From the NCBI GenBank assembly GCA_025934735.1, contig JAICWP010000011.1:1-64000 (forward strand): a stretch of DNA of 64,000 nt. Reading direction: 5' to 3'. Numbering within the stretch: the stretch's first letter is position 1; each line of letters begins with the position of its first letter. Of the stretch, positions 1 to 64,000 are shown in pieces. A program made the translations under genes and the position numbers. The notes under the pieces are model-generated. The model searched no databases. It had not been told where the DNA came from and saw only the letters and a program-made list of their open reading frames with translations. The DNA is from Terriglobales bacterium. Lineage in GTDB: Bacteria > Acidobacteriota > Terriglobia > Terriglobales > Acidobacteriaceae.

Positions 1-6
1 CCCCGC

Positions 7-240
7 CTAGCGGCTCTTGAGGAACTGGACCAGATCGCTCTCCTCACCTGGCGACAAACCGAGGTTGAAACAGGCGTTGTAGTGGTTGACCACCTTCAGG
101 AGCGTCGGGAAACGGCCGTCGTGGAAGAAGCCGCGCTTCGACCGCGCCCAGAGGCCGCTGAGCTGCGGCGTAACCAGCACGCCGGGATTCAGCCCCCTCG
201 GCCCACGGTCGGCCTGGCGGAAGGGGGAGTGCGGAGCCAC
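7..240 (-). pseudogene. C-terminal remnant of a di-haem cytochrome c (cytochrome c peroxidase-like) protein
   Basis: The 77-residue frame carries the phrase GFFHDGRFPTLLKVVNHYN followed by LSPGEESDLVQFLKS. This matches the C-terminal end of periplasmic di-haem peroxidase and related cytochrome c proteins (consensus HDGRFPTLxDVVxHYN ... DLVxFLxSL). No CxxCH haem motif is in the frame, and the region upstream on the minus strand (positions above 240) is att-like sequence rather than the rest of the gene. The first codon is a GTG inside what should be mid-protein, so this is a decapitated gene, probably cut by the recombination that left the tRNA scar at 349-380. It is unlikely to make a functional product. 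Confidence 0.6.
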
Positions 241-348
241 GTAACAACCGCCGTAACAACCATGCCTAAATCTGCCTCAAACTGCCTACTGAATCCCTCG
301 GGAAGTCGTTGAAGCCATTGAATTCAGGTGAATGAGGGATTAACAGTA

Positions 349-380
349 GGTTCTGGGTTCGACTCCCAGCGCGCTCACCA
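349..380 (+). other. tRNA 3'-end fragment (T-arm, acceptor strand, CCA)
   Basis: The sequence contains a T-stem/loop CTGGG-TTCGACT-CCCAG followed by CGCGCTCA and CCA at 378-380. No matching 5' acceptor strand (TGAGCGCG) occurs in the 90 bases upstream, so this is only the 3' part of a tRNA. Such fragments are regenerated by integrative elements that insert into tRNA genes. The isoacceptor cannot be assigned from the 3' half. Confidence 0.65.
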
Positions 381-401
381 AACCCGCTATTTACGCGGGT
401 T
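381..401 (+). terminator. Hairpin directly after the tRNA 3' end
   Basis: AACCCGC (381-387) pairs with GCGGGTT (395-401) around a 7-base loop and starts the base after CCA. A hairpin here is usual behind bacterial tRNA genes, which suggests this copy keeps the original downstream flank of the tRNA. The T-tract after it is weak. Confidence 0.5.
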
Positions 402-532
402 CGCCAATTTTGGAAACGAATCGGGAAGCAAATTAGGTAACAAATCGTCGAGCTTGGCAGCGGCATCTCGAGTCGTGTCAGCGATTTTACGAACGGCATC
501 CGTCCCGGATTCTTAAATGATCGGATGAAGGA

Positions 533-826
533 TCATGTGGGTTTAGAATTGGCGCCTTGGCGAAAATGGTGCCACCCGCCCAGCGAGATTCGTTTTTCAG
601 CAGCAGGTCTGACGTGACGCTTGAGAGCGTTGCCCGGATGCAGAGGCCCGCCCGTTTTAGAACGCAACACCCACTCGCCTGTTCCGAGCTTCTCCATACG
701 CGCCATCAGAATTGGATCGACTGGCAGCTTGCGCTCTGAGCGTTTGGACTTCACCGCGTCCACATCACCCTCGTAAATTGTCCGCGTAACATGGACCCGC
801 AGCCATAACCTAGCCAGGCACGTCAT
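533..826 (-). pseudogene. Truncated tyrosine recombinase (phage-type integrase) fragment
   Basis: The 97-residue frame holds the central catalytic-domain piece of a tyrosine recombinase: TRTIYEG, then KSKRSERKLPVD (the beta-hairpin lysine region), EWVLRSKTGGPLHP, and GWHHFR, which corresponds to the HxxR box (usually GWHDFRHT). The preceding Arg box and the C-terminal tyrosine nucleophile are both missing, because the frame turns to unrelated residues right after GWHHFR. It lies about 150 bp from a tRNA 3' end, so it is probably the dead integrase of an element once inserted there. A full-length integrase would be about 350-400 residues. Confidence 0.75.
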
Positions 827-876
827 ATTACCTCCGTTACTCTGAGGCTGCGACCTCCGCAGCTATACTGCGCGGG

Positions 877-1572
877 ATGAGGAAAGCCGATCCGGAATGG
901 CTGCCCGAGGCCCGAGCGTTGTGCTCGCGGGCGCGTATCACAATTCTGGGCTGGGGGCCGGATATGCTGACCGTAGAAGCCAAGTCGCCTCAGCGCGTTC
1001 GAGAAATCACTTCACAACTAAGCGCACTCGGTTTCCAGATCATTGACAGCCAAGATGATGTTGCTGCCGGCATGTTGAGCTTATCTAGGAATCCAGATGC
1101 CGGCCAAGCGAAGAAGGCGTCTTTTGCTATCTCGCGCCGGCCTTGGCAAGAACAGATTGAGCCTGTGATCTGGGCGCTGGGCGGCGCTGGCCTTTTCACC
1201 TCCCTGTATAGGGGAACCGGCGCATACTCCCCCTTATTTTTTGTCGTGGTTGGCACCGCGCTAGTGTTGCTGTTCCTATGGGACGCGCTCCGCATCTGGG
1301 GATGGCGGCTTGAGATCCTGCCGGAGGGTCTTCGTCTGCGTCGCGCCTTTCGCTGGAGGGAGATTCCATGGACAGACATTCGTGCCGTGGAGTCCGCGCC
1401 AGCACTGCTACGCAGACTTCACGCGCGAGCGCGCAACCAAGAAGTTGTCACGCTGCAGTTGGTTTCGAATTCCTCGGAACGGGTGGGGACGTTTGTCTAT
1501 GTGTTTGCGCGCAACCTGCGCGACCGTTTGCGGCTGGAAATCGCGCAAAGGCAGAACTCAATTTCGATGTGA
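877..1572 (+). CDS. Membrane protein with PH-like domain (hypothetical)
   Basis: This is a 231-residue protein. Residues 1-70 form a soluble part. Two hydrophobic segments follow (about 95-110 and 120-138, including SPLFFVVVGTALVLLFLWDA), then a beta-rich C-terminal part with WRLEILPEGLRLRR and WTDIRAVES, which resembles bacterial PH domains that follow a membrane hairpin. No catalytic motif is visible. It has the same architecture as the protein at 4282-4773, so the accessory region carries two such genes. Function is unknown. ATG 877 is the first in-frame start and no strong ribosome-binding site decides it. Confidence 0.6.
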   Translation: MRKADPEWLPEARALCSRARITILGWGPDMLTVEAKSPQRVREITSQLSALGFQIIDSQDDVAAGMLSLSRNPDAGQAKKASFAISRRPWQEQIEPVIWALGGAGLFTSLYRGTGAYSPLFFVVVGTALVLLFLWDALRIWGWRLEILPEGLRLRRAFRWREIPWTDIRAVESAPALLRRLHARARNQEVVTLQLVSNSSERVGTFVYVFARNLRDRLRLEIAQRQNSISM

Positions 1573-1726
1573 TGCCGGAAATTTGCAACCAAGCCAGGAA
1601 GTCGGAGACGCCGCGGGCTTGAAATCCATCGCATTCACTCCTTACGGCAATCCAAGCGACCAAGAGAACACGACAAGCCATCGCGACTCTCCTTCCCCAA
1701 AATGACTGATTGGAGGCTTGGCACAG

Positions 1727-2335
1727 TCATTGCTGGGCTGCTCTCGATCGCTGGTAATGGCGGCGGGCCTTCGAGCGATTGCCACAGGCGCTCATCTCGC
1801 ACCAGCGGCGGCTGCGGTTACGGCTCTCGTCGATGAAGAGCCAGGTGCAATCGGCAGAGGCACACTCACGAATCCGACCCAATCGATCGCTCGCGAGCAA
1901 GTCGGCAGTACTTGTGAGGATTGCAAAGAAGACCTGCTCCAGCCCGTCGGAGGCCGTACTTGTCCATTCCTTTTCGATACGACCGGATTTCTTCTGCACT
2001 CGCAGCAACCCAGGAGACTGCGCCAGGGCTGAGTTCAGCTTGGACAGACACTCGGGTGGCGCCGGGCGCCCATTTGCAATGGCGAAGAAAATCGAGATGA
2101 GGAGGTCCCGAATCGTAACGGCCTTGGCGAAAGCGGCCGCTGCTTTACGAGGATTGCGCTTGTAATGCACAGAGAAGCGGTCGTGCTCCGCCGCGGAGAG
2201 CAGCCCGGCTTCCTTGGCCCACTGCAGCAGGTCAGAGATTTCGTGCAGTTCCTCTTCTTTATCATCCGCACGCAAGTCGTGAATGGTATTGGCGAATTCG
2301 AGGCACAGGGCCCCCGCTATGAACTCGAACCGCAT
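1727..2335 (-). CDS. CGNR zinc-finger protein (ABATE-domain putative transcriptional regulator)
   Basis: The protein has 202 residues. The N-terminal part (FIAGALCLEFANTIHD and onward) fits the alpha-helical ABATE domain. The last 45 residues hold the CGNR zinc finger: C-x4-C-x-W-x-F-x-D-x-S-x-N-x2-R-R-W-C-x-M-x2-C-G-N-R. The two cysteine pairs are all present, so the finger should bind zinc. The family is thought to be stress-related transcription factors with DNA binding at the C-terminus. The minus-strand upstream region has TTGTCA and TAGGAT 17 bp apart, ending only a few bases before the ATG. If this is the promoter the transcript would be nearly leaderless. Confidence 0.8.
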   Translation of the reverse strand: MRFEFIAGALCLEFANTIHDLRADDKEEELHEISDLLQWAKEAGLLSAAEHDRFSVHYKRNPRKAAAAFAKAVTIRDLLISIFFAIANGRPAPPECLSKLNSALAQSPGLLRVQKKSGRIEKEWTSTASDGLEQVFFAILTSTADLLASDRLGRIRECASADCTWLFIDESRNRSRRWCEMSACGNRSKARRHYQRSRAAQQ

Positions 2336-2531
2336 GCGCTTATCCTAACCGTCTATATTCGACTTGACAAGTTATACAGCCGAGAGCAGCATTATAACCT
2401 CTGATTGACGCAATAGATGGTTACGCCGCGACAGTGGAACGGCCGTTCACGATTTCAGGGGGCGGGTGAAAGCGATTGGGCATGGAATCCGGAGCTTGAC
2501 CCTTACGGCGTCAAGAAAGGACGTTTCGCGA

Positions 2532-2771
2532 ATGACACTTCTGCTGGAGGAGTTGGCTGGTTGGACAGGAGCCGCTCTTTTGTTAGTGGCTTATGGAATG
2601 GTTTCTTTTAAGAAACTCCGTCCGGATTCCCTTTGCACTCAATCGTTGAATGCAGCAGGCAGCGGTCTCCTGATCGTCAATACCGCATATCACCGCGCGT
2701 TTCCCTCTGCATTTGTGCTGATCGCGGTTGCGGCACAGATCCGCGCAATCTCTTGGGCGAAAAAGGTGTGA
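2532..2771 (+). CDS. Small membrane protein, CBU_0592-like
   Basis: A 79-residue product from ATG 2532. An upstream in-frame ATG at 2466 would add a charged, non-homologous-looking stretch. It has three hydrophobic stretches (GWTGAALLLVAYGMV, LNAAGSGLLIVNTAY, AFVLIAVAAQIRAI), the pattern of the small CBU_0592 membrane family that often accompanies metabolic genes. Its stop ends 2 bases before the PhzF start at 2774, so the two are probably co-transcribed. Molecular role unknown. Confidence 0.65.
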   Translation: MTLLLEELAGWTGAALLLVAYGMVSFKKLRPDSLCTQSLNAAGSGLLIVNTAYHRAFPSAFVLIAVAAQIRAISWAKKV

Positions 2772-2773
2772 GC

Positions 2774-3589
2774 ATGTCGATTCCGTATTACCACATCGAT
2801 TCTTTCGCGAGCGAACTTTTCGCAGGCAATCCCGCCGGCGTGTGCATCGTTCCCGCGTTCCCTACCGATAAAGTCATGCAGAAGATCGCAGCCGAGAACC
2901 GTCACAGCGAGACTGCTTTTGTTGTCGCCCGCGCTGACGGCGATTTCGACCTACGCTGGTTCACGCCGATCGTGGAAGATGACCTATGCGGTCATGCGAC
3001 CATGGCTGCCGCATATGCGCTTTCGTTGCGTCGACATAACACCTGGCCAGTCCGCTTCCACACCGTCGGCGGCTTGTTGACAGTCGAGCGTGATCACGGG
3101 CGTTTTGAGATGGATTTTCCCGCCCGGCCGCCGGTCCCATGCCAGATCCCGAAGGGGCTACTCTCGGCGCTGGGTCTGCAGATGGCAGAGGTAATGCGCG
3201 ATGTCCGCGACTATCTGGTCGTTGTCAACGATGCCGAGATCGTGCGAACACTCAAGCCCGATATAGCTGCACTGGGCAGAATTGATATGGGCATCAGCGG
3301 AGGAGCAATCGTTACGGCCGCCGGCGAGAACGATGTCGATTACGTCTGCAGATTTTTCGCTCCAGCTGAAGGGATCGACGAAGATCCGGGCACTGGATCG
3401 ATCCACTGCTCACTCGTCCCCTACTGGGCCGGACGCACGCGAAAACGGACATTGAGTGTGCAACAACTCAGCTCTCGTGGCGCCCGCATGTGGTGCACGC
3501 TCGTCGGGGATCGCGTGAAGATCGCCGGTCAAGCAAAGCTCTATCTGCAAGGGACGATTGATATTGAGACAAGACAAAGATCGTCTTGA
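2774..3589 (+). CDS. PhzF-family isomerase/epimerase
   Basis: A 271-residue protein starting MSIPYYHIDSFASELFAGNPAGVC, the typical N-terminus of PhzF proteins. The catalytic-glutamate region (AAENRHSETAF), LCGHATMA (DLCGHAT; second motif) and DEDPGTGSIH (usual EDPATGSA) are all present. The family uses two symmetric alpha/beta-barrel-like halves for proton-shuttle isomerisation of small metabolites; phenazine synthesis is only one role, and no other phenazine genes are nearby. ATG 2774 fits the family N-terminus better than the longer frame from 2633. It is followed 34 bp later by a RidA gene. The substrate cannot be deduced. Confidence 0.88.
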   Translation: MSIPYYHIDSFASELFAGNPAGVCIVPAFPTDKVMQKIAAENRHSETAFVVARADGDFDLRWFTPIVEDDLCGHATMAAAYALSLRRHNTWPVRFHTVGGLLTVERDHGRFEMDFPARPPVPCQIPKGLLSALGLQMAEVMRDVRDYLVVVNDAEIVRTLKPDIAALGRIDMGISGGAIVTAAGENDVDYVCRFFAPAEGIDEDPGTGSIHCSLVPYWAGRTRKRTLSVQQLSSRGARMWCTLVGDRVKIAGQAKLYLQGTIDIETRQRSS

Positions 3590-3623
3590 AGTTTCTAACG
3601 CTAAGGGATGGAACATTTGAGGT

Positions 3624-4004
3624 ATGAAACAAGCAATTTTCTCTCCTGACGCTCCGCGGGCAATGGGAGCTTACTCCCAAGCGATTCGAGGTGCGGGCAT
3701 GGTTTTCGTCTCCGGCCAAGTCGCGCTCGACCCCGCGACCGGGAAACTAATCGAGGGCGATGTGGCCGCGCAGACCGAACGCGTGATGAAGAATCTGGCT
3801 GCGATCCTCGCGACAGTAGGCAGCGGACTGAAGCAGGTGCTCAAGTCAACCGTCTATCTGACAAACATGGATGATTTTGTGGCGATGAATGAGGTCTATG
3901 GCAAGCACATGGGCTCGCCGACACCGGCGCGTTCTACGGTCGCGGTGTCACAACTGCCAGACAAAGGAGCGCTGGTGGAGATTGATGTGATAGCGCTGCT
4001 GTAA
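3624..4004 (+). CDS. RidA family enamine/imine deaminase
   Basis: A 126-residue full-length RidA (YjgF/UK114) protein with MGAYSQAIRG, FVSGQVALDPATG, STVYLTNMDDF and the C-terminal PARSTVAVSQLPDKGALVEID. The arginine of PARSTV is the carboxylate-binding residue that marks the deaminating subgroup. These trimers hydrolyse reactive enamines/imines made by PLP enzymes. A GAGGT ribosome-binding site precedes the ATG. It sits behind PhzF in the same direction, suggesting a small-molecule detoxification or salvage pair. Confidence 0.92.
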   Translation: MKQAIFSPDAPRAMGAYSQAIRGAGMVFVSGQVALDPATGKLIEGDVAAQTERVMKNLAAILATVGSGLKQVLKSTVYLTNMDDFVAMNEVYGKHMGSPTPARSTVAVSQLPDKGALVEIDVIALL

Positions 4005-4281
4005 ACGAAAGCGCGAGCCTTGCGGAATTAGATAGCAATAAGCGGATAGAACCGCCCACGGCCCTGGCAATACGCTGGGCATATATTCGAGGCGCTGGCA
4101 AGCGCAGACAAAATGAGTACGCAAATCATTGAGCTGGTTCTTCGCGTTGTGATTTCTATGCCGGCAGTGATGGCCCTAACTCCGGCACGTGGCGCGACCG
4201 TATGAAATTTTCGTTGCGACTTGCGCGGATTTCCTGGTAATTGCGGTAAACCACAGCTAATGCTCTAGACCAAATAGATCA

Positions 4282-4773
4282 ATGGATCAATTCGACACAG
4301 AAGTAGAGAAGCCTTACAGGGTTCGGGCTCAACCGTTCACATATGCGATCTTCGGAGTCTTGATAGGCCCAATCTTTATCGCCTGGATATACATCGCACG
4401 CAGGAGCCCGATGGCCTCGAATACCGTAGCAGCCGTGATTTCTGGAGCTATCCTAGCCGCCATTTGGCTTTGGTTTTTCTCCCTGGAAGTTGACCTCTAT
4501 TCTCACCGTTTGCGATTTAAGACACTATTTGGGAAACGCGAGGTCACCTACTGCGATATTCGGAAAGTCGATATCGTCGTGCGGAGCTACCGTGGAGCAA
4601 CGAGTCGCGGTTGGGCGATTTATGATAGCGCGCGGTTCGCAACGCGTCCGCTTAAGATCCCGATAGCGCCTTTTAGAAGCCTTGATCAGCGAAAAATCGC
4701 TGAGATGCTGGTCGAGAAAGCACCTGCTGCGCGCATTGATTCTTGGACGCGCTCCGTGGCGACGCGGAGATAA
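4282..4773 (+). CDS. Membrane protein with PH-like domain (hypothetical)
   Basis: The protein has 163 residues. Two membrane segments (about 20-38, FTYAIFGVLIGPIFIAWIY, and 48-67, VAAVISGAILAAIWLWFF) are followed by a beta-rich domain beginning LEVDLYSHRLRFKTLFGKREVTYCDIRKVDI, typical of bacterial PH domains after a hairpin anchor. It resembles the 877-1572 protein in layout but not closely in sequence. No enzymatic motif is visible. The 277 bp before it have only a possible 30-codon frame at 4094-4186 with no recognisable content. Confidence 0.6.
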   Translation: MDQFDTEVEKPYRVRAQPFTYAIFGVLIGPIFIAWIYIARRSPMASNTVAAVISGAILAAIWLWFFSLEVDLYSHRLRFKTLFGKREVTYCDIRKVDIVVRSYRGATSRGWAIYDSARFATRPLKIPIAPFRSLDQRKIAEMLVEKAPAARIDSWTRSVATRR

Positions 4774-5186
4774 ACCTGGCCTCTCGACGAGTGCGCCTGC
4801 AACGCGTGCCACCTTTGTCTGAGAACGAGCTTCTCTCCGGAATTGGGGCGCTTGCATCTGGTAGTCAGGCGTCAGATCGCAGCCCGCCAGCATCCGGGTC
4901 TTCGAGCCACGCAGAAAACGGAAGTGCTGAGGGAACTGAACCTCATCCATTTTTGAAAGAATAGGCGAGCGAGGTTTCCTGTGAACATGCGCCATTACAC
5001 GTGATTGGTGTTAAATAAGCCTTAGCGTAAGTCTGGGCCACGCGTCCGTGGTTTGTAACTTAGGATGAGGGCCATTATCGTCGATCAGGAGAGTCCCCAA
5101 CCGAATTGGCGATGTAAGGCCGAGGCAGTTCCGCCAAACGTAACTTGTTGTCGGGCTGTTCACTACCCTACGATTTCAATTCAGCA
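4774..5186. other. Intergenic, no gene recognised
   Basis: Neither strand gives a coding-like frame; the 73-codon frame through 4743-4964 is serine/glycine-rich and overlaps the end of the previous gene. No hairpin terminator or repeat stands out. Confidence 0.4.
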
Positions 5187-5536
5187 ATGAAATCGATTCT
5201 TCCACCAGAGTTAGAGTCAAAGCGCATCAAAATTGCCAGGGCGCACAACTTGCAATGTGTGTCCCTGCTGGGTGTTCTTTTTGTTGGTCTGTTTCTAATC
5301 GTTATATTGCTCCACGCACGGCTAATCACCGACTCACAAGCTTCGGCCTCACTTGGTTCCTTCCGCTTTTGCTGGGTGAGGCCTACGGGATCTATCGAAT
5401 AATCAAGCACGACAACGAGCTGTGTCGTCAATTGGGGTACATGTGCCCGTTTTGTCAGAGCCCGCTTTACGAAGCGCGAGCGTCCACTTGGATTAGCGGC
5501 CTGTGCCCTAAATGTCGAAAGAGTGTAATCGCTTAA
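5187..5536 (+). pseudogene. Frameshifted membrane/zinc-ribbon protein
   Basis: Frame 1 from ATG 5187 gives MKSILPPELESKRIKIARAH and one membrane helix (SLLGVLFVGLFLIVILLHA). The continuation lies in the +1 frame: a second helix (FGLTWFLPLLLGEAYGIYRI) and a zinc ribbon CPFCQSPLYEA...GLCPKCRKS ending at 5536. The switch must lie near 5315-5340. Together they give one coherent protein of about 115 residues: two helices, then a CxxC-CxxC ribbon. This is either a decayed gene or a single-base sequencing/assembly error. The function of such small ribbon-membrane proteins is unknown. Confidence 0.55.
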
Positions 5537-5667
5537 GGGCCTGTTCACACTCGTTGAAGGCGACTGCGGCGGTCGAGCGATCTACAATGTCTTGCTTGTT
5601 TACACTTCTGTAAGACGTTCTATGATTCCAACGTAAATGCAGATTTCGAGAAGTCTGGGGCAAAGCA

Positions 5668-5870
5668 ATGAGCCGACGGTTGAATCTTCTAGCGGTCGTG
5701 GTGGTGCTGGCGTCTTTTCCGGCGATCTGCGTGCTTGCTGCGTCGGATGATGCGGAGGGCGTTCGGAACGTCGTTATCGGGTTCGAAACAGCTTGGAACC
5801 ACCACGACATGGACGCCTTCGGTAAAGCTTTTTGCTCCCGACGCGGACTTCGTGAACGTTGCTGGTGCCC
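5668..5870 (+). pseudogene. SnoaL-like (NTF2-fold) secreted protein, frameshifted and truncated
   Basis: ATG 5668 starts a signal peptide (LNLLAVVVVLASFPAICVLA) followed by VRNVVIGFETAWNHHDMDAFG, the N-terminal helix of SgcJ/EcaC-type SnoaL proteins. The expected continuation KLFAPDADFVNVAGA is present but in the +1 frame. One extra base in the A/T runs near 5824-5836 explains this. After NVAGA (about 5868) the sequence changes to an antisense methyltransferase piece. The rest of the NTF2 fold (about 90 residues) is gone. Confidence 0.65.
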
Positions 5871-6045
5871 CGCTGGTCCCAGTCATGAATGACATTCTTC
5901 ATGAGGTAGGCGCGGCAGCCGCCCGGGACGTTTTCAAAAAAGTTGCACGGCGCGAACGCGACGCGCGGCTGTAGTTCGCCCGTCAGGAAGCCGCGCCGCC
6001 GCGCACGCTCGAGCACATGCTCCTGGTCCGCCAGCACACTGCGCA
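5868..6045 (-). pseudogene. O-methyltransferase internal segment, inverted
   Basis: On the minus strand this reads QEHVLERARRRGFLTGELQ...VAFAPCNFFENVPGG...AYLMKNVIHDWD. This is the SAM-binding middle part of hydroxyneurosporene/ small-molecule O-methyltransferases (GDFFExVPxGxDAYLxKxVIHDWDD). Its natural continuation is found on the opposite strand at 6040-6270. About 170 bp has therefore been inverted relative to the 3' part of the same gene. The N-terminal dimerisation domain is absent. Confidence 0.65.
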
Positions 6046-6270
6046 ATCCTGAATGCGGACGGCGCGCTGTTGGTGGTGGAATCCGTTATCGGTGAAAGCA
6101 ATACTTCCTCCTATGGCAAAGCGCTCGATATCGTGATGCTGGCCATGACCGGCGGCAGGGAACGCACGGTGGACGAGTATGCGGCTTTGTTCGCCGCATC
6201 GGGCTTCCGGCTGAACAAGACGGTTGCAGTTTCGGAAGCGCTGATGGTCATGGAAGCATTTGCCGCCTAA
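6040..6270 (+). pseudogene. O-methyltransferase C-terminal segment
   Basis: The frame CAILNADGALLVVESVIGE, then KALDIVMLAMTGGRERTVDEY and LFAASGFRLNKTVAVSEAL, ends in a stop at 6268-6270. This is the conserved C-terminus of the O-methyltransferase family (ALLVVERVI ... DLxMLxxxGGRERTxxEYxxLLxxAGFRL). It joins logically to the end of the inverted segment (VIHDWD). No intact copy is in the window. Confidence 0.7.
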
Positions 6271-7009
6271 GACGGCATTGCTACGGAGGTGCGGCACGCG
6301 ACACATGGCAGTGAAGTTTGCGCCCTTGCGGAATAGCGCACGCGCAATCGCAACCGCGGCATACGAACATGACGACGAAGCAGCGCCCAAACCGCCCGCT
6401 ATCGCAATCGTTCTTGGCCGGTCATCGCCGAGAATTGTGGCAGTTTTTTCGTGCTGGCCGTGGCGGGTTTCAAAAAAAATCTTTGGTTGATTGTGGCTAC
6501 CCTACCGGGGACACGGAGTTTTCGACTCTTTTCATCACGTTTTCATTCACAATCCGGGTGTCCCGATTTGGTTCCCCGGCTTCTGCCTTTCGTTCGACGT
6601 TCTCGCCAGCGGTTTCCTTGCCGTTCTACTGATTCGACATTCGGAGTCGTTTCCGACGTTTAGAGCTTCAGCCGGACAAGAGAACTTCCGCTAAATGTTA
6701 ACTTCAACAGCTCAAGACTGGGTAACACACTAGGTAGCAACCTTGCTTAATTCTGCCTACTTGTGACTACGAAAACCTTGGGAAAACCGTTGAAACCATT
6801 GATTTGTGGTTCACTGACGGAAAATCAGTAGGTAGAAGGTTCATCCGCCCGGAACCGCTGGCGCCGCCGCAGGGGATCAAGACGCGCGCAATGAACCTTT
6901 GGCCAGGACTGCCATTGAGGACTTACATTCACCCCAGAATGAGGTGATTGAGCGGGAATGAGAGGGTCGAGGCACCACTGTAAGAGATTGAAAACGTTCA
7001 GCCCGACAA
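6271..7009. other. Non-coding, recombination-derived stretch
   Basis: No supported gene on either strand. 6721-6846 resembles the attachment-like sequence at 241-360 (GGTAACA near the start, CTGCCTAC, TTGGGAAAACCGTTGAAACC, CAGTAGGT). 6966-6995 (GGCACCACTG, then GATTGAAAA) resembles 10819-10863. These look like arms of old integrated elements. Confidence 0.45.
6721..6846 (+). repeat. Second copy of the attachment-like repeat seen at 241-360
   Basis: By-eye alignment gives shared blocks: GTAACA at the left, CTGCCTAC in the middle, GGGAA..CGTTGAA.CCATTGA, then CAGTAGGT and GGTTC at the right. The distance between blocks is kept to within about 20 bases. The right end here (GAAGGTTCATCC) no longer makes a good T-arm. 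Confidence 0.5.
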
Positions 7010-7033
7010 CCTGGTCCCGTTTTCGGGACCAGG
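7010..7033. repeat. Perfect 10-bp inverted repeat with TTTT loop
   Basis: CCTGGTCCCG (7010-7019) and CGGGACCAGG (7024-7033) are exact reverse complements around TTTT. The hairpin abuts the tRNA 3'-end copy that begins at 7034. It is too long for a normal anticodon arm. It could be a crossover-core palindrome or a by-product of inverted duplication of the anticodon-stem side. Confidence 0.6.
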
Positions 7034-7085
<52 letters not shown>

Positions 7086-7340
7086 AATTCGCCGGTTCAC
7101 GAGAGTTTACGGGCACGCCGAAATTCACCAACGCGCTTGAAATGCGTGTCAGTGAATTGCTGTTTTTGGCTTTGGAAAGAGGGTGGGATGGGATCTGCCG
7201 CCTGTGGGCAGCAGAACTCTCCTAGTCAAGAATGGATTCTGTGTAAAAGGATGGTAGGTTAATCCTCTGCAATAACGAGCACAGCGCTCGCGTCTGTGTC
7301 ATAAGAACCTGGATGAGTAGAAAGGCATCGCCGCGCCAAA

Positions 7341-7622
7341 TCAGTGGACTCTTTTCAACACGAGTCTTACTTCAGCACGATGGCGCGGGGACTCAATGTC
7401 CCGAGTCACAAGCAAAGCACCATCCGGCGTGATGCTGTGCACGTCGATGCCATGCATAAATACCTCTCCATTCCTCTTCATCTTCCATTTCGTGACGAGC
7501 TTCCCGTCACTCCAACTGGTAGTCGCAACACGGACACTGCCAGGAGCGTCTGGGATGGGATCGGAAACTTCCTTCCCAGTTGGATCGATGGTGTAGACCG
7601 CCGTGGTCCCGGCTTCGCCGCC
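7341..7622 (-). pseudogene. C-terminal remnant of a lipocalin-like/hypothetical secreted protein
   Basis: In the minus frame ending at 7341-7343, a coherent beta-rich sequence reads GEAGTTAVYTIDPTGKEVSD, later SVRVATTSWSDGKLVTKWKM, GIDVHSITPDGALLVTRDI and AEVRLVLKRVH. This is the C-terminal half of the secreted proteins common in Acidobacteriota that pattern as 'Y-DGK ... W-DGDKLV ... LSPDGKTLTV'. The frame has a stop just upstream, and the N-terminal half is missing. It overlaps out of frame the 3' end of the membrane-protein gene 7478-8875, so a deletion probably joined the two. Confidence 0.55.
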
Positions 7623-8875
7623 GGTGGGGTGGATTTAACCATGATGCTACCCAGCGATTGGGATGGTTTTCCGGGAAGACTAGTGTCAATCAAAATGAGT
7701 TCAATGTGCACTGATTCGGGATAACGGTCTGTATTTCGAATTGCGACCTCTATCCTGCTACAGCAATTGACGCTGAGTAGAGTTCCCAAATTTAGGCGAG
7801 CCTCCATAGATAGCTGACGTCGATCTGTTGAACGGGCATTGAGCAACTCTGGGCTTCCGTGAGCTTCATGCGAACCTGCAGGTGGTCGGATATCTGGCGC
7901 TTTGAAATACCAATAAACGCCATCGAATGGAATAACCATCGGGTTCGATCTGTTAATGCTGCTCTGGAAGACGTTTCCGACCGTCGGCGGCGGAGCGATG
8001 AGGACTGTGTGAGCCTGTTTTTCAGGCCATAAGACAATGCCAGGGTGAGCTTCGGCGAAATCGGATAAGGTTCCTTGGGAAGTTTCTGGACGACCTGGAA
8101 CTCCATGCTGTTCCCAACGAGAGAATCCATGTGGCGCGTGAAACAAAGCCCAGAATCCCAGACCACCTTTGCCAGGCCCATGCAACGCGTATGGAAGCAA
8201 GCAAGCACACATGACAACGATTGCCAGAGCTAAGGCGGAAATCGTTTGAACAGGCGAAGTACGCGAGATGCCTTCCAGTTCAACCCTGTCGGCGCGGAAC
8301 CACGTCAAGATTGCCAGACCAGCGGCCAATAGGATTGCGCCCATTAGTGGATGGCCGGCGAAACCGATTACCGTGCCCGCTTCGACGCATAGCGCACAAA
8401 AAACCGGTGAGAGCATCCGTGTCTGCGAGAAAGATGGACTTTCAAGAGTCAGTGGAAGGACTGACGGCGGGTCGTCAATTTTGGAGGGTCGGGGCCAAAG
8501 AGAACTATATGACCTTACAGTTATCAAAACAAATACACCTGCGATCACCATTCCCCAGAGCGAATCTTTCCAAAGAAGGAGCGCGAGAGGTGCAAGCCAA
8601 ACTGCGGCACTGGACGTGGCTAAGAGAGATCGCTTGCGAATAGAGTGGTCTTCTTCCCGGAAGATCAGAAAGAACACGCTCCCTATTGCAGCGTTGACCC
8701 CAAGGACTAGTAGCACACGATACACTGCCAAGCTGAACAACTCGCCCATGGTCAACTGGCGCGGTGGAATTCTGCACGCTAAGTAGGCGGCCCAAGCGGC
8801 AGCAAACAATCCAGTCAACGGCACCAGCCATTTTGGGTACGTTCGCTGAGCAGAAGTGTCGAATGCCTCAAACAT
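7478..8875 (-). CDS. Polytopic membrane protein of unknown function, C-terminus probably replaced
   Basis: The protein has 465 residues from ATG 8875, which is preceded by AGGA at 6 bp. There are about six or seven membrane segments in residues 15-245 (for example WLVPLTGLFAAAWAAYLAC, ISALALAIVVMCACLLPYAL), then a soluble domain with HTVLIAPPP, MVIPFDGVYWYFKAPD, RSTDRRQLSMEARLNLG and DLSCCSKI-like LLSVNCCSRIEVAIRNTDRYP. I recognise this as a family seen repeatedly in Acidobacteriota genomes. The last 45 residues (after KSTPPA) are read out of frame through a remnant of another gene, so the normal C-terminal beta domain is lost. It lies between tRNA-end copies A and B and is likely island cargo. 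Function is not known. Confidence 0.6.
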   Translation of the reverse strand: MFEAFDTSAQRTYPKWLVPLTGLFAAAWAAYLACRIPPRQLTMGELFSLAVYRVLLVLGVNAAIGSVFFLIFREEDHSIRKRSLLATSSAAVWLAPLALLLWKDSLWGMVIAGVFVLITVRSYSSLWPRPSKIDDPPSVLPLTLESPSFSQTRMLSPVFCALCVEAGTVIGFAGHPLMGAILLAAGLAILTWFRADRVELEGISRTSPVQTISALALAIVVMCACLLPYALHGPGKGGLGFWALFHAPHGFSRWEQHGVPGRPETSQGTLSDFAEAHPGIVLWPEKQAHTVLIAPPPTVGNVFQSSINRSNPMVIPFDGVYWYFKAPDIRPPAGSHEAHGSPELLNARSTDRRQLSMEARLNLGTLLSVNCCSRIEVAIRNTDRYPESVHIELILIDTSLPGKPSQSLGSIMVKSTPPAAKPGPRRSTPSIQLGRKFPIPSQTLLAVSVLRLPVGVTGSSSRNGR

Positions 8876-9083
8876 TTCGATTCCTGACCTCACTCCCGTT
8901 ACGGATACAAAAAGGGCACCTAGCGATATCGTTGCAGACTGTTACTGAGCGGAAAGACTCGGCCCGACTTGTACCCCGCCCATGTTTTTTGACACCAACT
9001 GGTATCGGATTGTTCCTCACCATAAAGAAGAATCCGAGTCAGAGAGGCGACTGCCCCTCTGACTCGAAATTGTGGAGTCCCGG

Positions 9084-9289
<206 letters not shown>

Positions 9290-9440
9290 AATCTTCGCTT
9301 CCTGCTGTGGGGCACCCCAAGGGGCACCCATTGGTCGTTGAGGGTTTCAGGCTGATGCGGTTGGGCTTCTACTTTTTCGCTGCGTTCTTGGTGGCAGCGG
9401 AAATCGCTTCTACCGCTCGCGTGACCGCGTCCACCCGCGC

Positions 9441-10547
9441 TTACTCCTGATCCGCTGTATTCCGCCCGCACGATTCGAATTTAGCTTTCTCCGATTGCGC
9501 TTCTTCCTTCGACAGACAGAACCGGTCCAGATCCATCGGCGCCAGAACCGGTCCGTGAAAATACTTCTTCATGCCGGCAACGCGAGCCTGCTGCTCAGCT
9601 TTGTTTTGCGGGTCATAGTGGTAGAAGAGAACCGATTGTACTTGGGCTTTCGCGGCAAGTTCTCCGAGGCTGTCCACTGTTAGATGTTCCTTCTCCATGT
9701 GCGCGGCAAACGCCTGTTTGCGGGCAGGCGGCCAGTGGTTCTGGGCAGCCATCTGGTCAATGAACCCGCGTAGCTCATCCGAACTCGCCTCCACTTCAGC
9801 TACCAGAACGTCGGCGCCCGTCGCAAGTTTCACGACCGCATCACTGGGTCCGGTGTCTCCGGTGAATACCACCACACCATGGGGCGTCTGGATACGGTAG
9901 GAATATGACTTGAAATGCGCGCGGAACTGCGCCGGCATGAGAGCGTAATGCGAATTCTCGGCGGCCGTGATTTGAATTTTGTCGTCGCGGTAAACGACTC
10001 CCTCGCCATCGACTTCGTGGGCGACAAAGGGGCTGGTCAGGCCATGGTTCGGCCGGCCAAACTGGAACCCGGGCTTTTCCGCGGCAAACACTTCAAAGGG
10101 AATGCTGATGTAGTGAAAGGCGGCTTCGACCAATTCGCTCGTTTGCGGCGGCCCGTAGATATTGATCTTGCGCGCGTCGGAAGCGAGATCAAGGTGGAAG
10201 TAATCATTGGCCATCACGTCGACCAGGCCGAGATCATGGTCCGGGTGCAAGTGGGTAAAGAAGATCGTTCCAATCGTTTCCGATGGAATCCCAGCCTCGA
10301 CCAGGCGCCGGATGGTTCCAATGCCACAGTCGATTAAATACGGCCGCCCATCCACGATGAGCAGCGTGGCCGGCTCAGAGCGATCCTTGCGCAAAGGCGG
10401 ACCCCCCGCAGTACCGAGCATCAGCAGTTCGGTGTCATTTGCGCGAAGCGCCGCAGTCTGCCGTTGAGATGCAACGGGAAGGCTTAAGAAAGTCAGCCCG
10501 AGCGTGAGAGCTGCAAGGAACATTTTTCCACAGCGCGATTTATCCAT
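9441..10547 (-). CDS. Secreted metallo-beta-lactamase-fold hydrolase
   Basis: A 368-residue protein. ATG 10547 was chosen because it has GAGGTG upstream and begins a signal peptide (KMFLAALTLGLTFLSLPVAS); the longer frame up to 10829 adds unrelated sequence. The zinc-binding motif THLHPDHD is at about residues 98-105, with FTGDTGPSD and VLFYHYDP supplying later ligands. The layout (LGTAGGPPLRKDRSEPATLL near the N-terminus, DCGIGTIRRL) is like RNase Z/arylsulfatase-type exported hydrolases acting on small esters. It sits between tRNA-end copies B and C. The substrate is unknown. Confidence 0.8.
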   Translation of the reverse strand: MDKSRCGKMFLAALTLGLTFLSLPVASQRQTAALRANDTELLMLGTAGGPPLRKDRSEPATLLIVDGRPYLIDCGIGTIRRLVEAGIPSETIGTIFFTHLHPDHDLGLVDVMANDYFHLDLASDARKINIYGPPQTSELVEAAFHYISIPFEVFAAEKPGFQFGRPNHGLTSPFVAHEVDGEGVVYRDDKIQITAAENSHYALMPAQFRAHFKSYSYRIQTPHGVVVFTGDTGPSDAVVKLATGADVLVAEVEASSDELRGFIDQMAAQNHWPPARKQAFAAHMEKEHLTVDSLGELAAKAQVQSVLFYHYDPQNKAEQQARVAGMKKYFHGPVLAPMDLDRFCLSKEEAQSEKAKFESCGRNTADQE

Positions 10548-10818
10548 GCGTGGACACCTCTGTGCGGAAAATGACTCGCCGCAGCGAATTACGGCGGGGC
10601 AGGAGTATAGCGCAAGGTGGGTTTTAGACGAAGCGATGGAAACCTTGACGCGGCAGCTACATGGAAGGCTGTTCCACGACCGGATCGGGTAATTGCGCCT
10701 ATCACGGTCGTCGGGACCGCCAAATAGGGTTGAGTTGCTGGTCGAGGGGCACTCAGGCTGGGGTACGCATAAGAAGATGAATGAGAGTCGCGACAGGAAA
10801 GGCGTGAGTTTGTACGGT

Positions 10819-10850
10819 TGAAGCACCACTCACATGAAGCACCACTCAGA
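10819..10850. repeat. Two 16-bp tandem units
   Basis: TGAAGCACCACTCACA (10819-10834) is followed directly by TGAAGCACCACTCAGA (10835-10850), differing at one base. GAGGCACCACTG near 6969-6980, upstream of tRNA-end copy A, is a related single unit, and both are followed by GATTGAAAA. Confidence 0.6.
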
Positions 10851-10898
10851 TGGATTGAAAAATCAACACTTTAGCTGATTTCCTTTGCTTCGGTACCT

Positions 10899-10932
10899 GG
10901 GGCTGGAGGTTCAAATCCTCTCTCCCCGACCA
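10899..10932 (+). repeat. tRNA 3'-end direct repeat, copy C
   Basis: GGAGGTTCAAATCCTC (10905-10920) and TCTCCCCGACCA (10921-10932) are identical to copies A and B, but the left flank is GGGGCT instead of GGGTC and the right flank (TTCTTATCGG) is different. Copies B and C bracket about 1.6 kb carrying the hydrolase gene. Confidence 0.7.
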
Positions 10933-10994
10933 TTCTTATCGGCCATGCCTCACGTAAGCGTTTCCTCAATGGCAGCTTAGCTCGTTCTATCAAC

Positions 10995-11945
10995 TTAGAC
11001 CGGTGCATTGTTGGGAGAAGTGGCGGGCACGCTGCGCTGGAACCACTTGTCAGATTTGGAATCGCCGGCTGCCGGCGTGGCGGTGCGGACTAGGCCGGGC
11101 GCACTGGTTGGGAGCGGCTCTCTCTCCGAATTGCAGATGGTGATTTCACGCCGGGTGAGCGTTGCGTAATAAGGCATCTTAAACATCCGGGCAGTGCGCC
11201 AGAAGCGCTGTCTCGGCTCGCACAAAAAACGGAAGAGCCACTCCAGGCCGGCAACTTGCACCCACTTCGGGGCCCGGCGCCGGGTGCCAGCGACAAAGTC
11301 GATGGTGCCCCCCAAGCCATACGCGCAAACAACGCCGGACAGCGATAACGCCCGGGAATTCCGTGCAATCCAGTATTCCTGTTTGGGTGGCCCAAAGCAC
11401 ACAACCAGATGCTGGGGGCCGAAATAGGCAATCCGGCTCAGGATCGAGGCATTCCACTCCCGGTTGCCGATGTCCGGAGTGAAGGGAGGGGCGAATCCGG
11501 CCACTTGCAAGCGGGGAAGCCGCAGGCGCAGAGCCTGCACCGCCAGTTGGTTGGAATGGGCAGAGGAGCCCAGAAGAAACAATCTTTCGCCGCTAGCGGC
11601 GCAGTGCTCCGCCAGGTCGAAGATGAAGTCTGATCCCGCCAGGCGGGTCACACCCAAGCCGGGATAAAGCCAGCGGCAGGTCCACTCGAGCACCCGCCCG
11701 TCAATGGTGTTGACCGTCGAGGCCAGGAGCGCCTGGAAAGGCGGCGATTCATGGGCCAGGGCGAAAATCTCCGCATTGACCGTGACCACATGCTTCAACC
11801 GCCCCGGCTGACAGCCGAAAAGTTCGGGCAAAGCCAGGCAGCAGAGCCGGATCTCTCCGCAACGAAATAGCCATGGCAAGCCGCTGACAGGGCTGGCTGT
11901 CTTTTTCCCCACCTCGGGAGATGAGAAGACGTGCGGATTGCTCAT
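10995..11945 (-). CDS. WecG/TagA/CpsF-family glycosyltransferase
   Basis: A 316-residue GT26-type protein. Family marks are TVNAEIFALAHESPPF (NxxxxxxA), GRVLEWTCRWL, GERLFLLGS, VCFGPPKQEYW (usual GxPxQExW) and GLGGTIDFVAGTRRRAPKW followed by GLEWLFRFLCEP. It transfers a sugar (often ManNAc-type) to a lipid-linked acceptor. It is the last gene of the 13-gene minus-strand polysaccharide operon, 27 bp after the Wzy-like gene. The C-terminal 40 residues are low-complexity and Ser/Pro-rich. The tRNA-end copy C lies just beyond its stop. Confidence 0.88.
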   Translation of the reverse strand: MSNPHVFSSPEVGKKTASPVSGLPWLFRCGEIRLCCLALPELFGCQPGRLKHVVTVNAEIFALAHESPPFQALLASTVNTIDGRVLEWTCRWLYPGLGVTRLAGSDFIFDLAEHCAASGERLFLLGSSAHSNQLAVQALRLRLPRLQVAGFAPPFTPDIGNREWNASILSRIAYFGPQHLVVCFGPPKQEYWIARNSRALSLSGVVCAYGLGGTIDFVAGTRRRAPKWVQVAGLEWLFRFLCEPRQRFWRTARMFKMPYYATLTRREITICNSEREPLPTSAPGLVRTATPAAGDSKSDKWFQRSVPATSPNNAPV

Positions 11946-11972
11946 GGGCGAACTGGCGGAAGCGAGAGTCGG

Positions 11973-13340
11973 CTATCCCTGCGGCGCGGCGGGAAGTTGC
12001 CGGGGTGCAATCGTCCAGGCCGGCTCAAGGCGCGCTAGATGCCGGCTGGCGCAGCCCAGCAGGAACCAGATACCCAGATAGCCAGCGAAAGAGAACGGAT
12101 ATTGCGAGGTGTGCATGGTCACCAGGGTTCCGGCGATGGTGGCTTGCGCAATTTCTCCCAGGTTGCCAGGCCGGCGGGGGCATCGTGAGAATGAGGCGAA
12201 CAGCCACAGGTGGAAGGCTACAAACGATGCGTATGCCGGTAATCCAAAATGCTCGACTAAGAACGCGTATCCGCTTTCTGGAATGGCGCGAACCGCCGGA
12301 TCGAGGCCTTTGCCCAGCAGATTGCCGGAATCAAGCCAGGCGTCCGTGTAAAAGCCGCGCAACCCGGCAGCATGCAGGTCGGTGGGATCGGCGGTGACCA
12401 ACTTGTCAAGGCTGGAGAAGACAAACTCTGAAAATGCCGGAAAGCAGCTCGCGAGCACAGCCGCCCCGAGAGCCAAGGAAAGCAGCAAGCCATAGCGCTG
12501 GCGTCGCAGCAGGACGGTGGCAGCCGATACGGTGAGGAACACCCACGCCGAACGGGTGAAGCTCACAAACAGAGCAACCATCATCACCAGCAGCAGGAGC
12601 GAGCGGGACCAGTGCCACTTCCCGTAAAACCCCAGCAGCAGGATGCCGAGACTCAGCGCAAAACCCATGGAGATGGGATCGCCAAAGGTCCCCATGGCCC
12701 GAAACTGCGACAGGAAGGCGAATTCCTTGCGGCCAGCACCGCTGGCGGAGACTCCCACATCTTCCAGTTGGTCGGCAGGGTCCTCGCCCTTCACCTCCAC
12801 GTTATAGGATCCGACATTCGCGTATTTCTGCCAGAATTCGCCGCCGGTAAAGGCGAAGAGAACGAGGGCAGCCACCGCCAGGACCGCCAAAGTTCGGGTC
12901 AGCCAGCGCAGCGCCCGCTCAGCCAGGCCGACATTGAGCGCCGCAGCGAGGCCGACCGTGAAGACCTCCAATGGCACGCCTACACTGCGTAGCACCCGGC
13001 CTGCCTGGGCGATATCCTCTCCGCTCAGCAGCGCTACCCCGCCGCGGAGCGCGCACCAGGCCGCGAAAAAGGTCAAAAGCAGCCTTGGGCCCTGCAGGCG
13101 GATTCTGTCCACGTACAGCATCCATGCGGAGTACAAAAACAGAGCGAAGAGAAGAATCTCTTTCACCAGGATGAGCGCTCTCGAGGTTTCCGCTCCCGTG
13201 ATCCCGGCCGTGTACAGCAGCGGAGTGAAGAAGTTCTGCGTGAACGCCAGCGCAAACAGCAGGTAGATTGCTTGCAGCCGCCATCGGCGCACAAGCAGGA
13301 ACGACGCGAGGCAAACCATTGCGATCAGAAGCGCTGACAT
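11973..13340 (-). CDS. O-antigen ligase/polymerase-like membrane protein (Wzy-type)
   Basis: The protein has 455 residues with about 10-11 membrane helices, beginning MSALLIAMVCLASFLLVRRW at ATG 13340; the longer frame to 13655 overlaps the preceding glycosyltransferase and is a shadow. A long periplasmic loop (about residues 165-220, with VKGEDPADQLED) precedes FVSFTRSAWVFL, the usual context of the O-antigen ligase/Wzy family motif. A second charged loop has GNLLGKGLDPAVRAIPESGY, also characteristic. It would polymerise lipid-linked repeat units on the outer face of the inner membrane. It starts 13 bp after the preceding gene. Confidence 0.82.
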   Translation of the reverse strand: MSALLIAMVCLASFLLVRRWRLQAIYLLFALAFTQNFFTPLLYTAGITGAETSRALILVKEILLFALFLYSAWMLYVDRIRLQGPRLLLTFFAAWCALRGGVALLSGEDIAQAGRVLRSVGVPLEVFTVGLAAALNVGLAERALRWLTRTLAVLAVAALVLFAFTGGEFWQKYANVGSYNVEVKGEDPADQLEDVGVSASGAGRKEFAFLSQFRAMGTFGDPISMGFALSLGILLLGFYGKWHWSRSLLLLVMMVALFVSFTRSAWVFLTVSAATVLLRRQRYGLLLSLALGAAVLASCFPAFSEFVFSSLDKLVTADPTDLHAAGLRGFYTDAWLDSGNLLGKGLDPAVRAIPESGYAFLVEHFGLPAYASFVAFHLWLFASFSRCPRRPGNLGEIAQATIAGTLVTMHTSQYPFSFAGYLGIWFLLGCASRHLARLEPAWTIAPRQLPAAPQG

Positions 13341-13353
13341 GGTTGACTGGGGG

Positions 13354-14547
13354 TCAGGACAAGAGAAACGGCGCCTGCTGGGCCAAACCGTTGGCCTGCG
13401 CGATGGCAGGAGGGCCGCTGGCGAGCAGGTTTTCGAGCACCGCGAGCAGTTTGACACCTTGCACTTGCGCATTGAATTCTCTCTGGCAGCGCGTAAGCAG
13501 CGCACTGCCTCGCCGTCTCGCCTCCGGAGGGTTGAGGAGCAGCTTCCGCAGCGCTTCGGCCAGCGCCGCTGCGTTGCCGGCGCTCGCATAAACCCCGCTT
13601 TCTCCACAGATTTCGCGGATAGACCCTGAATCAAACGCCACCACCGGCATGCCATGGGCCATCGCTTCCACCATGGCGAAGCCGAACTGTTCTGTCCAGG
13701 TAGGGCTCAACAGGCTGGGAGCGCAGAACACTGTCGCGTGGCGCATCCGCGACCGGACTTCCTTGTTGGGCACCTTGCCGAGAAAATGAACGTGACCGGA
13801 GAGGCCAAGCTCCCGCACCAGATCGCTGCAATCTCCGGGCTCCACTCCAATCACCTCAAGCTCGGCATCAACCTTGCAACGCTCGCGCAGGATGTAGAAC
13901 GCGACCAGCAAGCTGCGGAACCCTTTGCACCATTGCGGTCGGCCCGCGAACAGGATGGTGGCCGCGGATCTCACCTCCTCCGGACCGAAACCGGCCAGAT
14001 CAATTCCGGGATAGATATGCTTCACCATTCCGGCGAACGCGGGCGGCAACCGCAGGGTGTGCAAAGCCGCCTGGGTGACGCAAACGATGGCGTCGGCGCG
14101 GGCCAGCACGCGCCCGCTCTGATTGCGGGCCCGCCACACCTGCTCATACCTGCCGTAGAGGTTCTCCCATCGGACCAGCATCAATTTTTGGCTGGGCTGC
14201 ATTCGGCGCACAATCTGCCACGTGTGGGCGTAGATGGGATCAACGATGTTGATGATGTCGTGGCAGAGCACGTCATCCAGGCGGGAAAGCATGCCGGAAC
14301 CCATTCCGATTTTTAAATCAAGCGCGCGCCGCAGGAGCGGGCTGCGCACCCAGTCGGCGTAACTGCGATAACGCACCGCGCGCATCGGCGCCAGCCCCAG
14401 CCCGTCGAGTTCGGCGCGGCAGGCGTCCGGATCGATGCCGGTGTAGTAAAAGGTGATATCCAGGCATTCGAGCGCTGGCCGGTAGATAGCCAGTTCTGCG
14501 AGGTTGGGCCGGCAAGGCCGTACCAGCGCCATGGAATGTCTAGGCAC
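13354..14547 (-). CDS. Glycosyltransferase family 4 (GT-B)
   Basis: The protein has 397 residues, or 392 if ATG 14532 is used. The acceptor half contains AVCVTQAALHTL and YPGIDLAGF; the donor half has ILFAGRPQWCKGFRSLL, HVHFLGKVPNKEV and the E-x7-E motif in TEQFGFAMVEAMAHGMPVVA. It transfers a nucleotide-sugar residue during repeat-unit assembly on the cytoplasmic face. Its start overlaps the FkbM gene stop by 8 bp, indicating translational coupling. Sugar specificity cannot be read from sequence. Confidence 0.88.
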   Translation of the reverse strand: MPRHSMALVRPCRPNLAELAIYRPALECLDITFYYTGIDPDACRAELDGLGLAPMRAVRYRSYADWVRSPLLRRALDLKIGMGSGMLSRLDDVLCHDIINIVDPIYAHTWQIVRRMQPSQKLMLVRWENLYGRYEQVWRARNQSGRVLARADAIVCVTQAALHTLRLPPAFAGMVKHIYPGIDLAGFGPEEVRSAATILFAGRPQWCKGFRSLLVAFYILRERCKVDAELEVIGVEPGDCSDLVRELGLSGHVHFLGKVPNKEVRSRMRHATVFCAPSLLSPTWTEQFGFAMVEAMAHGMPVVAFDSGSIREICGESGVYASAGNAAALAEALRKLLLNPPEARRRGSALLTRCQREFNAQVQGVKLLAVLENLLASGPPAIAQANGLAQQAPFLLS

Positions 14548-15328
14548 CCAGCGACTCCCTTGGGCCGGCGCGCTCGGCCAGCGCGCCGTTGCCGTACAGC
14601 GTGTTGGCCGCCGTAACCATCACCGGCCGGTATCCGTGCCCGGCCAGCAAGCCGGTAATGGCGTCATAATCGCGATGCCGCCAGACCAGTTCGCGGCTGG
14701 AATTGTATTGGTGGGTCTCCACCACGATCAGGCCGAACCGGTATCGCTCGAAGGGAATGGAGCGCAGCACCTTCAGTTCATGCCCTTCCACATCAATAGA
14801 AAGCAGGTCGATGCGGGCGGGAACCAGCACGGGCAGTGCGTCAGGGAAGCGGCGCAAACTCACCCGCTCCGGCTGCTTGCGGGCATGCTGGCAGTAATCG
14901 TCATGCAAACTGCGGTGGCCAAGGTCCTGAGTTTCGGGCAGGTAAGAAAGGCCGGCCATCCCCACGATCTCGCTCTCGCGGTTCTGGTCGGATACCCCCA
15001 GCCTGCGGCAGGTAACGGCGTGGCTAAGCGAGTACAGCCAGGCCAGGCTCTGGAAAATCGAAGCTACCGGTTCGAAGCAGATTCCACGCGCGCCCCGCAA
15101 GGAAAAATAAAAGGTGTTGGAGCTGTGGATACCGTCATTGGCGCCGATATCCACGAAGAAATCCACCCGGCCAAGCAGATGTTCGATGGCCAAGTCCTCG
15201 CCATATTCGGCAAAGCTTTTTTGCCGTCCCATCCGCCACGCCAGTTTCTCCAGGCAGTAGCGAGCGCAAAAAGAACAGGGATACAGGCGCGAGTCTTTCA
15301 GCCATTCTTTGAGTGTTTGTAAGGTCAT
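14540..15328 (-). CDS. FkbM family methyltransferase
   Basis: A 262-residue SAM-dependent O-methyltransferase. AEYGEDLAIEHLLG, then FFVDIGANDGIHSSNTFYF (SAM-binding glycine motif), ICFEPV, and IDLLSIDVEGHELKVLRSI (the FkbM signature LDVEGxExxVL) are all present. It probably methylates a hydroxyl of a sugar in the exopolysaccharide, which can cap or modify chains. It lies between two glycosyltransferase genes with a 10 bp gap and an 8 bp overlap. Confidence 0.88.
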   Translation of the reverse strand: MTLQTLKEWLKDSRLYPCSFCARYCLEKLAWRMGRQKSFAEYGEDLAIEHLLGRVDFFVDIGANDGIHSSNTFYFSLRGARGICFEPVASIFQSLAWLYSLSHAVTCRRLGVSDQNRESEIVGMAGLSYLPETQDLGHRSLHDDYCQHARKQPERVSLRRFPDALPVLVPARIDLLSIDVEGHELKVLRSIPFERYRFGLIVVETHQYNSSRELVWRHRDYDAITGLLAGHGYRPVMVTAANTLYGNGALAERAGPRESLGA

Positions 15329-15338
15329 GGCTTCCTCT

Positions 15339-16367
15339 TCACGACTGCAGCAGTTGCAGCATGGCCGCGGCCGTGGCCGGCCAGGAAAAGCGCGCCGCCT
15401 GCAGCTTTCCCCGAGCAGTCAACTGCTGTCGCAAGGCAGGTTCAGCAAGCACGCGGGTGATCGCGCCGGCGATGCTTGCCGGTTTCGCTGCATCAGCATA
15501 GAGGCAGGCATCACCGCAAATTTCCGCAACCGCCGTGCTGGCGACCACCGCACAGCCGCACGCCATGGCTTCCAGCGGCGGCCAGCCGAATCCCTCGCGC
15601 AGCGAGGGAAACACCAGCGCATCGGCGAGGTTATAGAAGCACACAAGCTCCTCGTCGCTTAGCCGGCTGAACTGGCGGACGCGGCTGCCCAGTCCGAGTT
15701 GCTCGATCACCTGCCGGTTGCGCGGCCCAATGTCCCCAATCTTGGCCAGCACCAGGTCCGGGTCAGGAAGCAAGGCGAGAGCACGCAGCAAGGCAACGAC
15801 GTTCTTGTGTTCCATGTCGTTGCCAACGTGCAGCAGGATGCGCTTGCCACCGAGGTTGTGGGCCTCGCGCCAGCGCCGCAGCGTATTGTCATCCTCGATC
15901 TTCCGCCAGCGGCCTGCGACGCCGTTGTAAAGCGGAACAATCTTTTCGGGAGAAAGGTAGGGGCAGTAGCGCAGCAGCTCCTCTTTGCTGTGCCGGGATA
16001 CGGTCACGATGTGCTTGGCGCGCGACATCAGGCGCAGCAGCAGCCGGAAACGCCAGCGGTAAAGCAGGCCGCCGATGTCGAACATGAGGGGATGCACGTC
16101 ATGGCACACAATGATGGTGCGGCGCGCATTCAGCGCCAGCAGCAGAAAGGAGTTGGCTTCGCTGGCGATGATGCTGAAGTCCCGCTGGCAACGCCGGGCC
16201 AGCAGCGGATAAGCCACATATTTGCTCACTGCTCCGCGCAGCCCGGGGGGCTTGCTGGCCTGCACCACGGTCGCGCTCACACCGGCGGGAAAGCTTTCCG
16301 CCAGCTCTCGCGCATAGCGTCCGACGCTGCTGCTGGCTTCGGCGCCGGCATAAATCGAAAGCCTCAT
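15339..16367 (-). CDS. Glycosyltransferase family 4 (GT-B)
   Basis: The protein has 342 residues from ATG 16367, which is preceded by GAGGGG; the longer frame to 16733 runs through the methyltransferase gene and is not real. ATVVQASKPPGLRG, the donor-site pieces ILLHVGNDMEHKN and VRQFSRLSDEELV, and the EGFGWPPLEAMACGCAVVA E-x7-E motif identify a GT4 enzyme. It is translationally tight with the preceding methyltransferase (1 bp between them). Confidence 0.88.
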   Translation of the reverse strand: MRLSIYAGAEASSSVGRYARELAESFPAGVSATVVQASKPPGLRGAVSKYVAYPLLARRCQRDFSIIASEANSFLLLALNARRTIIVCHDVHPLMFDIGGLLYRWRFRLLLRLMSRAKHIVTVSRHSKEELLRYCPYLSPEKIVPLYNGVAGRWRKIEDDNTLRRWREAHNLGGKRILLHVGNDMEHKNVVALLRALALLPDPDLVLAKIGDIGPRNRQVIEQLGLGSRVRQFSRLSDEELVCFYNLADALVFPSLREGFGWPPLEAMACGCAVVASTAVAEICGDACLYADAAKPASIAGAITRVLAEPALRQQLTARGKLQAARFSWPATAAAMLQLLQS

Positions 16368-16368
16368 C

Positions 16369-17340
16369 TTAATTCCCCTCGCCCGGCTGCAACAGATGTT
16401 CCCGTAACCGGCGGTAGGCCCACTTGGCCCAGGTGCGGCCGATACGCGCCGGACGCAAAGCATGAATGTGGCGACAGCGGAGACGTATGCGTTCCGACTC
16501 AGCCGTGTCACGGACGGGCAAGCCGCTGCCGGGGCGGGCGGGAGCGGCGGCGACCAGAAAGAGGTTGGAAGGGTCCAGCGGATGCTCGATCGCCTCCACC
16601 GCCAGCACTTGGAAGCCAAAGCGGCGGAACAGATTTCCCAGGGTTCGCGGAGAAAAGGCCTGCAGATGGGCCAGGTGAAACATCCCAATGCCCCGCCAGG
16701 AGCCATCCAGGTTGGGACACTCGGCAAAAACAAGTCCGCCCGGCCGCAGGTTCCGGCGCACGGACTCGAAGAACGCCGGCAAATCCTGCAGGTGCTCCAG
16801 CACGTGAAAGGCGGAGATCACGTCCCAGCGTTCAGAAGCACCATAGGCCTCAAAAAATCCCTGCTGCACCGCCAACCCCAGCTGCTGCCGGCAGAAAGTG
16901 GCCGCCGACGGGTCGGGATCAATCCCCCCTACCGCGGTCTCGTGAAAATGGCGGCGCACTGCCGCCAGGAACAGTCCGCTGCCGCAGCCCACATCGAGAA
17001 GCCGCGTCTGCGGCGATAGATAATCCGCATAGCGGCGCAGCCGGATGGCGGCCAGTTCTTCCAGGCGGTGCCGCCGCACGTATTGCGGCGAGATACCGCG
17101 CACCCCTTCGTAAAAGTACAGATAGTTGCTGGCGTAGAACTCTTCCAGATAGGCGCGCGTGGGCCGAGGATTGGAGTAGACCTGCCCGCAACCGTCACAC
17201 TCCACGGTGCGGATGGGAAAGCCAAAGGAATCGAAGGCGAGCAAGCCCGTGCAGTCCCGGCTGGCACACGCCGGACAAGGGCAGCTTTCTAACTTCAGGG
17301 GTATGGGCAACAGGGTGGTAACCGCGGCTTCAGCTGTCAT
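16369..17340 (-). CDS. Class I SAM-dependent methyltransferase with N-terminal zinc-binding motif
   Basis: The protein has 323 residues. An N-terminal CPCPACASRDC...ECDGCGQVYSNPRP gives two cysteine pairs, as in the sugar C-methyltransferase/'putative zinc binding' N-terminal domains. SAM-binding LLDVGCGSGLFLAAV is at about 115-130, followed by GIDPDPSA and ISAFHVLEHLQDLPAF. The C-terminal part resembles methyltransferases of polysaccharide clusters acting on nucleotide-sugars or lipid-linked glycans. The exact acceptor is unknown. The start is 14 bp after the upstream gene. Confidence 0.85.
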   Translation of the reverse strand: MTAEAAVTTLLPIPLKLESCPCPACASRDCTGLLAFDSFGFPIRTVECDGCGQVYSNPRPTRAYLEEFYASNYLYFYEGVRGISPQYVRRHRLEELAAIRLRRYADYLSPQTRLLDVGCGSGLFLAAVRRHFHETAVGGIDPDPSAATFCRQQLGLAVQQGFFEAYGASERWDVISAFHVLEHLQDLPAFFESVRRNLRPGGLVFAECPNLDGSWRGIGMFHLAHLQAFSPRTLGNLFRRFGFQVLAVEAIEHPLDPSNLFLVAAAPARPGSGLPVRDTAESERIRLRCRHIHALRPARIGRTWAKWAYRRLREHLLQPGEGN

Positions 17341-17354
17341 AAGGTTGTAACCTG

Positions 17355-18476
17355 TCAGGCTGCGCCTGCTGGCTGGCGGCGCCCGCCCAAACCCAGCAGT
17401 TCGCCATAGATTTTGAGGATATCTTCCGCATTATGTTTCCAGGAAAAGCGTTCTCCCACCCTTGCTTGGGCTGCCTGACCCATGGCGGTCCGGCGGCGCA
17501 GAGCTTCGGCTACGCAGGCGCGGTAACCTTCCCCATCCCCCCAGCGATATACCAAACCGGTAACGCCGTGCTGGACAACATAAGGAATGCCGCCCACGGC
17601 GGGTGCCACCACAGGCAGGCCGCAGGCCATGGCCTCGAGAATCACCGTTGGCAGTCCCTCGCTGCGTGACGCCATCACCAGCAGCGCGGCCTCGCAATAG
17701 GCGGTATGCAGCTCGCGGAACCCCAGGTTCTGAAACACATGGATGCGGGTCGCCAGGCCCAGTCGCTCGATGCACTGGCGAACGCCGCCCAAAGCGCCGT
17801 CATCCTGCCCGATGAGCACCAGATCGAACTCCGGAAGCAAGGCTTGCTGCGCCACCAGAAATGGAACGCACTTCTGTTCCTGGAAGCGCCCCACGTGCAG
17901 CAAGTAATTGCGCTCAATTCCATGCTGCGCGCGAAAGCACAGTTCCGGCCGGACACGAAATCTCTCTGTATCAATGCTGTTGGGCACAAGGCGCGATTGT
18001 TGCGGTGTCAAACCGTGTTGCAGCGCATCCCGGAGATCCTGCAGCGTCAGGCTGAGGACGCGGTCGGCAGCCCGTAAACTCGCCGCGGTCAGAGTCGCAT
18101 CGTAAGCGCGCTTGGCGAGATTGCTTACCCATCCGCTAGCCGGATAGAAGCAGTGCGGGGTAAAAACCGTCTTGCGGCCCAAACCACGGGCCAGCAGCAG
18201 CCCGCAGGCGGAGAAAGGCTTGCGCGACATGTGAGCGTGCACCACATCGAAGCGGCATGCTTCTTTTCGCAGGAACCCGCATAGGCCCAGCAGGCCCCTG
18301 ACCTTGACCACGCGAATGCCGTCTACCTGCAACTCACCGCAGCCTTCTTGGTCGGCGCCGCATACTAGAGTGACCTGGTGGCCGCGCGCCAGCAATTGCC
18401 GTCCCAGGTTAAGAATGTGGAACTCCACGCCGCCCAGGTAGGAAAAAGAAAAACGGTTGACGAACAGGATATTCAT
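17355..18476 (-). CDS. Glycosyltransferase family 4 (GT-B)
   Basis: The protein has 373 residues from ATG 18476, giving the classic start MNILFVNRFSFSYLGGVEFH (glycine-rich acceptor loop). Then come VVHAHMSRKPFS, FTPHCFYP, LVPNSIDTERF, LLHVGRFQEQKCVPFLV and the E-x7-E in SEGLPTVILEAMACGLPVVA. ATGA overlap of 4 bp with the flippase gene shows coupling. The longer frame to 19097 is antisense-free shadow inside the flippase gene. Confidence 0.9.
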   Translation of the reverse strand: MNILFVNRFSFSYLGGVEFHILNLGRQLLARGHQVTLVCGADQEGCGELQVDGIRVVKVRGLLGLCGFLRKEACRFDVVHAHMSRKPFSACGLLLARGLGRKTVFTPHCFYPASGWVSNLAKRAYDATLTAASLRAADRVLSLTLQDLRDALQHGLTPQQSRLVPNSIDTERFRVRPELCFRAQHGIERNYLLHVGRFQEQKCVPFLVAQQALLPEFDLVLIGQDDGALGGVRQCIERLGLATRIHVFQNLGFRELHTAYCEAALLVMASRSEGLPTVILEAMACGLPVVAPAVGGIPYVVQHGVTGLVYRWGDGEGYRACVAEALRRRTAMGQAAQARVGERFSWKHNAEDILKIYGELLGLGGRRQPAGAA

Positions 18477-19798
18477 GAGCCGCATTTTTCCGGTGAAACC
18501 GCCAGCGGCTTGTCTCCTTTGGCCAGCGGACTCAAAACGCGCAATAGGGCGGCATACACCGCGCCTGCCGCCAGCAGGGCGGTGACGGAATTGCCCAGGG
18601 CCAGTCCGGGAAGTCCCAGCCAGCAGGCGCCGCTGACCTTGAGCAGCACCCCGGCTGCGAACGCGGCCACGCTCACCTGCATATAGAGGTACTCGCGCCG
18701 GCGGATGTAGAGTGCGGTGGAGTAGATCTTCACCAGAATGATCCCGGCGGCGTAGCCGGCCAGCAGCAGCAGCAACAGCCCATGCTGCTGAAAAAGAGTG
18801 CTGAAAGAGCGGAAGGCCGGCAGCGGCAGCCAGCGCAATCCCACCAGGCCGGCCGCGGTTGCCGCCAGCAGCGCCGCCGTCAGCGCTAGCGCTTCTGCCG
18901 TTCCCTCCCGCAGCAGGGACCGAAAGCGGCTGGCGCGCGCGTGCTCCGCCAGGCGCTGGCTGAGGGGCAGCAGGTATCCGTTCTGCACTACGGCATGGGT
19001 GAATCCCACCAGGCGTTGGAACAGGTAGAACACGGTCACAGCTCCGCTCCCGATGTAGGCGGCGATTACCGAGTCGAACAGGGGCTCGGCGCGGCAAATG
19101 GCTGCGTTCACCACCAGCCAGCGAACCCGGCCGTATGCCTCCGCCCCATGGCGGAGAGCATGGCCGGACTGATAATGCGCCAGGCTCGCCCCCGCCAGGG
19201 GAAAAAGCAGCAAAACCGTGGCCGAGAGCAGCTGGGCAACCACGATTTGGGCCGGCGCCTGCGGGCGGGCAAAACCGGCCAGCCAGAGCACGGCCGAGCT
19301 ATTGCCCAGCAACAAGAGCGACTGCATCAGGCAGGTCCGGCCGCGAGCTACAAGAAAACAGCTTTTCACGGTCCAGGCGCAAAAGATCACGTAATAGGCG
19401 CAGTTCAGCCAGAGCAACTGCCGCAGCAGGCCGGGGCTCTGCGCCGCCATCCCCGGAAAAATCAGAGGAGTCAGGCGCGCCAAGGGAAAAAACAATAGCC
19501 CTGCCATCAGCGCGCCGCCGATCACAACTCCCGCCGTCAGGTTCCAATAGGCGGTGGCGATTTTGCCTTCTTCCTTCAGTTCAGTGAAGTAGGGCACTAG
19601 AATCTCGTTCAGCTGCCCCAGGGTGACAGTATAGAGAACATTCACCAGCAGGCTGATGGCGAACACCAGATCGGTGAGCTGCCCCACACCGTAGCGGTGC
19701 ACCACCAGCGAATAAAACGCCAGGGTAAGCGCTCCGTTTCCTGCCGCCAGCAGCAGGCGAAGCACTTTGGCGGGAAGGTCAGCGCATTTGTACAGCAA
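18473..19798 (-). CDS. Lipid-linked oligosaccharide flippase (Wzx/MurJ-like)
   Basis: The protein has 441 residues with about 12-14 hydrophobic helices. FAISLLVNVLYTVTLGQLNEILVPYFTEL resembles the MurJ/MviN branch of the MOP superfamily. No ATG is available early. TTG 19798 is chosen because GGGAGG stands 9 bp upstream and the frame before it is inside the epimerase gene; GTG a few codons later (in AKVLRL) is the alternative. It would flip the undecaprenyl-linked repeat unit to the periplasm. It overlaps the epimerase gene by 20 bp. Confidence 0.8.
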   Translation of the reverse strand: MLYKCADLPAKVLRLLLAAGNGALTLAFYSLVVHRYGVGQLTDLVFAISLLVNVLYTVTLGQLNEILVPYFTELKEEGKIATAYWNLTAGVVIGGALMAGLLFFPLARLTPLIFPGMAAQSPGLLRQLLWLNCAYYVIFCAWTVKSCFLVARGRTCLMQSLLLLGNSSAVLWLAGFARPQAPAQIVVAQLLSATVLLLFPLAGASLAHYQSGHALRHGAEAYGRVRWLVVNAAICRAEPLFDSVIAAYIGSGAVTVFYLFQRLVGFTHAVVQNGYLLPLSQRLAEHARASRFRSLLREGTAEALALTAALLAATAAGLVGLRWLPLPAFRSFSTLFQQHGLLLLLLAGYAAGIILVKIYSTALYIRRREYLYMQVSVAAFAAGVLLKVSGACWLGLPGLALGNSVTALLAAGAVYAALLRVLSPLAKGDKPLAVSPEKCGS

Positions 19799-20723
19799 GC
19801 CTGACCGCCTCCCGGAAGCTGTACTGGGCTTGCCACTGCAGCCTGCTGCTGGTGTGCGCCATGTCGGCAAGCTGGGTGGGACGATCCACTTTGCGCACGC
19901 GTGCGGGATCAACCTCGATGACGCACTCCCGATTCCGGATGCCGGCGATCTGGCGCACCAGGGCGGTCACGTCGTGCTCCGTTCCTGTCCCCACATTGAA
20001 AACCTCGAGCCCAGACGCGCTGGCGGCGCCCACCATGGCAGCCAGGCAGGCCGCCGTATCTTCGACGCAAATGTAATCCCGCTTAGGTGTCAGATTGCCC
20101 AGCCGCACCACGGTGTGCTCCTTGCCGGAGCCCAACTGGCGCAGAATGTCCGGGATGAGGTGGGCGTTCGGATCACCCGGGCCGATGGTATTGAAGATGC
20201 GCGCGATGGTGCCGGCCCGCCCGCTGCGTTCCACCCAAAGCCTCAGTTGCAGCTCGTTGGTGATTTTAGAAAGCGAGTACACATCGCGGGCCTGCACCCG
20301 GCTGCTGTTTTCCCGGAGCGGTCCCGCTTGCCAGTCGTAAACCGCGCCGCTTGAGGCCAGCACGATTTTGCTGCAAGGGCTCTCCGCCAAAGCGTCGAGC
20401 AGCGCCTGAAATCCAAAGACATTGACGCGCAGGGCTTCGGCAGGATGCTTTTCGCAGGTGGGGATATGGTGGATGGCGGCCAGGTGCACCGCCAGGCGTG
20501 GAGCGAACTCGGACACCGCCTGCTCCAGCTTCTCCCGCTCGCAGATATCTTCCTGCCGGAAGCTGAGCTGGGGGTGAGCGGCGGGGGGAGGCAGGCCGAC
20601 GCTGAGGTTATCCACCAGCAGGCAGGGATAACCCAGCGACAGCAAGCGAGCCGTGAGCCGGGAGCCGATGAAACCGGCTCCGCCGGTGATCAACACGGGA
20701 AACTGCGCGTTTGTTGAATCCAT
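19779..20723 (-). CDS. NAD-dependent epimerase/dehydratase (extended SDR)
   Basis: The protein has 314 residues. VLITGGAGFIGSRL binds NAD, VHLAAIHHIPTCEKHP and SSGAVYDWQ lie around the active site, and the catalytic YxxxK is YSLSK at about residue 153. RIFNTIGPGDPN and RDYICVEDTA are typical of nucleotide-sugar 4-epimerases/dehydratases. It supplies an activated sugar for the pathway, for example a UDP-hexose epimerisation. The substrate is unassigned. Confidence 0.88.
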   Translation of the reverse strand: MDSTNAQFPVLITGGAGFIGSRLTARLLSLGYPCLLVDNLSVGLPPPAAHPQLSFRQEDICEREKLEQAVSEFAPRLAVHLAAIHHIPTCEKHPAEALRVNVFGFQALLDALAESPCSKIVLASSGAVYDWQAGPLRENSSRVQARDVYSLSKITNELQLRLWVERSGRAGTIARIFNTIGPGDPNAHLIPDILRQLGSGKEHTVVRLGNLTPKRDYICVEDTAACLAAMVGAASASGLEVFNVGTGTEHDVTALVRQIAGIRNRECVIEVDPARVRKVDRPTQLADMAHTSSRLQWQAQYSFREAVRLAVQMR

Positions 20724-20743
20724 GACGAGGACCTCCTGCGGAA

Positions 20744-21721
20744 TTACTCACCTTTCAGCATGGCGGGGAGCGTGCGAAGCAGAATCTTGATTTCCAGCCC
20801 CCAGGACCAGTGGTCGATGTACTCCAAATCAAGCTTCACCCACTCGGAAAACTGGATACGATTGCGCCCGTTGACTTGCCACAGGCAGGTCAGCCCAGGC
20901 TTGACGCTGAGGCGGCGCCGCTGCCAGGGCTGGTACTGTTCCACCTCTTCCGGCAGCGGCGGGCGGGGCCCGACCATGCTCATTTCCCCTTTCAGAACGT
21001 TCCACAGTTGCGGAAACTCGTCCAGGCTGAGCCGGCGCAAGATTTTGCCCACCGGGGTACAGCGCGGGTCGGCGCGCATTTTGAATACCGGGCCATCCAT
21101 TTCGTTGTGCCCGGCGAGCTGGGCGCGGGCGTGCTCCGCGCTATTGACCATGGTGCGCAGCTTATAAAGCAGGAACTGGCGCCCATTCTGTCCCACCCGC
21201 GGCTGGCGGAAAATGACCGGTCCTGGCGAAGATAATTTGATCAGCAGAGCGGCGGCGGCCAGGAGGGGAAGAAACAGGAGCAGCAGACCCGTGGCCAGCA
21301 GCACGTCCAGGACTCGCTTCATCAAACCGCGGGCCTGGTGTTGCGGCCGCACTGGCGTCAGCAAGGGAACGCCGGCGACCTGTTCCATGCGCAGCGGCGC
21401 ATCCATGCCGGCCAGTGAGTGGACGTAGAAGTACGCCGGCACTCCCAAGTCGCTGCAGTGCTGCAGAGCAGGCTGGGCTTGCCCAAAGCCTCGCCCGGAA
21501 GGAGTAAAGATGACGCCATCTACAATCCGGCTCTGCATTACATCAGGGAAATCGGCCAGCGAACCGAGCAGGGGCAGGGAGGCGGCGGGCGCGCTTTCCT
21601 CTTGCCCATACGCCAGGTGCCCGATGACGCGCAGCCCGGCCAGACGGTGGCCGCTCATCGCCTGGGCCACCGCGCCCGCGGCATGCCCATTGCCGACAAT
21701 TAGAAAATTGCGATCGTTCAC
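20744..21721 (-). CDS. Undecaprenyl-phosphate sugar phosphotransferase (initiating enzyme), short form
   Basis: The protein has 325 residues. Residues 1-130 are a Rossmann-like domain (NFLIVGNGHAAGAVAQAM). One hydrophobic segment follows (VLLATGLLLLFLPLLAAAAL), then the catalytic domain: SPGPVIFRQPRVGQNG, LYKLRTM, LDEFPQLWNVLKGEMSMVGP and KPGLTCLWQVNGRN. It would put the first sugar-1-phosphate on undecaprenyl phosphate. Usual WbaP/EpsE-like enzymes are about 450-490 residues with four N-terminal helices; these are absent here, so it resembles the minimal form plus the CoA-binding-like domain. It starts 47 bp after the Wzz-like gene. Confidence 0.88.
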   Translation of the reverse strand: MNDRNFLIVGNGHAAGAVAQAMSGHRLAGLRVIGHLAYGQEESAPAASLPLLGSLADFPDVMQSRIVDGVIFTPSGRGFGQAQPALQHCSDLGVPAYFYVHSLAGMDAPLRMEQVAGVPLLTPVRPQHQARGLMKRVLDVLLATGLLLLFLPLLAAAALLIKLSSPGPVIFRQPRVGQNGRQFLLYKLRTMVNSAEHARAQLAGHNEMDGPVFKMRADPRCTPVGKILRRLSLDEFPQLWNVLKGEMSMVGPRPPLPEEVEQYQPWQRRRLSVKPGLTCLWQVNGRNRIQFSEWVKLDLEYIDHWSWGLEIKILLRTLPAMLKGE

Positions 21722-21768
21722 TTCGTGCCTGCTCTCTGGGGAGGGAGGGGAAAAGGGAAAGCGATGGT

Positions 21769-23076
21769 TCAGGCTCTGGAGTTCTTGCGCCGGAGGAAAG
21801 CCGCCCCGAAGCCGCGCGCGTCGCCCATGATTTGTTGCAGAAGCTGTTTGCAGGGTTCATCGGCTGCGGCCTCGCTCCAGGCATCCGCCGTGCAGGCGCA
21901 GATGATTCCAGCCAGGCAAGCCAGGCCGGCGCCGCCGGCGAGAAGCAGCAAGCATGGGGGAAAAGAGGGCCGCTCCGGGATGCGGGGCTCGCGCAGCATG
22001 CGCACGGTGGGGATTTCACGCGCTTCCTCCACTTTGGCCAGCTCATATTCCCGGGTGAGCGTCTCGTACACCACCTCCTGCACACGCATTTCGCGGCGCA
22101 GGTCAAGGTAGGTGGTTCCCAGCAAGGGAAGCTTTCGCAGCGAGGGCAGGGGCGGGTCGGAATCCGGCAGGATGGCGCCGGGCCGCGGGCCCGCCGTGCC
22201 GCTCACCATTTGCAACTGCTGCCGCAGTTCCGCCACCCGGGCTTTCAGCGAGAGGATGCGGACGTTGCCCTCGGCATACATCTGCCGCATCCCGCTGAGC
22301 TCGGCCTCCGCCGCGATGACTTCTCCCTGCAGCCGGGCCGCCGCCTCCACCATGGCTCGCGCTTGGTCGGCCACATCAATCGTGCCCTGGCGGCTGGAAA
22401 ATTCGGCCAGCTGCTTTTCTGTCAGGCTGAGATCCTGTTTGGCCGTGCCCAACCGTTGCTCCAGGAAAATGCGTTGCCGGCGTGCCGCCGAAGTTGAAGC
22501 GCGGGACAACAAGGCATTGAGTTTCTCCACGTACGCCTTGGCCAGGGCGGCGGCGCGGCCAGAGTCGGAGTCGGAGACGCGCACGCTGACCATTCCGCTC
22601 CTGCGGTCTTCGGCAATGCGGCTGCGGCCGGCCAGCACCTTTTCCGCCTGCAGATAGCTGCGGCATCGGTACACGCGGCGCAGGTCATAGGCGTCAATGA
22701 GCTCATCCTGGATGGCGGGGCTGGCGAGAATGCCCGCCATCAGGGCGCTGGAGCTTCTCCCGCCCAGCAGGTCGTAGTCCAGGCTGCCGTTGATTCCGCC
22801 GGCCAGCGAGGACAACAAGGCTGCCCTGCCCGCCGAGGGAGTTTCCGGCGGCATGATCTGCACCATGGCCTGATAGCGGCGGGGCAGAAGGACCAGCAGA
22901 AGCCCGCTGGCGAGCAGCCCGGCCAGAGTAAAGCGAAACACCAGGCGGCGGCGCCCCCACAGGCGGCGCGCCCCTTCCGACAGCCGTTGACGCGCCGCTC
23001 GTTGCCGCTGCCATTCCGGAGGCCAGCTAGGATCTTGGCGCAGATCCGAGATTGCGGAATTCAGGTCGTTCGTCAT
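21769..23076 (-). CDS. Wzz/GNVR-type polysaccharide chain-length determinant
   Basis: The protein has 435 residues from ATG 23076. There is an N-terminal helix at about 48-66 (FTLAGLLASGLLLVLLP), and a periplasmic domain with coiled-coil segments around residues 195-300 (LNALLSRASTSAARRQRIFL and following). A C-terminal helix (CLLLLAGGAGLACLAGIICA) is preceded by the proline-rich PERPSFPP. It sets chain length in Wzy-dependent assembly. No tyrosine-kinase (BY-kinase) domain is fused to it or encoded in the operon. Confidence 0.85.
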   Translation of the reverse strand: MTNDLNSAISDLRQDPSWPPEWQRQRAARQRLSEGARRLWGRRRLVFRFTLAGLLASGLLLVLLPRRYQAMVQIMPPETPSAGRAALLSSLAGGINGSLDYDLLGGRSSSALMAGILASPAIQDELIDAYDLRRVYRCRSYLQAEKVLAGRSRIAEDRRSGMVSVRVSDSDSGRAAALAKAYVEKLNALLSRASTSAARRQRIFLEQRLGTAKQDLSLTEKQLAEFSSRQGTIDVADQARAMVEAAARLQGEVIAAEAELSGMRQMYAEGNVRILSLKARVAELRQQLQMVSGTAGPRPGAILPDSDPPLPSLRKLPLLGTTYLDLRREMRVQEVVYETLTREYELAKVEEAREIPTVRMLREPRIPERPSFPPCLLLLAGGAGLACLAGIICACTADAWSEAAADEPCKQLLQQIMGDARGFGAAFLRRKNSRA

Positions 23077-23129
23077 GGTTGCGGGTTGAACCACGGGCGG
23101 TCTTGACGGAGGTTTTGCCGTGATCCTTC

Positions 23130-24938
23130 TTAACGCTGGCGGCCCAGCGCGCCACGCCCCCACCAGGTAAATTGCATTTCCAGGCTGAAATTGGACTGTC
23201 GCGGCCCCAACACGGGAAATTTCCAGCGCTCATATTGAATGGAGCCGGAAAACTGCAGCTCCTGGTTCAGGAAAATCCGGGATCCGAGTTTCGCAGTGTG
23301 CATGCTTCCGCCTCCCGCCATGAACTCCGGGTCGGCGCGCAGCTGACGGTAGCTGGCTTCGAGGGTGCGTTGCGGCGACCACCAGTACGTGCTGGACACA
23401 TGCAGGCCGCGTCCCTGCCTGCCCACCCAGCTCCCGAGAATGTTGCCCTGGTTGGTGTAGCCGCCCAGATAGCGCAGGTTCCAATAGTAATAGCCGGAAT
23501 CGCGCAGCCCGGGCAGGTCGGTATACACGCCCTGGGCGCGGAAATCGAGCTTCGGCAGTTTTGGTAATTGCGGCAGGTAGATGCCAGGCTGCATGGCGGA
23601 ACGGCGGGGATAGGCAATAGGTGAATACTCATCTTCGGTGAGCGCGTCGTTATAGAGCACCAGCCAGCGGCGCAGGCCGGGGATGCGGTAGCTGAAATCG
23701 AAACCGGAACGGCGGTCGCCGGGATCCTGCGTGCCGAATACATTGCCGACACAGAACACCGAGCAGGCGAAGGTGCGCAGCGTGACCGGCATACCCGGGC
23801 CGCCAAACATTCCGGTCCGGGAAAAGCCAAATTCCAGGTTGGGAGTCGGTTTGAAGCTCAGTTTTTGCCCTTGAATCCACGGCTGCTCAGGCAAGGAACG
23901 CAAGTAACTGCCCGTGACCACTCCCGTCTGCTGATTAACAAACCGATGTCCCGACAGGCGTCCGTAGATGAATTCTGTCCGCAGCGGGCCCATCCACCGG
24001 AAGATCCAGGGCAGGGTGAAGGGAACGGTGCGGGTGATCCGTGCCAGGTAGAACGGGGGAGCATTGTTGCTGAACATCAGCGGCCCGCTGAAGGAGGGTC
24101 CCCACCACAGGCTCTGTTTGCCCAGCGTGACTTGCCATCCTTTCAGGGCCACGCCGGCATACGTGTCCAGCAGGCGGAAGCGGTTGACCGCCGGATCGGG
24201 CCAGCCCGGGGGGATGGCATAGGTAATGTCGGCGCGGCCCATCGCCTGCCTGGCTCCTAGCGGAAGAGCGGCGGCAGCGGGGGCATGCTGGTACTCTCCA
24301 CGAACGTACAAGAACAGCGGCCCGGCCTGCATTCGTCCGGATACGCCGCCTACCATGCCGGCGCCCTGCCCGTAGGGCCGCCCGTAATCATTGATGATGG
24401 TCTGGCCAAAATGGTATCCGTCCCGCAGCGGCGGCCCGCTGATGGAGGTTATGCGCGTGTAAACCGATTCGATCTGAGCTGTGAAGTTCCTGCCGCTGTC
24501 GAGGCTGGCGGTTTCGCGGGCAAACTCGCCACCCAGCGTGCGCAGCATTTCCGCCGCTTCCTGCCCGGCGACATCTGCCATGTCGTCGAGCTCCGCCGCC
24601 TCGGCCAGCAGGCGGGCACATTCCATGCGCGTCCACGGGCGCATGCCCTGGAACGCGCTGGGCAGATAACCAAGGGCCGCCAGCCGGTCAAACACCGGGT
24701 ACACCCAGCTATCCAGCGGCACGTATGCCGATCCCGTGCTGGATGGGTCCCTCCCCCGCGTTTCCTCTGGCGATGATGCCGCGATCGAGGAGTGGCCAAC
24801 AAGCTTCGTGGGACAGGGCACGGGTACGCCGTCGAGATCGGTGCAGTGGCTGGTCATAGCTGGAATTGAACTCGCGGCGCCCAGTCGGGTTGTGCATCCC
24901 ATGGCAATGGCCAGCAAGGTAAGCAGAAGCGGTTTCAT
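23130..24938 (-). CDS. Capsule assembly Wzi family outer-membrane protein
   Basis: The protein has 602 residues with an N-terminal signal (LLLTLLAIAMGCTTRLGA; the Cys could be a lipobox). A helical region has YPVFDRLAALGYLPSAFQGM and RPWTRMECARLL, then a beta-barrel-like body rich in alternating aromatic residues (GKQSLWWGPSFSGPLMFSNN is the Wzi signature; also ITRTVPFTLPWIF). It ends in a barrel strand (FSLEMQFTWWGRG). Wzi-type barrels anchor or organise capsule on the cell surface. The gap to the SLBB gene is 12 bp. Confidence 0.85.
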   Translation of the reverse strand: MKPLLLTLLAIAMGCTTRLGAASSIPAMTSHCTDLDGVPVPCPTKLVGHSSIAASSPEETRGRDPSSTGSAYVPLDSWVYPVFDRLAALGYLPSAFQGMRPWTRMECARLLAEAAELDDMADVAGQEAAEMLRTLGGEFARETASLDSGRNFTAQIESVYTRITSISGPPLRDGYHFGQTIINDYGRPYGQGAGMVGGVSGRMQAGPLFLYVRGEYQHAPAAAALPLGARQAMGRADITYAIPPGWPDPAVNRFRLLDTYAGVALKGWQVTLGKQSLWWGPSFSGPLMFSNNAPPFYLARITRTVPFTLPWIFRWMGPLRTEFIYGRLSGHRFVNQQTGVVTGSYLRSLPEQPWIQGQKLSFKPTPNLEFGFSRTGMFGGPGMPVTLRTFACSVFCVGNVFGTQDPGDRRSGFDFSYRIPGLRRWLVLYNDALTEDEYSPIAYPRRSAMQPGIYLPQLPKLPKLDFRAQGVYTDLPGLRDSGYYYWNLRYLGGYTNQGNILGSWVGRQGRGLHVSSTYWWSPQRTLEASYRQLRADPEFMAGGGSMHTAKLGSRIFLNQELQFSGSIQYERWKFPVLGPRQSNFSLEMQFTWWGRGALGRQR

Positions 24939-24950
24939 CGTTGAGTTGGG

Positions 24951-27746
24951 CTAGAAGCTGGTCGCAACCCGGGCGGCGATGGCCAGCGAAGCTGTCAGCT
25001 GCGCAGTGTCTAAGAGTGCCTTCCAGGCGGGGGAGCCGCCAATAATTTTTGGCGGCACCACCACCATGTCGCCGGGCTGCATGCGGGTGTTGCGCACATC
25101 GGTGCGGAAGAACCGCGAGCCTCCCGCGCTGGAGACTACGGAGCCATTGGCGCGAATGATAAAGATCGCCTTCCGGTTGGCCGTCTCGGTTGTTCCCCCC
25201 GCCTGGCCCAGGTACCAGCCGGCGCTCTTGCCGGGAGTCCAGGTGATGGCCGTCGGGTTATAGACCTGCCCATTGACCAACACGAAATCCGCCCGCTTGG
25301 GAATGACCACCGTATCCCCGGCCCGCAGTTCAATGTCGGCGAACGTGTTTTGCCACTGCTCTACCTGGGAGGAAATGCGGATGACCAGCCGCCCCGTCGC
25401 TGGGCGTTGCCGCAGCATGGTGACGACCTGATCGCGCTGCTGCAGCATGGCCTGCATGGTTGCCGCCTGCCCCTGTCCAGAGGCGGCGGGGGCAAAGCGT
25501 ACGCTGGCGCTGGCGCTCTCGATCTGCTGGATCAATTCTGTCTTGGCTTTCTCGCCAAGTGACTTTACCTCCACCCGCTCCAGCACGGTCCCGGAGGGAT
25601 AGGCGGTGCCGCGGAATGCGCCGGCGCGCCGGATCACGGAACTGAGCCGTTCGCCTTCCTGAATTCCGTAAGTGCCGGGATAAAGCACCTCCCCGCTGAC
25701 CGACACGGCGGCGCCAATGCCGCTCCAGCCTGTCAATTGCCGGATGGTGAGCAGGTCGCCGGGTTTCAACGCGACATCGGCGGTGGTGCTCTCCCCGCTT
25801 ACCGCCTTCCCAATCTCCACCACCGCTTGCCGCGTGAGCACTCGTTGGCCGTTCTGCACCACGTAGCTGGAGAGATCGGCCGTCTCCCGATAGGCGCTGC
25901 GCTTGAAACCGCCCGCCATAGCCACCAGCCGTGCGGCAGTCATGCCCCGGGAAAGCGGATACTCGCCCGGGCGGAGCACTTCCCCGTAAATCGCAACCTT
26001 GGGAGCATCGAGTTCGTAGCGGCCATACAGGCGGACCGTATCCCAGGGCTGCAGAGGCAGGGGATCAGTCCCGGCGAGGACATCCGCGAGCTGAAAGCGG
26101 ATCGTGCGCGGCTGCCGCTCTGGCCCTTCCAGGCGGACGATCTCGCCCTGTTCCGCCGGCTCCGGCAACAGGTCTTGCCCCGAGCCAATCAGGTCCGAGA
26201 GCTGCAGGCCGGAACGAAAGGGATATTTGCCGGGACGCGAGACGTGTCCTTCCAGGTAAACCGTTTCCTGGCTGTAGGGCAGGATGGGATCGATACTCAC
26301 GCGGTCGCCATCGCGCACCACAAAGCTGCTCAAGATCTGCCCGAGTTCTTCTTCATCGTTGGTTTGCGGCAGGTCGAGGCTGAGCATGACCCGTTTTTCG
26401 TGCGCCTGGATGCGTTCGATCTTGACCTGCCGCAGGGTGGCGGAGACCAGGACCCCGCCAGCCAACTCCAGGACCTCGGAGAGGCGTGTCTCCTCCTTTA
26501 ATTCATACGTCGCTGGACGGCGAACCATGCCGCTGACCGTAACCTGCTGGCCCACCGGACGGACCAACACCGTATCCCCGGGCAGCAGCCGCTCCGGGTC
26601 GGCGCGCACTCCGCGGATCAGCAGGTCATACAGGTCAACCTCCCGCACCAGGCGCTGGCCGCGATACTGGCGCACTCGGCGCAGCGAACCCCGCTCCGTG
26701 GGCCCGCCAGCCGCATATAACGCGTTCAGCGGGGTCGAAAGAGAACTCAGGTCATAAGCCCCCGGATTTTGCACATCGCCCACCACATATACCCGCACGG
26801 TTCGCACCCGGGTGAGGGAGACGTCCACTTTGACATTGCGGAACTGGGGCGTGAGGGCATGCTGAATTGAAGACTGCGCCTCCCCCAGAGTGCGGCCGGC
26901 GACCACAATGGTTCCCGCCTCCGGCAGCGCGACCCGGCCTTCTCGGTCCACGGTGCGCGTCCAGCGCTGCGACACTCCGCCCCAAATGTCCACATTGAGT
27001 CCGTCGCCCGGGCCGAGCACGTACTCAGGTCCGACCGGAAGGTCCATAGCCAGATCAGCCAGGTTGCCGGCGGAGTTGCGAAAAATGTTCATCCCGAAAC
27101 GCGCCACCGCCGGGGGTTGAGCCGGTAACTGCGAGTACAAGTCATTCAGCGAGGGAATGCCGGGATAAGGATTCGGCCGCAGGGCAGGTGCGGGGCGGTT
27201 CGGATCAGCATCGCCGGCGGGCGCTTGCGTCACCGGCACCGGCCGGGGCACGGGCGCACTCGAGGCCGCGGAGCCGGCCTCGGCCAGGTAGCCCTCGGTT
27301 CTGAGCTCCGCAACTACCGCCTCCCGGACCTGCGCGTCCTGCTCCAGGATGCTGAAAAAGGATTCGTCATCGCTGTTTCCGGGCAGAGGCCGTCCGCGCA
27401 GCTCGAGTTGCTGCCCTACTACCTGCCGGATATGGGCGGCAAGTTCCGGACGCTCGCGGAGAAAGTTGGCAACGTTTTCCTTGCTCCCTGCCGTCTGCGC
27501 CCAGGCAAATCCCAGCGACCAAACCACCATCGCAAGCAGAGCCAGCACGAATGATCGTGCCGCCCGGATACTCCAGACTCGCTCCCAGCCGGGTTGCCGG
27601 ATCTTCGGCATGGAACCGAGCAGGCTGCCCTTTAATTGTTCTTCAAATCGTCTCTCGTGGCCAGGATGAGTGGCCGTATTGTGCCCGTGCAGATCGTCGG
27701 CAGTGACGACGCTTCCGATCTCGGGATGCGCGTTCCACTCGTTCAC
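24951..27746 (-). CDS. Polysaccharide export protein with poly_export and multiple SLBB domains (Wza-like)
   Basis: The protein has about 930 residues. A signal segment (FVLALLAMVVWSLGFAWAQ) is followed by a Pro-rich linker, then the polysaccharide export domain (VLGPGDGLNVDIWGGVSQRW and TRVRTVRVYVVGDVQNPGAY), then four or five SLBB repeats (VSGMVRRPATYELKEETRLS, LEGHVSRPGKYPFRSG, YGEVLRPGEYPLSRG, VSGEVLYPGTYGIQEGERLS, VNGQVYNPTAITWTPGKS). Such proteins form the periplasm/outer-membrane channel. GTG 27746 has GGAGG 4 bp upstream, whereas ATG 27611 places the signal peptide closer to the N-terminus, so the start is uncertain. It is the first gene of the operon. Confidence 0.88.
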   Translation of the reverse strand: MNEWNAHPEIGSVVTADDLHGHNTATHPGHERRFEEQLKGSLLGSMPKIRQPGWERVWSIRAARSFVLALLAMVVWSLGFAWAQTAGSKENVANFLRERPELAAHIRQVVGQQLELRGRPLPGNSDDESFFSILEQDAQVREAVVAELRTEGYLAEAGSAASSAPVPRPVPVTQAPAGDADPNRPAPALRPNPYPGIPSLNDLYSQLPAQPPAVARFGMNIFRNSAGNLADLAMDLPVGPEYVLGPGDGLNVDIWGGVSQRWTRTVDREGRVALPEAGTIVVAGRTLGEAQSSIQHALTPQFRNVKVDVSLTRVRTVRVYVVGDVQNPGAYDLSSLSTPLNALYAAGGPTERGSLRRVRQYRGQRLVREVDLYDLLIRGVRADPERLLPGDTVLVRPVGQQVTVSGMVRRPATYELKEETRLSEVLELAGGVLVSATLRQVKIERIQAHEKRVMLSLDLPQTNDEEELGQILSSFVVRDGDRVSIDPILPYSQETVYLEGHVSRPGKYPFRSGLQLSDLIGSGQDLLPEPAEQGEIVRLEGPERQPRTIRFQLADVLAGTDPLPLQPWDTVRLYGRYELDAPKVAIYGEVLRPGEYPLSRGMTAARLVAMAGGFKRSAYRETADLSSYVVQNGQRVLTRQAVVEIGKAVSGESTTADVALKPGDLLTIRQLTGWSGIGAAVSVSGEVLYPGTYGIQEGERLSSVIRRAGAFRGTAYPSGTVLERVEVKSLGEKAKTELIQQIESASASVRFAPAASGQGQAATMQAMLQQRDQVVTMLRQRPATGRLVIRISSQVEQWQNTFADIELRAGDTVVIPKRADFVLVNGQVYNPTAITWTPGKSAGWYLGQAGGTTETANRKAIFIIRANGSVVSSAGGSRFFRTDVRNTRMQPGDMVVVPPKIIGGSPAWKALLDTAQLTASLAIAARVATSF

Positions 27747-28178
27747 AGGGCCTCCAAAGCTTCGCCCCGTCACTTACAGGGCAAGAGTGACCTAGCCGCT
27801 TCACAACGCGCTGGGTTCCCCTCGGCCAGGAAACGACTTGCGATACCGAGCGGCGCCGCGCGTGCAATGTTCCGAGGCTAGGGCCAATGTGAAAAGGTGT
27901 CGGTGATATGGTGGAGAAGCGCCAGGTTACTTAGTGCTGTGGACAGTCACTGTGGGAAAAGTCACATATTCGGGAAGTGTAGTTGCGGGGCGCGGCCAGG
28001 GCAGAGGGTAGATCCCGCGTGCGTTCTTTTTGTCCCGGGGGCGGCGGCCAAACACCCTGCCATCGCGCGACCCAAGACAAAAAAGGAAACTAGGCTAATC
28101 GCCACGGTGTGTACCCATTGAGTGCACGAAGGTGCAATTCACCCGGGTATGCCCGCTCATTTCGTGGTCTAATTACGT
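27747..28178. promoter_or_regulatory. Divergent intergenic region upstream of the polysaccharide operon
   Basis: 432 bp between the operon's first gene (minus) and the small gene at 28179 (plus). It contains the Crp-like site 27951-27966 and GGTGCAATTCACC, a GGTG-N5-CACC palindrome near 28131. No sigma-54 type GG-N10-GC pair was found on the minus strand. A clear sigma-70 promoter was not identified. Confidence 0.45.
27951..27966 (-). promoter_or_regulatory. Crp-like palindromic site TGTGG-N6-TCACA
   Basis: TGTGGGAAAAGTCACA matches the Crp consensus TGTGA-N6-TCACA at 9 of 10 half-site positions. It lies about 205 bp upstream of the GTG of the SLBB gene. It is preceded directly by another TGTGGACAGTCAC, giving two half-palindromes in a row. 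Related sites lie at 41110-41125 and 50207-50222. Confidence 0.5.
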
Positions 28179-28415
28179 ATGCGGAAAAATCGAGGTAATC
28201 CCGGCTGGACCCAGGGACTTCAGGCGGAGAACTGCTTTCCCCCCGTTCCCTCTGAATTTGAGCAACTTGTCAAGCGACTGAAACTCGACCCCGACCAGTA
28301 CGCAACGTCGCCACAGCTCCGCGAGTGGGTTGAGAAGAACTGGCGCCAGAAGTTCGTGCCTGAGAAACTATTGCGGGCTTTACGCTTGAGTGAGTGGGGT
28401 CTGCCCGAACAGTGA
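28179..28415 (+). CDS. Small conserved protein (MRKNRGNPGW family), function unknown
   Basis: The protein has 78 residues: MRKNRGNPGWTQGL, then VPSEFEQLVKRLKLDPDQY, LREWVEKNWRQKFVPEKLL and LRLSEWGL. The start motif and FEQxxKxLxL / W...KxxxxxPExLL pattern recur in small acidobacterial proteins I recognise. The sequence is helical and basic, without membrane segments or cysteines. Transcribed away from the polysaccharide operon. Role unknown. Confidence 0.65.
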   Translation: MRKNRGNPGWTQGLQAENCFPPVPSEFEQLVKRLKLDPDQYATSPQLREWVEKNWRQKFVPEKLLRALRLSEWGLPEQ

Positions 28416-28485
28416 TGGCGTGGAGCCGATCGCGGCAGAACTGCGCCGCCACCCGGCACACGTTAACTTGACCTCGGTATTCAAA

Positions 28486-28710
28486 TCATTCTTCCCGCGA
28501 AACATCGGAATCAGGCGCGACTGCGTTCTCGGATTCGGTCCAGTCCGGGCTGGGCGATTCTGGAGCTGTTGAATCGCCTGGAATTGCCGGGTCTCCCGCC
28601 TGTTTTTCCAGCTTTCGTTGCTGCTTGCGCGCAGCTTTTTCACGCCGCTTTTCCTGGCGCGATATTTCCTTCTGACGTTTGTTGAAAGTCGAACGGCCTC
28701 GACCAGGCAT
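28486..28710 (-). CDS. Small lysine/arginine-rich protein, function unknown
   Basis: 74 residues. The first 37 are strongly basic and helical (GRGRSTFNKRQKEISRQEKR, then EKAARKQQRKLEKQ); the remainder is acidic and Pro/Ser-rich. The start MPGRGRSTFNKRQKE recurs in acidobacterial genomes, so I believe it is a real gene. The basic half suggests nucleic-acid binding, but this is inference. It lies 82 bp downstream of the RRM gene on the same strand. Confidence 0.55.
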   Translation of the reverse strand: MPGRGRSTFNKRQKEISRQEKRREKAARKQQRKLEKQAGDPAIPGDSTAPESPSPDWTESENAVAPDSDVSREE

Positions 28711-28791
28711 ATACTCCTCCCAGAAATGTACAGCAGCGTCCCATCAGCCACGGAAAGCGGTGGCCCAGGGCAATCTAATTTTAGCAGCGAA

Positions 28792-29133
28792 TTACCAGCG
28801 CGGTTCGCGCGGTTGCCGGGCATGCCCGCGATGGTCATCGCGGCCGGAACCATGCGATCGGCCGCCCTGGCCTCCGGAGCTGCGCTCCACTTTGGGACGA
28901 GCCTCGTTTACCTTCAAAGTTCGCCCGCCTAGCTCGGTACCGTTTAATCCGGCCACGGCTTTGTCGGCCTCGCCGGCATCGGTCATCTCCACAAAAGCAA
29001 ATCCCCGCGAGCGGCCGGTGTCGCGGTCCGTGACCAAACTCACTTTCTCCACTGCGCCGTGTGAAGCAAACAACGTTCGCAGTTCATCCTCGGTTGTACT
29101 GTGGGCCAAGTTGCCGACAAAAAGGTTCTTCAT
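28792..29133 (-). CDS. RNA-binding protein with one RRM domain
   Basis: The protein has 113 residues. RRM at residues 2-80: RNP2 LFVGNL, RNP1 RGFAFVEM, with the aromatic residues needed for RNA stacking intact. The glycine/histidine/arginine-rich tail (GGQGGRSHGSGRDDHRGHAR) is like that of cyanobacterial cold-inducible RRM proteins. It starts 4 bp inside the receiver-like gene's 3' end (29130-29133), so it is the third gene of a coupled set with 29130-29780 and 29777-30127. A second RRM gene is at 30944. Confidence 0.88.
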   Translation of the reverse strand: MKNLFVGNLAHSTTEDELRTLFASHGAVEKVSLVTDRDTGRSRGFAFVEMTDAGEADKAVAGLNGTELGGRTLKVNEARPKVERSSGGQGGRSHGSGRDDHRGHARQPREPRW

Positions 29134-29780
29134 CTGATTTTCTCCAGATTTAGATCGGGTGCTGCTGTGTCACTGGCAGGTGCCTCTGGCTGCGATGCGA
29201 TTACTGGTGTGACACCGGCGGAAGTGACGTTCGAATAACTTGCAACCGCCTCAGCCCAGGACGGAGCCGTTATTTTGATCTGTGCCGACACTTTGCCATA
29301 TCCGCGGGGCTGGTTGCGGGAGGGATCCTTCATCGAGCGCGCGGCGGCAATCCGCCATGCGGCTTCTTGAAATCCCCAGCGCCGCGCCAGGCCCTGGCAG
29401 GCACTGGCAAACAGCGATGCCACCACCTCTCCCCAGGCGCCATGGCCGTTGCCGTCGGCAGGAGCAGCCATCGCCGCGCAACCGGGAGAGGCGGCGATAT
29501 ACCCAGGCTTGCCCACCAGGAAAGCGACAGCCTGCGGTGGTCTGGCAGCTTTTACATCGGCGCAGAATTCTTCCACGTTGTGCGTATCATGGACGACGTC
29601 CAGGAGAACAAGGTTGTAGGAGTCCGCCCGCCATAGCGATCGTGCTTCGCTGATATCGGCGGCGCACTCCACGTCCACTCCCATCTTTCGCATGATCCGA
29701 GCCCGCAAATCGCGCCGGACGTCATCCGTCACGATCAAGAGGATGCGTTTTCTACACGCAGGAGCCGCTGGCTGATTCAT
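29130..29780 (-). CDS. Receiver-like (CheY-fold) protein, paralogue of 30519-30890
   Basis: The protein has 216 residues. Residues 10-100 look like a receiver: RILLIVTDDVRRDLR (acidic pair after strand 1), SYNLVLLDVVHD with the phosphoacceptor-type Asp, then VAFLVGKPGYIAASP where the conserved Lys-Pro would be. The rest (residues 105-216) is Ala-rich and carries no known output domain. It shares the unusual FLVGxPxY ending with 30519-30890. It is translationally coupled on both sides (4 bp overlaps) to a membrane protein and an RRM protein, so signalling to RNA metabolism is a reasonable guess. Confidence 0.65.
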   Translation of the reverse strand: MNQPAAPACRKRILLIVTDDVRRDLRARIMRKMGVDVECAADISEARSLWRADSYNLVLLDVVHDTHNVEEFCADVKAARPPQAVAFLVGKPGYIAASPGCAAMAAPADGNGHGAWGEVVASLFASACQGLARRWGFQEAAWRIAAARSMKDPSRNQPRGYGKVSAQIKITAPSWAEAVASYSNVTSAGVTPVIASQPEAPASDTAAPDLNLEKIR

Positions 29781-30127
29781 AAAGACTCGCTCCCCGATCC
29801 GGGACCAGTAATGGAAGCAATCGAAAGACGTGGTTTAGACCTCAACACGGCCAGCGAGATCATGAACACGATGGCAGCCGCCATCTCCAGCATAAGGCCG
29901 GTGCTGGCCGGAAGCGCGATCGGCAGGATGGGATTGAACAGGCAAGCCATGGCGAGAAATACGGCAGCCCAAAAGTAGTTAGTGCGATGGAAAGCCTGCG
30001 CCAAAACCACCAACGCCGCCATCCACACCACGGCGAATATCAGCTTGCGGTAATCGGCAGCTGAGTGTGAGAAAAGTCCCGCCAGCAAGGCTAGCGCCGC
30101 CACAACCTTAATTACTTTGGTGAACAT
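29777..30127 (-). CDS. Small four-helix membrane protein (possibly DUF6804-like)
   Basis: The protein has 116 residues from ATG 30127, which is preceded by GGAGG at good spacing; the longer frame to 30262 has no support. Four hydrophobic segments occur (VAALALLAGLFS, LIFAVVWMAALVVLA, YFWAAVFLAMACLFNPILPI, MLEMAAAIVFMISLAVL). The Phe-Asn-Pro-Ile turn resembles DUF6804 proteins, but I am not sure. It is first in a three-gene coupled set with a receiver-like and an RRM protein. Confidence 0.65.
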   Translation of the reverse strand: MFTKVIKVVAALALLAGLFSHSAADYRKLIFAVVWMAALVVLAQAFHRTNYFWAAVFLAMACLFNPILPIALPASTGLMLEMAAAIVFMISLAVLRSKPRLSIASITGPGSGSESL

Positions 30128-30518
30128 CGGGTGGCCTCCTTGCCCTTCTTGCGGTCGAGATCGCCGCACGCACTTACCTACCGTGCCACACACAACTGCC
30201 TTATATTCTGAATGCAGACTCGTTGTGCGCGTGAGCGCCCTACGCGAGGCCAAGCCTCTCAATCGCGAAGGCGCAGAGAGAAGGGCTGCGATGTGTCTTC
30301 GTGGTCAAGCGGTAGCTTCAGTATACACGCTCCGCAACCAGGCGCGGCATAATTCGATAGCACGGGATATCGCGGGGGGAATGCGGCACCCATCTTCTGA
30401 ATCAAGGCTCCGGCGTTTGGCGAGGAATTGCTGTATGCTGATACCTGACTTCTGGCGACGCCCGCTTCCTTAAGACTTTGCTTCTCGAAACGCTCGCCTC
30501 CAGAGATGGAGGTGTCTC

Positions 30519-30890
30519 TTGTGGCGCTCATCCACTGACTTGGCTTCTAAAAAGAACATCCTTATTGTTGCCGGCAGCCAAGCGGCGCAGAACGTCCGTG
30601 CGGGTATATTGCGCAGCCACGGTGTTGAAGTGCACTGCGCCAGGGACACCGCCGAGGCCGCGCTGCTATGGGTGCCGGATTTTTTCAACCTGGTATTGCT
30701 GGACATGCGGCGGAAACCCACGGAAACAATGGCATTTTGGAGAACGATTCGACGGGAACATCCGAAGCAGCGAATCTTTTTTCTGGTTGGTCCTCCCAAC
30801 TATCTTTCCTCTACCTGCGCTGATGAAGTGTTCGGTAGCAAACCCGCGCCTAAGAAGATGAAGCTCCTCGAAGTCTTGGCCAGCGCATAG
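30519..30890 (+). CDS. Receiver-like (CheY-fold) protein, degenerate
   Basis: The protein has 123 residues. The start is TTG 30519, supported by GGAGG 6 bp upstream; no ATG lies near. NILIVAGSQAAQNVRAGIL lacks the acidic pair of true receivers, FFNLVLLDMRRKP keeps the central Asp, and RIFFLVGPPNYLSS has Pro in place of the conserved Lys. Phosphorylation is therefore doubtful. It is followed 53 bp later by an RRM gene, repeating the arrangement seen on the other strand at 28792-29780. Confidence 0.65.
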   Translation: MWRSSTDLASKKNILIVAGSQAAQNVRAGILRSHGVEVHCARDTAEAALLWVPDFFNLVLLDMRRKPTETMAFWRTIRREHPKQRIFFLVGPPNYLSSTCADEVFGSKPAPKKMKLLEVLASA

Positions 30891-30943
30891 CAGTTCTTAA
30901 CAGGGTTGTCTATGACTCGCGTGCGAACGGAAGGACGGTGAGC

Positions 30944-31243
30944 ATGACTGATATTTTCGTTGGCAACTTAACTTTCCGCACCACTGAGGCTGACATTTAC
31001 GCTTTGTTTGAGCTGTACGGAGCAGTCCAGAGTGTCGCCCTGATGAAGGATCCCCGCACCGGTAATTCCTGCGGTTTTGCGATTGTCCATATGCCAAACC
31101 ACAGGGAAGCGGGCGATGCGATCGTATCCATTAACCACTCTCTCTTGGGTGGATACAGCTTGAGAGTGGAAGAAGCGAGAAAACCAAACCGCCGGGCAGT
31201 CTTGCTTTCCGCATCTCTTAAGACCAGGACGGCGCGCGCCTGA
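30944..31243 (+). CDS. RNA-binding protein with one RRM domain
   Basis: 99 residues from ATG 30944; GTG 30938 would add two residues, and AAGGA upstream fits either. RNP2 IFVGNL and RNP1-like CGFAIVHM (usual RGFGFVxM) are recognisable. The arginine and one of the aromatics of RNP1 are replaced, so RNA affinity may be lower than in the 28792 protein. The tail is short and basic. It pairs with the receiver-like gene upstream. Confidence 0.82.
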   Translation: MTDIFVGNLTFRTTEADIYALFELYGAVQSVALMKDPRTGNSCGFAIVHMPNHREAGDAIVSINHSLLGGYSLRVEEARKPNRRAVLLSASLKTRTARA

Positions 31244-31405
31244 GGTCATCAACCGAGGAGGCTGCATGTCATTGCTCAACGGCGACAAAGCCAGGGAGAA
31301 TCGAAGACGCAGATCACGAATAAAAATGCGGCTAAAAGGGCGCGCACTGAGGAAAGGCCTGCAGCGAAAGCGCTCAGAGCAGCAACAGCGCGAGTCAACA
31401 ACGCC

Positions 31406-31861
31406 CTAAAGCCGCTCTCCCAGCGAATGGAGCAGGTCTCGCAATACTGACATTTTCTCCTGAATGGATTCGAGTTCTTCGCTGGTGAGGGCTGCTGGGC
31501 CGAGGTACTTAAGTACCGTGTCGTATGCCTCACGCGCGCGGCGACGGTTGCGTTCTGTTTTCCTGCTATCGCGGGACTCGGCTGCGATGCGGGCGAGGTT
31601 CAGCCCCACATCCGCTTCGGTGTTCAGGAAGCGGACACTTGCGGCGTGCAGTTCACCAATTGGCTTGGCGAACCGCCCCGCGGTTTGAGCCAAAAAACCC
31701 TTCTGGCTGGCTTGGTGCTTCTGTGCCTCGGTAAGCTGTTTGTCTGCGCGTTCAGCAAGGCTCTGGGCTTGCTCCTGCTGCCGCCTCAGGTTGCGAGAAG
31801 ATTCGGCGGCTTCCAGTCCTGCTTGGCGTCTCTGCGTCGCGGACTTCTTCTCCTTCGCCAT
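31406..31861 (-). CDS. Coiled-coil protein, function unknown
   Basis: A 151-residue, highly charged helical protein. The first 60 residues (MAKEKKSATQRRQAGLEAAE, LRRQQEQAQSLAERADKQ) should form a coiled coil; a second helical part has ARIAAESRDSRKTERNRRR and TSEELESIQEKMSVLRDLL. There is no signal peptide or membrane segment. Codon usage and composition look native. It lies between the second RRM gene and a histidine kinase. No family was recognised. Confidence 0.6.
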   Translation of the reverse strand: MAKEKKSATQRRQAGLEAAESSRNLRRQQEQAQSLAERADKQLTEAQKHQASQKGFLAQTAGRFAKPIGELHAASVRFLNTEADVGLNLARIAAESRDSRKTERNRRRAREAYDTVLKYLGPAALTSEELESIQEKMSVLRDLLHSLGERL

Positions 31862-31995
31862 AAAAGATATGGTGGCACATTCACGACGTCAAAGCCAGAG
31901 TCCCTCTGCCGCAGGGCGGCGGGAGCCTGTTGTAGGCATTTGGCATTGCATGAAACCTGTATCCTTGTGGCCAGCGTAAGGGCTCCGCGTACGGG

Positions 31996-32712
31996 CTAGG
32001 CCGCGGGAAAGAACAGTGTGAAAACGGTGCCGTGTCGGCCCCGTTGCGTGCTGCTCCTGACATGCACGGAACCTTTGTGTTTTTGCATCACATCGTTGAC
32101 CACCGACAATCCCAGACCGTGGCCGCACGGTTTCGTCGTGAAGAAGCGCTGCAGGACCCCGGGCAGCATGTTCTTGGGTATGCCGGAGCCGTCGTCCGCA
32201 ATCGTCACCCGGACACCCTCTCGCTGTTGGCCACACCATTCGTGCGCGGCATACACTTTCGCATGAATCGTTCCACCTTCCGGCATCGCCTCCACGGCAT
32301 TCAGTAAAAGATTTGAAAACGCCTGGTGTAGCTGCGCAGCGCACACCCGAATGTTGTCATCACCTGAGTAATGGGTTTTGACCGCGATACCCGATGACTC
32401 AAGCCGCTTTCTGTGAAGCTCAAGTACCGCAGCCAGCAATTCTCCTATAGCGGTTCTTTCGGCGACGGCCACAACTTTGTGTTGGCCGAGCGATTCGCGT
32501 GCGATTTGCGAGACTCGGCGGACTTCCTCTTCAGCCAGGGCCAGGTGCCGCCGTCCTTTTTCGGTCAGGGGCTCAGATTCGAGAAGATAGGGGAGGTTAA
32601 GGAGGGAATCGAGCGGGTTGTTAATTTCGTGGGCAGCCGATGCGGAGAGACCGCCGTTCGGTGGCCGCGCTCTCGTTTCCAGCCTTTCGTCTATTTTGGC
32701 GCCTGCGGACAT
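31996..32712 (-). CDS. Soluble sensor histidine kinase (HisKA-HATPase, no sensor domain)
   Basis: The protein has 238 residues. The start ATG 32712 has AGGT upstream; GTG 32721 is the alternative. DHp domain has phospho-accepting His in AAHEINNPL at about residue 28. ATPase domain has the N box LLLNAVEAMPEGG, G1 VTIADDGSGIP, F box LQRFFTTKPCGHGLGLSV and G2 RHGTVFTL. There is no PAS, GAF or membrane part, so it needs a partner for input. It is divergent from the Crp-family gene at 33017. Its cognate regulator is not adjacent. Confidence 0.88.
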   Translation of the reverse strand: MSAGAKIDERLETRARPPNGGLSASAAHEINNPLDSLLNLPYLLESEPLTEKGRRHLALAEEEVRRVSQIARESLGQHKVVAVAERTAIGELLAAVLELHRKRLESSGIAVKTHYSGDDNIRVCAAQLHQAFSNLLLNAVEAMPEGGTIHAKVYAAHEWCGQQREGVRVTIADDGSGIPKNMLPGVLQRFFTTKPCGHGLGLSVVNDVMQKHKGSVHVRSSTQRGRHGTVFTLFFPAA

Positions 32713-33016
32713 CGTATGCACCTGACGGTTAAAAGTTAGGCCTCACCTTCTGTCTGATGCCAGACATCGGGTCAAGGTAGTCCAAGCAGGTACTCACAAC
32801 CACTCGCAGGCGGTGTGGAACCGGGAAATCTGCCTGACCAGAGCTGAACCATGCCCCCGCCGTGCTTCCTGCGAGCGACGAGGGCTCGTATCTTGCCTTC
32901 CGAGGAGGAGCGTATACTCCAGTTGACATCTCCATACGCATCTCTTCCCACCTCCAACGGGTTGGTTCCTTTGCGCATCCAGATGCGGCGTTTTAACGAC
33001 CGCGCGAAGGAGCCTT
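32713..33016. promoter_or_regulatory. Divergent promoter region between kinase and Crp-family genes
   Basis: 304 bp. TTGACA occurs at about 32922-32927 on the plus strand, but the 17-bp-spaced hexamer is not a good -10. No GTGA-N6-TCAC site was seen here. No gene is visible. Confidence 0.3.
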
Positions 33017-33721
33017 ATGAACCGAGCCAGCCGGCCTCGCTACGAAAACCGTGTGTTGGCCGCATTGCCGAGGTTGGAAATTAGCCGCCTTGCGCCCCAC
33101 CTGGCGCCTGTCACTCTGAAATTGCGAACACAACTGCTGGACGGGAAAGCCGATTACGCATTCTTCTTGGAGGAGGGTCTTGCTTCCGTCGTTTTACCCA
33201 TGAAAAATGGCGGTACGGTCGAGGTTGGCGTCATTGGCATAGACGGCGTGGTTGGGCTTCCCGTTCTGCTCGGGGCGCAGAGAATGCCCGGAGAGACGTT
33301 CATTCAGGTAGAAGGCACCGGGTTCCGCATCAAGGCAAAACGCCTGAAAGAAGCCTTTGAGCGTCGCGGCGAGTTACGGCGTCACTTGCAAAAATATGTG
33401 CTGGCCAATCTGGTTCAAAGTGCGCAGAACGCCGCTTGCAACCGGCTGCACCCCATTGCGGAACGACTTGCACGGTGGCTCCTAACTTGCCATGACCGTG
33501 TGCGATCCGACTTTATGCCGCTCACCCATGAGTTTCTTTCTCAGATGCTGGGCGCACCACGTACCACGGTGACCCTGGCGGCAGGAATGCTGCAGGAAGC
33601 TGGCTTGATTGACTACACCCGAGGTCACGTGACCATCAAGACCCGCTCCGGGCTGGAAAAAGCCACCTGCGAGTGCTACGGCGTTGTGCGCAATGAATTT
33701 CGCCGTCTGGGCCTGCTTTAG
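33017..33721 (+). CDS. Crp/Fnr family transcriptional regulator
   Basis: The protein has 234 residues. NRVLAALPRLEISRLAPHL leads into a cyclic-nucleotide-binding fold (YAFFLEEGLASVVLPMKNGG, VGVIGIDGVVGLPVLLG). The phosphate-binding Arg of cAMP-binding Crp is not visible, so the effector is probably not cAMP. There is a dimerisation helix, then a winged helix with FLSQMLGAPRTTVTLAAGML; this recognition helix differs from E. coli Crp (RETVGR). AAGGAG precedes the ATG. It is divergent from the kinase gene. Confidence 0.85.
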   Translation: MNRASRPRYENRVLAALPRLEISRLAPHLAPVTLKLRTQLLDGKADYAFFLEEGLASVVLPMKNGGTVEVGVIGIDGVVGLPVLLGAQRMPGETFIQVEGTGFRIKAKRLKEAFERRGELRRHLQKYVLANLVQSAQNAACNRLHPIAERLARWLLTCHDRVRSDFMPLTHEFLSQMLGAPRTTVTLAAGMLQEAGLIDYTRGHVTIKTRSGLEKATCECYGVVRNEFRRLGLL

Positions 33722-33762
33722 CTAACTCTGGGGGAAGAAGCCCGCGGCCACGCCTTTGATGC

Positions 33763-35529
33763 TTACTGGAGGTGAGGACGCGGACGCACTTCGGCCGCGG
33801 CGACCACGCCTTTGCCCTCCAGGACGGAATAGAACTGGTCAACGGGCAGACTACTCAGCACGTTCACGGCTCCGGAGGGCCAGCGGATTTCCACCCGGTC
33901 AATTTTGCTGACGGCGCCCAAGCCGAAATGAACGCGCAGATCGCTCTGCGAAAGATAGCTGCCTCCACTGCGTACATCGGCTGTCTGGGTCATTCCTCCG
34001 GCGGTGATCTTCACCCGCGCGCCGAAGGCGAGCCGGTTGCTCTTTGTCCCGGCCAGTTCAAAGCTCACCCAATGATGTCCGGCGATGCCACGGTTGCGGA
34101 GGATCATGGGCGCGCCGTCAATGTCTTCCACCACCACGTCCACCGCGCCATCATTGAAGAGGTCACCTACCGCCAGGCCGCGGGAAACGTGGCGCTGCAT
34201 CAGCCCCGGGCCCGCCTGCGTACTGGCATCGCAGAAAGTTCCGTCGCCCTGGTTAAGTTGCAGCACTCCCGGCTGCTGGTAACCGGCGCCAGAAGGCAGG
34301 CTGGCCACCTGCGGATACACATGCCCGCTCACCGCGATCAGGTCCAGCCAGCCGTCATTATTGGCGTCAAAGAAGGCGTCGCCCCACTTCACGTAGGGCA
34401 TGGAGGGCAGGCCCACGCCCGATTTGTAGGAAACATCGTCGAATTCCCAATCGCCATTGTTATGGTAGAGCGTGTCGTACTCGTCGGCGAAGTTGGTCAC
34501 ATAGATGGAGGGCCGGCCCGTGTGATTGTAATCGCCGATAGCCACGCCCATACAGGCCTGCTCCACCCCGTCTTCGCTCACTGCCGTTCCCGATTCCAGC
34601 CCCATCTCGGCAAACTTCCCATTCCCCTGGTTCTTGTACAGGTAATTGGGAGTGGCATCGTTGGCCACAAAAATATCCTGGCGACCCGTATTATTGAAGT
34701 CCACCCAGACCACTCCCAGGCCGAAGTAGCCGTTCGCGTCATCCACACCCGCCGTCTTGGAAACATCGGTGAAGGTGCCGTCGCCGTTGTTGTGGTAGAG
34801 GGTGTCGCCCGCTCCTTTTAGGCCGCGCGGGCCGCACTGCACGTCCAACCCGCGATAGGTGCAAATGGGCAGCTTGCCAAATCCGGGCAGGCTCTCCAGA
34901 TGGAAGTCAACGTAATTGGTTACCATCAGGTCCACCAGGCCGTCATTGTCATAATCGCCAAATGCCGCGCCGGTGGAATTGCGAACATCGCCTACGCCGG
35001 CTTTGGCGGTCACATCCGTAAAGGTGCCATCGCCGTTGTTTCGGTAGAGAACATTAGTGCCCAGGCAGGTGATGTAAATATCGGGCCAGCCATCGTTGTT
35101 ATAGTCGCCCACGGCGCCCCCATTGGCCCAGCATGGAGTGGCAATGCCTGCCTTGTCGGTCACATCGGTAAAAGTGCCGTCGCGATTATTGTGGTAAAGA
35201 GCGCCGCGCGCTGTTTGGTGCTTTAGCGCCATCTCCACGGTCGGCGCATTGGTGAAATAGATATCCAGCCATCCGTCGCGGTCGTAGTCCAGCAGCAGCA
35301 CTCCGCCGCTCATGGATTCGGGAATGTACCTCTTCTCCGGCGAGTAGGAATGCCGGAAGTGAATGCCTGCTTTTTCCGTAACGTCTTCAAGTTGCGGAAC
35401 CCGCCGGGCTTGACAGACGGCAGCTTTCAGCCCCGGCGGCGGTGGCGGCGCTACGTCGTGCCCCGACTGTCCCGGCGCGAGCGCGGCTAGCGTCCCCAGT
35501 ATCGATAGGCAAACAAAACTTTTCAGCAC
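33763..35529 (-). CDS. CRTAC1-like VCBS/FG-GAP protein with C-terminal ASPIC/UnbV domain
   Basis: A 588-residue secreted protein with a signal peptide (FVCLSILGTLAALAPGQSG). Many FG-GAP/VCBS blades follow, for example YDRDGWLDIYFTNAPTV, GDYNNDGWPDIYITCLG, GDYDNDGLVDLMVTNYV and DANNDGWLDLIAVSGH; the D-x-D/N-x-DG loops bind calcium. The ASPIC/UnbV domain at about residues 490-570 includes GGSYLSQSDLRVHFGLG and VEIRWPSG. A seven-bladed propeller on the cell surface is likely. It starts 17 bp after the TPR gene, so the two are an operon, a pairing common in Acidobacteriota. Its role is unknown; adhesion or complex assembly is a guess. Confidence 0.85.
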   Translation of the reverse strand: MLKSFVCLSILGTLAALAPGQSGHDVAPPPPPGLKAAVCQARRVPQLEDVTEKAGIHFRHSYSPEKRYIPESMSGGVLLLDYDRDGWLDIYFTNAPTVEMALKHQTARGALYHNNRDGTFTDVTDKAGIATPCWANGGAVGDYNNDGWPDIYITCLGTNVLYRNNGDGTFTDVTAKAGVGDVRNSTGAAFGDYDNDGLVDLMVTNYVDFHLESLPGFGKLPICTYRGLDVQCGPRGLKGAGDTLYHNNGDGTFTDVSKTAGVDDANGYFGLGVVWVDFNNTGRQDIFVANDATPNYLYKNQGNGKFAEMGLESGTAVSEDGVEQACMGVAIGDYNHTGRPSIYVTNFADEYDTLYHNNGDWEFDDVSYKSGVGLPSMPYVKWGDAFFDANNDGWLDLIAVSGHVYPQVASLPSGAGYQQPGVLQLNQGDGTFCDASTQAGPGLMQRHVSRGLAVGDLFNDGAVDVVVEDIDGAPMILRNRGIAGHHWVSFELAGTKSNRLAFGARVKITAGGMTQTADVRSGGSYLSQSDLRVHFGLGAVSKIDRVEIRWPSGAVNVLSSLPVDQFYSVLEGKGVVAAAEVRPRPHLQ

Positions 35530-35546
35530 GTTACGTTTCCATCAGC

Positions 35547-37259
35547 TCATTGCGATTGTGGTGGAGCGCCCTGCTCCTGCCGCGGAGCCGGTAGTGAAAT
35601 GTTACGGCTCTTGGCCTTCATGGCGCGATAAATGTTGGCTTCCCGCTCAGCGTCAGTCTTGCGCCCCACGGTGCGATAGGCCGACTGAAGCTGGTAATGC
35701 ACCGCATCCAGTCCGGGCTTCAGCCGCGAGGCCGCTTCCAGGTAGGGAATTGCTTCTGCCGTTTTTCCCGCATTCAGCAGCGCTTTGCCCAATTCGTAAT
35801 TGGCGTCGGGGTGATCTGGGTTGCGCGCCAGAACATCGTGCAACAGTCGCATCGCCTCCGGTTCCTGCGAAAGCTGAAACAGCACGAAGGCCAGGTGATA
35901 TTCCGCCTCCGCGTCGCTGGCATCCTGTTGCAACTCAGCCCGGAATTCCGCCGCCGCTTCCGTGGGGCGATCTTCATGGATCAGCGCCAATCCCGCAAGG
36001 TAGTGGGCTTGGGCCAGCTTTGGGTCGGCTTCCAGCACGCGACGGCACACCGCCACGGTTCGCGGATAGTTGCCCATTTCCGACCAGGCCTGTGCCAGCA
36101 GCATCTGGGTACTCGTGGTCAGTGGCTGGCGCTCAAGCTTTTCCAGCAGCGCGGCCGCTTCCGGGTAGCGGTTGAGTTTGACCAGCGACTCCGCCCAGGC
36201 ATACATCAGCTCCGGCTGCTTCAGCAGGGAATCGCCGAACGGCGCCAGCGTGCGCGCGGCCTCATCATACGAACCGGTGGCGAACAACGCCATTCCCAGC
36301 ATGGAGCGGGCAACGTTGTCCTCCCGGTCGGCGGCGACCACCGGACGCAGCGCGCGTACGGCTTCGGCGTAATCCCCGGTTCGGCTCGCGGCCATGCCAA
36401 TGTTGCGCATCAACCCGGGAGTGCTGGCCGCCCATTGCTCGGCTTCATGAAAATGCGCCAGCGCCAGCGAGAACTGCTGCTGGCGTGCTTCTGCGGCGCC
36501 CTGGTCATTCAGCGCGCTGCCCACAATCTTAGCCAGGCGGCGCTCCCGTGCCTGCCACTCAGCGGGTGGAGTTTTTCTGGAAAATCCCATCATTACCCCA
36601 CTATCTTCCTTAGGCTGCGCATTTGCCTTCATCCCAGCGGCAGCGAGCGCAATTCGCAACAGGCGGGTAGTTTCGGGAGAGCCCTGCAAGGTGGCGGACT
36701 TTCGCAAGGATGTGACCGCCTGTCCGTAGTTTCCCTTCGCCATCCAGACCTGGCCTTGAACCCGCCATGCCTGCGCGTTCTGGGGCTCGGCAACCAGAAC
36801 ATCCGTGGCTTGCGAAAGAGCCTTGTCCGTGTGGCCTGCTTCCAGGTATGCGAGCGCCAGATCCAGGTGCGCCCCGGGCACGTCTTCGAAGTCCAGCGAA
36901 CGGCGATAGGTTTCGGCGGCGTGGGCTTCTTTGCCGCTGGCTTGCTGTAGTTCCGCGAACTGGCGCAAAGCCAGGGCGGCTACGGAACGGCTGGCATTCG
37001 CGATTGCGGCGGGATCGTCCGTGGCTTTGGCGGCATCGAGCGCGCGGAGCCGTAATTGCAGTTCGCCCGTGTTTGCGGAAGGGGTAACCGCTGGTCTATG
37101 CAAGACGTTCTGGGAACTATTTTCTCGCAGCAATGCATGTGCTTGGCTGAAGAGTAAAGGCAGGAGGAGCAAGCACACGCAGCGGGCCGACGGGAAATGC
37201 GCGAGCCTGCCTGTCACCGCCTTCAGCGCAGCGGTCGCCGAAGTGAGGTTCAGTTTCAC
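35547..37259 (-). CDS. Secreted tetratricopeptide repeat protein
   Basis: The protein has 570 residues. An N-terminal signal (CVCLLLLPLLFSQAHA) is preceded by about 30 residues that may be surplus. Roughly ten TPR units span residues 70-560; clear ones include HLDLALAYLEAGHTDKALSQ, ANYELGKALLNAGKTAEAIP and RNIGMAASRTGDYAEAVRAL. It would act as a periplasmic scaffold for the CRTAC1-like partner encoded next. A bidirectional terminator (37272-37315) separates it from the Oar-like receptor gene. Confidence 0.85.
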   Translation of the reverse strand: MKLNLTSATAALKAVTGRLAHFPSARCVCLLLLPLLFSQAHALLRENSSQNVLHRPAVTPSANTGELQLRLRALDAAKATDDPAAIANASRSVAALALRQFAELQQASGKEAHAAETYRRSLDFEDVPGAHLDLALAYLEAGHTDKALSQATDVLVAEPQNAQAWRVQGQVWMAKGNYGQAVTSLRKSATLQGSPETTRLLRIALAAAGMKANAQPKEDSGVMMGFSRKTPPAEWQARERRLAKIVGSALNDQGAAEARQQQFSLALAHFHEAEQWAASTPGLMRNIGMAASRTGDYAEAVRALRPVVAADREDNVARSMLGMALFATGSYDEAARTLAPFGDSLLKQPELMYAWAESLVKLNRYPEAAALLEKLERQPLTTSTQMLLAQAWSEMGNYPRTVAVCRRVLEADPKLAQAHYLAGLALIHEDRPTEAAAEFRAELQQDASDAEAEYHLAFVLFQLSQEPEAMRLLHDVLARNPDHPDANYELGKALLNAGKTAEAIPYLEAASRLKPGLDAVHYQLQSAYRTVGRKTDAEREANIYRAMKAKSRNISLPAPRQEQGAPPQSQ

Positions 37260-37271
37260 AACCGGTCCACC

Positions 37272-37315
37272 TTAAAAATATCGGCAGGACCCGATTTTTC
37301 AGGCCCTGCCGTTTT
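37272..37315 (-). terminator. Rho-independent terminator, bidirectional
   Basis: CGGCAGG (37282-37288) and CCTGCCG (37305-37311) form a stem with T-rich tails on both sides (TTTT at 37312-37315 on the plus strand; ATATTTTTAAG on the minus strand). Located 29 bp after the stop of the Oar-like gene, it should end that transcript. Confidence 0.75.
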
Positions 37316-37343
37316 GATTGTCTGACTTCGCGAGCCGATAAGG

Positions 37344-40300
37344 CTAGAAAATTACCTTTAAGCCGTATTGGAACTCGCGATCATTGTTGGCCACAATGCC
37401 AGTCGCCTGCAAGTTGGCGCCCGGTTGTTGAGCGGTAATCAGATTATTGGTCGGGCTGCACGGCTGATATAAACCCAGTGCACTCGCCGGCCCGCAGTTC
37501 ACCGATCCAATCGGATTGCCGTTCGCGTTTGGTGCAAAGTTGGGATGGTTAAAGAGGTTGAAGGCGTCCATGCGGAACTGCATGCTCAGCCGCTCCGAGA
37601 ACTTCCACGTCTTCGATATGGACAAGTCGTCGTTGAAGAAGCTGGGCCCGGCGCAGACCCCCGGGGATTCGTTGCCTGGTGTACCGATGGCATGGCCCAC
37701 CGCAGAGAAGGCAGCAGGGTTGTAGATGTTGGGGCCGCTGCGGCCGGCGGTGCAGCTCGTGCCGGTCACGAAGGGACGCCGGTTGCTGCCCGGTGCCCAC
37801 GGTGGTCCCATATTGCCGGTCCCGTAGAGGCTGTTCAGCCCGTTCTGGATGCATGTGGCCGAACTGGTTCCTCCTGCGGCTGTGGTGCACCCTACCACGC
37901 TCGCCAGGTTCTCTGACATTCCGGAGGCGAAGATGGTAGTGGAGGGACCCGACTGCGCGCTGAGGATGGTGGACAACTGCCAGCCGCCAAATGCATTCCG
38001 GACCAACACATTGCTACTCTTAAGTTCCGGAAGGGGAGCAATCACATTAGCTACGAACATGTGCGGCCGGTTGATTTGCGTGTTGCCGCGGTCCATGCTG
38101 GGCGTCCCTGCCCAGGTGAGCGTCTGGTAATTGGCGCTGCCGTTGGACTCATCCAGGGGCACGTTGCCGATGGAATGAGAGTAGGTGTAGGTGAAATTCA
38201 TCATCACGCCCTTGGCCCGCGCTTTGAACAGAGTTTGCAAGGCGTGGTAATGCGCGTCGCCCAGGTGTCCCCACCAGGTCAGGAATCCGAAGTTGTTGTA
38301 GCGCCGGAAGAAATTCGGGGAAGTCGCTCCCGCCGGCATATAGTTGCCGCCCGTGTTATTGGGGTTCGTAAAGGCGGAAACACCCCACAACGACGGAGGA
38401 ACTTCGTTGATGTCCTGGGTGGAAAGCTGGTGAATGGCGCGATTGCCCACGTAAGCCACCTGCAAGCTGGTTTCACGGGCAAAGCTGTGCTCCAATGTCA
38501 CGTTCCATTGCCAGGAGTTCGCGCTCTTATTAGAGGGATCAACTCCGCCGTAAGGCGAAGTCACCGCGGTCTGAAATTGGCTGGCCGAGAGCGGCGCGCC
38601 GTCCAGAGTACGCGAATACCCACTGGCAGTGAGAGCAAAAGGAGCGTTGCTCGACATGGTGTAGATGGCTGTCCGGTCACGCTGGAAGAACTGGCCAATG
38701 CCGGCGCGGAACGCGGTGTTGCCATCGCCGAACACGTCATAGGCAATGCCCAGCCGTGGCGCGAATTGGTGGTAGTTCTGGTCACGCAGGTACTTGTTCG
38801 GTCCGGGGCTGCCCGAACTGAAGTTTGTGCCGAATATGCCGTTGATGGCTCCGCATGGATTGGTCCCTGGAACCGTCCACAGCCCGTTGCAGGCGTCGCT
38901 GGCCGGCTTGGTCGGGTCATACAGGCTGGCGTGGAAGCTGGTCATCTGCCCATTCGGCTGGTAGGGGCTCAACAACATTGACCAACGTACACCCAAATCC
39001 ACCGTCAACCTGCGGTTGATCTTCCAGGAGTCGCCGGCGTAAAACTCGTAGTCGCGCCAGCGCAACTGGTTGTAGATGTCGGTGGACGTTTCGGACAGGT
39101 TGGAAAAGACGTTGCCCGGAATCATGGCATTGGCCAGCGGCATTCCGGTTCTGATGCTGGCATTGGCGTCGGCCGCATTAATATTGAGACGCTCCGCTGA
39201 GGCTCCGCCCGTGTCTTCGTTCTTGAGGTTGAAGCCCAAGAAGGCGCCGAACTTTAATGTGTGCTTGCCACGGAGCCACACTAGGTCGTCGCGCACGTTG
39301 TACAAGTCTTCCTTATTGCTCCAGGGTGCGATCATTTGTGTGGTGCCGCCGGTGTTGCCCAGGTTCAGGTTCGGAATACCGACGGGGTGGCTTTTCAGAT
39401 CAGCCGGGAACAGTGTCGGAAAGTCGCTGTTCAGCGTTGCTGCCAGCCCGGGTGTAGTACCTCCCGGCGTAATGATGATGCGGTTGTTGGAGTAAGAGAA
39501 TTCCGCCGTGTTCACCAGGTTGGCCCCAATCGTCGAGGTCAGCTTGCCGATAAGCGATTTCGACGGCTGTGCCCAGTTGCTTTCCAGTTGCGGATAGGCG
39601 TCATCGCCCCAGTAGCCCGCTACCGGAGCCGGGTTCACCCAGGTGTCCTGCGTATAGCGGAAAGTGACCACGTGGTTCGTGGCCACATTGTAGTCGCCGC
39701 GGATGTTTTCCTGCCGGTACCTGAGGGAGGTGCTGGGGTTCTGTAGCCAGTTGTTGCATCCGGAACTGCCGGCAATCGGTGTGCCTACGCCCGCCGGAGT
39801 TACGGGGCAAGGCAAGTTGGGAAGCGGGTAGTTGCCCATCTCAGCCACGGCGCCCTGCAGCGGTTGTGCGACTTTCCACTGATTTCCCGCTGCCTGGAAT
39901 TGTGCCGGGATTTGCGTCAAAACGTCGCCGCAGGTGATGCCGCCGGAGAAGTCTCCCTGGCGCTCGCCCGCGCTGGGAACGCAGCCGGTGCGGTGCACGC
40001 CGCGGATCTCGCGGTTCCATTCCTGGCTCCAGAAGAAGAACAGCTTGTCCTTCTTGATGGGTCCGCCAAAGGAATAACCGAAGTCGTTGCGCCGCAAGAT
40101 CGGCTTGTCGGCATTGGGGTTGGAGTAAACGCTGCCGGTGCTGGGATTGAAAGTATTGGCGGCGCGGTCCAGGAACGCCTGGCGCGCTGAAAACCAGTCG
40201 TAGGAGGTGAGCGCGTCATTCCGGCCGTAATAGAAAACGCTGCCGTGAAAGTCATTGCTGCCACTGCGGGTCACGATGTTGACCACCGCGCCCGAAGCCT

Positions 40301-41042
40301 GCCCGTATTCCGGACCGTAGGCATTGCGGAGCATCTTGAATTCGGCAATGGATTCCAGGGAGGGGTAGACCAGGATGGTGCGATTTGACCCGACGTCGTT
40401 ATTGTTCGCTCCATCCACCAGGAACAGGTTGTTGGCCATGGAATTGCCGTTAACGCCAAAGTCCACGCCCCCGCGCAACCCCTTGCCGACCGCATCAAAG
40501 GTTCTGGCCGACGAAACCCCAGGCTGCAACTGGGTCAACTGTACGAAGTTTCGGCCGTTAAGCGGCAGATCTTTTACCTGCTGACCCAGCACCACCTCGC
40601 CCAATTGCGCGCTATCGGTCTGTACCTGGATCGCATTGGCTTCGACGGTGACCTGCTCGCTGGCGCTGCCGATTTTGAGCTGCACATTCACCAGCGCCGT
40701 GCTGGATACGTGCAACTCCACTTTGTCCACTACCGATTCCATGAAATTCGGCGCCTGCACCGTAATCCGATAAGTACCGTTGGGCAGTTCCGGAGCGGTA
40801 TATTCCCCTGTCTCGCTGGTAGTCGCCGTGCGGGCCAGCCCGGTCGCGACATTGGTTATGGTTACCGTGGCATTGGCCACCACGGCGCCGGTGGGGTCGC
40901 TCACGACCCCGCTGATGGTTCCTGTGATTTTTTGCGCATACAGAGGTGTCAGAAACAGGACAAGTGCGCAAATAATCAGTAAGAAACGTGCAATGGCGCG
41001 AGCGGCTCTATGGCCAGCCTCCGCCCCGGATACGGCTGACAT
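37344..41042 (-). CDS. Oar-like TonB-dependent receptor with carboxypeptidase-like regulatory domain
   Basis: The protein has 1232 residues. Signal peptide RFLLIICALVLFLTPLYAQ; residues 38-125 form the carboxypeptidase regulatory-like (CarboxypepD_reg) domain GTISGVVSDPTGAVVANATV and EYTAPELPNGTYRITVQAP. A plug follows (VLGQQVKDLPLNGRNFVQL, DGANNNDVGSNRTIL), then a large 22-strand barrel ending in EFQYGLKVIF with the terminal aromatic. Oar-type proteins are abundant in Acidobacteriota and import large carbohydrates or other substrates; substrate unknown. The promoter region carries a Crp-like site (41110-41125). Confidence 0.9.
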   Translation of the reverse strand: MSAVSGAEAGHRAARAIARFLLIICALVLFLTPLYAQKITGTISGVVSDPTGAVVANATVTITNVATGLARTATTSETGEYTAPELPNGTYRITVQAPNFMESVVDKVELHVSSTALVNVQLKIGSASEQVTVEANAIQVQTDSAQLGEVVLGQQVKDLPLNGRNFVQLTQLQPGVSSARTFDAVGKGLRGGVDFGVNGNSMANNLFLVDGANNNDVGSNRTILVYPSLESIAEFKMLRNAYGPEYGQASGAVVNIVTRSGSNDFHGSVFYYGRNDALTSYDWFSARQAFLDRAANTFNPSTGSVYSNPNADKPILRRNDFGYSFGGPIKKDKLFFFWSQEWNREIRGVHRTGCVPSAGERQGDFSGGITCGDVLTQIPAQFQAAGNQWKVAQPLQGAVAEMGNYPLPNLPCPVTPAGVGTPIAGSSGCNNWLQNPSTSLRYRQENIRGDYNVATNHVVTFRYTQDTWVNPAPVAGYWGDDAYPQLESNWAQPSKSLIGKLTSTIGANLVNTAEFSYSNNRIIITPGGTTPGLAATLNSDFPTLFPADLKSHPVGIPNLNLGNTGGTTQMIAPWSNKEDLYNVRDDLVWLRGKHTLKFGAFLGFNLKNEDTGGASAERLNINAADANASIRTGMPLANAMIPGNVFSNLSETSTDIYNQLRWRDYEFYAGDSWKINRRLTVDLGVRWSMLLSPYQPNGQMTSFHASLYDPTKPASDACNGLWTVPGTNPCGAINGIFGTNFSSGSPGPNKYLRDQNYHQFAPRLGIAYDVFGDGNTAFRAGIGQFFQRDRTAIYTMSSNAPFALTASGYSRTLDGAPLSASQFQTAVTSPYGGVDPSNKSANSWQWNVTLEHSFARETSLQVAYVGNRAIHQLSTQDINEVPPSLWGVSAFTNPNNTGGNYMPAGATSPNFFRRYNNFGFLTWWGHLGDAHYHALQTLFKARAKGVMMNFTYTYSHSIGNVPLDESNGSANYQTLTWAGTPSMDRGNTQINRPHMFVANVIAPLPELKSSNVLVRNAFGGWQLSTILSAQSGPSTTIFASGMSENLASVVGCTTAAGGTSSATCIQNGLNSLYGTGNMGPPWAPGSNRRPFVTGTSCTAGRSGPNIYNPAAFSAVGHAIGTPGNESPGVCAGPSFFNDDLSISKTWKFSERLSMQFRMDAFNLFNHPNFAPNANGNPIGSVNCGPASALGLYQPCSPTNNLITAQQPGANLQATGIVANNDREFQYGLKVIF

Positions 41043-41410
41043 ACTGCCTCCTTACGTCTCAGATAGGGCCCGTGATTGTGCCTTTTTATCCCGAAATGGG
41101 CATCAGCACCGTGACCGCGGTCACAATGCAGTTGTGACAAGGCCATCGGGGCCCAGGCCCGCCAGTGTGCCGCGAGGCTTGCCCTGCAGCAGTCCATGCC
41201 GCAAGCCTCTTCTCCCCACTGATTAAGCTGGGTGGGAGAGATTGCAACCAGCGCCGCTGTCATTGGCTTAAGGTTCACTTAAGGCAGGGTCGTCTAAATT
41301 TTTCGTCCGCTGTAAACTCGCATACACCTTCGGTGAACACGCCGGCTGGATTGGCGGCTGCGCTCGTTCCAAAACGCGGTGCTCAACCCAGAACCAACCA
41401 GGAGGACTAG
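41043..41410. promoter_or_regulatory. Divergent promoter region of the Oar-like and molybdenum-hydroxylase genes
   Basis: 368 bp with no gene. It contains the 14-bp perfect palindrome at 41111-41124 and, at its right end, AGGAGG in front of ATG 41411. Confidence 0.5.
41110..41125 (-). promoter_or_regulatory. Crp-like palindrome CGTGA-N6-TCACA
   Basis: CGTGACCGCGGTCACA contains the perfect palindrome GTGACCGCGGTCAC (41111-41124) with the GTGA-N6-TCAC pattern. It lies about 70 bp upstream of the Oar-like gene start, a usual distance for an activator site. Confidence 0.6.
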
Positions 41411-41878
41411 ATGAGCGCCATCCTTATCAAGGTCAACGGACGCATCCACACCGTGGACGTCGACCCCGCAACTCCGCTCCTTTATGTGCTCGGCGACGAA
41501 CTTGGGTTGCGCGGCCCCAAATTCGGCTGTGGCCTGGGCCAGTGCGGTTCCTGCACCGTTCTGATGGATGGCCGCGCCACCCGCTCCTGCATCACCCCGG
41601 TCAGCGCCGTCGGCCAATCCGAAATTATCACCCTGGAAGGGCTGGGCACGCCTGAAAAGCCCCACCCCATTCAACAGGCCTTCATTGATGAGCAGGCGGC
41701 ACAGTGCGGCTTCTGCTTGAGCGGCGTGATGCTTACCGCCAAGGCCTTCCTCGACCATAACCCTCAAGCCAGCAGCGCCCAGATCGAGCATGCCTTTGAG
41801 CACGTGCTCTGCCGCTGCTTCGTCCACGCCCGCATGATGCGCGCCATTGAACGCTACGCGCAGACGAGGCGCGTATGA
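41411..41878 (+). CDS. (2Fe-2S)-binding subunit of a molybdenum hydroxylase (isoquinoline 1-oxidoreductase alpha-like)
   Basis: The protein has 155 residues. The plant-type ferredoxin cluster uses Cys 40, 45, 48 and 60 (KFGCGLGQCGSCTVLMDG...SC); the second cluster uses Cys 99, 102, 134 and 136 (QCGFCLSGVML ... LCRCFVH). All eight are present. It passes electrons from the molybdopterin subunit. The usual GCN-like CRC motif is CRCF here. AGGAGG precedes the ATG and the stop overlaps the next ATG (ATGA, 41875-41878), so subunits are made together. Confidence 0.9.
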   Translation: MSAILIKVNGRIHTVDVDPATPLLYVLGDELGLRGPKFGCGLGQCGSCTVLMDGRATRSCITPVSAVGQSEIITLEGLGTPEKPHPIQQAFIDEQAAQCGFCLSGVMLTAKAFLDHNPQASSAQIEHAFEHVLCRCFVHARMMRAIERYAQTRRV

Positions 41879-44184
41879 ACTCGTCTCTCTCCCGCCGCAA
41901 GTTCCTGAAAACATCCGGAGCCCTCATCGTCAGCTTCAGTGCCGCGTCGCTCCTGGACCCCCTGGCTCTCGCCCAGGGGCCCTTCGGCACCCACATGTCG
42001 CACATTGACCCCAGTAAGCTCGATTCCTGGCTCGCGGTCGGGGCCGACGGCATGGTCACCGCCTATACGGGAAAGTGCGATTTTGGACAAGGCATGTACA
42101 CGGTGCAGACGCAGTTGGTCGCGGAAGAGCTGCGCGTTCCGCTCAGCCGCGTGCGGCTTATCCAGTGCGACACCTCGGTCACTCCCGACGAAGGCACCAC
42201 CTCGGGCAGCCAGTCCACGCCGATAAACTTCAATACTGGCGGGCTCGCCCAAGCCGCCGCCACTGCACGCGAAGCGCTGCTGGACATGGCCTCGCGCCGG
42301 CTGCGTGTTCCAGTAACCGATCTGGCGATCTCCGACGGCGTCATCAGCACCCGCGCGGGCAAGCGGGTCACCTACGCCCAACTCATCGGCGGCAATCGCT
42401 TCAACCTCGCGCTGAATCCCGCCGCCAAGCGCACGCAGCCAAGCCAGTGGACGGTCCTCGGCAAACCGGTTCCTTCCATGGACATTCGCGAGCTGGCCAC
42501 CGGCCGTTTCGAATTCGTGCACAACCTTCATGTCCCCGGCATGGCGCACGGCCGCGTGGTGCGTCCGCCGGCCCTCGGCTGCGTCGTTCTTAATGTGGAT
42601 GAAAGCTCGGTGCGTGGCTTGCCCGGTCTGCTAAAAGTTGTGGTCCGCAAGAATTTCGTTGGCTTGGTCTCGGAAAAACAGTGGCAGGCGGAGCAAGCCG
42701 CCCGCCAGCTTAAGGTTAACTGGGGACCGCCCGTCGTTCTGCCTGCGCAACAAACTTTCTACGATTACATCCGCCAGCAGCCCTCGCGCGACGTCCTCGT
42801 CGTGGATTCCCAGGATACGGAGCAGAAACTGGCCGCCTCTCCCACTGTCCTGCGCGCTACCTATTCTTATCCTTACCAGATGCACGGTTCCATCGGCGCC
42901 TCCTGTGCCGTCGCCGACGTCCGGGCTGAGAAGGCCACCGTGTGGTCTCCCACACAATCGGTCTACCCCACGCGCAGCGGGGTGGCCAAGTTGCTCGACA
43001 TTCCGCTCGACAATGTGCGCGTTATCTTCACCCGAGGTGCAGGCTGCTACGGGCTTAACGGCGCTGACACCGTCTCCTACGATGCCGCGCTCCTTTCCCA
43101 TGCGGTTGGCCGTCCCGTGCGGGTTCAGCTCACCCGCAAGGATGAGATGGCCTGGGGAGAAAACTATGGCCAGGCGTGCGTGATTGATCAGCGCGCCGCC
43201 CTCGATTCCCACGGCAGCATCGCTGCTTGGGAGTGCGAGTCCTGGGCAGCCTCTTTCGGCGGTCGTCCCGGCTACGATCACCCCGGCAACGTGATCACCG
43301 GCCTGCTGGTTGGCTTCGAGCCTGAACCCCTGGTACCGCAGCGCTCCTCACAGCCCACCGGCGAACTACGCAACGGCCACAACCTGGTGCCTTCCTACCT
43401 CACCGGCTGCATCAGCGGCAAATGCGGCGGCGCCGGCAAAATTCGCAGCGAGCGTGTCCTGGCCCACACTGTCAAATCGCCCTTCTTTACTGGGCCTCTG
43501 CGCTCTCCGTTGCGCTTGCAGAACACCTTTGCCCATGAGTGCTTCATGGATGAACTCAGCGCGCGTGCCAAGGTGGACCCCATCGCTTTTCGCCTGCGAC
43601 ATCTCAGCGAAACCCGGATTATTGACGTGCTGAAGGCTGCTGGCCAAGCCGCCAAGTGGGATCCCCGGCCCTCGCCGCAGCCGAACAATTCGCGCACCGG
43701 TACCGCCACTGGCCGCGGTGTGGCTTGCGTGGCGTACGAGGGCGATAACGGTTACGTGGCTCTAATCGCCGAAGCCGAAGTTGACCAGGTCACCGGCCGG
43801 GTGCAGGTCAGGCGCCTGGTGGCGGCGGTGGACTGCGGTCCCATCTCCAATCCCGCCGGGTTGCGCAATCAAATCGAGGGGGGCGCCTTGCAGGGGATGA
43901 GCCGTGCGCTCACTGAAGAGGTCACCTGGAATGATCACGAGATCACCTCCACCAATTGGGCCACCTACCGCAGCCTTCCGCTGGGAATCGAGGTGCCCGT
44001 CATCGAGACCGTGCTGCTTAACCGTCCGGGAGCGGAAGCCAACGGCGCCGGCGAGCTCTCCATCACGGCTGTGGCTGCCGCCATCGGTAATGCTGTTTTT
44101 GACGCGACCGGCGCGCGCCTGCGCCAGGTGCCCTTCACGCCTGTACGGGTAAAGGCTGCCTTGGACGCCAGAAGCGCCGCCTGA
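41875..44184 (+). CDS. Molybdopterin-binding subunit of a molybdenum hydroxylase (IorB-like)
   Basis: The protein has 769 residues. It starts with a twin-arginine signal (SRRKFLKT then GALIVSFSAASLL), so the assembled dimer is probably exported folded. Family features are GKCDFGQGMYTVQTQLVAEE, TTSGSQSTPINF, VYPTRSGVAKLLDIP, RGAGCYGLNGADTVSYDAAL and the C-terminal GAGELSITAVAAAI with the catalytic Glu. These enzymes hydroxylate N-heterocycles or oxidise aldehydes. The acceptor haem subunit often found with periplasmic forms is not next to it. The substrate is not known. Confidence 0.9.
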   Translation: MNSSLSRRKFLKTSGALIVSFSAASLLDPLALAQGPFGTHMSHIDPSKLDSWLAVGADGMVTAYTGKCDFGQGMYTVQTQLVAEELRVPLSRVRLIQCDTSVTPDEGTTSGSQSTPINFNTGGLAQAAATAREALLDMASRRLRVPVTDLAISDGVISTRAGKRVTYAQLIGGNRFNLALNPAAKRTQPSQWTVLGKPVPSMDIRELATGRFEFVHNLHVPGMAHGRVVRPPALGCVVLNVDESSVRGLPGLLKVVVRKNFVGLVSEKQWQAEQAARQLKVNWGPPVVLPAQQTFYDYIRQQPSRDVLVVDSQDTEQKLAASPTVLRATYSYPYQMHGSIGASCAVADVRAEKATVWSPTQSVYPTRSGVAKLLDIPLDNVRVIFTRGAGCYGLNGADTVSYDAALLSHAVGRPVRVQLTRKDEMAWGENYGQACVIDQRAALDSHGSIAAWECESWAASFGGRPGYDHPGNVITGLLVGFEPEPLVPQRSSQPTGELRNGHNLVPSYLTGCISGKCGGAGKIRSERVLAHTVKSPFFTGPLRSPLRLQNTFAHECFMDELSARAKVDPIAFRLRHLSETRIIDVLKAAGQAAKWDPRPSPQPNNSRTGTATGRGVACVAYEGDNGYVALIAEAEVDQVTGRVQVRRLVAAVDCGPISNPAGLRNQIEGGALQGMSRALTEEVTWNDHEITSTNWATYRSLPLGIEVPVIETVLLNRPGAEANGAGELSITAVAAAIGNAVFDATGARLRQVPFTPVRVKAALDARSAA

Positions 44185-44196
44185 CGCGACGTTCTC

Positions 44197-44943
44197 TCAG
44201 TTCTTGACTACGGATTTGTTGGGGCTGACGAAATATGCTTCCGTGCTGCTGGCCAGTTGGTCGAGGAATTTCAGCGCCAGCCAGTTCTTGAGTTCCTGCA
44301 CGGCTTGCGGTTTCAGTTCCTCAAAATGGATTCCGGACTGCCCCCGCGCATCGGCCCACACGATTTGCCCGGACCCGCTGATAGCCAGGCTGGTGTCCGG
44401 CAGCGTAAAAGAAAACCAGATCTTCTGGCCTGCCCTCACCTTCAGGTCGGCGGTGATCGCTAACCCGGACTCGCTGATATTCAGAGTGCGCGCCGGCGTT
44501 TTTTCCCCCGACTCCAGTTGTACCTCCGCGGGCACGTCCAGCCGGTGCCGGAAATAGCGCCGGCGTTCCCGTAGCATGGAACCGTAGCCCGCCCACAACG
44601 TGCGCGTCGCCTGTTCCTGCTGCACCGGTTTGGACAGCACGAAATCGGCTCCACTGGCGAACGCCTCCCTCATACCCGCGCCTCCCGCCGCCAACGCCAC
44701 CACCACCGCCTTGTTATTGGAAGGCAGCCAGCGCACCGTCTTTAGGATTTCCGTGCTCTTGGCTCCCCCCACGCAGTCCACGATCACCACATCGAATTTC
44801 TTCCGGGACAACGCAGACACCGCGGAGTCGGCGTCGGGGTGCGCTTCCATCTTCAGGCCAATCTCGTTCAGCGAGCGCGAAAAGACGTTCACCACCTCGA
44901 GGTCGTTGGCTACCACCAGTCCTTCCAGGATCGGCTCCGTCAT
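44197..44943 (-). CDS. Receiver-like and PilZ domain protein
   Basis: 248 residues from ATG 44943 (GAGGGGAG upstream). Residues 8-115 have a receiver fold (GLVVANDLEVVNVFSRSL, KFDVVIVDCVGG with one acidic site, ADFVLSKPVQ with the conserved Lys). Only one acidic residue is present after strand 1, so phosphorylation is uncertain. Residues 135-235 are PilZ: RRYFRHRLDVPAEV (RxxxR), NISESGLAI (the D/NxSxxG motif) and GIHFEEL. It probably binds cyclic-di-GMP, which fits the two diguanylate-cyclase-type genes in this region. Confidence 0.85.
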   Translation of the reverse strand: MTEPILEGLVVANDLEVVNVFSRSLNEIGLKMEAHPDADSAVSALSRKKFDVVIVDCVGGAKSTEILKTVRWLPSNNKAVVVALAAGGAGMREAFASGADFVLSKPVQQEQATRTLWAGYGSMLRERRRYFRHRLDVPAEVQLESGEKTPARTLNISESGLAITADLKVRAGQKIWFSFTLPDTSLAISGSGQIVWADARGQSGIHFEELKPQAVQELKNWLALKFLDQLASSTEAYFVSPNKSVVKN

Positions 44944-45164
44944 CAGTTGCTCCCCTCGCAGCACGCCAAGCCTCGAGCTGCTCGGCCGCGCTTAACTCTA
45001 TAATAAGGTTCGGGCCGCCCCGTTGCAGGCACAGCGGTAACCGCACCAACGTTACCGCAATCACGGTGCCAAAAGGGGCCTTCGCTGAATGCCTTAATTC
45101 TGGGGATTTTTGCCAAACCAGAGCCTCGGCAACCGCTATAGATGTTCCATTTCTGGAGAACAGT

Positions 45165-45635
45165 CTACTTTCTGGACAGTGGCCCCTTAGGAGGGTCACT
45201 GAAACCCAGAGACTTTTCTTCCTGAATCCACCACACCTCGGGAACGGGAATTCGAAAAGTATGCCCTGAGGTGCACTTGAGTTTAGCTTTCCACCGTTCC
45301 CAAAAACCCAACAGCATGGCAAGGCTGACGTTGACCGCAGCCACCGTCAACACCGAGAGCTCCGTCGAGCAGCGCGGGCGGGCACACCCAAACCGAACTG
45401 AATAGAGCACCAGTCGCCCAGCTTGATAGGGGTCGCGGGAGCGAAACCGCACTTCGCGCAAGTGGTTCTGGTTGTAAGGGTTCACATGCAGGCAAACGGG
45501 GCAGGCAAAGAGAAACGCTGCTCTATCTTTGTCCCCGCGCCGGCCCTTCAACACCAGCTCTGGGTCGGGGAGACGAATCGGGAACCCGCAGTTTCGATTG
45601 CGGCACTCGAGCCAATTACCCACGTAGTCAGGCAC
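45165..45635 (-). CDS. Zinc-ribbon-like hypothetical protein
   Basis: The protein has 156 residues. ECRNRNCGFPIRLP, then FACPVCLHVNPYN, and later GCARPRCSTEL and KCTSGHTFRIP give several paired cysteines suggesting two ribbons. It has no membrane segment or signal. A similar layout occurs in uncharacterised acidobacterial proteins. It is divergent from the GGDEF-EAL gene at 45885. Function unknown. Confidence 0.6.
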   Translation of the reverse strand: MPDYVGNWLECRNRNCGFPIRLPDPELVLKGRRGDKDRAAFLFACPVCLHVNPYNQNHLREVRFRSRDPYQAGRLVLYSVRFGCARPRCSTELSVLTVAAVNVSLAMLLGFWERWKAKLKCTSGHTFRIPVPEVWWIQEEKSLGFSDPPKGPLSRK

Positions 45636-45884
45636 TGAAGCTGCTGCTCCGTACCACCAAATGGAATTGAAAAGCCGCCGTATACTACATCGTTTGCGGA
45701 ACAGCGGCCATCAATATTTATGACAGATACTCCGTCAGAATGCTTTCCATGATTCTGAAAACGGTGTGTGGACTACGATGGGCGATGAGACTCGGCTTTC
45801 TCGGGCCCAGTTCCCTCTATCAGTAGGTGCTTGACCTTCGTAACTTTTCACCTGTTTCCTAACCCCTAAAATTGCTTTTACGCT

Positions 45885-47948
45885 GTGGCTTACACCGACC
45901 AATCAGACTGCCAGCCGGGTCTCGTTTCCAGCCCCGCGCGTACCCCTGTGCAATTGCGCCAGATTGAAGGCCGCGAGTGGTGGCTGTGGGGCTTTGCCGT
46001 TGCCGTCACCCTGCTGCTCACGTTCGCCATCGTTTCTTTCACCTTTCCCTGGTTCCATATCAGCGCCGGAGAGGAGTATTGGCGCGAACTGCAGGACTGG
46101 GTGCGCGGCCTGGCGGCCTTGGTCCTCTTGTTCGATATCTACACAATTTATCAGCACCTGCAACTGCACCGTATTCGCCGCCAGTTAGCCGAGCACGACC
46201 AACTCTTCCGCCTTATCAGCGACAATGCGGCTGACATGATCGCGCTGGTGGACAGCCAGGGTCGTCGGCTCTACAACAGTCCGGCATATCAGAAGGTGCT
46301 GGGCTACTCTGCCGAAGAGCTGCAGAAGACTTCGGCTTTGGAGCAGATCCACCCTGACGATCGCCCGCGCGTGCTCGAAGCCGCCGACAAAGCCCGCCTC
46401 ACTGGCTGCGGCCAGACCCTGGAATACCGCATCCGTCATAAGGACGGTTCCTGGCGCATTCTGGAATCCACCGCCAGCGCCATTCGCAATGCCCGCGGCG
46501 AAACTGAAAAGCTTGTTATCGTCAATCGCGACATCACCGAGCGCAAGCGCGCCGAACAGATGCTGGTGCACAGCGCCTTCCACGATGGCCTCACCGATCT
46601 GCCCAACCGTGCTCTCTTTCTGGACCGCCTGCAACACGTGGTCAACCTGGCCAAACGTCATCCCAACTACAAATTTGCCGTGCTCTTTATTGATGTGGAC
46701 GAGTTCAAGCTCTACAACGACAGCCTGGGACACAGCACCGGCGACCAGTTGTTGATCCAGATCGGCCAGCGCCTGACTGGCTCGCTGCGGCGCGACGACA
46801 CCGTGGGCCGGCCTTCTGCCAGCAAGACTGAAGAGGGGTCGTCGGATGACGATACCCTCGCCCGTCTGGGCGGCGACGAGTTCACCGTGCTGCTATACGA
46901 AATTCGCGACGCCAGCGACGCTATCCGCGTAGCCGAGCGCATCTGCACCAAATTGGCCGTCCCCTTCACCATCAAGGGCCAGGAGATTGTCATTTCCGCC
47001 AGCGTAGGCATTGCTCTCAGCACCACTCCGCACGCCAACGCCGAGGAGTTGCTGCGCGACGCTGATATCGCAATGTATCGCGCCAAACGCGCCGGCAAGG
47101 CTCGCTGCGAGGTCTTCGATTCGGCAATGCACTCCAGCGCCGTCAAGCGCTTGCGCCTGGAGACGGACTTGCGCAAGGCCCTGGACCGGGGCGAGTTTCT
47201 CAACCACTATCAGCCCATCATTTCTTTGCCCGATGGCAGGATCGTCGGGTTTGAAGCCTTGGCCCGCTGGCAGACCGCTGAACGGTTGGTCCCGCCCGCG
47301 GAATTCGTCGCCGTCGCCAACGAAACCGGCATTATTCTTGCCATGAATCGTGCCTTGCTGGCGCAGGCCTGCGAGCACTTGCGCCAATGGCAGGAGCAAT
47401 TTCCTTCCCAGCCGCCGCTGGCCATGAGCATGAACGTGTCCGCCAGGGAGTTTGAGCACCCCGATTTGGCCCAGGGCATCTCCTCCATTCTGCAGCAGCA
47501 CAACGTGCGCGCTTCGTGCCTTCAATTGGAGATCATGGAAACAATTGCCATGGGCGACGCGGAGAAGGCCGGTTCGGTTTTGGCTCAGTTGAAATCCCTG
47601 GGAGTTCGCCTCAGCATTGACGACTTTGGAACCGGCTATTCCTCCCTCAGCCGCCTGCAGCGTTTCCCGGTGGACACCCTCAAAATTGACCGCGGGTTCA
47701 TTTCCAATATGGAAAGTGACCGGGAAAGCCGGGAGATGGTGCGCATCATCGTTAACCTGGCGCACAACTTCCGTTTGCGTGTGGTGGCCGAAGGCGTGGA
47801 GACCCGCGCCCAGGCCGAACAATTGCAGGAGTTGGGTTGCGAATGTGCCCAGGGTTATCTTTACTCTCGTCCCGTGGCGGCTGAAGCGGTTCCCGAGCTG
47901 TTGACTAAGAACTCTCCACTCAAGGCCGCGGCCGTCGCGGGGAGTTAG
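45885..47948 (+). CDS. Membrane-bound PAS-GGDEF-EAL cyclic-di-GMP turnover protein
   Basis: The protein has 687 residues from GTG 45885. Two membrane helices (36-55 and 72-90) are followed by a PAS domain (104-220), GGDEF domain with intact GGDEF at 329-333, and EAL domain with FEALARW (456-462), MSMNVSAREF, MLTIDDFGTG-type SIDDFGTGYSSL and VVAEGVET. Both activities may be present. An insertion of about 18 residues (GRPSASKTEEGSSDDD) separates RRDDTV from ARLGGDEF, so the inhibitory RxxD is moved away from the active site. No strong ribosome-binding site precedes the GTG. Confidence 0.9.
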   Translation: MAYTDQSDCQPGLVSSPARTPVQLRQIEGREWWLWGFAVAVTLLLTFAIVSFTFPWFHISAGEEYWRELQDWVRGLAALVLLFDIYTIYQHLQLHRIRRQLAEHDQLFRLISDNAADMIALVDSQGRRLYNSPAYQKVLGYSAEELQKTSALEQIHPDDRPRVLEAADKARLTGCGQTLEYRIRHKDGSWRILESTASAIRNARGETEKLVIVNRDITERKRAEQMLVHSAFHDGLTDLPNRALFLDRLQHVVNLAKRHPNYKFAVLFIDVDEFKLYNDSLGHSTGDQLLIQIGQRLTGSLRRDDTVGRPSASKTEEGSSDDDTLARLGGDEFTVLLYEIRDASDAIRVAERICTKLAVPFTIKGQEIVISASVGIALSTTPHANAEELLRDADIAMYRAKRAGKARCEVFDSAMHSSAVKRLRLETDLRKALDRGEFLNHYQPIISLPDGRIVGFEALARWQTAERLVPPAEFVAVANETGIILAMNRALLAQACEHLRQWQEQFPSQPPLAMSMNVSAREFEHPDLAQGISSILQQHNVRASCLQLEIMETIAMGDAEKAGSVLAQLKSLGVRLSIDDFGTGYSSLSRLQRFPVDTLKIDRGFISNMESDRESREMVRIIVNLAHNFRLRVVAEGVETRAQAEQLQELGCECAQGYLYSRPVAAEAVPELLTKNSPLKAAAVAGS

Positions 47949-47964
47949 GCCTCGGGCCGGGCCT

Positions 47965-48726
47965 TCAGCGCTGCAGCAACTCCAGCAACTCCTGGTTCCA
48001 CTTCTCCAGTTCGTGCTGCGGCAATGCCTTCAGCTCCACTCGCGAAGGTTCGGGCAAAGCCAGGTACATGATCCAGATAATTCCGGCAAAATCAAAAGCA
48101 ATGCGTGGCAGCGAGTTCAGGATAAGGCCGGAAATGGATTCCGAGGATTGCGAGGCCACGGCTGCAGCCAGCAGTTCCACGCTTGCGATCACGCCAAACC
48201 CCAGTGCGATGCCAAACACGTAGTTGCGCCAGGTGAGCGCAAAATAAGAGGCAAACAGGAATAGCAGGACCAGCATTCCGCATTGCATTACATCAATGCT
48301 TCGCTCGGCCACCACAGCTCCGGTAACCGCAAAACTGGGCTGATTGCTCGGTCCGACCACTGCAACCCCGATGGCGGCCACAGCTAAAAGAATTACTACC
48401 CACCGGAACACCAGTACGCCGCCGCGACGCAGCCCCTCATAAGGACGAAGAACATGCGAGAAGATCTCGTAAATCACGCCAAACCGCAGGCTCAGTCCGA
48501 TAGCTTGCACCATCCAGTAGGCATACAGATATTCCCAGGACCTGCGGCCAAAATGCATGTAGATGAGCATGGTGACGAGCGCCTCGATTACGTGAAAGGC
48601 CAGATAAGAAAAGAAGAAGGGGAATTCTCGCACCATTCTGCGGCGAAACATCAGTGCCAGCACCACCAGGTTTCCTGCTGCGCCCAGCAGCCAAATGAAG
48701 TTCGAGATGAAGATAGGAACATGCAT
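47965..48726 (-). CDS. Seven-helix membrane protein of unknown function
   Basis: The protein has 253 residues with six to seven membrane helices (FISNFIWLLGAAGNLVVLAL, FFFSYLAFHVIEALVTMLIY, VFRWVVILLAVAAIGVAVV, MLVLLFLFASYFALTW, YVFGIALGFGVIASVELLAA, AFDFAGIIWIMYLALP) and a short charged C-terminal tail. It is of a type frequent in acidobacterial genomes. It has no conserved catalytic residues that I can see. It is convergent with the GGDEF-EAL gene, 17 bp from its stop. Confidence 0.7.
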   Translation of the reverse strand: MHVPIFISNFIWLLGAAGNLVVLALMFRRRMVREFPFFFSYLAFHVIEALVTMLIYMHFGRRSWEYLYAYWMVQAIGLSLRFGVIYEIFSHVLRPYEGLRRGGVLVFRWVVILLAVAAIGVAVVGPSNQPSFAVTGAVVAERSIDVMQCGMLVLLFLFASYFALTWRNYVFGIALGFGVIASVELLAAAVASQSSESISGLILNSLPRIAFDFAGIIWIMYLALPEPSRVELKALPQHELEKWNQELLELLQR

Positions 48727-48806
48727 GAAGGGCCGCCGCTAGAGAAGCATAACGTTCCGCGCGACGGCCCACAATCAGGAAACTTGTCCTCCTGCGAGGA
48801 GCTTGC

Positions 48807-48929
48807 TTAAGCGCACTGCTTGGCGGTCGGGCTGCACGGGACTGGCCCGCCTCCATCCGCCAGCGAGTATACGGAGAGCGAACCGGCCAGCAATAGGGAA
48901 GCAATCAGAACACGGATGATTTTTTTCAT
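48807..48929 (-). CDS. 40-residue secreted peptide with a cysteine pair
   Basis: A short gene: ATG 48929 to TAA 48807. AAGGAG lies 8 bp before the ATG. The product starts MKKIIRVLIASLLLAGSLSV and YSLA, a standard signal peptide, and the remaining mature part is ADGGGPVPCSPTAKQCA, about 17 residues with Cys near 32 and 39. Two imperfect 19-bp repeats lie upstream. The layout (signal peptide, DGGG, proline, paired cysteines) occurs in small acidobacterial secreted peptides. Function unknown; signal or bacteriocin-like activity is speculation. A C-terminal disulfide loop is possible. Confidence 0.6.
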   Translation of the reverse strand: MKKIIRVLIASLLLAGSLSVYSLADGGGPVPCSPTAKQCA

Positions 48930-49355
48930 TGTTTGGCTCCTTTTGTGCGGTTTGCACGCCGCGATTCTCCACTCCAGGAGCCGGTTTCAGCCGCCAAGCT
49001 TGGGTTCCTCGAGATTCGGAAAACGTAACGAAAAACGGTTCCCTGCGCTGGATTAGCTGGCTTGTGGCACTGTCGCGGGTGGTTGTAGGGCTGCTTGGCT
49101 GGAAAGTAGCGGGATTTCGGAAACTGTAACGAAAGCTGCATCGGCAGGCGCTTTGGCGACCCGTACGCCTTCGCGACAAACGCGGCAAAGCGCGCTAGAC
49201 GTGGGGGGTAGAGCAGGGCATGGAGGCGCTGTTCGGAACCACGGAATCTTTCCCGGTTAACCGCCCGGCGAGCTTTGGATGTAAAGTGATATCTCTGTTC
49301 TGCCGGCCGGAATGGAAGCCCAGCCAGGTTGGCGTCTGCGCCTTTCCGCTCTGGA
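48930..49355. promoter_or_regulatory. Long leader region of the secreted peptide gene with two 19-bp repeats
   Basis: 426 bp without a gene. TTCGGAAAACGTAACGAAA (49015-49033) and TTCGGAAACTGTAACGAAA (49116-49134) match at 17 of 19 positions, in the same orientation, 101 bp apart. They lie 86-205 bp upstream of the peptide ATG. They may be tandem regulator sites; which protein would bind is unknown. Confidence 0.5.
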
Positions 49356-50018
49356 TCACGCCATCGGCTCTTCCGTCTCCAGCAGTCCCACGGCAATCGC
49401 GTAGTGCACCAGGTCGGCCCGGGTCTTCAGCCCCAGCTTGTCATAAATGCGGGCGCGATACGTTTCCACGGTCTTGGCGCTGAGTTGTAGCTGCTTGGCT
49501 ACCTCCTGGCTGGTAAACCCTCGCGCGATGGACCGCAGCACCTGGAGTTCCCGAGTACTGAGCCGGCCTTCATGGCCACGCCCGCTATTGCTCTTCCCCA
49601 GCAGAACATCCGCCAGCGAATCACTGAGCCTCGGGTCTATGAAACGGCGGCCCTGGTGGGCATTGCGGATGGCCAGAAATAGTTCTATGTCGCTGGCCTT
49701 GCGCAAGACGTATCCCAGCACCCCGGCGGTCAGCATGGAGCGCACGTAGGTGATGTTTTCATTGCTGCTGATCACCACCAGGCGGCGGTTCGGCATTTCT
49801 TCCAACAATTTGGCCGCCATCCGCAAACCGTGCGGCCCGGGAATGGTGATTTCGAATACCACCACGTCGGCCGGGCATCGCTGGCTGACTTCCTTCACCT
49901 GCCCAGGGCTGTCCGTCTCCGCCACCACCTGGAGGTCGGCCACGGTATTCAGCATCTGCCGAAGCCCGGTGCGCGTCAGTCGGTAATCGGAGACGATCAG
50001 GAGTCGGATTTTGTCCAT
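49356..50018 (-). CDS. LuxR/NarL-type response regulator with Glu at the phosphoacceptor position
   Basis: 220 residues from ATG 50018. Receiver (2-120): RLLIVSDYRLTRTGLR has a single acidic residue; the acceptor strand reads ADVVVFEITIPGPHG, where Asp is replaced by Glu (about residue 56). Conserved Ser (ISSNEN) and Lys (LRKAS) remain. HTH (about 155-210): LSTRELQVLRSIARGFTSQE, then KTVETYRARIYDKLGL. A Glu can mimic phospho-Asp, so the protein may be constitutively active. It shares a divergent intergenic region with the DHp-like gene at 50308 that contains a perfect Crp-like site. Confidence 0.88.
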   Translation of the reverse strand: MDKIRLLIVSDYRLTRTGLRQMLNTVADLQVVAETDSPGQVKEVSQRCPADVVVFEITIPGPHGLRMAAKLLEEMPNRRLVVISSNENITYVRSMLTAGVLGYVLRKASDIELFLAIRNAHQGRRFIDPRLSDSLADVLLGKSNSGRGHEGRLSTRELQVLRSIARGFTSQEVAKQLQLSAKTVETYRARIYDKLGLKTRADLVHYAIAVGLLETEEPMA

Positions 50019-50206
50019 TGCGCCTGGACCTCCCACCACGCTAACAGGAGTATCGCTAAATCCAACAAATCACTGGTTTTTGTTCTGCGCGCAGAACAAC
50101 GGCCTATCCGCCGCATTGGAAGGGGCTTCGCAACCGCGGCCTGGCGGCCTAGGGACAGACGGCTGGGCTCGCGGTGCCGAAAGGAGTAGAACCTCTGCTC
50201 TCCTCC

Positions 50207-50222
50207 TGTGACAGCAGTCACA
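50207..50222 (-). promoter_or_regulatory. Perfect Crp-consensus site TGTGA-N6-TCACA
   Basis: TGTGACAGCAGTCACA fits the E. coli Crp consensus TGTGA-N6-TCACA exactly. It lies between two divergent genes: 189 bp upstream of the regulator ATG (50018) and 86 bp upstream of the DHp-like ATG (50308). Confidence 0.6.
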
Positions 50223-50307
50223 GTGTTATCACGCCCATTCACCGCATAGTCGAAGTGCGCCCAGCGGAGAGGTACAAAGCGCATGGCACCAAGCAACGGA
50301 GGAGTAA

Positions 50308-50556
50308 ATGTCCGACCTTGTCAAGTGCGCCTTAGCGCACGAAGTCAATAACCTCTTAACCGTTATTCTCGCCCATACTGATTCTTTGACCACAGAATAC
50401 GCAGCGTCTCTTCCTGCACGGGACCACTTACAGGCGATAATGTCCGCCGCTCACCGCATCGCCAACAGCGTCTATTGTCACGAGTGTGCCCTGCATGAGG
50501 CTCTTAGGAAGCGGGACGACCACCCTCGGGAGGTAGCCAGTGCGGCTGCCGATTAG
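50308..50556 (+). CDS. Stand-alone histidine-kinase DHp-like protein
   Basis: A short protein of 82 residues: KCALAHEVNNLLTVILAHTD reproduces the H-box of kinases (HEVNNLLxxIxG), with His at about residue 11, then a second helix with LQAIMSAAHRIANSVYCHEC. No HATPase domain follows; the next 260 bp contain no coding continuation. It may be a phosphotransfer/scaffold protein, or a broken kinase. AGGAG precedes the ATG (GGAGGAGTAA), so it is likely translated. It is divergent from the atypical response regulator and upstream of the NtrC-type gene. Confidence 0.6.
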   Translation: MSDLVKCALAHEVNNLLTVILAHTDSLTTEYAASLPARDHLQAIMSAAHRIANSVYCHECALHEALRKRDDHPREVASAAAD

Positions 50557-50820
50557 CCCGTTCCGGCTTGATCCGCTGGAGCCCATATACGGCCAGTTAG
50601 CTGTGGGGATTTCATCCGATATGTCGTCCAGCGATGTAAGGGATATCCTGACTACAGTAGGTACATGTCGGACATTTCGAGGATTTACAAAGCACTGGAT
50701 TCGGTGCAACTTGATCTTTCCCGTGTTGCCATTCCTTAACCAATCGCTTCCTGAACAGTGCCGCAATGTCTCTGTAGCGGTAGGGGCACCTCTTACTGCT
50801 GCCGAAATGGGGGAATCGCT

Positions 50821-52161
50821 TTGAAGCGAAAGGTCCTGGTAGTAGATGACGAGAGCAGTATTCGTTCCATGCTTTCCTCGTTCCTGCGGTCCAAAGGTTA
50901 TGAGATAGCAGAGGCGGAGAGCAGCCGCGCCGCCCAGGAGTTAGTGACCACCTTCCACCCCGATGTAGCCCTTGTGGATTATGCTCTGCCCGATGCCACT
51001 GCCCTCGATTTGCTGCGGCGGCTCAAGGACTTGCAGCCCGGCATTCCAGTGGTCATCCTCACCGGGCATGCCAGCATCGAGTTGGCGGTCCGAGCCATCA
51101 AGCAGGGAGCGCAGAATTTCGTGGCCAAGCCGGTTCACCTGGCCAGTCTCGCCCTTACCCTGCAAAAAGCCATCGAAGAAAAAGACCATGAAGCACTGAC
51201 CCCTGCAAACCCGGCCAGTAATCTGGAAATTCCGGATCCTTTCGTAGGCAGCAGTTCGTTAATTGCCGAACTGGCGGAGCAGGCGCACAAGGTGGCGCAC
51301 AGTGAGAGTCCAGTCTTGATTCAGGGTGCAACCGGCACCGGCAAGGGCGTCCTGGCCCGCTGGCTGCACGCCAACAGCCCTCGTGCCGCGGAGCCGTTTG
51401 TGGATTTGAACTGCGCCGGCCTCTCACGCGAATTCCTTGAAACTGAATTGTTTGGCCATGAACGCGGGGCATTTACCGGGGCGGTTACGGCCAAGAGCGG
51501 ACTCTTCGAAATTGCGGATCGGGGCACGATTTTCCTCGACGAAATCGGCGATGTGGACCCGCAGGTCCAGCCCAAGCTGTTGAAAGTATTGGAAGAAAGG
51601 CACTTCCGCCGCCTGGGCGACGTGCGCGACCGCTCGGTAGACGTCCGTTTTATTGCGGCGACGCACGAAGAGTTGGGGCAGCTAGTGCAGGAAAAGCGTT
51701 TTCGTAGCGATTTGTACTTTCGAATCAATACGATCCGTTTGACCATCCCGCCGCTGGCCCGGCGCAGAGAGGACATTCCAGTGCTTGCCGACCGGGTTTT
51801 GACCATGCTGGCGTTGAAAATGCGGGTTCCACAGACCAGCCTGACCCCGCCTGCACTGAAAATGGTGCAGGAATACGCCTGGCCGGGCAATGTGCGCGAG
51901 CTGCGCAATGTCTTGGAGCGTGCCCTGGTGCTCGGGTGCGGCCGCACCATCGGACCGGAACAGCTGAGTTTCGAAGAGGATATGAACCTGCCTCCCAATC
52001 AGTTGGGAAGCATGACTCTGAATGACCTGGAAAAAGTGCACATTGCGCGGGTGCTGCGGGAGGAGCATGGACGGGTGCAGCGAGCGGCCAAGCGGTTGGG
52101 CATCGGCCGCAGTTCGCTCTACAAAAAGATCAAAGATTACGGCCTCGCTCTGGGCTCCTGA
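50821..52161 (+). CDS. NtrC-family sigma-54-dependent response regulator
   Basis: 446 residues from TTG 50821 (GGGGGA at good distance; no upstream in-frame start is preceded by such a site). Receiver: KVLVVDDESS, phospho-Asp at 53 (ALVDYALPD), Lys near 103. AAA+ domain: Walker A GATGTGKG (169-176), GAFTGA loop (216-221) for sigma-54 contact, Walker B TIFLDEIGD, and sensor R residues. C-terminal Fis-type HTH: VHIARVLREEHGRVQRAAKR and LGIGRSSLYKKI. It activates sigma-54 promoters after phosphorylation. Its kinase may be the one at 31996 or the DHp-like protein nearby; this is not provable here. Confidence 0.92.
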   Translation: MKRKVLVVDDESSIRSMLSSFLRSKGYEIAEAESSRAAQELVTTFHPDVALVDYALPDATALDLLRRLKDLQPGIPVVILTGHASIELAVRAIKQGAQNFVAKPVHLASLALTLQKAIEEKDHEALTPANPASNLEIPDPFVGSSSLIAELAEQAHKVAHSESPVLIQGATGTGKGVLARWLHANSPRAAEPFVDLNCAGLSREFLETELFGHERGAFTGAVTAKSGLFEIADRGTIFLDEIGDVDPQVQPKLLKVLEERHFRRLGDVRDRSVDVRFIAATHEELGQLVQEKRFRSDLYFRINTIRLTIPPLARRREDIPVLADRVLTMLALKMRVPQTSLTPPALKMVQEYAWPGNVRELRNVLERALVLGCGRTIGPEQLSFEEDMNLPPNQLGSMTLNDLEKVHIARVLREEHGRVQRAAKRLGIGRSSLYKKIKDYGLALGS

Positions 52162-52321
52162 GCAGTTTCCCCTGTGTTCCTTTTTGACACTTGAACTAAC
52201 TTGATTTCTCCCCGTCCCTCCGAGCCCTCCGGAATATGCTAAAACTCCGCGATTCAATAGCAAAATTGACCTGATCCGCAGCTTGGCGCTGATCATTTGA
52301 AAAAAGCTGCCGTTTGACCTC

Positions 52322-53263
52322 GTGGACAAGACACCCATCCTGATCGCGGAAGACGACCCCATGTTCCGGGTGCTTCTGCAGAGCTGGCTGGAGGATCGCG
52401 GCTACGACGTCGTGGTCGCCGAGAACGGGCAGCAGGCCTGGGATCAACTGCAAGCCGAGCGCTCCCCTAAGCTGGTGATTCTGGACTGGATGATGCCCGG
52501 CCTTTCCGGACCGGACGTATGCCGAAAGCTGCGGTCCCGGACCGACTTGCGCTACCGCTATGTGCTTCTGCTGACGGCGCGCAGCGAAAAGCAGGACCTG
52601 GTGGCAGGCCTGGAGGCAGGTGCGGACGACTACCTGAGCAAACCCTTCGATGCGCTGGAATTGCACGCCCGACTGAATGTGGGGCGGCGCATTCTCGAAC
52701 TGCAGGAGCAACTGCTGGCCGCGCAGGAAGCGCTGCGCTTTGAAGCCACGCACGACGGGCTCACCGGGGTTTGGAACGGAGGCGCGATATTACAGGCTCT
52801 TGACCGCGAACTGCAGCGCGCCGGGCGCATGCAGACAGCGCTGGGAATCATGATGCTGGACCTGGATAACTTCAAACAGGTGAATGACGTGCATGGGCAC
52901 CTGGTGGGCGATGAGGTACTCCGGACCAGCGCGCGGCGCATGAGTGAAACGGTGCGCGTTTATGACCTGATAGGGCGCTACGGAGGAGAAGAGTTTCTGA
53001 TAGTAGCGCCGGGATCCATTGCAGCCGCGCTGCAGCAGCAGGCTGAGCGTATCCGCGCCAGTATTGCGGAACCGATCAACAGCAGCGCCGGGATGCTGCG
53101 AATCTCGGCCAGCATCGGTGTCGTGGGAATTGAGGGGCAACGATCCTTGCCCGAACCCCACGCCCTGGTGCGGGCAGCGGATCAGGCCATGTACCGCGCC
53201 AAAGCCAAAGGCAAGAACCGGGTGGAGGAAGGCGTACTGCAAGAGGCGGAGGTGGGCTCGTAA
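52322..53263 (+). CDS. Response regulator with GGDEF domain (diguanylate cyclase)
   Basis: The protein has 313 residues from GTG 52322. Receiver 4-120 with acidic pair EDD, phospho-Asp at about 55 (VILDWMMPG), Thr (LLLTAR) and Lys (LSKPFD). After a helical linker the GGDEF domain runs from about 145 to 305: GGEEF at 221-225, with an inhibitory site RVYD at 212-215, so cyclic-di-GMP synthesis with product inhibition is expected. It follows the NtrC gene by 160 bp, same strand. Likely phosphorylation-dependent dimer. Confidence 0.92.
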   Translation: MDKTPILIAEDDPMFRVLLQSWLEDRGYDVVVAENGQQAWDQLQAERSPKLVILDWMMPGLSGPDVCRKLRSRTDLRYRYVLLLTARSEKQDLVAGLEAGADDYLSKPFDALELHARLNVGRRILELQEQLLAAQEALRFEATHDGLTGVWNGGAILQALDRELQRAGRMQTALGIMMLDLDNFKQVNDVHGHLVGDEVLRTSARRMSETVRVYDLIGRYGGEEFLIVAPGSIAAALQQQAERIRASIAEPINSSAGMLRISASIGVVGIEGQRSLPEPHALVRAADQAMYRAKAKGKNRVEEGVLQEAEVGS

Positions 53264-53281
53264 GCGGATTGCTGCAGTGGA

Positions 53282-55858
53282 TTATTGTGGAAATTTCTGG
53301 CGGATCTTTACCGTGCGGTCCAGTTCATCCACGGCCTGCAGGATCTTCAGCCGCAAGTCGCGATCCAAATCGGCGGTGCGAAGGAAATCATGAACCTGCG
53401 CCTGCGAAGCAGCGGATTGCTGTCCGCCGATGAACGCGTCCAGCCAATCCACCAGAAAAAAGATCTTTCGCTCACGCTTGATCTGCGGCAGGGCCTGCAG
53501 AGCGGGCTTGAGATAGGGCTCGGTCAGCTGCGACTGGTTCCAGTAGTTGAAAGCATCCAGACTCTCGGCGACCCAGTCTTCCGGGCGCGAAGCATCGTGC
53601 AGATAATCGTCAAAATACTTCTGCTTGGTTTTGCCGTCGGGGCGGGCGGCAGCAGCAACGTAGGCATACTTCAAACCATCGCCGGTGCGGTCGCGCTGCT
53701 GTTCAGCGTGAAAGACAGAGTCGGCCTGAGGATCGCTGAGGGCGATCAGCGCGGTGACCAGATTCCAGCGGTCGAGCTGGCGCAGTTCCACTCCGGGCAC
53801 CGAGAGTTTGCCGCTAAGCAGATCCTTCAGGTATCCGCGTCCCGTGGCCGTTTCCGCCACCGCGCGCAGAGTGCGAAACCACAGGATGCGCAGGTCTTTC
53901 TGGGTAGAGTGGAGCATGTGGTCATTCGCCATCTTCTCAAAAGAAGGAACGAATTGGCTGCGCGTTTCAGAGCTCACATACCGATGCAGCGTGGTGAGAG
54001 TGTGGGCCGCGGTACTGCGCAAGAGTAACTCGTCGCGTTCCCCAGGCAGCAGAAGTTTGGCGAGCCCAACAAAGCGCCGGGGTTCCATTTCAGCTACCCG
54101 CACCGATTCCCACAGCGATCCCCAGAGCAGAGCCCGCAGGAAGACGTCGTGCACATCCCCCAATTGGCGCACCACCTCCACCCGGCTGGAAGCGTCGAGC
54201 AGGAAGCGGCCATAAGCGTAATCCTGGTCGTTGGCGAAGACGAATTGCGGGCAGGGCTTGCCCACAGCCTGGCTGAAGTTTGCCGTGGCGGTAGCAAAGC
54301 TGGCGCGGAAGCGAATGCCCGGGCCGGCATTGCCGTAACTGAGCAGCACCTGGGTGGCGATGGGCCAGAGATTGCCTTCGCCGAGCACGTCCTGCTGCGC
54401 GAGGGAAAGCCGGCTCACCCGCCCCTCGGTGCAGGACCAGCTGACGTCCACCTGCGGCATGCCGCGATGGCGAATCCACATGTCGGCCCAGTGGTCCAGT
54501 TTCTGTCCGGATACGCGCTCGAAAGCGTGGACCAGATCGCTCCACTCGGCGTTGCCGTAAAGGTGTTCTTTCAGATAGAGGCGCAGCCCATCGCGAAAAT
54601 GCTCCGGTCCAAGCACGTAGGCCAGTTGCTTGAGCACCCCCGGGGCCTTGGAGTAAACAATGGCGCCATAAGCCGACTTAGCGTCCTTCAGATTGGGAAT
54701 GTCCTGATAGATGGGCGTGGTGCCCTGGGTGGAATCAATCTCATAAGCGGCGGGCTTGATGGACTCATAAAACCGCATCCAGATGTGTTCGCGGGGCTTG
54801 AGCGCGTCCAGCGCCTGGTACGCCATGTACTGGGCGAAGCCTTCCTTCAGCCACAGGTCGTCAAACCAGCGCATGGTGGTGAGGTCGCCAAACCACTGGT
54901 GCGTGAGTTCGTGCAGCACCAGCAGGTCGCGGCCCAGCAGGTCATTGTGCGTAGGCGCCGTGCGGAACAGCACTGATTCCTCGCGCAGGAAAGTGGCGCC
55001 CGCGTGCTCCATACCGCCATAAGGAAACCCGGGTATGAGCACCATGTCGTACTTGGAGAAGGGAAACGGCTGGGCAAAGTAGGTGGAAAGATAAGCAATA
55101 CCCTGTTTGGCGATCTGCTGCACTTCTGGCGCTTCCGATTGCGCGCGCTCCCACTTCGATTTGCGGACGTAGAGGCCGGGCAGGCCGAGCACTCCGGGAC
55201 GGTCGAGCTTGCGAAAAGGTCCAGCGGCGAAGGCAAAGAGGTATGTGCTGATGGGGCGGGTTTCCGCGAACGCGGTACGCCGGCGGTTATTGGCCGCGGG
55301 CACCGCATCCTTGGGGTCGGTGTTGGAGATGATCGTCCAATCCTCAGGCGCGGTAATCTCCAACTGGAAGCGGCCTTTCAGATCCGGCTGGTCGAAGCAG
55401 GGAAAAGCCATGCTCGCGTCCATGGGCACGAACAGGGTATAGATGTACTCGCTGCCGTCGTCTTTATCTTCGTAGCGGGTGATGGGTTTGCCGGCCGGGG
55501 CAATGGCGGAAGTGAAGTCAAACGTGAGAGTGTTCGCGCCGGCGCGCAGCTTGTCCGCAGGAAGTTGTAGGTGACCGTTATCCGGGGTGGGAGCGACCTC
55601 GCTCCCGTTCACGGTCATGCGCTGGACGGTTCCGTCACGATAGTCGAGCAGCACGGCTTGCGCGGCCTTCAAGGTGAAGCTGAGCTCTTCGTGGCCGGCA
55701 GTGGTGGCGGCGTGCGGCGCCAGCGCGAATGAAACCTGGTAGCGCAGGTTGGAGATTTCCGCCGCGCGCTCTCGCGCCAGTTCCCGCGGCACGCCCGCGG
55801 GCGCGGCGGCGAAAGCGCAGGTGCTAAGCAGTAAAAATGCAGCTAGTCGCGCGAACAT
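53282..55858 (-). CDS. M1-family metallo-aminopeptidase, secreted
   Basis: The protein has 858 residues. A signal peptide (MFARLAAFLLLSTCAFA), then a beta-domain. GGMEHAG (281-287) is the variant of the GxMEN exopeptidase motif. Zinc motif HELTHQW (HExxH, 316-320) with the third ligand Glu 339 in WLKEGFAQY. C-terminal domain is mostly helical. It cleaves N-terminal residues from peptides, presumably in the periplasm or outside the cell. Of usual family length. It is convergent with the diguanylate-cyclase gene. Confidence 0.92.
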   Translation of the reverse strand: MFARLAAFLLLSTCAFAAAPAGVPRELARERAAEISNLRYQVSFALAPHAATTAGHEELSFTLKAAQAVLLDYRDGTVQRMTVNGSEVAPTPDNGHLQLPADKLRAGANTLTFDFTSAIAPAGKPITRYEDKDDGSEYIYTLFVPMDASMAFPCFDQPDLKGRFQLEITAPEDWTIISNTDPKDAVPAANNRRRTAFAETRPISTYLFAFAAGPFRKLDRPGVLGLPGLYVRKSKWERAQSEAPEVQQIAKQGIAYLSTYFAQPFPFSKYDMVLIPGFPYGGMEHAGATFLREESVLFRTAPTHNDLLGRDLLVLHELTHQWFGDLTTMRWFDDLWLKEGFAQYMAYQALDALKPREHIWMRFYESIKPAAYEIDSTQGTTPIYQDIPNLKDAKSAYGAIVYSKAPGVLKQLAYVLGPEHFRDGLRLYLKEHLYGNAEWSDLVHAFERVSGQKLDHWADMWIRHRGMPQVDVSWSCTEGRVSRLSLAQQDVLGEGNLWPIATQVLLSYGNAGPGIRFRASFATATANFSQAVGKPCPQFVFANDQDYAYGRFLLDASSRVEVVRQLGDVHDVFLRALLWGSLWESVRVAEMEPRRFVGLAKLLLPGERDELLLRSTAAHTLTTLHRYVSSETRSQFVPSFEKMANDHMLHSTQKDLRILWFRTLRAVAETATGRGYLKDLLSGKLSVPGVELRQLDRWNLVTALIALSDPQADSVFHAEQQRDRTGDGLKYAYVAAAARPDGKTKQKYFDDYLHDASRPEDWVAESLDAFNYWNQSQLTEPYLKPALQALPQIKRERKIFFLVDWLDAFIGGQQSAASQAQVHDFLRTADLDRDLRLKILQAVDELDRTVKIRQKFPQ

Positions 55859-56146
55859 GGGAACGCGGCAGTGTATAACAACGCAGGCGTCAGTGTTCGC
55901 GAAAGTCGCAGGGGGTGAAGACCCGGTCTGTCGCTCGAAGTCTCTTTCGCCCCGCTGGGCTCTCGTACTTGTCGTTATCTTCCCCGGCTTACACCCGGGA
56001 CTGCATTCCTGTGCCGCTCCGCGGCTGGCCGGTCGGTGTCATCTCTTTATTTGTTGGGCGACCGTCTATTGGCTGAAGGCGTTCAGAATGGCGCCACTGA
56101 TTTTTATCTTCCTCTGTGGCCAGTGTGTCCTGCGTGGTGAATAACG
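55859..56146. repeat. Intergenic with GC-palindromic repeat-like sequence
   Basis: 288 bp without a gene. 55982-56050 contains CCCGG-CTTACA-CCCGGG-type and CCGCTCCGCGG palindromes around CTGCATTCCTGTG. Similar palindromic intergenic elements of the form CCCGGGCTTACACCCGGG...CCGCTCCGCGGCT recur in acidobacterial genomes in my recollection. It is only one copy here. Confidence 0.35.
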
Positions 56147-56926
56147 TCACTTTCCCGACCACCTGGGCTTGCGCTTTTCCAAAAATGCGGTGATGCCTTC
56201 ACGAAAGTCGGCGGTGGTGCGGATACGGGCATTGTCTTCCACTGCCTGCGCGATCTGCTCATCCAAGGAACGGGCGATAAAGCTGTTGATCAGCTTCTTG
56301 GTGAGCCGCACTGAGGAGGGACTGTTCTCCAGCAGCAGGGCCGCCAGTTCGCGGGTGCGGTCCATCAGGCGCTCCGGCGGGACGACCTCGTTGACCAGTC
56401 CGAGGCGGTAAGCTTCGGCGGCATCGAACAGGCGCCCGGTCATGAGCAGGTCGCGGGCGATTTTGTGGCCCACCTGCCACACCAGAATTGAGGAAACGAT
56501 AGCGGGTACGAAGCCGATGCGCACTTCGGTGTAGCCGAATTTCGCTTCCGGGACCGCCAGGGTGAAATCCGACATGGTGGCGATGCCGGTGCCGCCGGCA
56601 ATTGCGGCGCCGTTCACGGCGGCGATGGTGGGCTTGGGAAAATCGTAGAGGCGGCGGAAAATTTGCGCCATGCGCGCCGAGTCCTGCACGTTCTGGTCGT
56701 GAGTTTTGCCCAGCAGCGCCTTCAGGCCCTCCAGATCGAGTCCGGCGCAGAAGGCTTTGCCCGCGCCGGTGATGATGAGCACCTGCGCTGGGCCGCGCTC
56801 CACTTCATCCAGCGCTGTCGTGAACTCCTCCAGCAGTTCGAAGCTAAGCGCGTTGCGCTTGTCGGGTCGGTTGAACGTAATGGTGGCGAGGGGGCCGTCG
56901 TGGGCGAGTTGGAGGTTTGTGGGCAT
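56147..56926 (-). CDS. Enoyl-CoA hydratase/isomerase family protein
   Basis: The protein has 259 residues. ITFNRPDKRNALSFELL, GKAFCAGLDLEGLKALLG (oxyanion hole), AAVNGAAIAGGTGIATMSDF and FGYTEVRIGFVPAIVSSIL (the Glu-containing helix) identify a crotonase-fold enzyme. The C-terminal RKPRWSGK is usual. It is in the same direction as the HMG-CoA lyase, carboxylase beta, 243-residue unknown and B12-binding genes upstream, suggesting acyl-CoA or branched-chain amino-acid breakdown; it could act as methylglutaconyl-CoA hydratase, as in leucine breakdown. Confidence 0.88.
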   Translation of the reverse strand: MPTNLQLAHDGPLATITFNRPDKRNALSFELLEEFTTALDEVERGPAQVLIITGAGKAFCAGLDLEGLKALLGKTHDQNVQDSARMAQIFRRLYDFPKPTIAAVNGAAIAGGTGIATMSDFTLAVPEAKFGYTEVRIGFVPAIVSSILVWQVGHKIARDLLMTGRLFDAAEAYRLGLVNEVVPPERLMDRTRELAALLLENSPSSVRLTKKLINSFIARSLDEQIAQAVEDNARIRTTADFREGITAFLEKRKPRWSGK

Positions 56927-56932
56927 GACAAG

Positions 56933-57011
56933 ATTTCTAATTGACTAATTTGCAATTGGTAATTTGAAAGGGCACCGTTACGCAGCCCAAAAATTACAAA
57001 TTACAAAATTG
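56933..57011. repeat. AT-rich intergenic repeat
   Basis: Between the hydratase and lyase genes, GCAATTGGTAATTTG and AAATTACAAATTACAAAATTG repeat the words AATT and TTACAAA. Similar words occur at 59940-59965 (AATTGCCAAATTACAAATTC). It looks like a small member of a dispersed intergenic family. Confidence 0.4.
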
Positions 57012-57875
57012 CTAAATTTTAAATTTGCTGCCGATTTCCGCCGACATCCTCAGCACATTATCCAACGAGCGCTGCACCGGCGGGGTCACGCCGCGCTGTT
57101 TCAAAGCCTCTAGGACCTTTTCCGTGGGGATGTTGCCCACCAGTTTGTCCTGGGCGAAAGGACATCCTCCCAGGCCACCGAGGGCGGAGTCAAAGCGTCG
57201 GCAACCGGCGTCGTAGGCAGCAAGAATTTTATCCACGGCCTGTTCCGGGCGGCTGTGCAGGTGTACGCCAATTTCCAGGTAATGGTATTTGGCCAGCACC
57301 GCCGAAACCAAATCCTTAATCTGCTGCGGCCCGGCCACGCCTACAGTATCGGCCAGCGAGATCATGTGGATGTCGGAAGCTTCCAGAATGCCCACGGCTT
57401 CCAGCACCTCATTGACGCTCCAGTCATCGCCATAAGGATTGCCAAAGGCCATGGAAATATAGACCACGACTTCCATACCGGCCTCGTCCGCCTTCTTCTC
57501 GATGGCTTCGAGTTCCTCCAGCGACTGCTCCAGAGTCTGGTGCTGGTTCTTTTCCAGGAAGGTCGGGGAGATCGAATACGGGAAACCCAAGGTGCCCACG
57601 GCGTTGGTGGCGATGGCGCGTTCCGCCCCCTTGCTGTTGACCACAATGCCGATGAGCTCCACGTCGTCGGGTGGATCGAGTTCTTCCAGAACCTTCTCCG
57701 AATCAGCCATTTGCGGCACCGCTTTGGGCGAAACGAATGACACAGCGTCAATGTGCTTGAACCCGGCGCCGATCAGGGCGTTCAGGTAGGCAGCCTTGGC
57801 GTCAGTGGGAATCTGGCCCTGTAGCCCTTGCCAGGCGTCGCGCGGACATTCGATGAGTTTAATCGGTTCAGCCAT
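57012..57875 (-). CDS. Hydroxymethylglutaryl-CoA lyase family protein
   Basis: The protein has 287 residues of the HMG-CoA lyase/DRE-TIM superfamily. ECPRDAWQGLQGQIPTDAKA has Arg-Asp at the position of the catalytic RD (usual PRDGLQNE), AVSFVSPKAVPQMAD, LADTVG near the metal site, GVHLHSRPE (metal-binding His-x-His) and ALGGLGGCPFAQ with the flexible-loop Cys. It cleaves HMG-CoA to acetoacetate and acetyl-CoA at the end of leucine breakdown. The AWQG insertion differs from the canonical motif and marks a subgroup. The window has no HMG-CoA-forming genes other than the next two. Confidence 0.85.
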   Translation of the reverse strand: MAEPIKLIECPRDAWQGLQGQIPTDAKAAYLNALIGAGFKHIDAVSFVSPKAVPQMADSEKVLEELDPPDDVELIGIVVNSKGAERAIATNAVGTLGFPYSISPTFLEKNQHQTLEQSLEELEAIEKKADEAGMEVVVYISMAFGNPYGDDWSVNEVLEAVGILEASDIHMISLADTVGVAGPQQIKDLVSAVLAKYHYLEIGVHLHSRPEQAVDKILAAYDAGCRRFDSALGGLGGCPFAQDKLVGNIPTEKVLEALKQRGVTPPVQRSLDNVLRMSAEIGSKFKI

Positions 57876-57895
57876 GTACTTCTCTTGAAGTCAGC

Positions 57896-58020
57896 AATTA
57901 GCACTTGGCAAATAGCATTTGGCCAGCCACGCTGATTGCTGCTTCCGAAGTGCCATGCAGCTCACGGGCTAAGTGCTAATTGCTAAATGCCAAGTGCTTC
58001 TGACCACTGCCCACTGACCA
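57896..58020. repeat. Imperfect inverted repeat with GCACTTGGCA arms
   Basis: GCACTTGGCA (57901-57910) and TGCCAAGTGC (57988-57997) are exact reverse complements, and the words AATTAGCA and TGCTAATTGC are also mirrored. Related words (CAGCAGTTGGCACTTAGCC, AGCACTTAGCC) occur at 59828-59837 and 60695-60715. It may fold into a long hairpin and act as a terminator or stabiliser between the lyase and carboxylase genes. Confidence 0.5.
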
Positions 58021-58027
58021 CCGGCCA

Positions 58028-59743
58028 CTATGTTTGCAGCACTCCCACCTTAAACTCCGCCACGTCAGGATTTAGAGCCGCTGCTTCCAGGGCCTCGATC
58101 AGGGCGGCGCGCGTTTCCACGGGATCAATAATCTTGTCAATCCAGAGCCGGGCGGCGCCGTAACGCGGGTCCTGCTGCTCGTCATAAGTCTTCTTCACTG
58201 ATTCGAACAGCTGGCGCTTTTCCTCGTCGCTTAGCTTCTTACCGCCGCGCTCCAGTTGCTTGATCTTGATCTCCACCAGCGTGCCCGCGGCCGACTCTCC
58301 GCTCATCACCGCATATCGCGCGCTAGGCCAGGCGAAAAGCAGGCGCGGGTCATATGCCTTGCCGCACATGGCGTAGTGTCCGGCGCCGAAGGAGCCGCCA
58401 ATAATTACGGTGATCTTAGGCACTACGGAATTGGACACCGCGTTCACCATCTTGGCGCCTGCCTTGATGATGCCGCTCCACTCGGCATCGCGCCCCACCA
58501 TGAAGCCGTTCACGTCGTGCAGGAAGATGAGCGGCACCAGGTTCTGGTTGCAGTCCATGATGAAGCGCGCGGCCTTCTCCGCTGACTCGGTGTAGACCAC
58601 GCGCCCGAACTCAACCCGCTTGTGCCCCTGCTCGTCCACCTGCTGCTGGTGCTGCGGCTGGTTGGCCACAATGCCCACGGCAAAGCCGCCAATGCGGGCG
58701 TAGCCGCAAGTAACGGTCTTGCCGTATTCGGCCTTGTACTCATCGAAACGGCTGGCGTCCACCACGCGAGCAATCACTTCCTTCATGTCGTAGGGGCGGG
58801 CAGGATTGGCCTCGTAAATGCCATAAAGCTCTTCCGGTGAATAGCGCGGCGGCTCCGCTTTTTTGCGGTCGAAGGGCGAGCGGGTACGGTGGCCCATTTT
58901 TTCGACCAGGGAACGAATGCGGGCGAGGCAGGCTTCGTCATTGGGTTCGCGGTAATCCACGGTGCCGCTGATGGCGGCATGCATCTTGGCGCCGCCCAGC
59001 TCCTCCGCCGAAACCTGCTGTCCAATGGCGGCCTGCACCAGTGCCGGGCCGGCCAGAAACAGTCCGCTGCCTTCGGTCATCAGCACGTTGTCGCACATTA
59101 CCGGCAGATAGCCACCGCCGGCCACGCACATGCCCATGATGGCGGCGATCTGGGGAATGCCCATGGCCGACATGACGGCATTGTTGCGGAAGACCCGCCC
59201 AAAGTCGTCGGTGTCAGGGAACACGTCCTCCTGCAGCGGCAGAAATACTCCGGCCGAATCCACCAGGTAGATGGTGGGGATGTGGTTATCAATGGCAATG
59301 TTCTGCGCGCGAATGACCTTTTTCGCGGTCATGGGGAAGAAAGCGCCGGCCTTGACCGTGGCGTCGTTCACGATGAGCATGAACAGGCGGCCATTAATGC
59401 GTCCCAGCCCGGTGACCACGCCGGCCGCAGGCGCGCCGCCCCATTCTTCGTACATGCCGTAAGCGGCGTAAATGCCGAGCTCGAACAGTTGCGTGCCGGG
59501 ATCGAGCAGCAGGGAGATGCGCTCGCGGGCCGTGAGCCGGCCTTTCTTGTGCTGTGATTCGATCGCCTTGGGCCCGCCGCCTTCACAGATTTTTTCTTCC
59601 TCGTTGCGCAGGCGGGTGACCAGGTCAGCCATGGACCGCATGTTTTTTTCGAAGCGTTGAGACGTGGGGTCAATGGTGGTGAGAAGCAGGTTATCGGGCG
59701 CTTCGGAAACGGGCTTGGCACGGTCAGGCATGGCATCAGGCAC
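58028..59743 (-). CDS. Acyl-CoA carboxylase beta (carboxyltransferase) subunit
   Basis: The protein has 571 residues. Both carboxyltransferase halves are present: LTARERISLLLDPGTQ, GGAPAAGVVTGLGRINGR, IPTIYLVDSAGVFLPLQ, IPQIAAIMGMCVAGGGYLPV; and PLIFLHDVNGFMVGRDAEWS, VIIGGSFGAGHYAMCG and RYAVMSGESAAGTL. It is most like the methylcrotonyl-/propionyl-CoA carboxylase beta type. The biotin-carrying alpha subunit needed for activity is not in the window. ATG at 59743 is the farthest start; the second Met (residue 5) is possible. Confidence 0.9.
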   Translation of the reverse strand: MPDAMPDRAKPVSEAPDNLLLTTIDPTSQRFEKNMRSMADLVTRLRNEEEKICEGGGPKAIESQHKKGRLTARERISLLLDPGTQLFELGIYAAYGMYEEWGGAPAAGVVTGLGRINGRLFMLIVNDATVKAGAFFPMTAKKVIRAQNIAIDNHIPTIYLVDSAGVFLPLQEDVFPDTDDFGRVFRNNAVMSAMGIPQIAAIMGMCVAGGGYLPVMCDNVLMTEGSGLFLAGPALVQAAIGQQVSAEELGGAKMHAAISGTVDYREPNDEACLARIRSLVEKMGHRTRSPFDRKKAEPPRYSPEELYGIYEANPARPYDMKEVIARVVDASRFDEYKAEYGKTVTCGYARIGGFAVGIVANQPQHQQQVDEQGHKRVEFGRVVYTESAEKAARFIMDCNQNLVPLIFLHDVNGFMVGRDAEWSGIIKAGAKMVNAVSNSVVPKITVIIGGSFGAGHYAMCGKAYDPRLLFAWPSARYAVMSGESAAGTLVEIKIKQLERGGKKLSDEEKRQLFESVKKTYDEQQDPRYGAARLWIDKIIDPVETRAALIEALEAAALNPDVAEFKVGVLQT

Positions 59744-59962
59744 GGAAACTAGTTACGGTAATACAGGGGAGGGAGGGGGAGCAAACAGGCGGCGCAAGGA
59801 ACTGAAGTACTTAGCAGGTAGTAATTTAGCACTTAGCCATTCCAGGTCCTCACAGCGAAGCAAGAAAACCGAACTTATTGTTGCCGCTGATCATGAAGCG
59901 CTGGTCCACTCGCATATGTTGGGCCGGGGTTAAAAAACAATCGCAATTGCCAAATTACAAAT

Positions 59963-60682
59963 TCACTCAGCCCGGCTCAGCCATGTCTCAACTTGCTTGC
60001 CGTCTTCGGTCAGCTGGAAGTTGCCCACGCGCACGGCTTCGCCCAGGATGCGCTGAGAATCGGGGTCGCGAGCCACGCGCGAAATCCACTGGCGGCCCAC
60101 ATCGTACTGGTTTGGTGTGAACCACTTCTGCGGCACCACTTCCACCAGCCCGGCTTGGGGGTACAAGACGTAAACGGCGCAAGCGGCCTCATCACGAGTG
60201 CGGGCCGGGTAAGAGGTAAGCAGCAGCAGTTCATCCAAAGAGCGGAAGGGTTCGGGCACTTCTACCTTGTGGACGCCTTCGGGCAAAGTCGAGCTGATTT
60301 CCAATTCGGCCAGGGGCTCAGTGGTGGAATAAACCCGCTCCGTAGACTGCTTGAACCAGCCCACGATGTCCACGAAAGAGAATGCTTTAAGCTGGTCAGG
60401 ATCAAAGCACAGCAGGCGTACGGTGCGCGGCTCCGGGCACCAGATGCCAAATAGGTTGGGCGGAAGGTGGAAAACGCGGCAATAAGTATTGAGCGCCAGG
60501 CGCGGGGTGTGCGGCTCCTGCGCCAGGCCCAGCGTGACCAGGTAGGGCAGTTCCCCCTGATCGCCATGGTAGCGCCACTCAAACTCCTGGCCGGAGCTGG
60601 CCTGGACGACGGGAAAAGTCTTCCAGTACCAGGGAGCGGGCCCGGTGGCGTTCTCAATCAGTTCGCGTTGATGAGTGGTCAT
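59963..60682 (-). CDS. Hypothetical protein in the acyl-CoA gene block
   Basis: 239 residues from ATG 60682 (the TTG at 60694 is less likely). Soluble; mixed alpha/beta composition with VFHLPPNLFGIWCPEPRTVR, FVDIVGWFKQSTERVY and VLYPQAGLVEVVPQKWF. I see no motif of a known enzyme. It lies between the carboxylase beta gene (219 bp gap) and the B12-binding gene (104 bp gap) in the same direction. Its place suggests a link with the same pathway, but nothing in the sequence proves it. Confidence 0.6.
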   Translation of the reverse strand: MTTHQRELIENATGPAPWYWKTFPVVQASSGQEFEWRYHGDQGELPYLVTLGLAQEPHTPRLALNTYCRVFHLPPNLFGIWCPEPRTVRLLCFDPDQLKAFSFVDIVGWFKQSTERVYSTTEPLAELEISSTLPEGVHKVEVPEPFRSLDELLLLTSYPARTRDEAACAVYVLYPQAGLVEVVPQKWFTPNQYDVGRQWISRVARDPDSQRILGEAVRVGNFQLTEDGKQVETWLSRAE

Positions 60683-60786
60683 GAAAAGCAGCAATCAGCA
60701 GTTGGCACTTAGCCCTAGAATTGGTCGCCAGCGGCAATAGCATTCAAGGGCCAAATGCTAGATGTTAATGGTAAGTGCTGGGGTGG
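60683..60786. repeat. Intergenic repeat related to 57896-58020
   Basis: Contains AGCAATCAGCAGTTGGCACT, later GGCAATAGCATTCAAGGGCC and AATGCTAGATGTTAATGG. The words AGCAATNAGCA, TTGGCACTTAGC and AAATGCTA repeat those at 57896-58020. Diverged copies. Confidence 0.4.
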
Positions 60787-61206
60787 CTATCCCGCCGTCA
60801 CGTTGTGCGACCGTACATTGCGGCGGATAAACTCCACAATCTCGTCCATGGAAGTGCCCGGCTGGAAGATGCCGCCCACGCCGGCTTTCTTCAACCCTTC
60901 GATGTCCTGGTCGGGGATGATGCCGCCCACCAGCACCAGCACGTCATCCATCTTGTTCTGGTGGAGCAGTTCCATGACGCGCGGCACGATGGCATTGTGC
61001 GCTCCAGAGAGAATGGAGAGGCCGATCACGTCCACATCTTCCTGCAGGGAGGCGTTCACTACCATCTCCGGAGTCTGGCGCAGGCCGGTGTAGATGACTT
61101 CCATGCCGGCATCGCGCAGGGCGCGCGCGATCACCTTGGCGCCCCGGTCGTGGCCGTCTAAGCCAGGCTTGGCCACCAGCACACGGATTTTGCGGTCGTC
61201 CACCAT
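60787..61206 (-). CDS. B12-binding subunit of methylmalonyl-CoA mutase-type enzyme
   Basis: The protein has 139 residues. Cobalamin motif [20 protein letters not shown] holds the D-x-H-x-x-G (DGHDRG), with [12 protein letters not shown] and [20 protein letters not shown] completing the Rossmann-like fold. It is a stand-alone small (alpha C-terminal) subunit; the catalytic subunit is not in the window, so it must be elsewhere. It fits a propionyl-CoA to succinyl-CoA pathway together with the carboxylase. Confidence 0.92.
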
Positions 61207-61490
61207 CGAACCTTCAATTTAATCACAAAGCAGATGAGGCGGTCACGGAAACACAAATCAAAACCGCAGAGGACGCTAAGGACGCGGGTTGCAGATTGGC
61301 GATTGAAGTCCAGCGAATCCGTCATAGACCCAATTCCGCAGGCCCTCCGGTCCGGGCCTGAGGCTCAAGTTCACCAAGCGGAAAGCAGGGGATTTCCAGT
61401 AAAATGCTGGAAGAAACGGTTCCGAGCAGGCATGGTCATTGACGAGCAGCTTTCGCGCTGCGCCCTGGAAATCTCGTTTTTCGCAGGCCT
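61207..61490. other. Intergenic, no gene recognised
   Basis: 284 bp between divergent genes. CCGCAGAGGACGCTAAGGAC (about 61265) is the common intergenic phrase with tandem GGACGC. No good terminator or promoter was identified by eye. Confidence 0.3.
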
Positions 61491-63341
61491 ATGCGCCAAC
61501 TAACGCGCCTTTTGCGTTATGTGCGACCCTACCGGGTCCAGTTGCTGACCTCGGTCATTGCCATGGCTCTGGTCGGGCTGCTGGATGCCTTTCGCCTGCT
61601 CCTGATCGGCCCCATCCTGGACGCCGTTCTGAACCCGGCGACACAGTCCAAGAAGCTGGCCCTGTTCACCTTCCCCGGCACGCAACACACCGTTTATTTG
61701 CAGCACCTGGTGCCTTCCCACTTCACTAACGCCTGGACGGTGGTGGCTTTTGCCCTGGTTGCGGCCACGGTTCTGAAGGGCATCTTCGACTACCTGGGTA
61801 CCTACCTGGTGAACTACGCCGGGTATGGGATGATCACCGACCTGCGCAATGACGTGCACGACTCCATCCTGCGCCGCTCGGCAGCCTTCTTCCAGCGGCA
61901 CTCCACGGGCACGCTGCTCTCCGCCATCATCAACGACATTGAGCGCGTTCAGTACGCCATGTCCACGGTCCTGGCGGAATTTCTGCAGCAGGTCTTCACG
62001 CTCATCTTCGTGGCCGGAGTGGTCATCGTGCTGGGCGGCAAGCTGGCCTGGCTGCTGGTGCTGTTCGTTCCGTTCGTGATTCTTTCCGCCCGCAAGATCG
62101 GCCGCCGCGTGCGCCATACCACCCGGCGCGGCCAGGACAAGCTGGCCGACATTCACAATCTGCTGCACGAAACTATTACGGGCAATCGAATCGTGAAGGC
62201 GTTCGGCATGGAGGAGTGGGAAATCGGGCGCTTTCGCGCGGCGGCCCGCCGCCTGTTCCGCGCCAACCTGCGCTCGGTAGCCGCCGCGGCCATCAGCTCG
62301 CCGACCATGGACATCATTGGGGCGATCGGCATCGCCCTGCTGCTGCTCTTGGGCCGCGACCTGATTAAGGCCAAGGTTTTCACCGGCGGAGTGTTCGTCG
62401 CCTTCATCATTGCCGTTTACAAGCTCTACGAGCCGGTGCGCAAGTTCGCGGTGTTCAACAACAATTTCCAGCAGGCGCTGGGCGCTTCCGCTTCCATTTT
62501 CAATTTCATGAACCAGGAGGACGCGGTCCTGGAGAAGCCCGCCGCCCGGCAGTTGCCGAATTTTACCGAGAGCATCCGCTTTGACCACGTCAGTTTTTCT
62601 TACGGAGCCAACGGTGAGTCCCGCGACGTGCTGCGCGACATTGAGCTCACCGTGCATTCCGGCGAGGTGCTGGCCGTGGTCGGCTCCAGCGGCGCCGGCA
62701 AAAGCACGCTGGTGCACCTGATCCCGCGCTTCTTCGACGTGACCGGCGGGCGACTGCTGATTGACGGCCAAGATGTGCGCGACCTCACCTTGTCGTCGCT
62801 GCGCGCCCAGATCGGTATCGTGACCCAGGAAACCGTGCTGTTCAACGACACGGTGCGCAACAACATCGCTTACGGCCAGCCCGGAGTTCCTCACGAGCGG
62901 GTGGTCGAAGCCGCCACCGCGGCGCTGGCCCATGACTTCATCCAAGCGCTGCCGGAAGGGTACAAGACGGTAATCGGGGAGCGTGGCGTGCGTTTTTCCG
63001 GTGGCGAACGGCAGCGCATAGCGATCGCCCGCGCCTTGCTCAAGGACGCCCCCATCCTCATCCTGGATGAAGCCACTTCGGCGCTGGACAGCGAGTCGGA
63101 GGCGCTGGTGCAGTCGGCGCTGCAGAACCTGATGCGCGGCCGCACCGTGGTAGTCATTGCCCACCGGCTCTCCACCGTTCGCCACGCCAACCGCATCGTG
63201 GTGCTGGAGAATGGGGTTATCACCGACATCGGGAGCCACCAGGACCTGATGAGTCATCTGGGCACCTACCGCCGCTTGTACAACCTGCAGTTTCTCGACT
63301 GGGATAGCCAGAAGGTCCAGGCGGGAGCGGCGGAGAGCTGA
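61491..63341 (+). CDS. MsbA-like ABC exporter, fused membrane and ATPase domains
   Basis: The protein has 616 residues. Six helices in residues 15-320 (TSVIAMALVGLLDAFRLLLI, WTVVAFALVAATVLKGIFDY, TLIFVAGVVIVLGGKL and others), then a nucleotide-binding domain: Walker A VVGSSGAGKSTL, Q-loop VTQETVLFN, signature FSGGERQRIAIARAL, Walker B ILILDEATSALDS and H-loop IAHRLSTV. It is a homodimeric lipid-flippase type exporter for lipid A or other lipids. It starts in the gap after the B12 gene and is followed 6 bp later by the YicC gene. Confidence 0.92.
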   Translation: MRQLTRLLRYVRPYRVQLLTSVIAMALVGLLDAFRLLLIGPILDAVLNPATQSKKLALFTFPGTQHTVYLQHLVPSHFTNAWTVVAFALVAATVLKGIFDYLGTYLVNYAGYGMITDLRNDVHDSILRRSAAFFQRHSTGTLLSAIINDIERVQYAMSTVLAEFLQQVFTLIFVAGVVIVLGGKLAWLLVLFVPFVILSARKIGRRVRHTTRRGQDKLADIHNLLHETITGNRIVKAFGMEEWEIGRFRAAARRLFRANLRSVAAAAISSPTMDIIGAIGIALLLLLGRDLIKAKVFTGGVFVAFIIAVYKLYEPVRKFAVFNNNFQQALGASASIFNFMNQEDAVLEKPAARQLPNFTESIRFDHVSFSYGANGESRDVLRDIELTVHSGEVLAVVGSSGAGKSTLVHLIPRFFDVTGGRLLIDGQDVRDLTLSSLRAQIGIVTQETVLFNDTVRNNIAYGQPGVPHERVVEAATAALAHDFIQALPEGYKTVIGERGVRFSGGERQRIAIARALLKDAPILILDEATSALDSESEALVQSALQNLMRGRTVVVIAHRLSTVRHANRIVVLENGVITDIGSHQDLMSHLGTYRRLYNLQFLDWDSQKVQAGAAES

Positions 63342-63346
63342 GGCAT

Positions 63347-64000
63347 ATGCCTATCCATTCCATGACCGGGTTCGCGCAAGCCAAGGGGCAGGTGAACGGG
63401 AGCCTGAGCTTCACCCTGGCGCTGAAGTCCGTCAATCACCGTTTTTTGGACCTGCACTTCCGCATGCCGCCGGAAAGCAGCGAACTGGAGATGAAGCTCC
63501 GCCGCCTGCTCAAGGAAAAAATGGCTCGCGGTCACGTGGAGGTCACGCTGAGCTTGGAGCCGGTGACGGAGCAGGGCTTTGCGGTCAACCGCCAGCTGGT
63601 CGGGGGCTACGTGGAAGCTTACCGCCACATGGCCGAGGAATTCGGCATCAGCGGCGAACCTGACCTGAATGCGGCGCTCAAAATACCTGGAGCTATGGAT
63701 TCCTCGTCCGGGGCCGCGGGGGATGGCGAGCTGCAGGACGCGGTTCTGGCAAGAGTAAATGAGATTCTGGGCCGGCTGAACGAAATGCGGGCGGAAGAGG
63801 GCCGGAGCATGGAGCGGGAACTGCGCGAGCGCATGTCGCGGCTGCAGGCGGGCGCATCGGAAGTGGAAAAACTGCGCGGGGGCATGCTGCAGGCGCACCT
63901 GGAGCGGCTGAGGGCCCGCATCCAGGAACTCGTAGGCGGCCAGGCGGAGCCCGAGCGCGTGCTGCAGGAAGCCGCGCTGCTGGCCGAACGCAGCGACATC
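63347..64000 (+). CDS. YicC-family endoribonuclease (partial, runs off the window)
   Basis: The first 218 residues of the product are present: MPIHSMTGFAQAKGQ and SLSFTLALKSVNHRFLDLHF (MTGFG...E-x-K-S-x-N-x-R start) are diagnostic for the YicC family, later VNEILGRLNEMRAEEGRSME and RARIQELVGGQAEPERVLQE. No stop to base 64000. YicC proteins process structured RNAs in bacteria. It is 6 bp downstream of the exporter gene, likely one transcript, but the functional link is unclear. Confidence 0.9.
   Translation, partial: MPIHSMTGFAQAKGQVNGSLSFTLALKSVNHRFLDLHFRMPPESSELEMKLRRLLKEKMARGHVEVTLSLEPVTEQGFAVNRQLVGGYVEAYRHMAEEFGISGEPDLNAALKIPGAMDSSSGAAGDGELQDAVLARVNEILGRLNEMRAEEGRSMERELRERMSRLQAGASEVEKLRGGMLQAHLERLRARIQELVGGQAEPERVLQEAALLAERSDI

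Follow-up and report, generated by a model that had tools for sequence, protein, structure and literature searches.

What does a receiver-like protein do when its gene overlaps that of an RNA-binding protein? The question is raised by a locus of a Terriglobales bacterium (assembly GCA_025934735.1, contig JAICWP010000011.1), in which the window, the whole stretch analysed, comprises positions 1-64,000 of the forward strand. A sequence-only reading had interpreted two divergent receiver-like/RRM gene pairs as a possible post-transcriptional switch with a membrane input. One pair proves to be conserved in other genomes, and a leader shared by these genes supports a regulon; the phospho-receiver, the membrane input and the second pair are not borne out.

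Organization of the minus-strand operon

The first gene of the operon in the window (29777..30127, minus strand) encodes a DUF6804 small membrane protein (PF20619 in Pfam, E 1.5e-11). The second (29130..29780, minus) encodes the receiver-like protein A of 216 aa, assigned as a truncated pseudo-receiver from AlphaFold2, Foldseek and the family alignment columns; and the third (28792..29133, minus) encodes an RRM protein of the Rbp type, with 113 aa and the tail GHARQPREPRW (PF00076, RRM_1, E 9.4e-25, 86.7 bits). Both junctions, DUF6804/A and A/RRM, are 4-bp ATGA overlaps, as the sequence-only reading had described. The RRM protein has an intact RNP1 (RGFAFVEM) and passes the curated cut-offs of both PF00076 and NF058537, Rbp_regulator (104.2 bits, cut-off 100); it is the product of one of three RRM genes in this genome.

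A fourth gene (28486..28710, minus) encodes a small basic protein of 74 aa, here KRQKE, for which no Pfam match was found at E<=0.1. Neither this gene, nor a second basic gene on the plus strand (31266-31409), nor the leader (30255-30309, minus) had been listed in the sequence-only reading. The basic peptides of the window and of its relatives match no Pfam or NCBIfam family over its cut-off. The divergent units are separated by about 390 bp (30127 to 30519), and not by 650 bp as previously stated.

Conservation of the receiver/RRM pair

Searches for A-type proteins gave 71 matches at E<=7.7e-34, 68 of which were kept (G393:C445, G088:C235 and G094:C182 were left out); these 68 loci belong to 18 genera of one Terriglobales family of soil Acidobacteria. 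The full operon was later seen in G088 as well. Genes were called by our own script, and the small genes were checked by HMMs over all ORFs. A further locus set comes largely from the same assemblies as the G-numbered genomes and is not counted as independent.

An RRM gene lies downstream of A, on the same strand and within 1.5 kb, in 52 of the 68 loci, which bears out the expectation that the pair would recur in other genomes; it lies upstream in two more, and 14 loci have no RRM gene within reach. The receiver stop and the RRM start share the 4-bp ATGA overlap in 44 of the 52. Since the window's genome holds only three RRM genes and the arrangement recurs in 18 genera, the linkage goes beyond chance. 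The search of 347 genomes across the phylum confined the matches to the one Terriglobales family.

The usual gene order is a basic peptide named NGDK, the pseudo-receiver, the Rbp-type RRM protein and KRQKE; a DEAD-box helicase and cspA are frequent neighbours. NGDK is found in 49 of the 68 A-type loci and KRQKE downstream of A in 50, while 34 have the DEAD helicase and 28 have CspA, these two being counted over all of the sequence retrieved for each locus, which is longer or shorter depending on the contig. In a 69-row tally that includes the window's second receiver-like protein, B, the RRM and NGDK counts are 53 and 50 instead of 52 and 49; ATGA closes the NGDK gene in 39 of 50 rows. An apparent NGDK-receiver fusion in L197/L130 was dropped, as the fused frame crosses an assembly gap of N. 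The operon genes are under purifying selection, with median dN/dS of 0.066 for the RRM family, 0.17 for KRQKE, 0.21 for the receiver and 0.41 for NGDK.

DUF6804 is optional: it occurs in 8 of the 68 A-type loci (a tally of 9 counted the window twice), and the membrane input is therefore rejected as a core part of the system.

The receiver tree (119 rows, 90 columns) has many open forks and is used here for the clustering of the RRM label only, this label being assigned by locus for the short rows. RRM adjacency requires 9 changes on the tree versus 40 in shuffles, and one clade has 53 of its 55 rows linked to an RRM gene. Outside this pattern, the g71 group lies between unrelated genes, with the leader present at two of four loci.

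The receiver-like protein A

A complete receiver fold has five strands and five helices, and its active site combines an acidic pair, an acceptor Asp, a Thr/Ser and a Lys. Against Response_reg (PF00072), A gives a weak match (E 0.0022, 18.6 bits) that does not reach the cut-off of 30.2; no other Pfam match was found at E<=0.1, nor was an ANTAR domain. The AlphaFold2 model places a receiver core at about residues 11-90 with high pLDDT, and the closest folds found by Foldseek are receivers, the best being the NtrC1 receiver 1zy2_A (E 4.2e-4). The two predicted models run beta1-alpha1-beta2-alpha2-beta3-alpha3-beta4 and then into helices, which at the C-terminus of A have low confidence; beta5 with its Lys is absent from both, so that the predicted structure falls short of the five strands and five helices of PF00072. 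As far as prediction goes, A is derived from the receiver fold and cut off after beta4. The motif FLVG(K/P)PxY, which had been taken for a shared ending, is indeed common to A and B and corresponds in the A model to the end of strand beta4, not to the protein terminus.

The active site does not occur as a whole in the A family. Of the 68 A-type proteins, 56 retain the first pocket Asp and none the second, and the Thr position is Gly in all of them. The acceptor Asp is present in 28 of 68, namely in 12 of 14 unlinked copies and in 16 of 54 RRM-linked ones, the other 38 having Asn, Ser or His. At the aligned acidic-pocket positions A has Val-Thr and B has Ala-Gly, with the acceptor Asp present in both; the loss of the pocket, previously ascribed to one of the two proteins, is thus real and affects both.

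These data bear on whether A is a working two-component receiver, phosphorylated by a histidine kinase and switching the RRM protein in turn. The retained first Asp and the acceptor of the window's own A would agree with it, as would a HisKA/HATPase protein at 31996-32721 of the window (Pfam) and a fragment near the operon in G035 (L057) that looks kinase-like by eye. Yet an ORF similar to the window's kinase lies within 3 kb of A in one of 68 loci, the window itself (by a single-sequence search, which can miss distant kinases), and both the second Asp and the Thr are gone from the whole family, with the beta5 Lys absent from the models. Because the pocket is lost family-wide and the acceptor Asp mostly lost in the RRM-linked copies, a phospho-switch is unlikely; we reject the earlier view of A as a signal receiver acting by phosphorylation and regard the kinase-driven alternative as very improbable. 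To judge from the family alignment, A is probably a worn-down signalling domain that has lost its phosphate switch.

A conserved leader ahead of the operon

Most of these operons are preceded by a strongly conserved leader with the sequence CTTRACC[T/A]CGAAGAC…CCTTCGCGATTGAG, usually located just past a TATACT box. In the window the leader lies at 30255..30309 on the minus strand and contains the inverted repeat CTTGACCACGAAG...CTTCGCGATTGAG; a -10-like TATACT box was read from the sequence at 30320..30325 (minus). Of 52 loci with the leader, 45 have TATA[CA]T at a distance of 6-10 nt ahead of it, and in 43 the module gene that comes first downstream of the leader is NGDK. Covariance model R1 was built from 44 of 51 distinct sequences, near-duplicates being left out; the window's leader scores 62.4 bits (E 2.2e-12) against it, the window sequence being itself a row of the model. 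A pattern search did not find the leader in 17 of 69 loci, two of which were later recovered by the model. A match in L138 lies inside a coding gene and was dropped as spurious.

The leader is specific for these genes. At E<=10, the search of the window's genome returned two matches, each before an RRM transcription unit; among 200 genomes of the family there were 50 matches (29 of them rows of the model), with 46 before HMM-verified module genes and one before cspA. Rfam 15 gave no match at E<=0.1 for positions 27500-33100 of the window, and a sigma-70 consensus scan of 28100-31500 found no promoter.

The leader also precedes pseudo-receiver genes that are not beside an RRM gene (G078, G098, G143 and G159), which suggests that the genes sharing it form one regulon. 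Conversely, nine of the 50 leader matches head operons with an RRM gene and without a pseudo-receiver, so the core can do without the pseudo-receiver. The latter operons would suit a pseudo-receiver that merely rides along, co-expressed for an unrelated job and kept in place by the common promoter and leader, and so would the paralogues of the same superfamily that adjoin metH-like, reductase-like and other genes. Against this stand the preserved ATGA overlap, the nearly uniform RRM-linked clade and the leader before pseudo-receiver genes elsewhere in the genome, and we consider such a passenger role rather unlikely.

The leader may act as RNA or as a DNA element. No covariation of its stem was found, five of six predicted pairs being invariant and shuffles reaching most counts. 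The strand opposite the operon would fold better than the operon strand, with 628 versus 558 of 748 cells paired and a mean MFE of -16.3 versus -9.7 kcal/mol. These features, the invariance of the five core pairs, the inverted repeat itself and its start 6-10 nt past TATA[CA]T, near the presumed transcription start, would all suit a DNA operator or promoter extension. However, the CGAAG and CTTCG arms lie 15 to 27 nt apart, depending on the locus, a variability more in keeping with a hairpin loop than with a dimer operator, and the leader persists in the 7 of 52 loci where the box was not found; the DNA-element reading is a serious possibility, a little short of an even chance. Strong folding of the sequence directly ahead of NGDK was also considered and rejected (mean z about 0).

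The plus-strand gene set

The plus strand carries a second receiver-like gene followed by a second RRM gene, as had been noted. B (30519..30890, plus, TTG start) is a short single-domain paralogue whose Response_reg match (E 4.4e-4, 20.8 bits) is under the cut-off of 30.2. RRM2 (30938..31243, plus; probable start at the ATG at 30944) is a divergent paralogue that passes the cut-off of PF00076 alone (RRM_1, E 1e-17, 64.2 bits; Rbp_regulator 70.8 bits, under 100). Its RNP1, CGFAIVHM, is degenerate. Next comes the gene for the NGDK peptide of 47 aa (31266..31409, plus; HMM E 3e-12), which in other loci usually heads the A operon; the peptide has no Pfam match at E<=0.01. No leader match was found before B on its strand.

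The sequence-only reading took B and RRM2 for another copy of the module. The view of the two as an independent functional pair is compatible with the open frames of both genes, with their homology to the module families and with G402 (L210), where a short receiver of B's small clade (B clusters with L209, L210 and L222 rows, SH-aLRT 100) is followed by an RRM gene about 330 bp on. The weaker, mostly short receiver paralogues, however, lie mostly beside other genes: among the 49 loci sampled, 40 weaker matches and 9 further loci, an RRM gene occurs in the stretch in 5, that is in 4 of the 40 (L210, L224, L229 and L239) and in one of the 9 (L064, about 1.5 kb off on the other strand). The RNP1 of RRM2 is moreover the sole degenerate one among the 57 motifs that could be read (another 6 could not). 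An independent pair is accordingly unlikely, and the B-RRM2-NGDK genes are paralogues that have diverged and in part degenerated.

Proposed function and comparison with known systems

We propose, as a moderately probable reading, that the pseudo-receiver is a phosphorylation-independent adaptor or regulator of the RRM RNA chaperone to which it is coupled, in a cold-shock-like operon with a leader. The operon would be read from the TATACT-type box, a putative promoter by its sequence and position, and would begin with the leader; A would be made in translational coupling with the Rbp-type single-RRM protein and act on it as a protein-protein adaptor or regulator, possibly by binding the RRM protein or the helicase. 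The operon would be an RNA-remodelling unit, whose role in cold or stress is suggested by its neighbours and by analogy, and the leader may bind the operon products, giving autoregulation, or respond to temperature. A bolder version, put forward tentatively and somewhat doubtful, is a new type of post-transcriptional control in bacteria, in which a phosphorylation-independent pseudo-receiver and a separate RRM RNA chaperone are co-translated as a two-protein switch. Two new basic peptides would belong to it, and a new leader would mark out a small regulon of RNA chaperones. Besides RRM and pseudo-receiver genes, that regulon would include cspA or a sigma-70 gene in isolated cases.

Type I Rbps of cyanobacteria (Rbp1/RbpA1) have a single RRM, a glycine-rich tail and conserved cold-response boxes in the 5' UTR, the boxes being described as an unreliable criterion for Rbp typing (PMC9333190). 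The window's RRM protein resembles them, as described there, in its single Rbp-type RRM, its Gly-containing tail, the stress-RNA setting and a conserved sequence ahead of the gene, likened by position and not by sequence; the acidobacterial operon differs in its pseudo-receiver, two basic peptides and ATGA overlaps (PMC9333190). In two acidobacterial genomes, rpsU follows KRQKE in operons that have no receiver gene. A comparable rbp-rpsU linkage exists in cyanobacteria; our literature search found no paper on it.

AmiR/ANTAR regulators join a receiver or pseudo-receiver to an RNA-binding domain, and the non-phosphorylated pseudo-receiver of AmiR controls an RNA-binding output, as is proposed here for A (PMC3369936). 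Unlike the regulators in that account, A and its partner are separate proteins, the partner has an RRM and not an ANTAR domain, and the window's operon is without an AmiC-like ligand sensor (PMC3369936). In the Synechococcus clock, the complex that Kai proteins and CikA form at night is proposed to include the RRM protein Rbp2 (PMC12889050). The likeness lies in the placing of a single-RRM protein in a complex with CikA, whose pseudo-receiver is named in the reference list of that source; there are no Kai proteins here, and that source claims no direct Rbp2-CikA contact (PMC12889050). RbpB of Bacteroides, an RRM-1 global RNA binder, is of the same bacterial single-RRM type, the window's RRM protein passing the NCBIfam Rbp_regulator cut-off; the account of RbpB used here describes no receiver partner or such leader (PMC11697453).

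The conserved pair and the leader point to an undescribed cold-shock-like RNA-handling system. To our knowledge, the control of bacterial single-RRM proteins is largely open. If the proposal is true, RRM control in Acidobacteria would become directly accessible through a conserved partner whose gene overlaps the RRM gene by 4 bp and through the leader as a marker of the regulon. It would also mean that a receiver domain, once a phospho-switch, has been turned into a protein that serves an RNA chaperone as its partner, and the disappearance of the acceptor Asp could be followed inside a single protein family.

Gene organization

The genome under study has 4.94 Mb, and the window is the beginning of its contig C43. 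Four consecutive minus-strand genes encode DUF6804, a small membrane protein (29777-30127); the receiver-like protein A (29130-29780); an RRM protein (28792-29133); and the small basic protein KRQKE (28486-28710). The DUF6804/A and A/RRM junctions are 4-bp ATGA overlaps. On the plus strand, three genes encode the short receiver-like protein B (30519-30890), a second RRM protein, RRM2 (30938-31243), and a 47-aa basic peptide, NGDK (31266-31409). A and B matched Pfam Response_reg below its cut-off, and both RRMs passed PF00076. For NCBIfam Rbp_regulator (cut-off 100), the first RRM scored 104.2 bits and RRM2 70.8 bits, above and below the cut-off, respectively. A third RRM gene of this genome lies on contig C20, and a receiver HMM search near it gave no match. 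Past the B pair (31996-33721) come genes for a HisKA/HATPase protein, small and histidine kinase-like, and for a Crp-like regulator.

Conservation of the A operon

With a receiver HMM built from eight A-type proteins, matches (E<=1e-8) were obtained in 174 of 398 family genomes, and gene order was read at 68 of the 71 matches with E<=7.7e-34. The A-RRM pairing pointed out by the sequence-only reading is kept in other genomes: an RRM gene lies downstream, on the same strand and within 1.5 kb, at 52 of the 68 loci, from 18 genera, and upstream at 2 further loci. In 44 of these 52, the receiver stop and the RRM start share a 4-bp overlap, and ATGA is also the end of the NGDK gene in 39 of 50 rows. 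Family genomes carry about one RRM gene each (37 matches across 37 sampled), so chance adjacency is negligible. RRM genes were found in all 15 searched genomes whose A has none behind it. The other neighbours at the 68 loci are KRQKE (50), NGDK (49), a DEAD-box helicase (34), CspA (28) and DUF6804 (8).

A scan of named GTDB genomes, whose loci overlap with the family set, gave 41 loci. Forty are in Acidobacteriota MAGs, with an RRM after the receiver gene in 38 and a contig end in the remaining two; the last, from Planctomycetales, matched as an ordinary receiver protein. Among 347 genomes across the phylum, 12 had matches at E<=1e-12, all from the same family. Median dN/dS, for pairs with dS 0.1-1.2, was 0.41 for NGDK, 0.21 for the receiver, 0.07 for the RRM and 0.17 for KRQKE, which indicates purifying selection on each of the four.

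A relative of the window's KRQKE (L059:7081-7311) weakly matched NCBIfam LB_289 (E 0.0022, below cut-off), from which related basic proteins may occur outside Acidobacteria. An unnamed family of 124-147 aa is recurrently found beside pseudo-receiver, RRM or DUF6804 genes (L060:7374-7793, L062:6754-7179, L064:6275-6649 and L063:14470-14913); Pfam gave no significant match for two members.

The B pair

Paralogues of the A superfamily are common in the family, mostly short, single-domain and beside other genes. An RRM was in the stretch for four of 40 weaker receiver matches (L210, L224, L229, L239) and for one of nine further loci (L064, about 1.5 kb off, on the opposite strand). B clusters with the rows of L209, L210 and L222 (SH-aLRT 100). 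Among 57 readable RRM motifs, six more being unreadable, RNP1 is degenerate in RRM2 alone. Since these paralogues are rarely near an RRM and the RNP1 of RRM2 is degenerate, the window's two pairs are not two copies of one system; the A operon is the conserved set, and B-RRM2-NGDK is a divergent paralogous set. Elsewhere, short degenerate receivers adjoin methionine synthase-like genes by our reading of protein starts (L071:6081-6434 and L072:6255-6641, in genomes G016 and G030).

Receiver-like protein

AlphaFold2 predicted for A a truncated fold, beta1-alpha1-beta2-alpha2-beta3-alpha3-beta4, with high confidence at about residues 11-90, followed by a loop and low-confidence helices; a second A-type member showed the same order. 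Foldseek with the A model retrieved receiver domains, NtrC1 on top (1zy2_A, E 4.2e-4). In our reading of the aligned columns, 56 of the 68 A-type proteins retain the first pocket Asp and none the second, and all have Gly at the Thr position. At the acceptor position, 28 proteins carry Asp, 31 Asn, 5 Ser and 4 His; Asp occurs in 16 of 54 RRM-linked copies versus 12 of 14 unlinked ones. Arg26, Trp50, Pro81, Gln83, Val89-Gly90 and Pro92 are invariant or nearly so. Because pocket residues, and in many copies the acceptor Asp, are lost while these others are maintained, we regard the A-type protein as a pseudo-receiver whose conserved surface is new, rather than as a phospho-switch. Within 3 kb of A, a search able to miss distant kinases found an ORF resembling the window's kinase at one of the 68 loci, the window itself; together with the residue losses, this makes kinase input to A unlikely. 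L057 has a kinase-like fragment, recognized by eye. Cys39 and Cys73 are conserved in 54 and 58 of 69 rows, and a redox role is possible.

Leader

The alignment of 47 regions upstream of NGDK revealed a conserved block, CTTRACC[T/A]CGAAGACAC, a spacer and TGCGCCTTCGCGATTGAGA. A pattern search, after removal of one spurious match, places this leader at 52 of 69 loci; a covariance model built on 44 sequences recovered it in two (G082 and G078) of the 17 others. Forty-five of the 52 have a TATA[CA]T box 6-10 nt upstream, and the first module gene behind the leader is NGDK at 43 loci, a receiver gene at 5 and DUF6804 at 4. In the whole window genome (E<=10), the model found two copies: one ahead of the A operon (30255-30309) and one on C20, likewise behind TATACT, 61 nt upstream of the ATG of the third RRM gene (218172-218622), which is accompanied by a divergent DEAD-box helicase gene.

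In 200 family genomes (E<=1e-4), 50 copies were found in 47 genomes, 29 of them rows of the model. An RRM operon follows 37, nine of these without a pseudo-receiver. Six precede a pseudo-receiver without an RRM (G098, G143, G078, G159, G021 and, at a contig end, G100), and three an NGDK gene without a receiver gene or directly following RRM (G036:C1, G004 and G101, the last with an RRM 388 bp past KRQKE). One precedes cspA (G114:C203), with an intervening gene judged receiver-like by eye for which Pfam gave no match. The last three precede a contig end (G149:C408), a sigma-70 family gene (G188:C17; L288:1540-3753) and no module gene (G036:C19). Among the 21 copies outside the model rows, 18 precede module genes or cspA. 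Since the leader precedes pseudo-receivers distant from RRM genes, common control without adjacency is suggested. Another sigma-70 family gene adjoins an RRM gene (L064:3461-5080, G028:C115); a sigma factor of this kind could recognize the TATACT promoter.

An Rfam search of the window region gave no match. The arms of the leader, separated by a 15-27 nt loop, make up an imperfect inverted repeat, for which covariation gave no support because the five core pairs never vary. The leader may act as RNA or as DNA, and on either strand. Folding of the repeat is more favourable on the strand opposite to the operon; that strand faces B in the window and cspA in 22 of the 52 leader loci.

Origin and possible function

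Operons without the receiver are arranged as leader-NGDK-RRM-KRQKE, and in two of them (G025 and G149) KRQKE is followed by rpsU, encoding ribosomal protein S21 (PF01165; L263:21-245 and L285:1723-1944). This suggests that the receiver-less arrangement is the older core, joined later by the pseudo-receiver with ATGA overlaps; alternatively, the pseudo-receiver may have been there first and then lost from these operons. In the receiver tree, of 90 columns only, the RRM-linked label needs 9 changes versus 40 in shuffles, and 53 of the 55 rows of one clade are RRM-linked.

No description of a receiver-RRM operon was found in searches of an open-access library. AmiR is presented in PMC3369936 as a non-phosphorylated pseudo-receiver joined to an RNA-binding ANTAR domain. 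Synechococcus Rbp2 is proposed to belong to the complex that the clock forms at night and that includes CikA; the reference list of the same paper names the CikA pseudo-receiver (PMC12889050). Bacteroides RbpB is a global RNA binder (PMC11697453). In cyanobacteria, the 5' UTRs of type I Rbp genes contain conserved cold boxes, and Rbp1 is required in the cold (PMC9333190).

The pseudo-receiver may bind the RRM protein or a partner, such as the helicase or the basic peptides, and thereby set its activity or place, and the leader would serve autoregulation or temperature control. Given the neighbouring cspA, DEAD-box helicase and rpsU genes, we infer that the unit would serve RNA remodelling in cold or stress.
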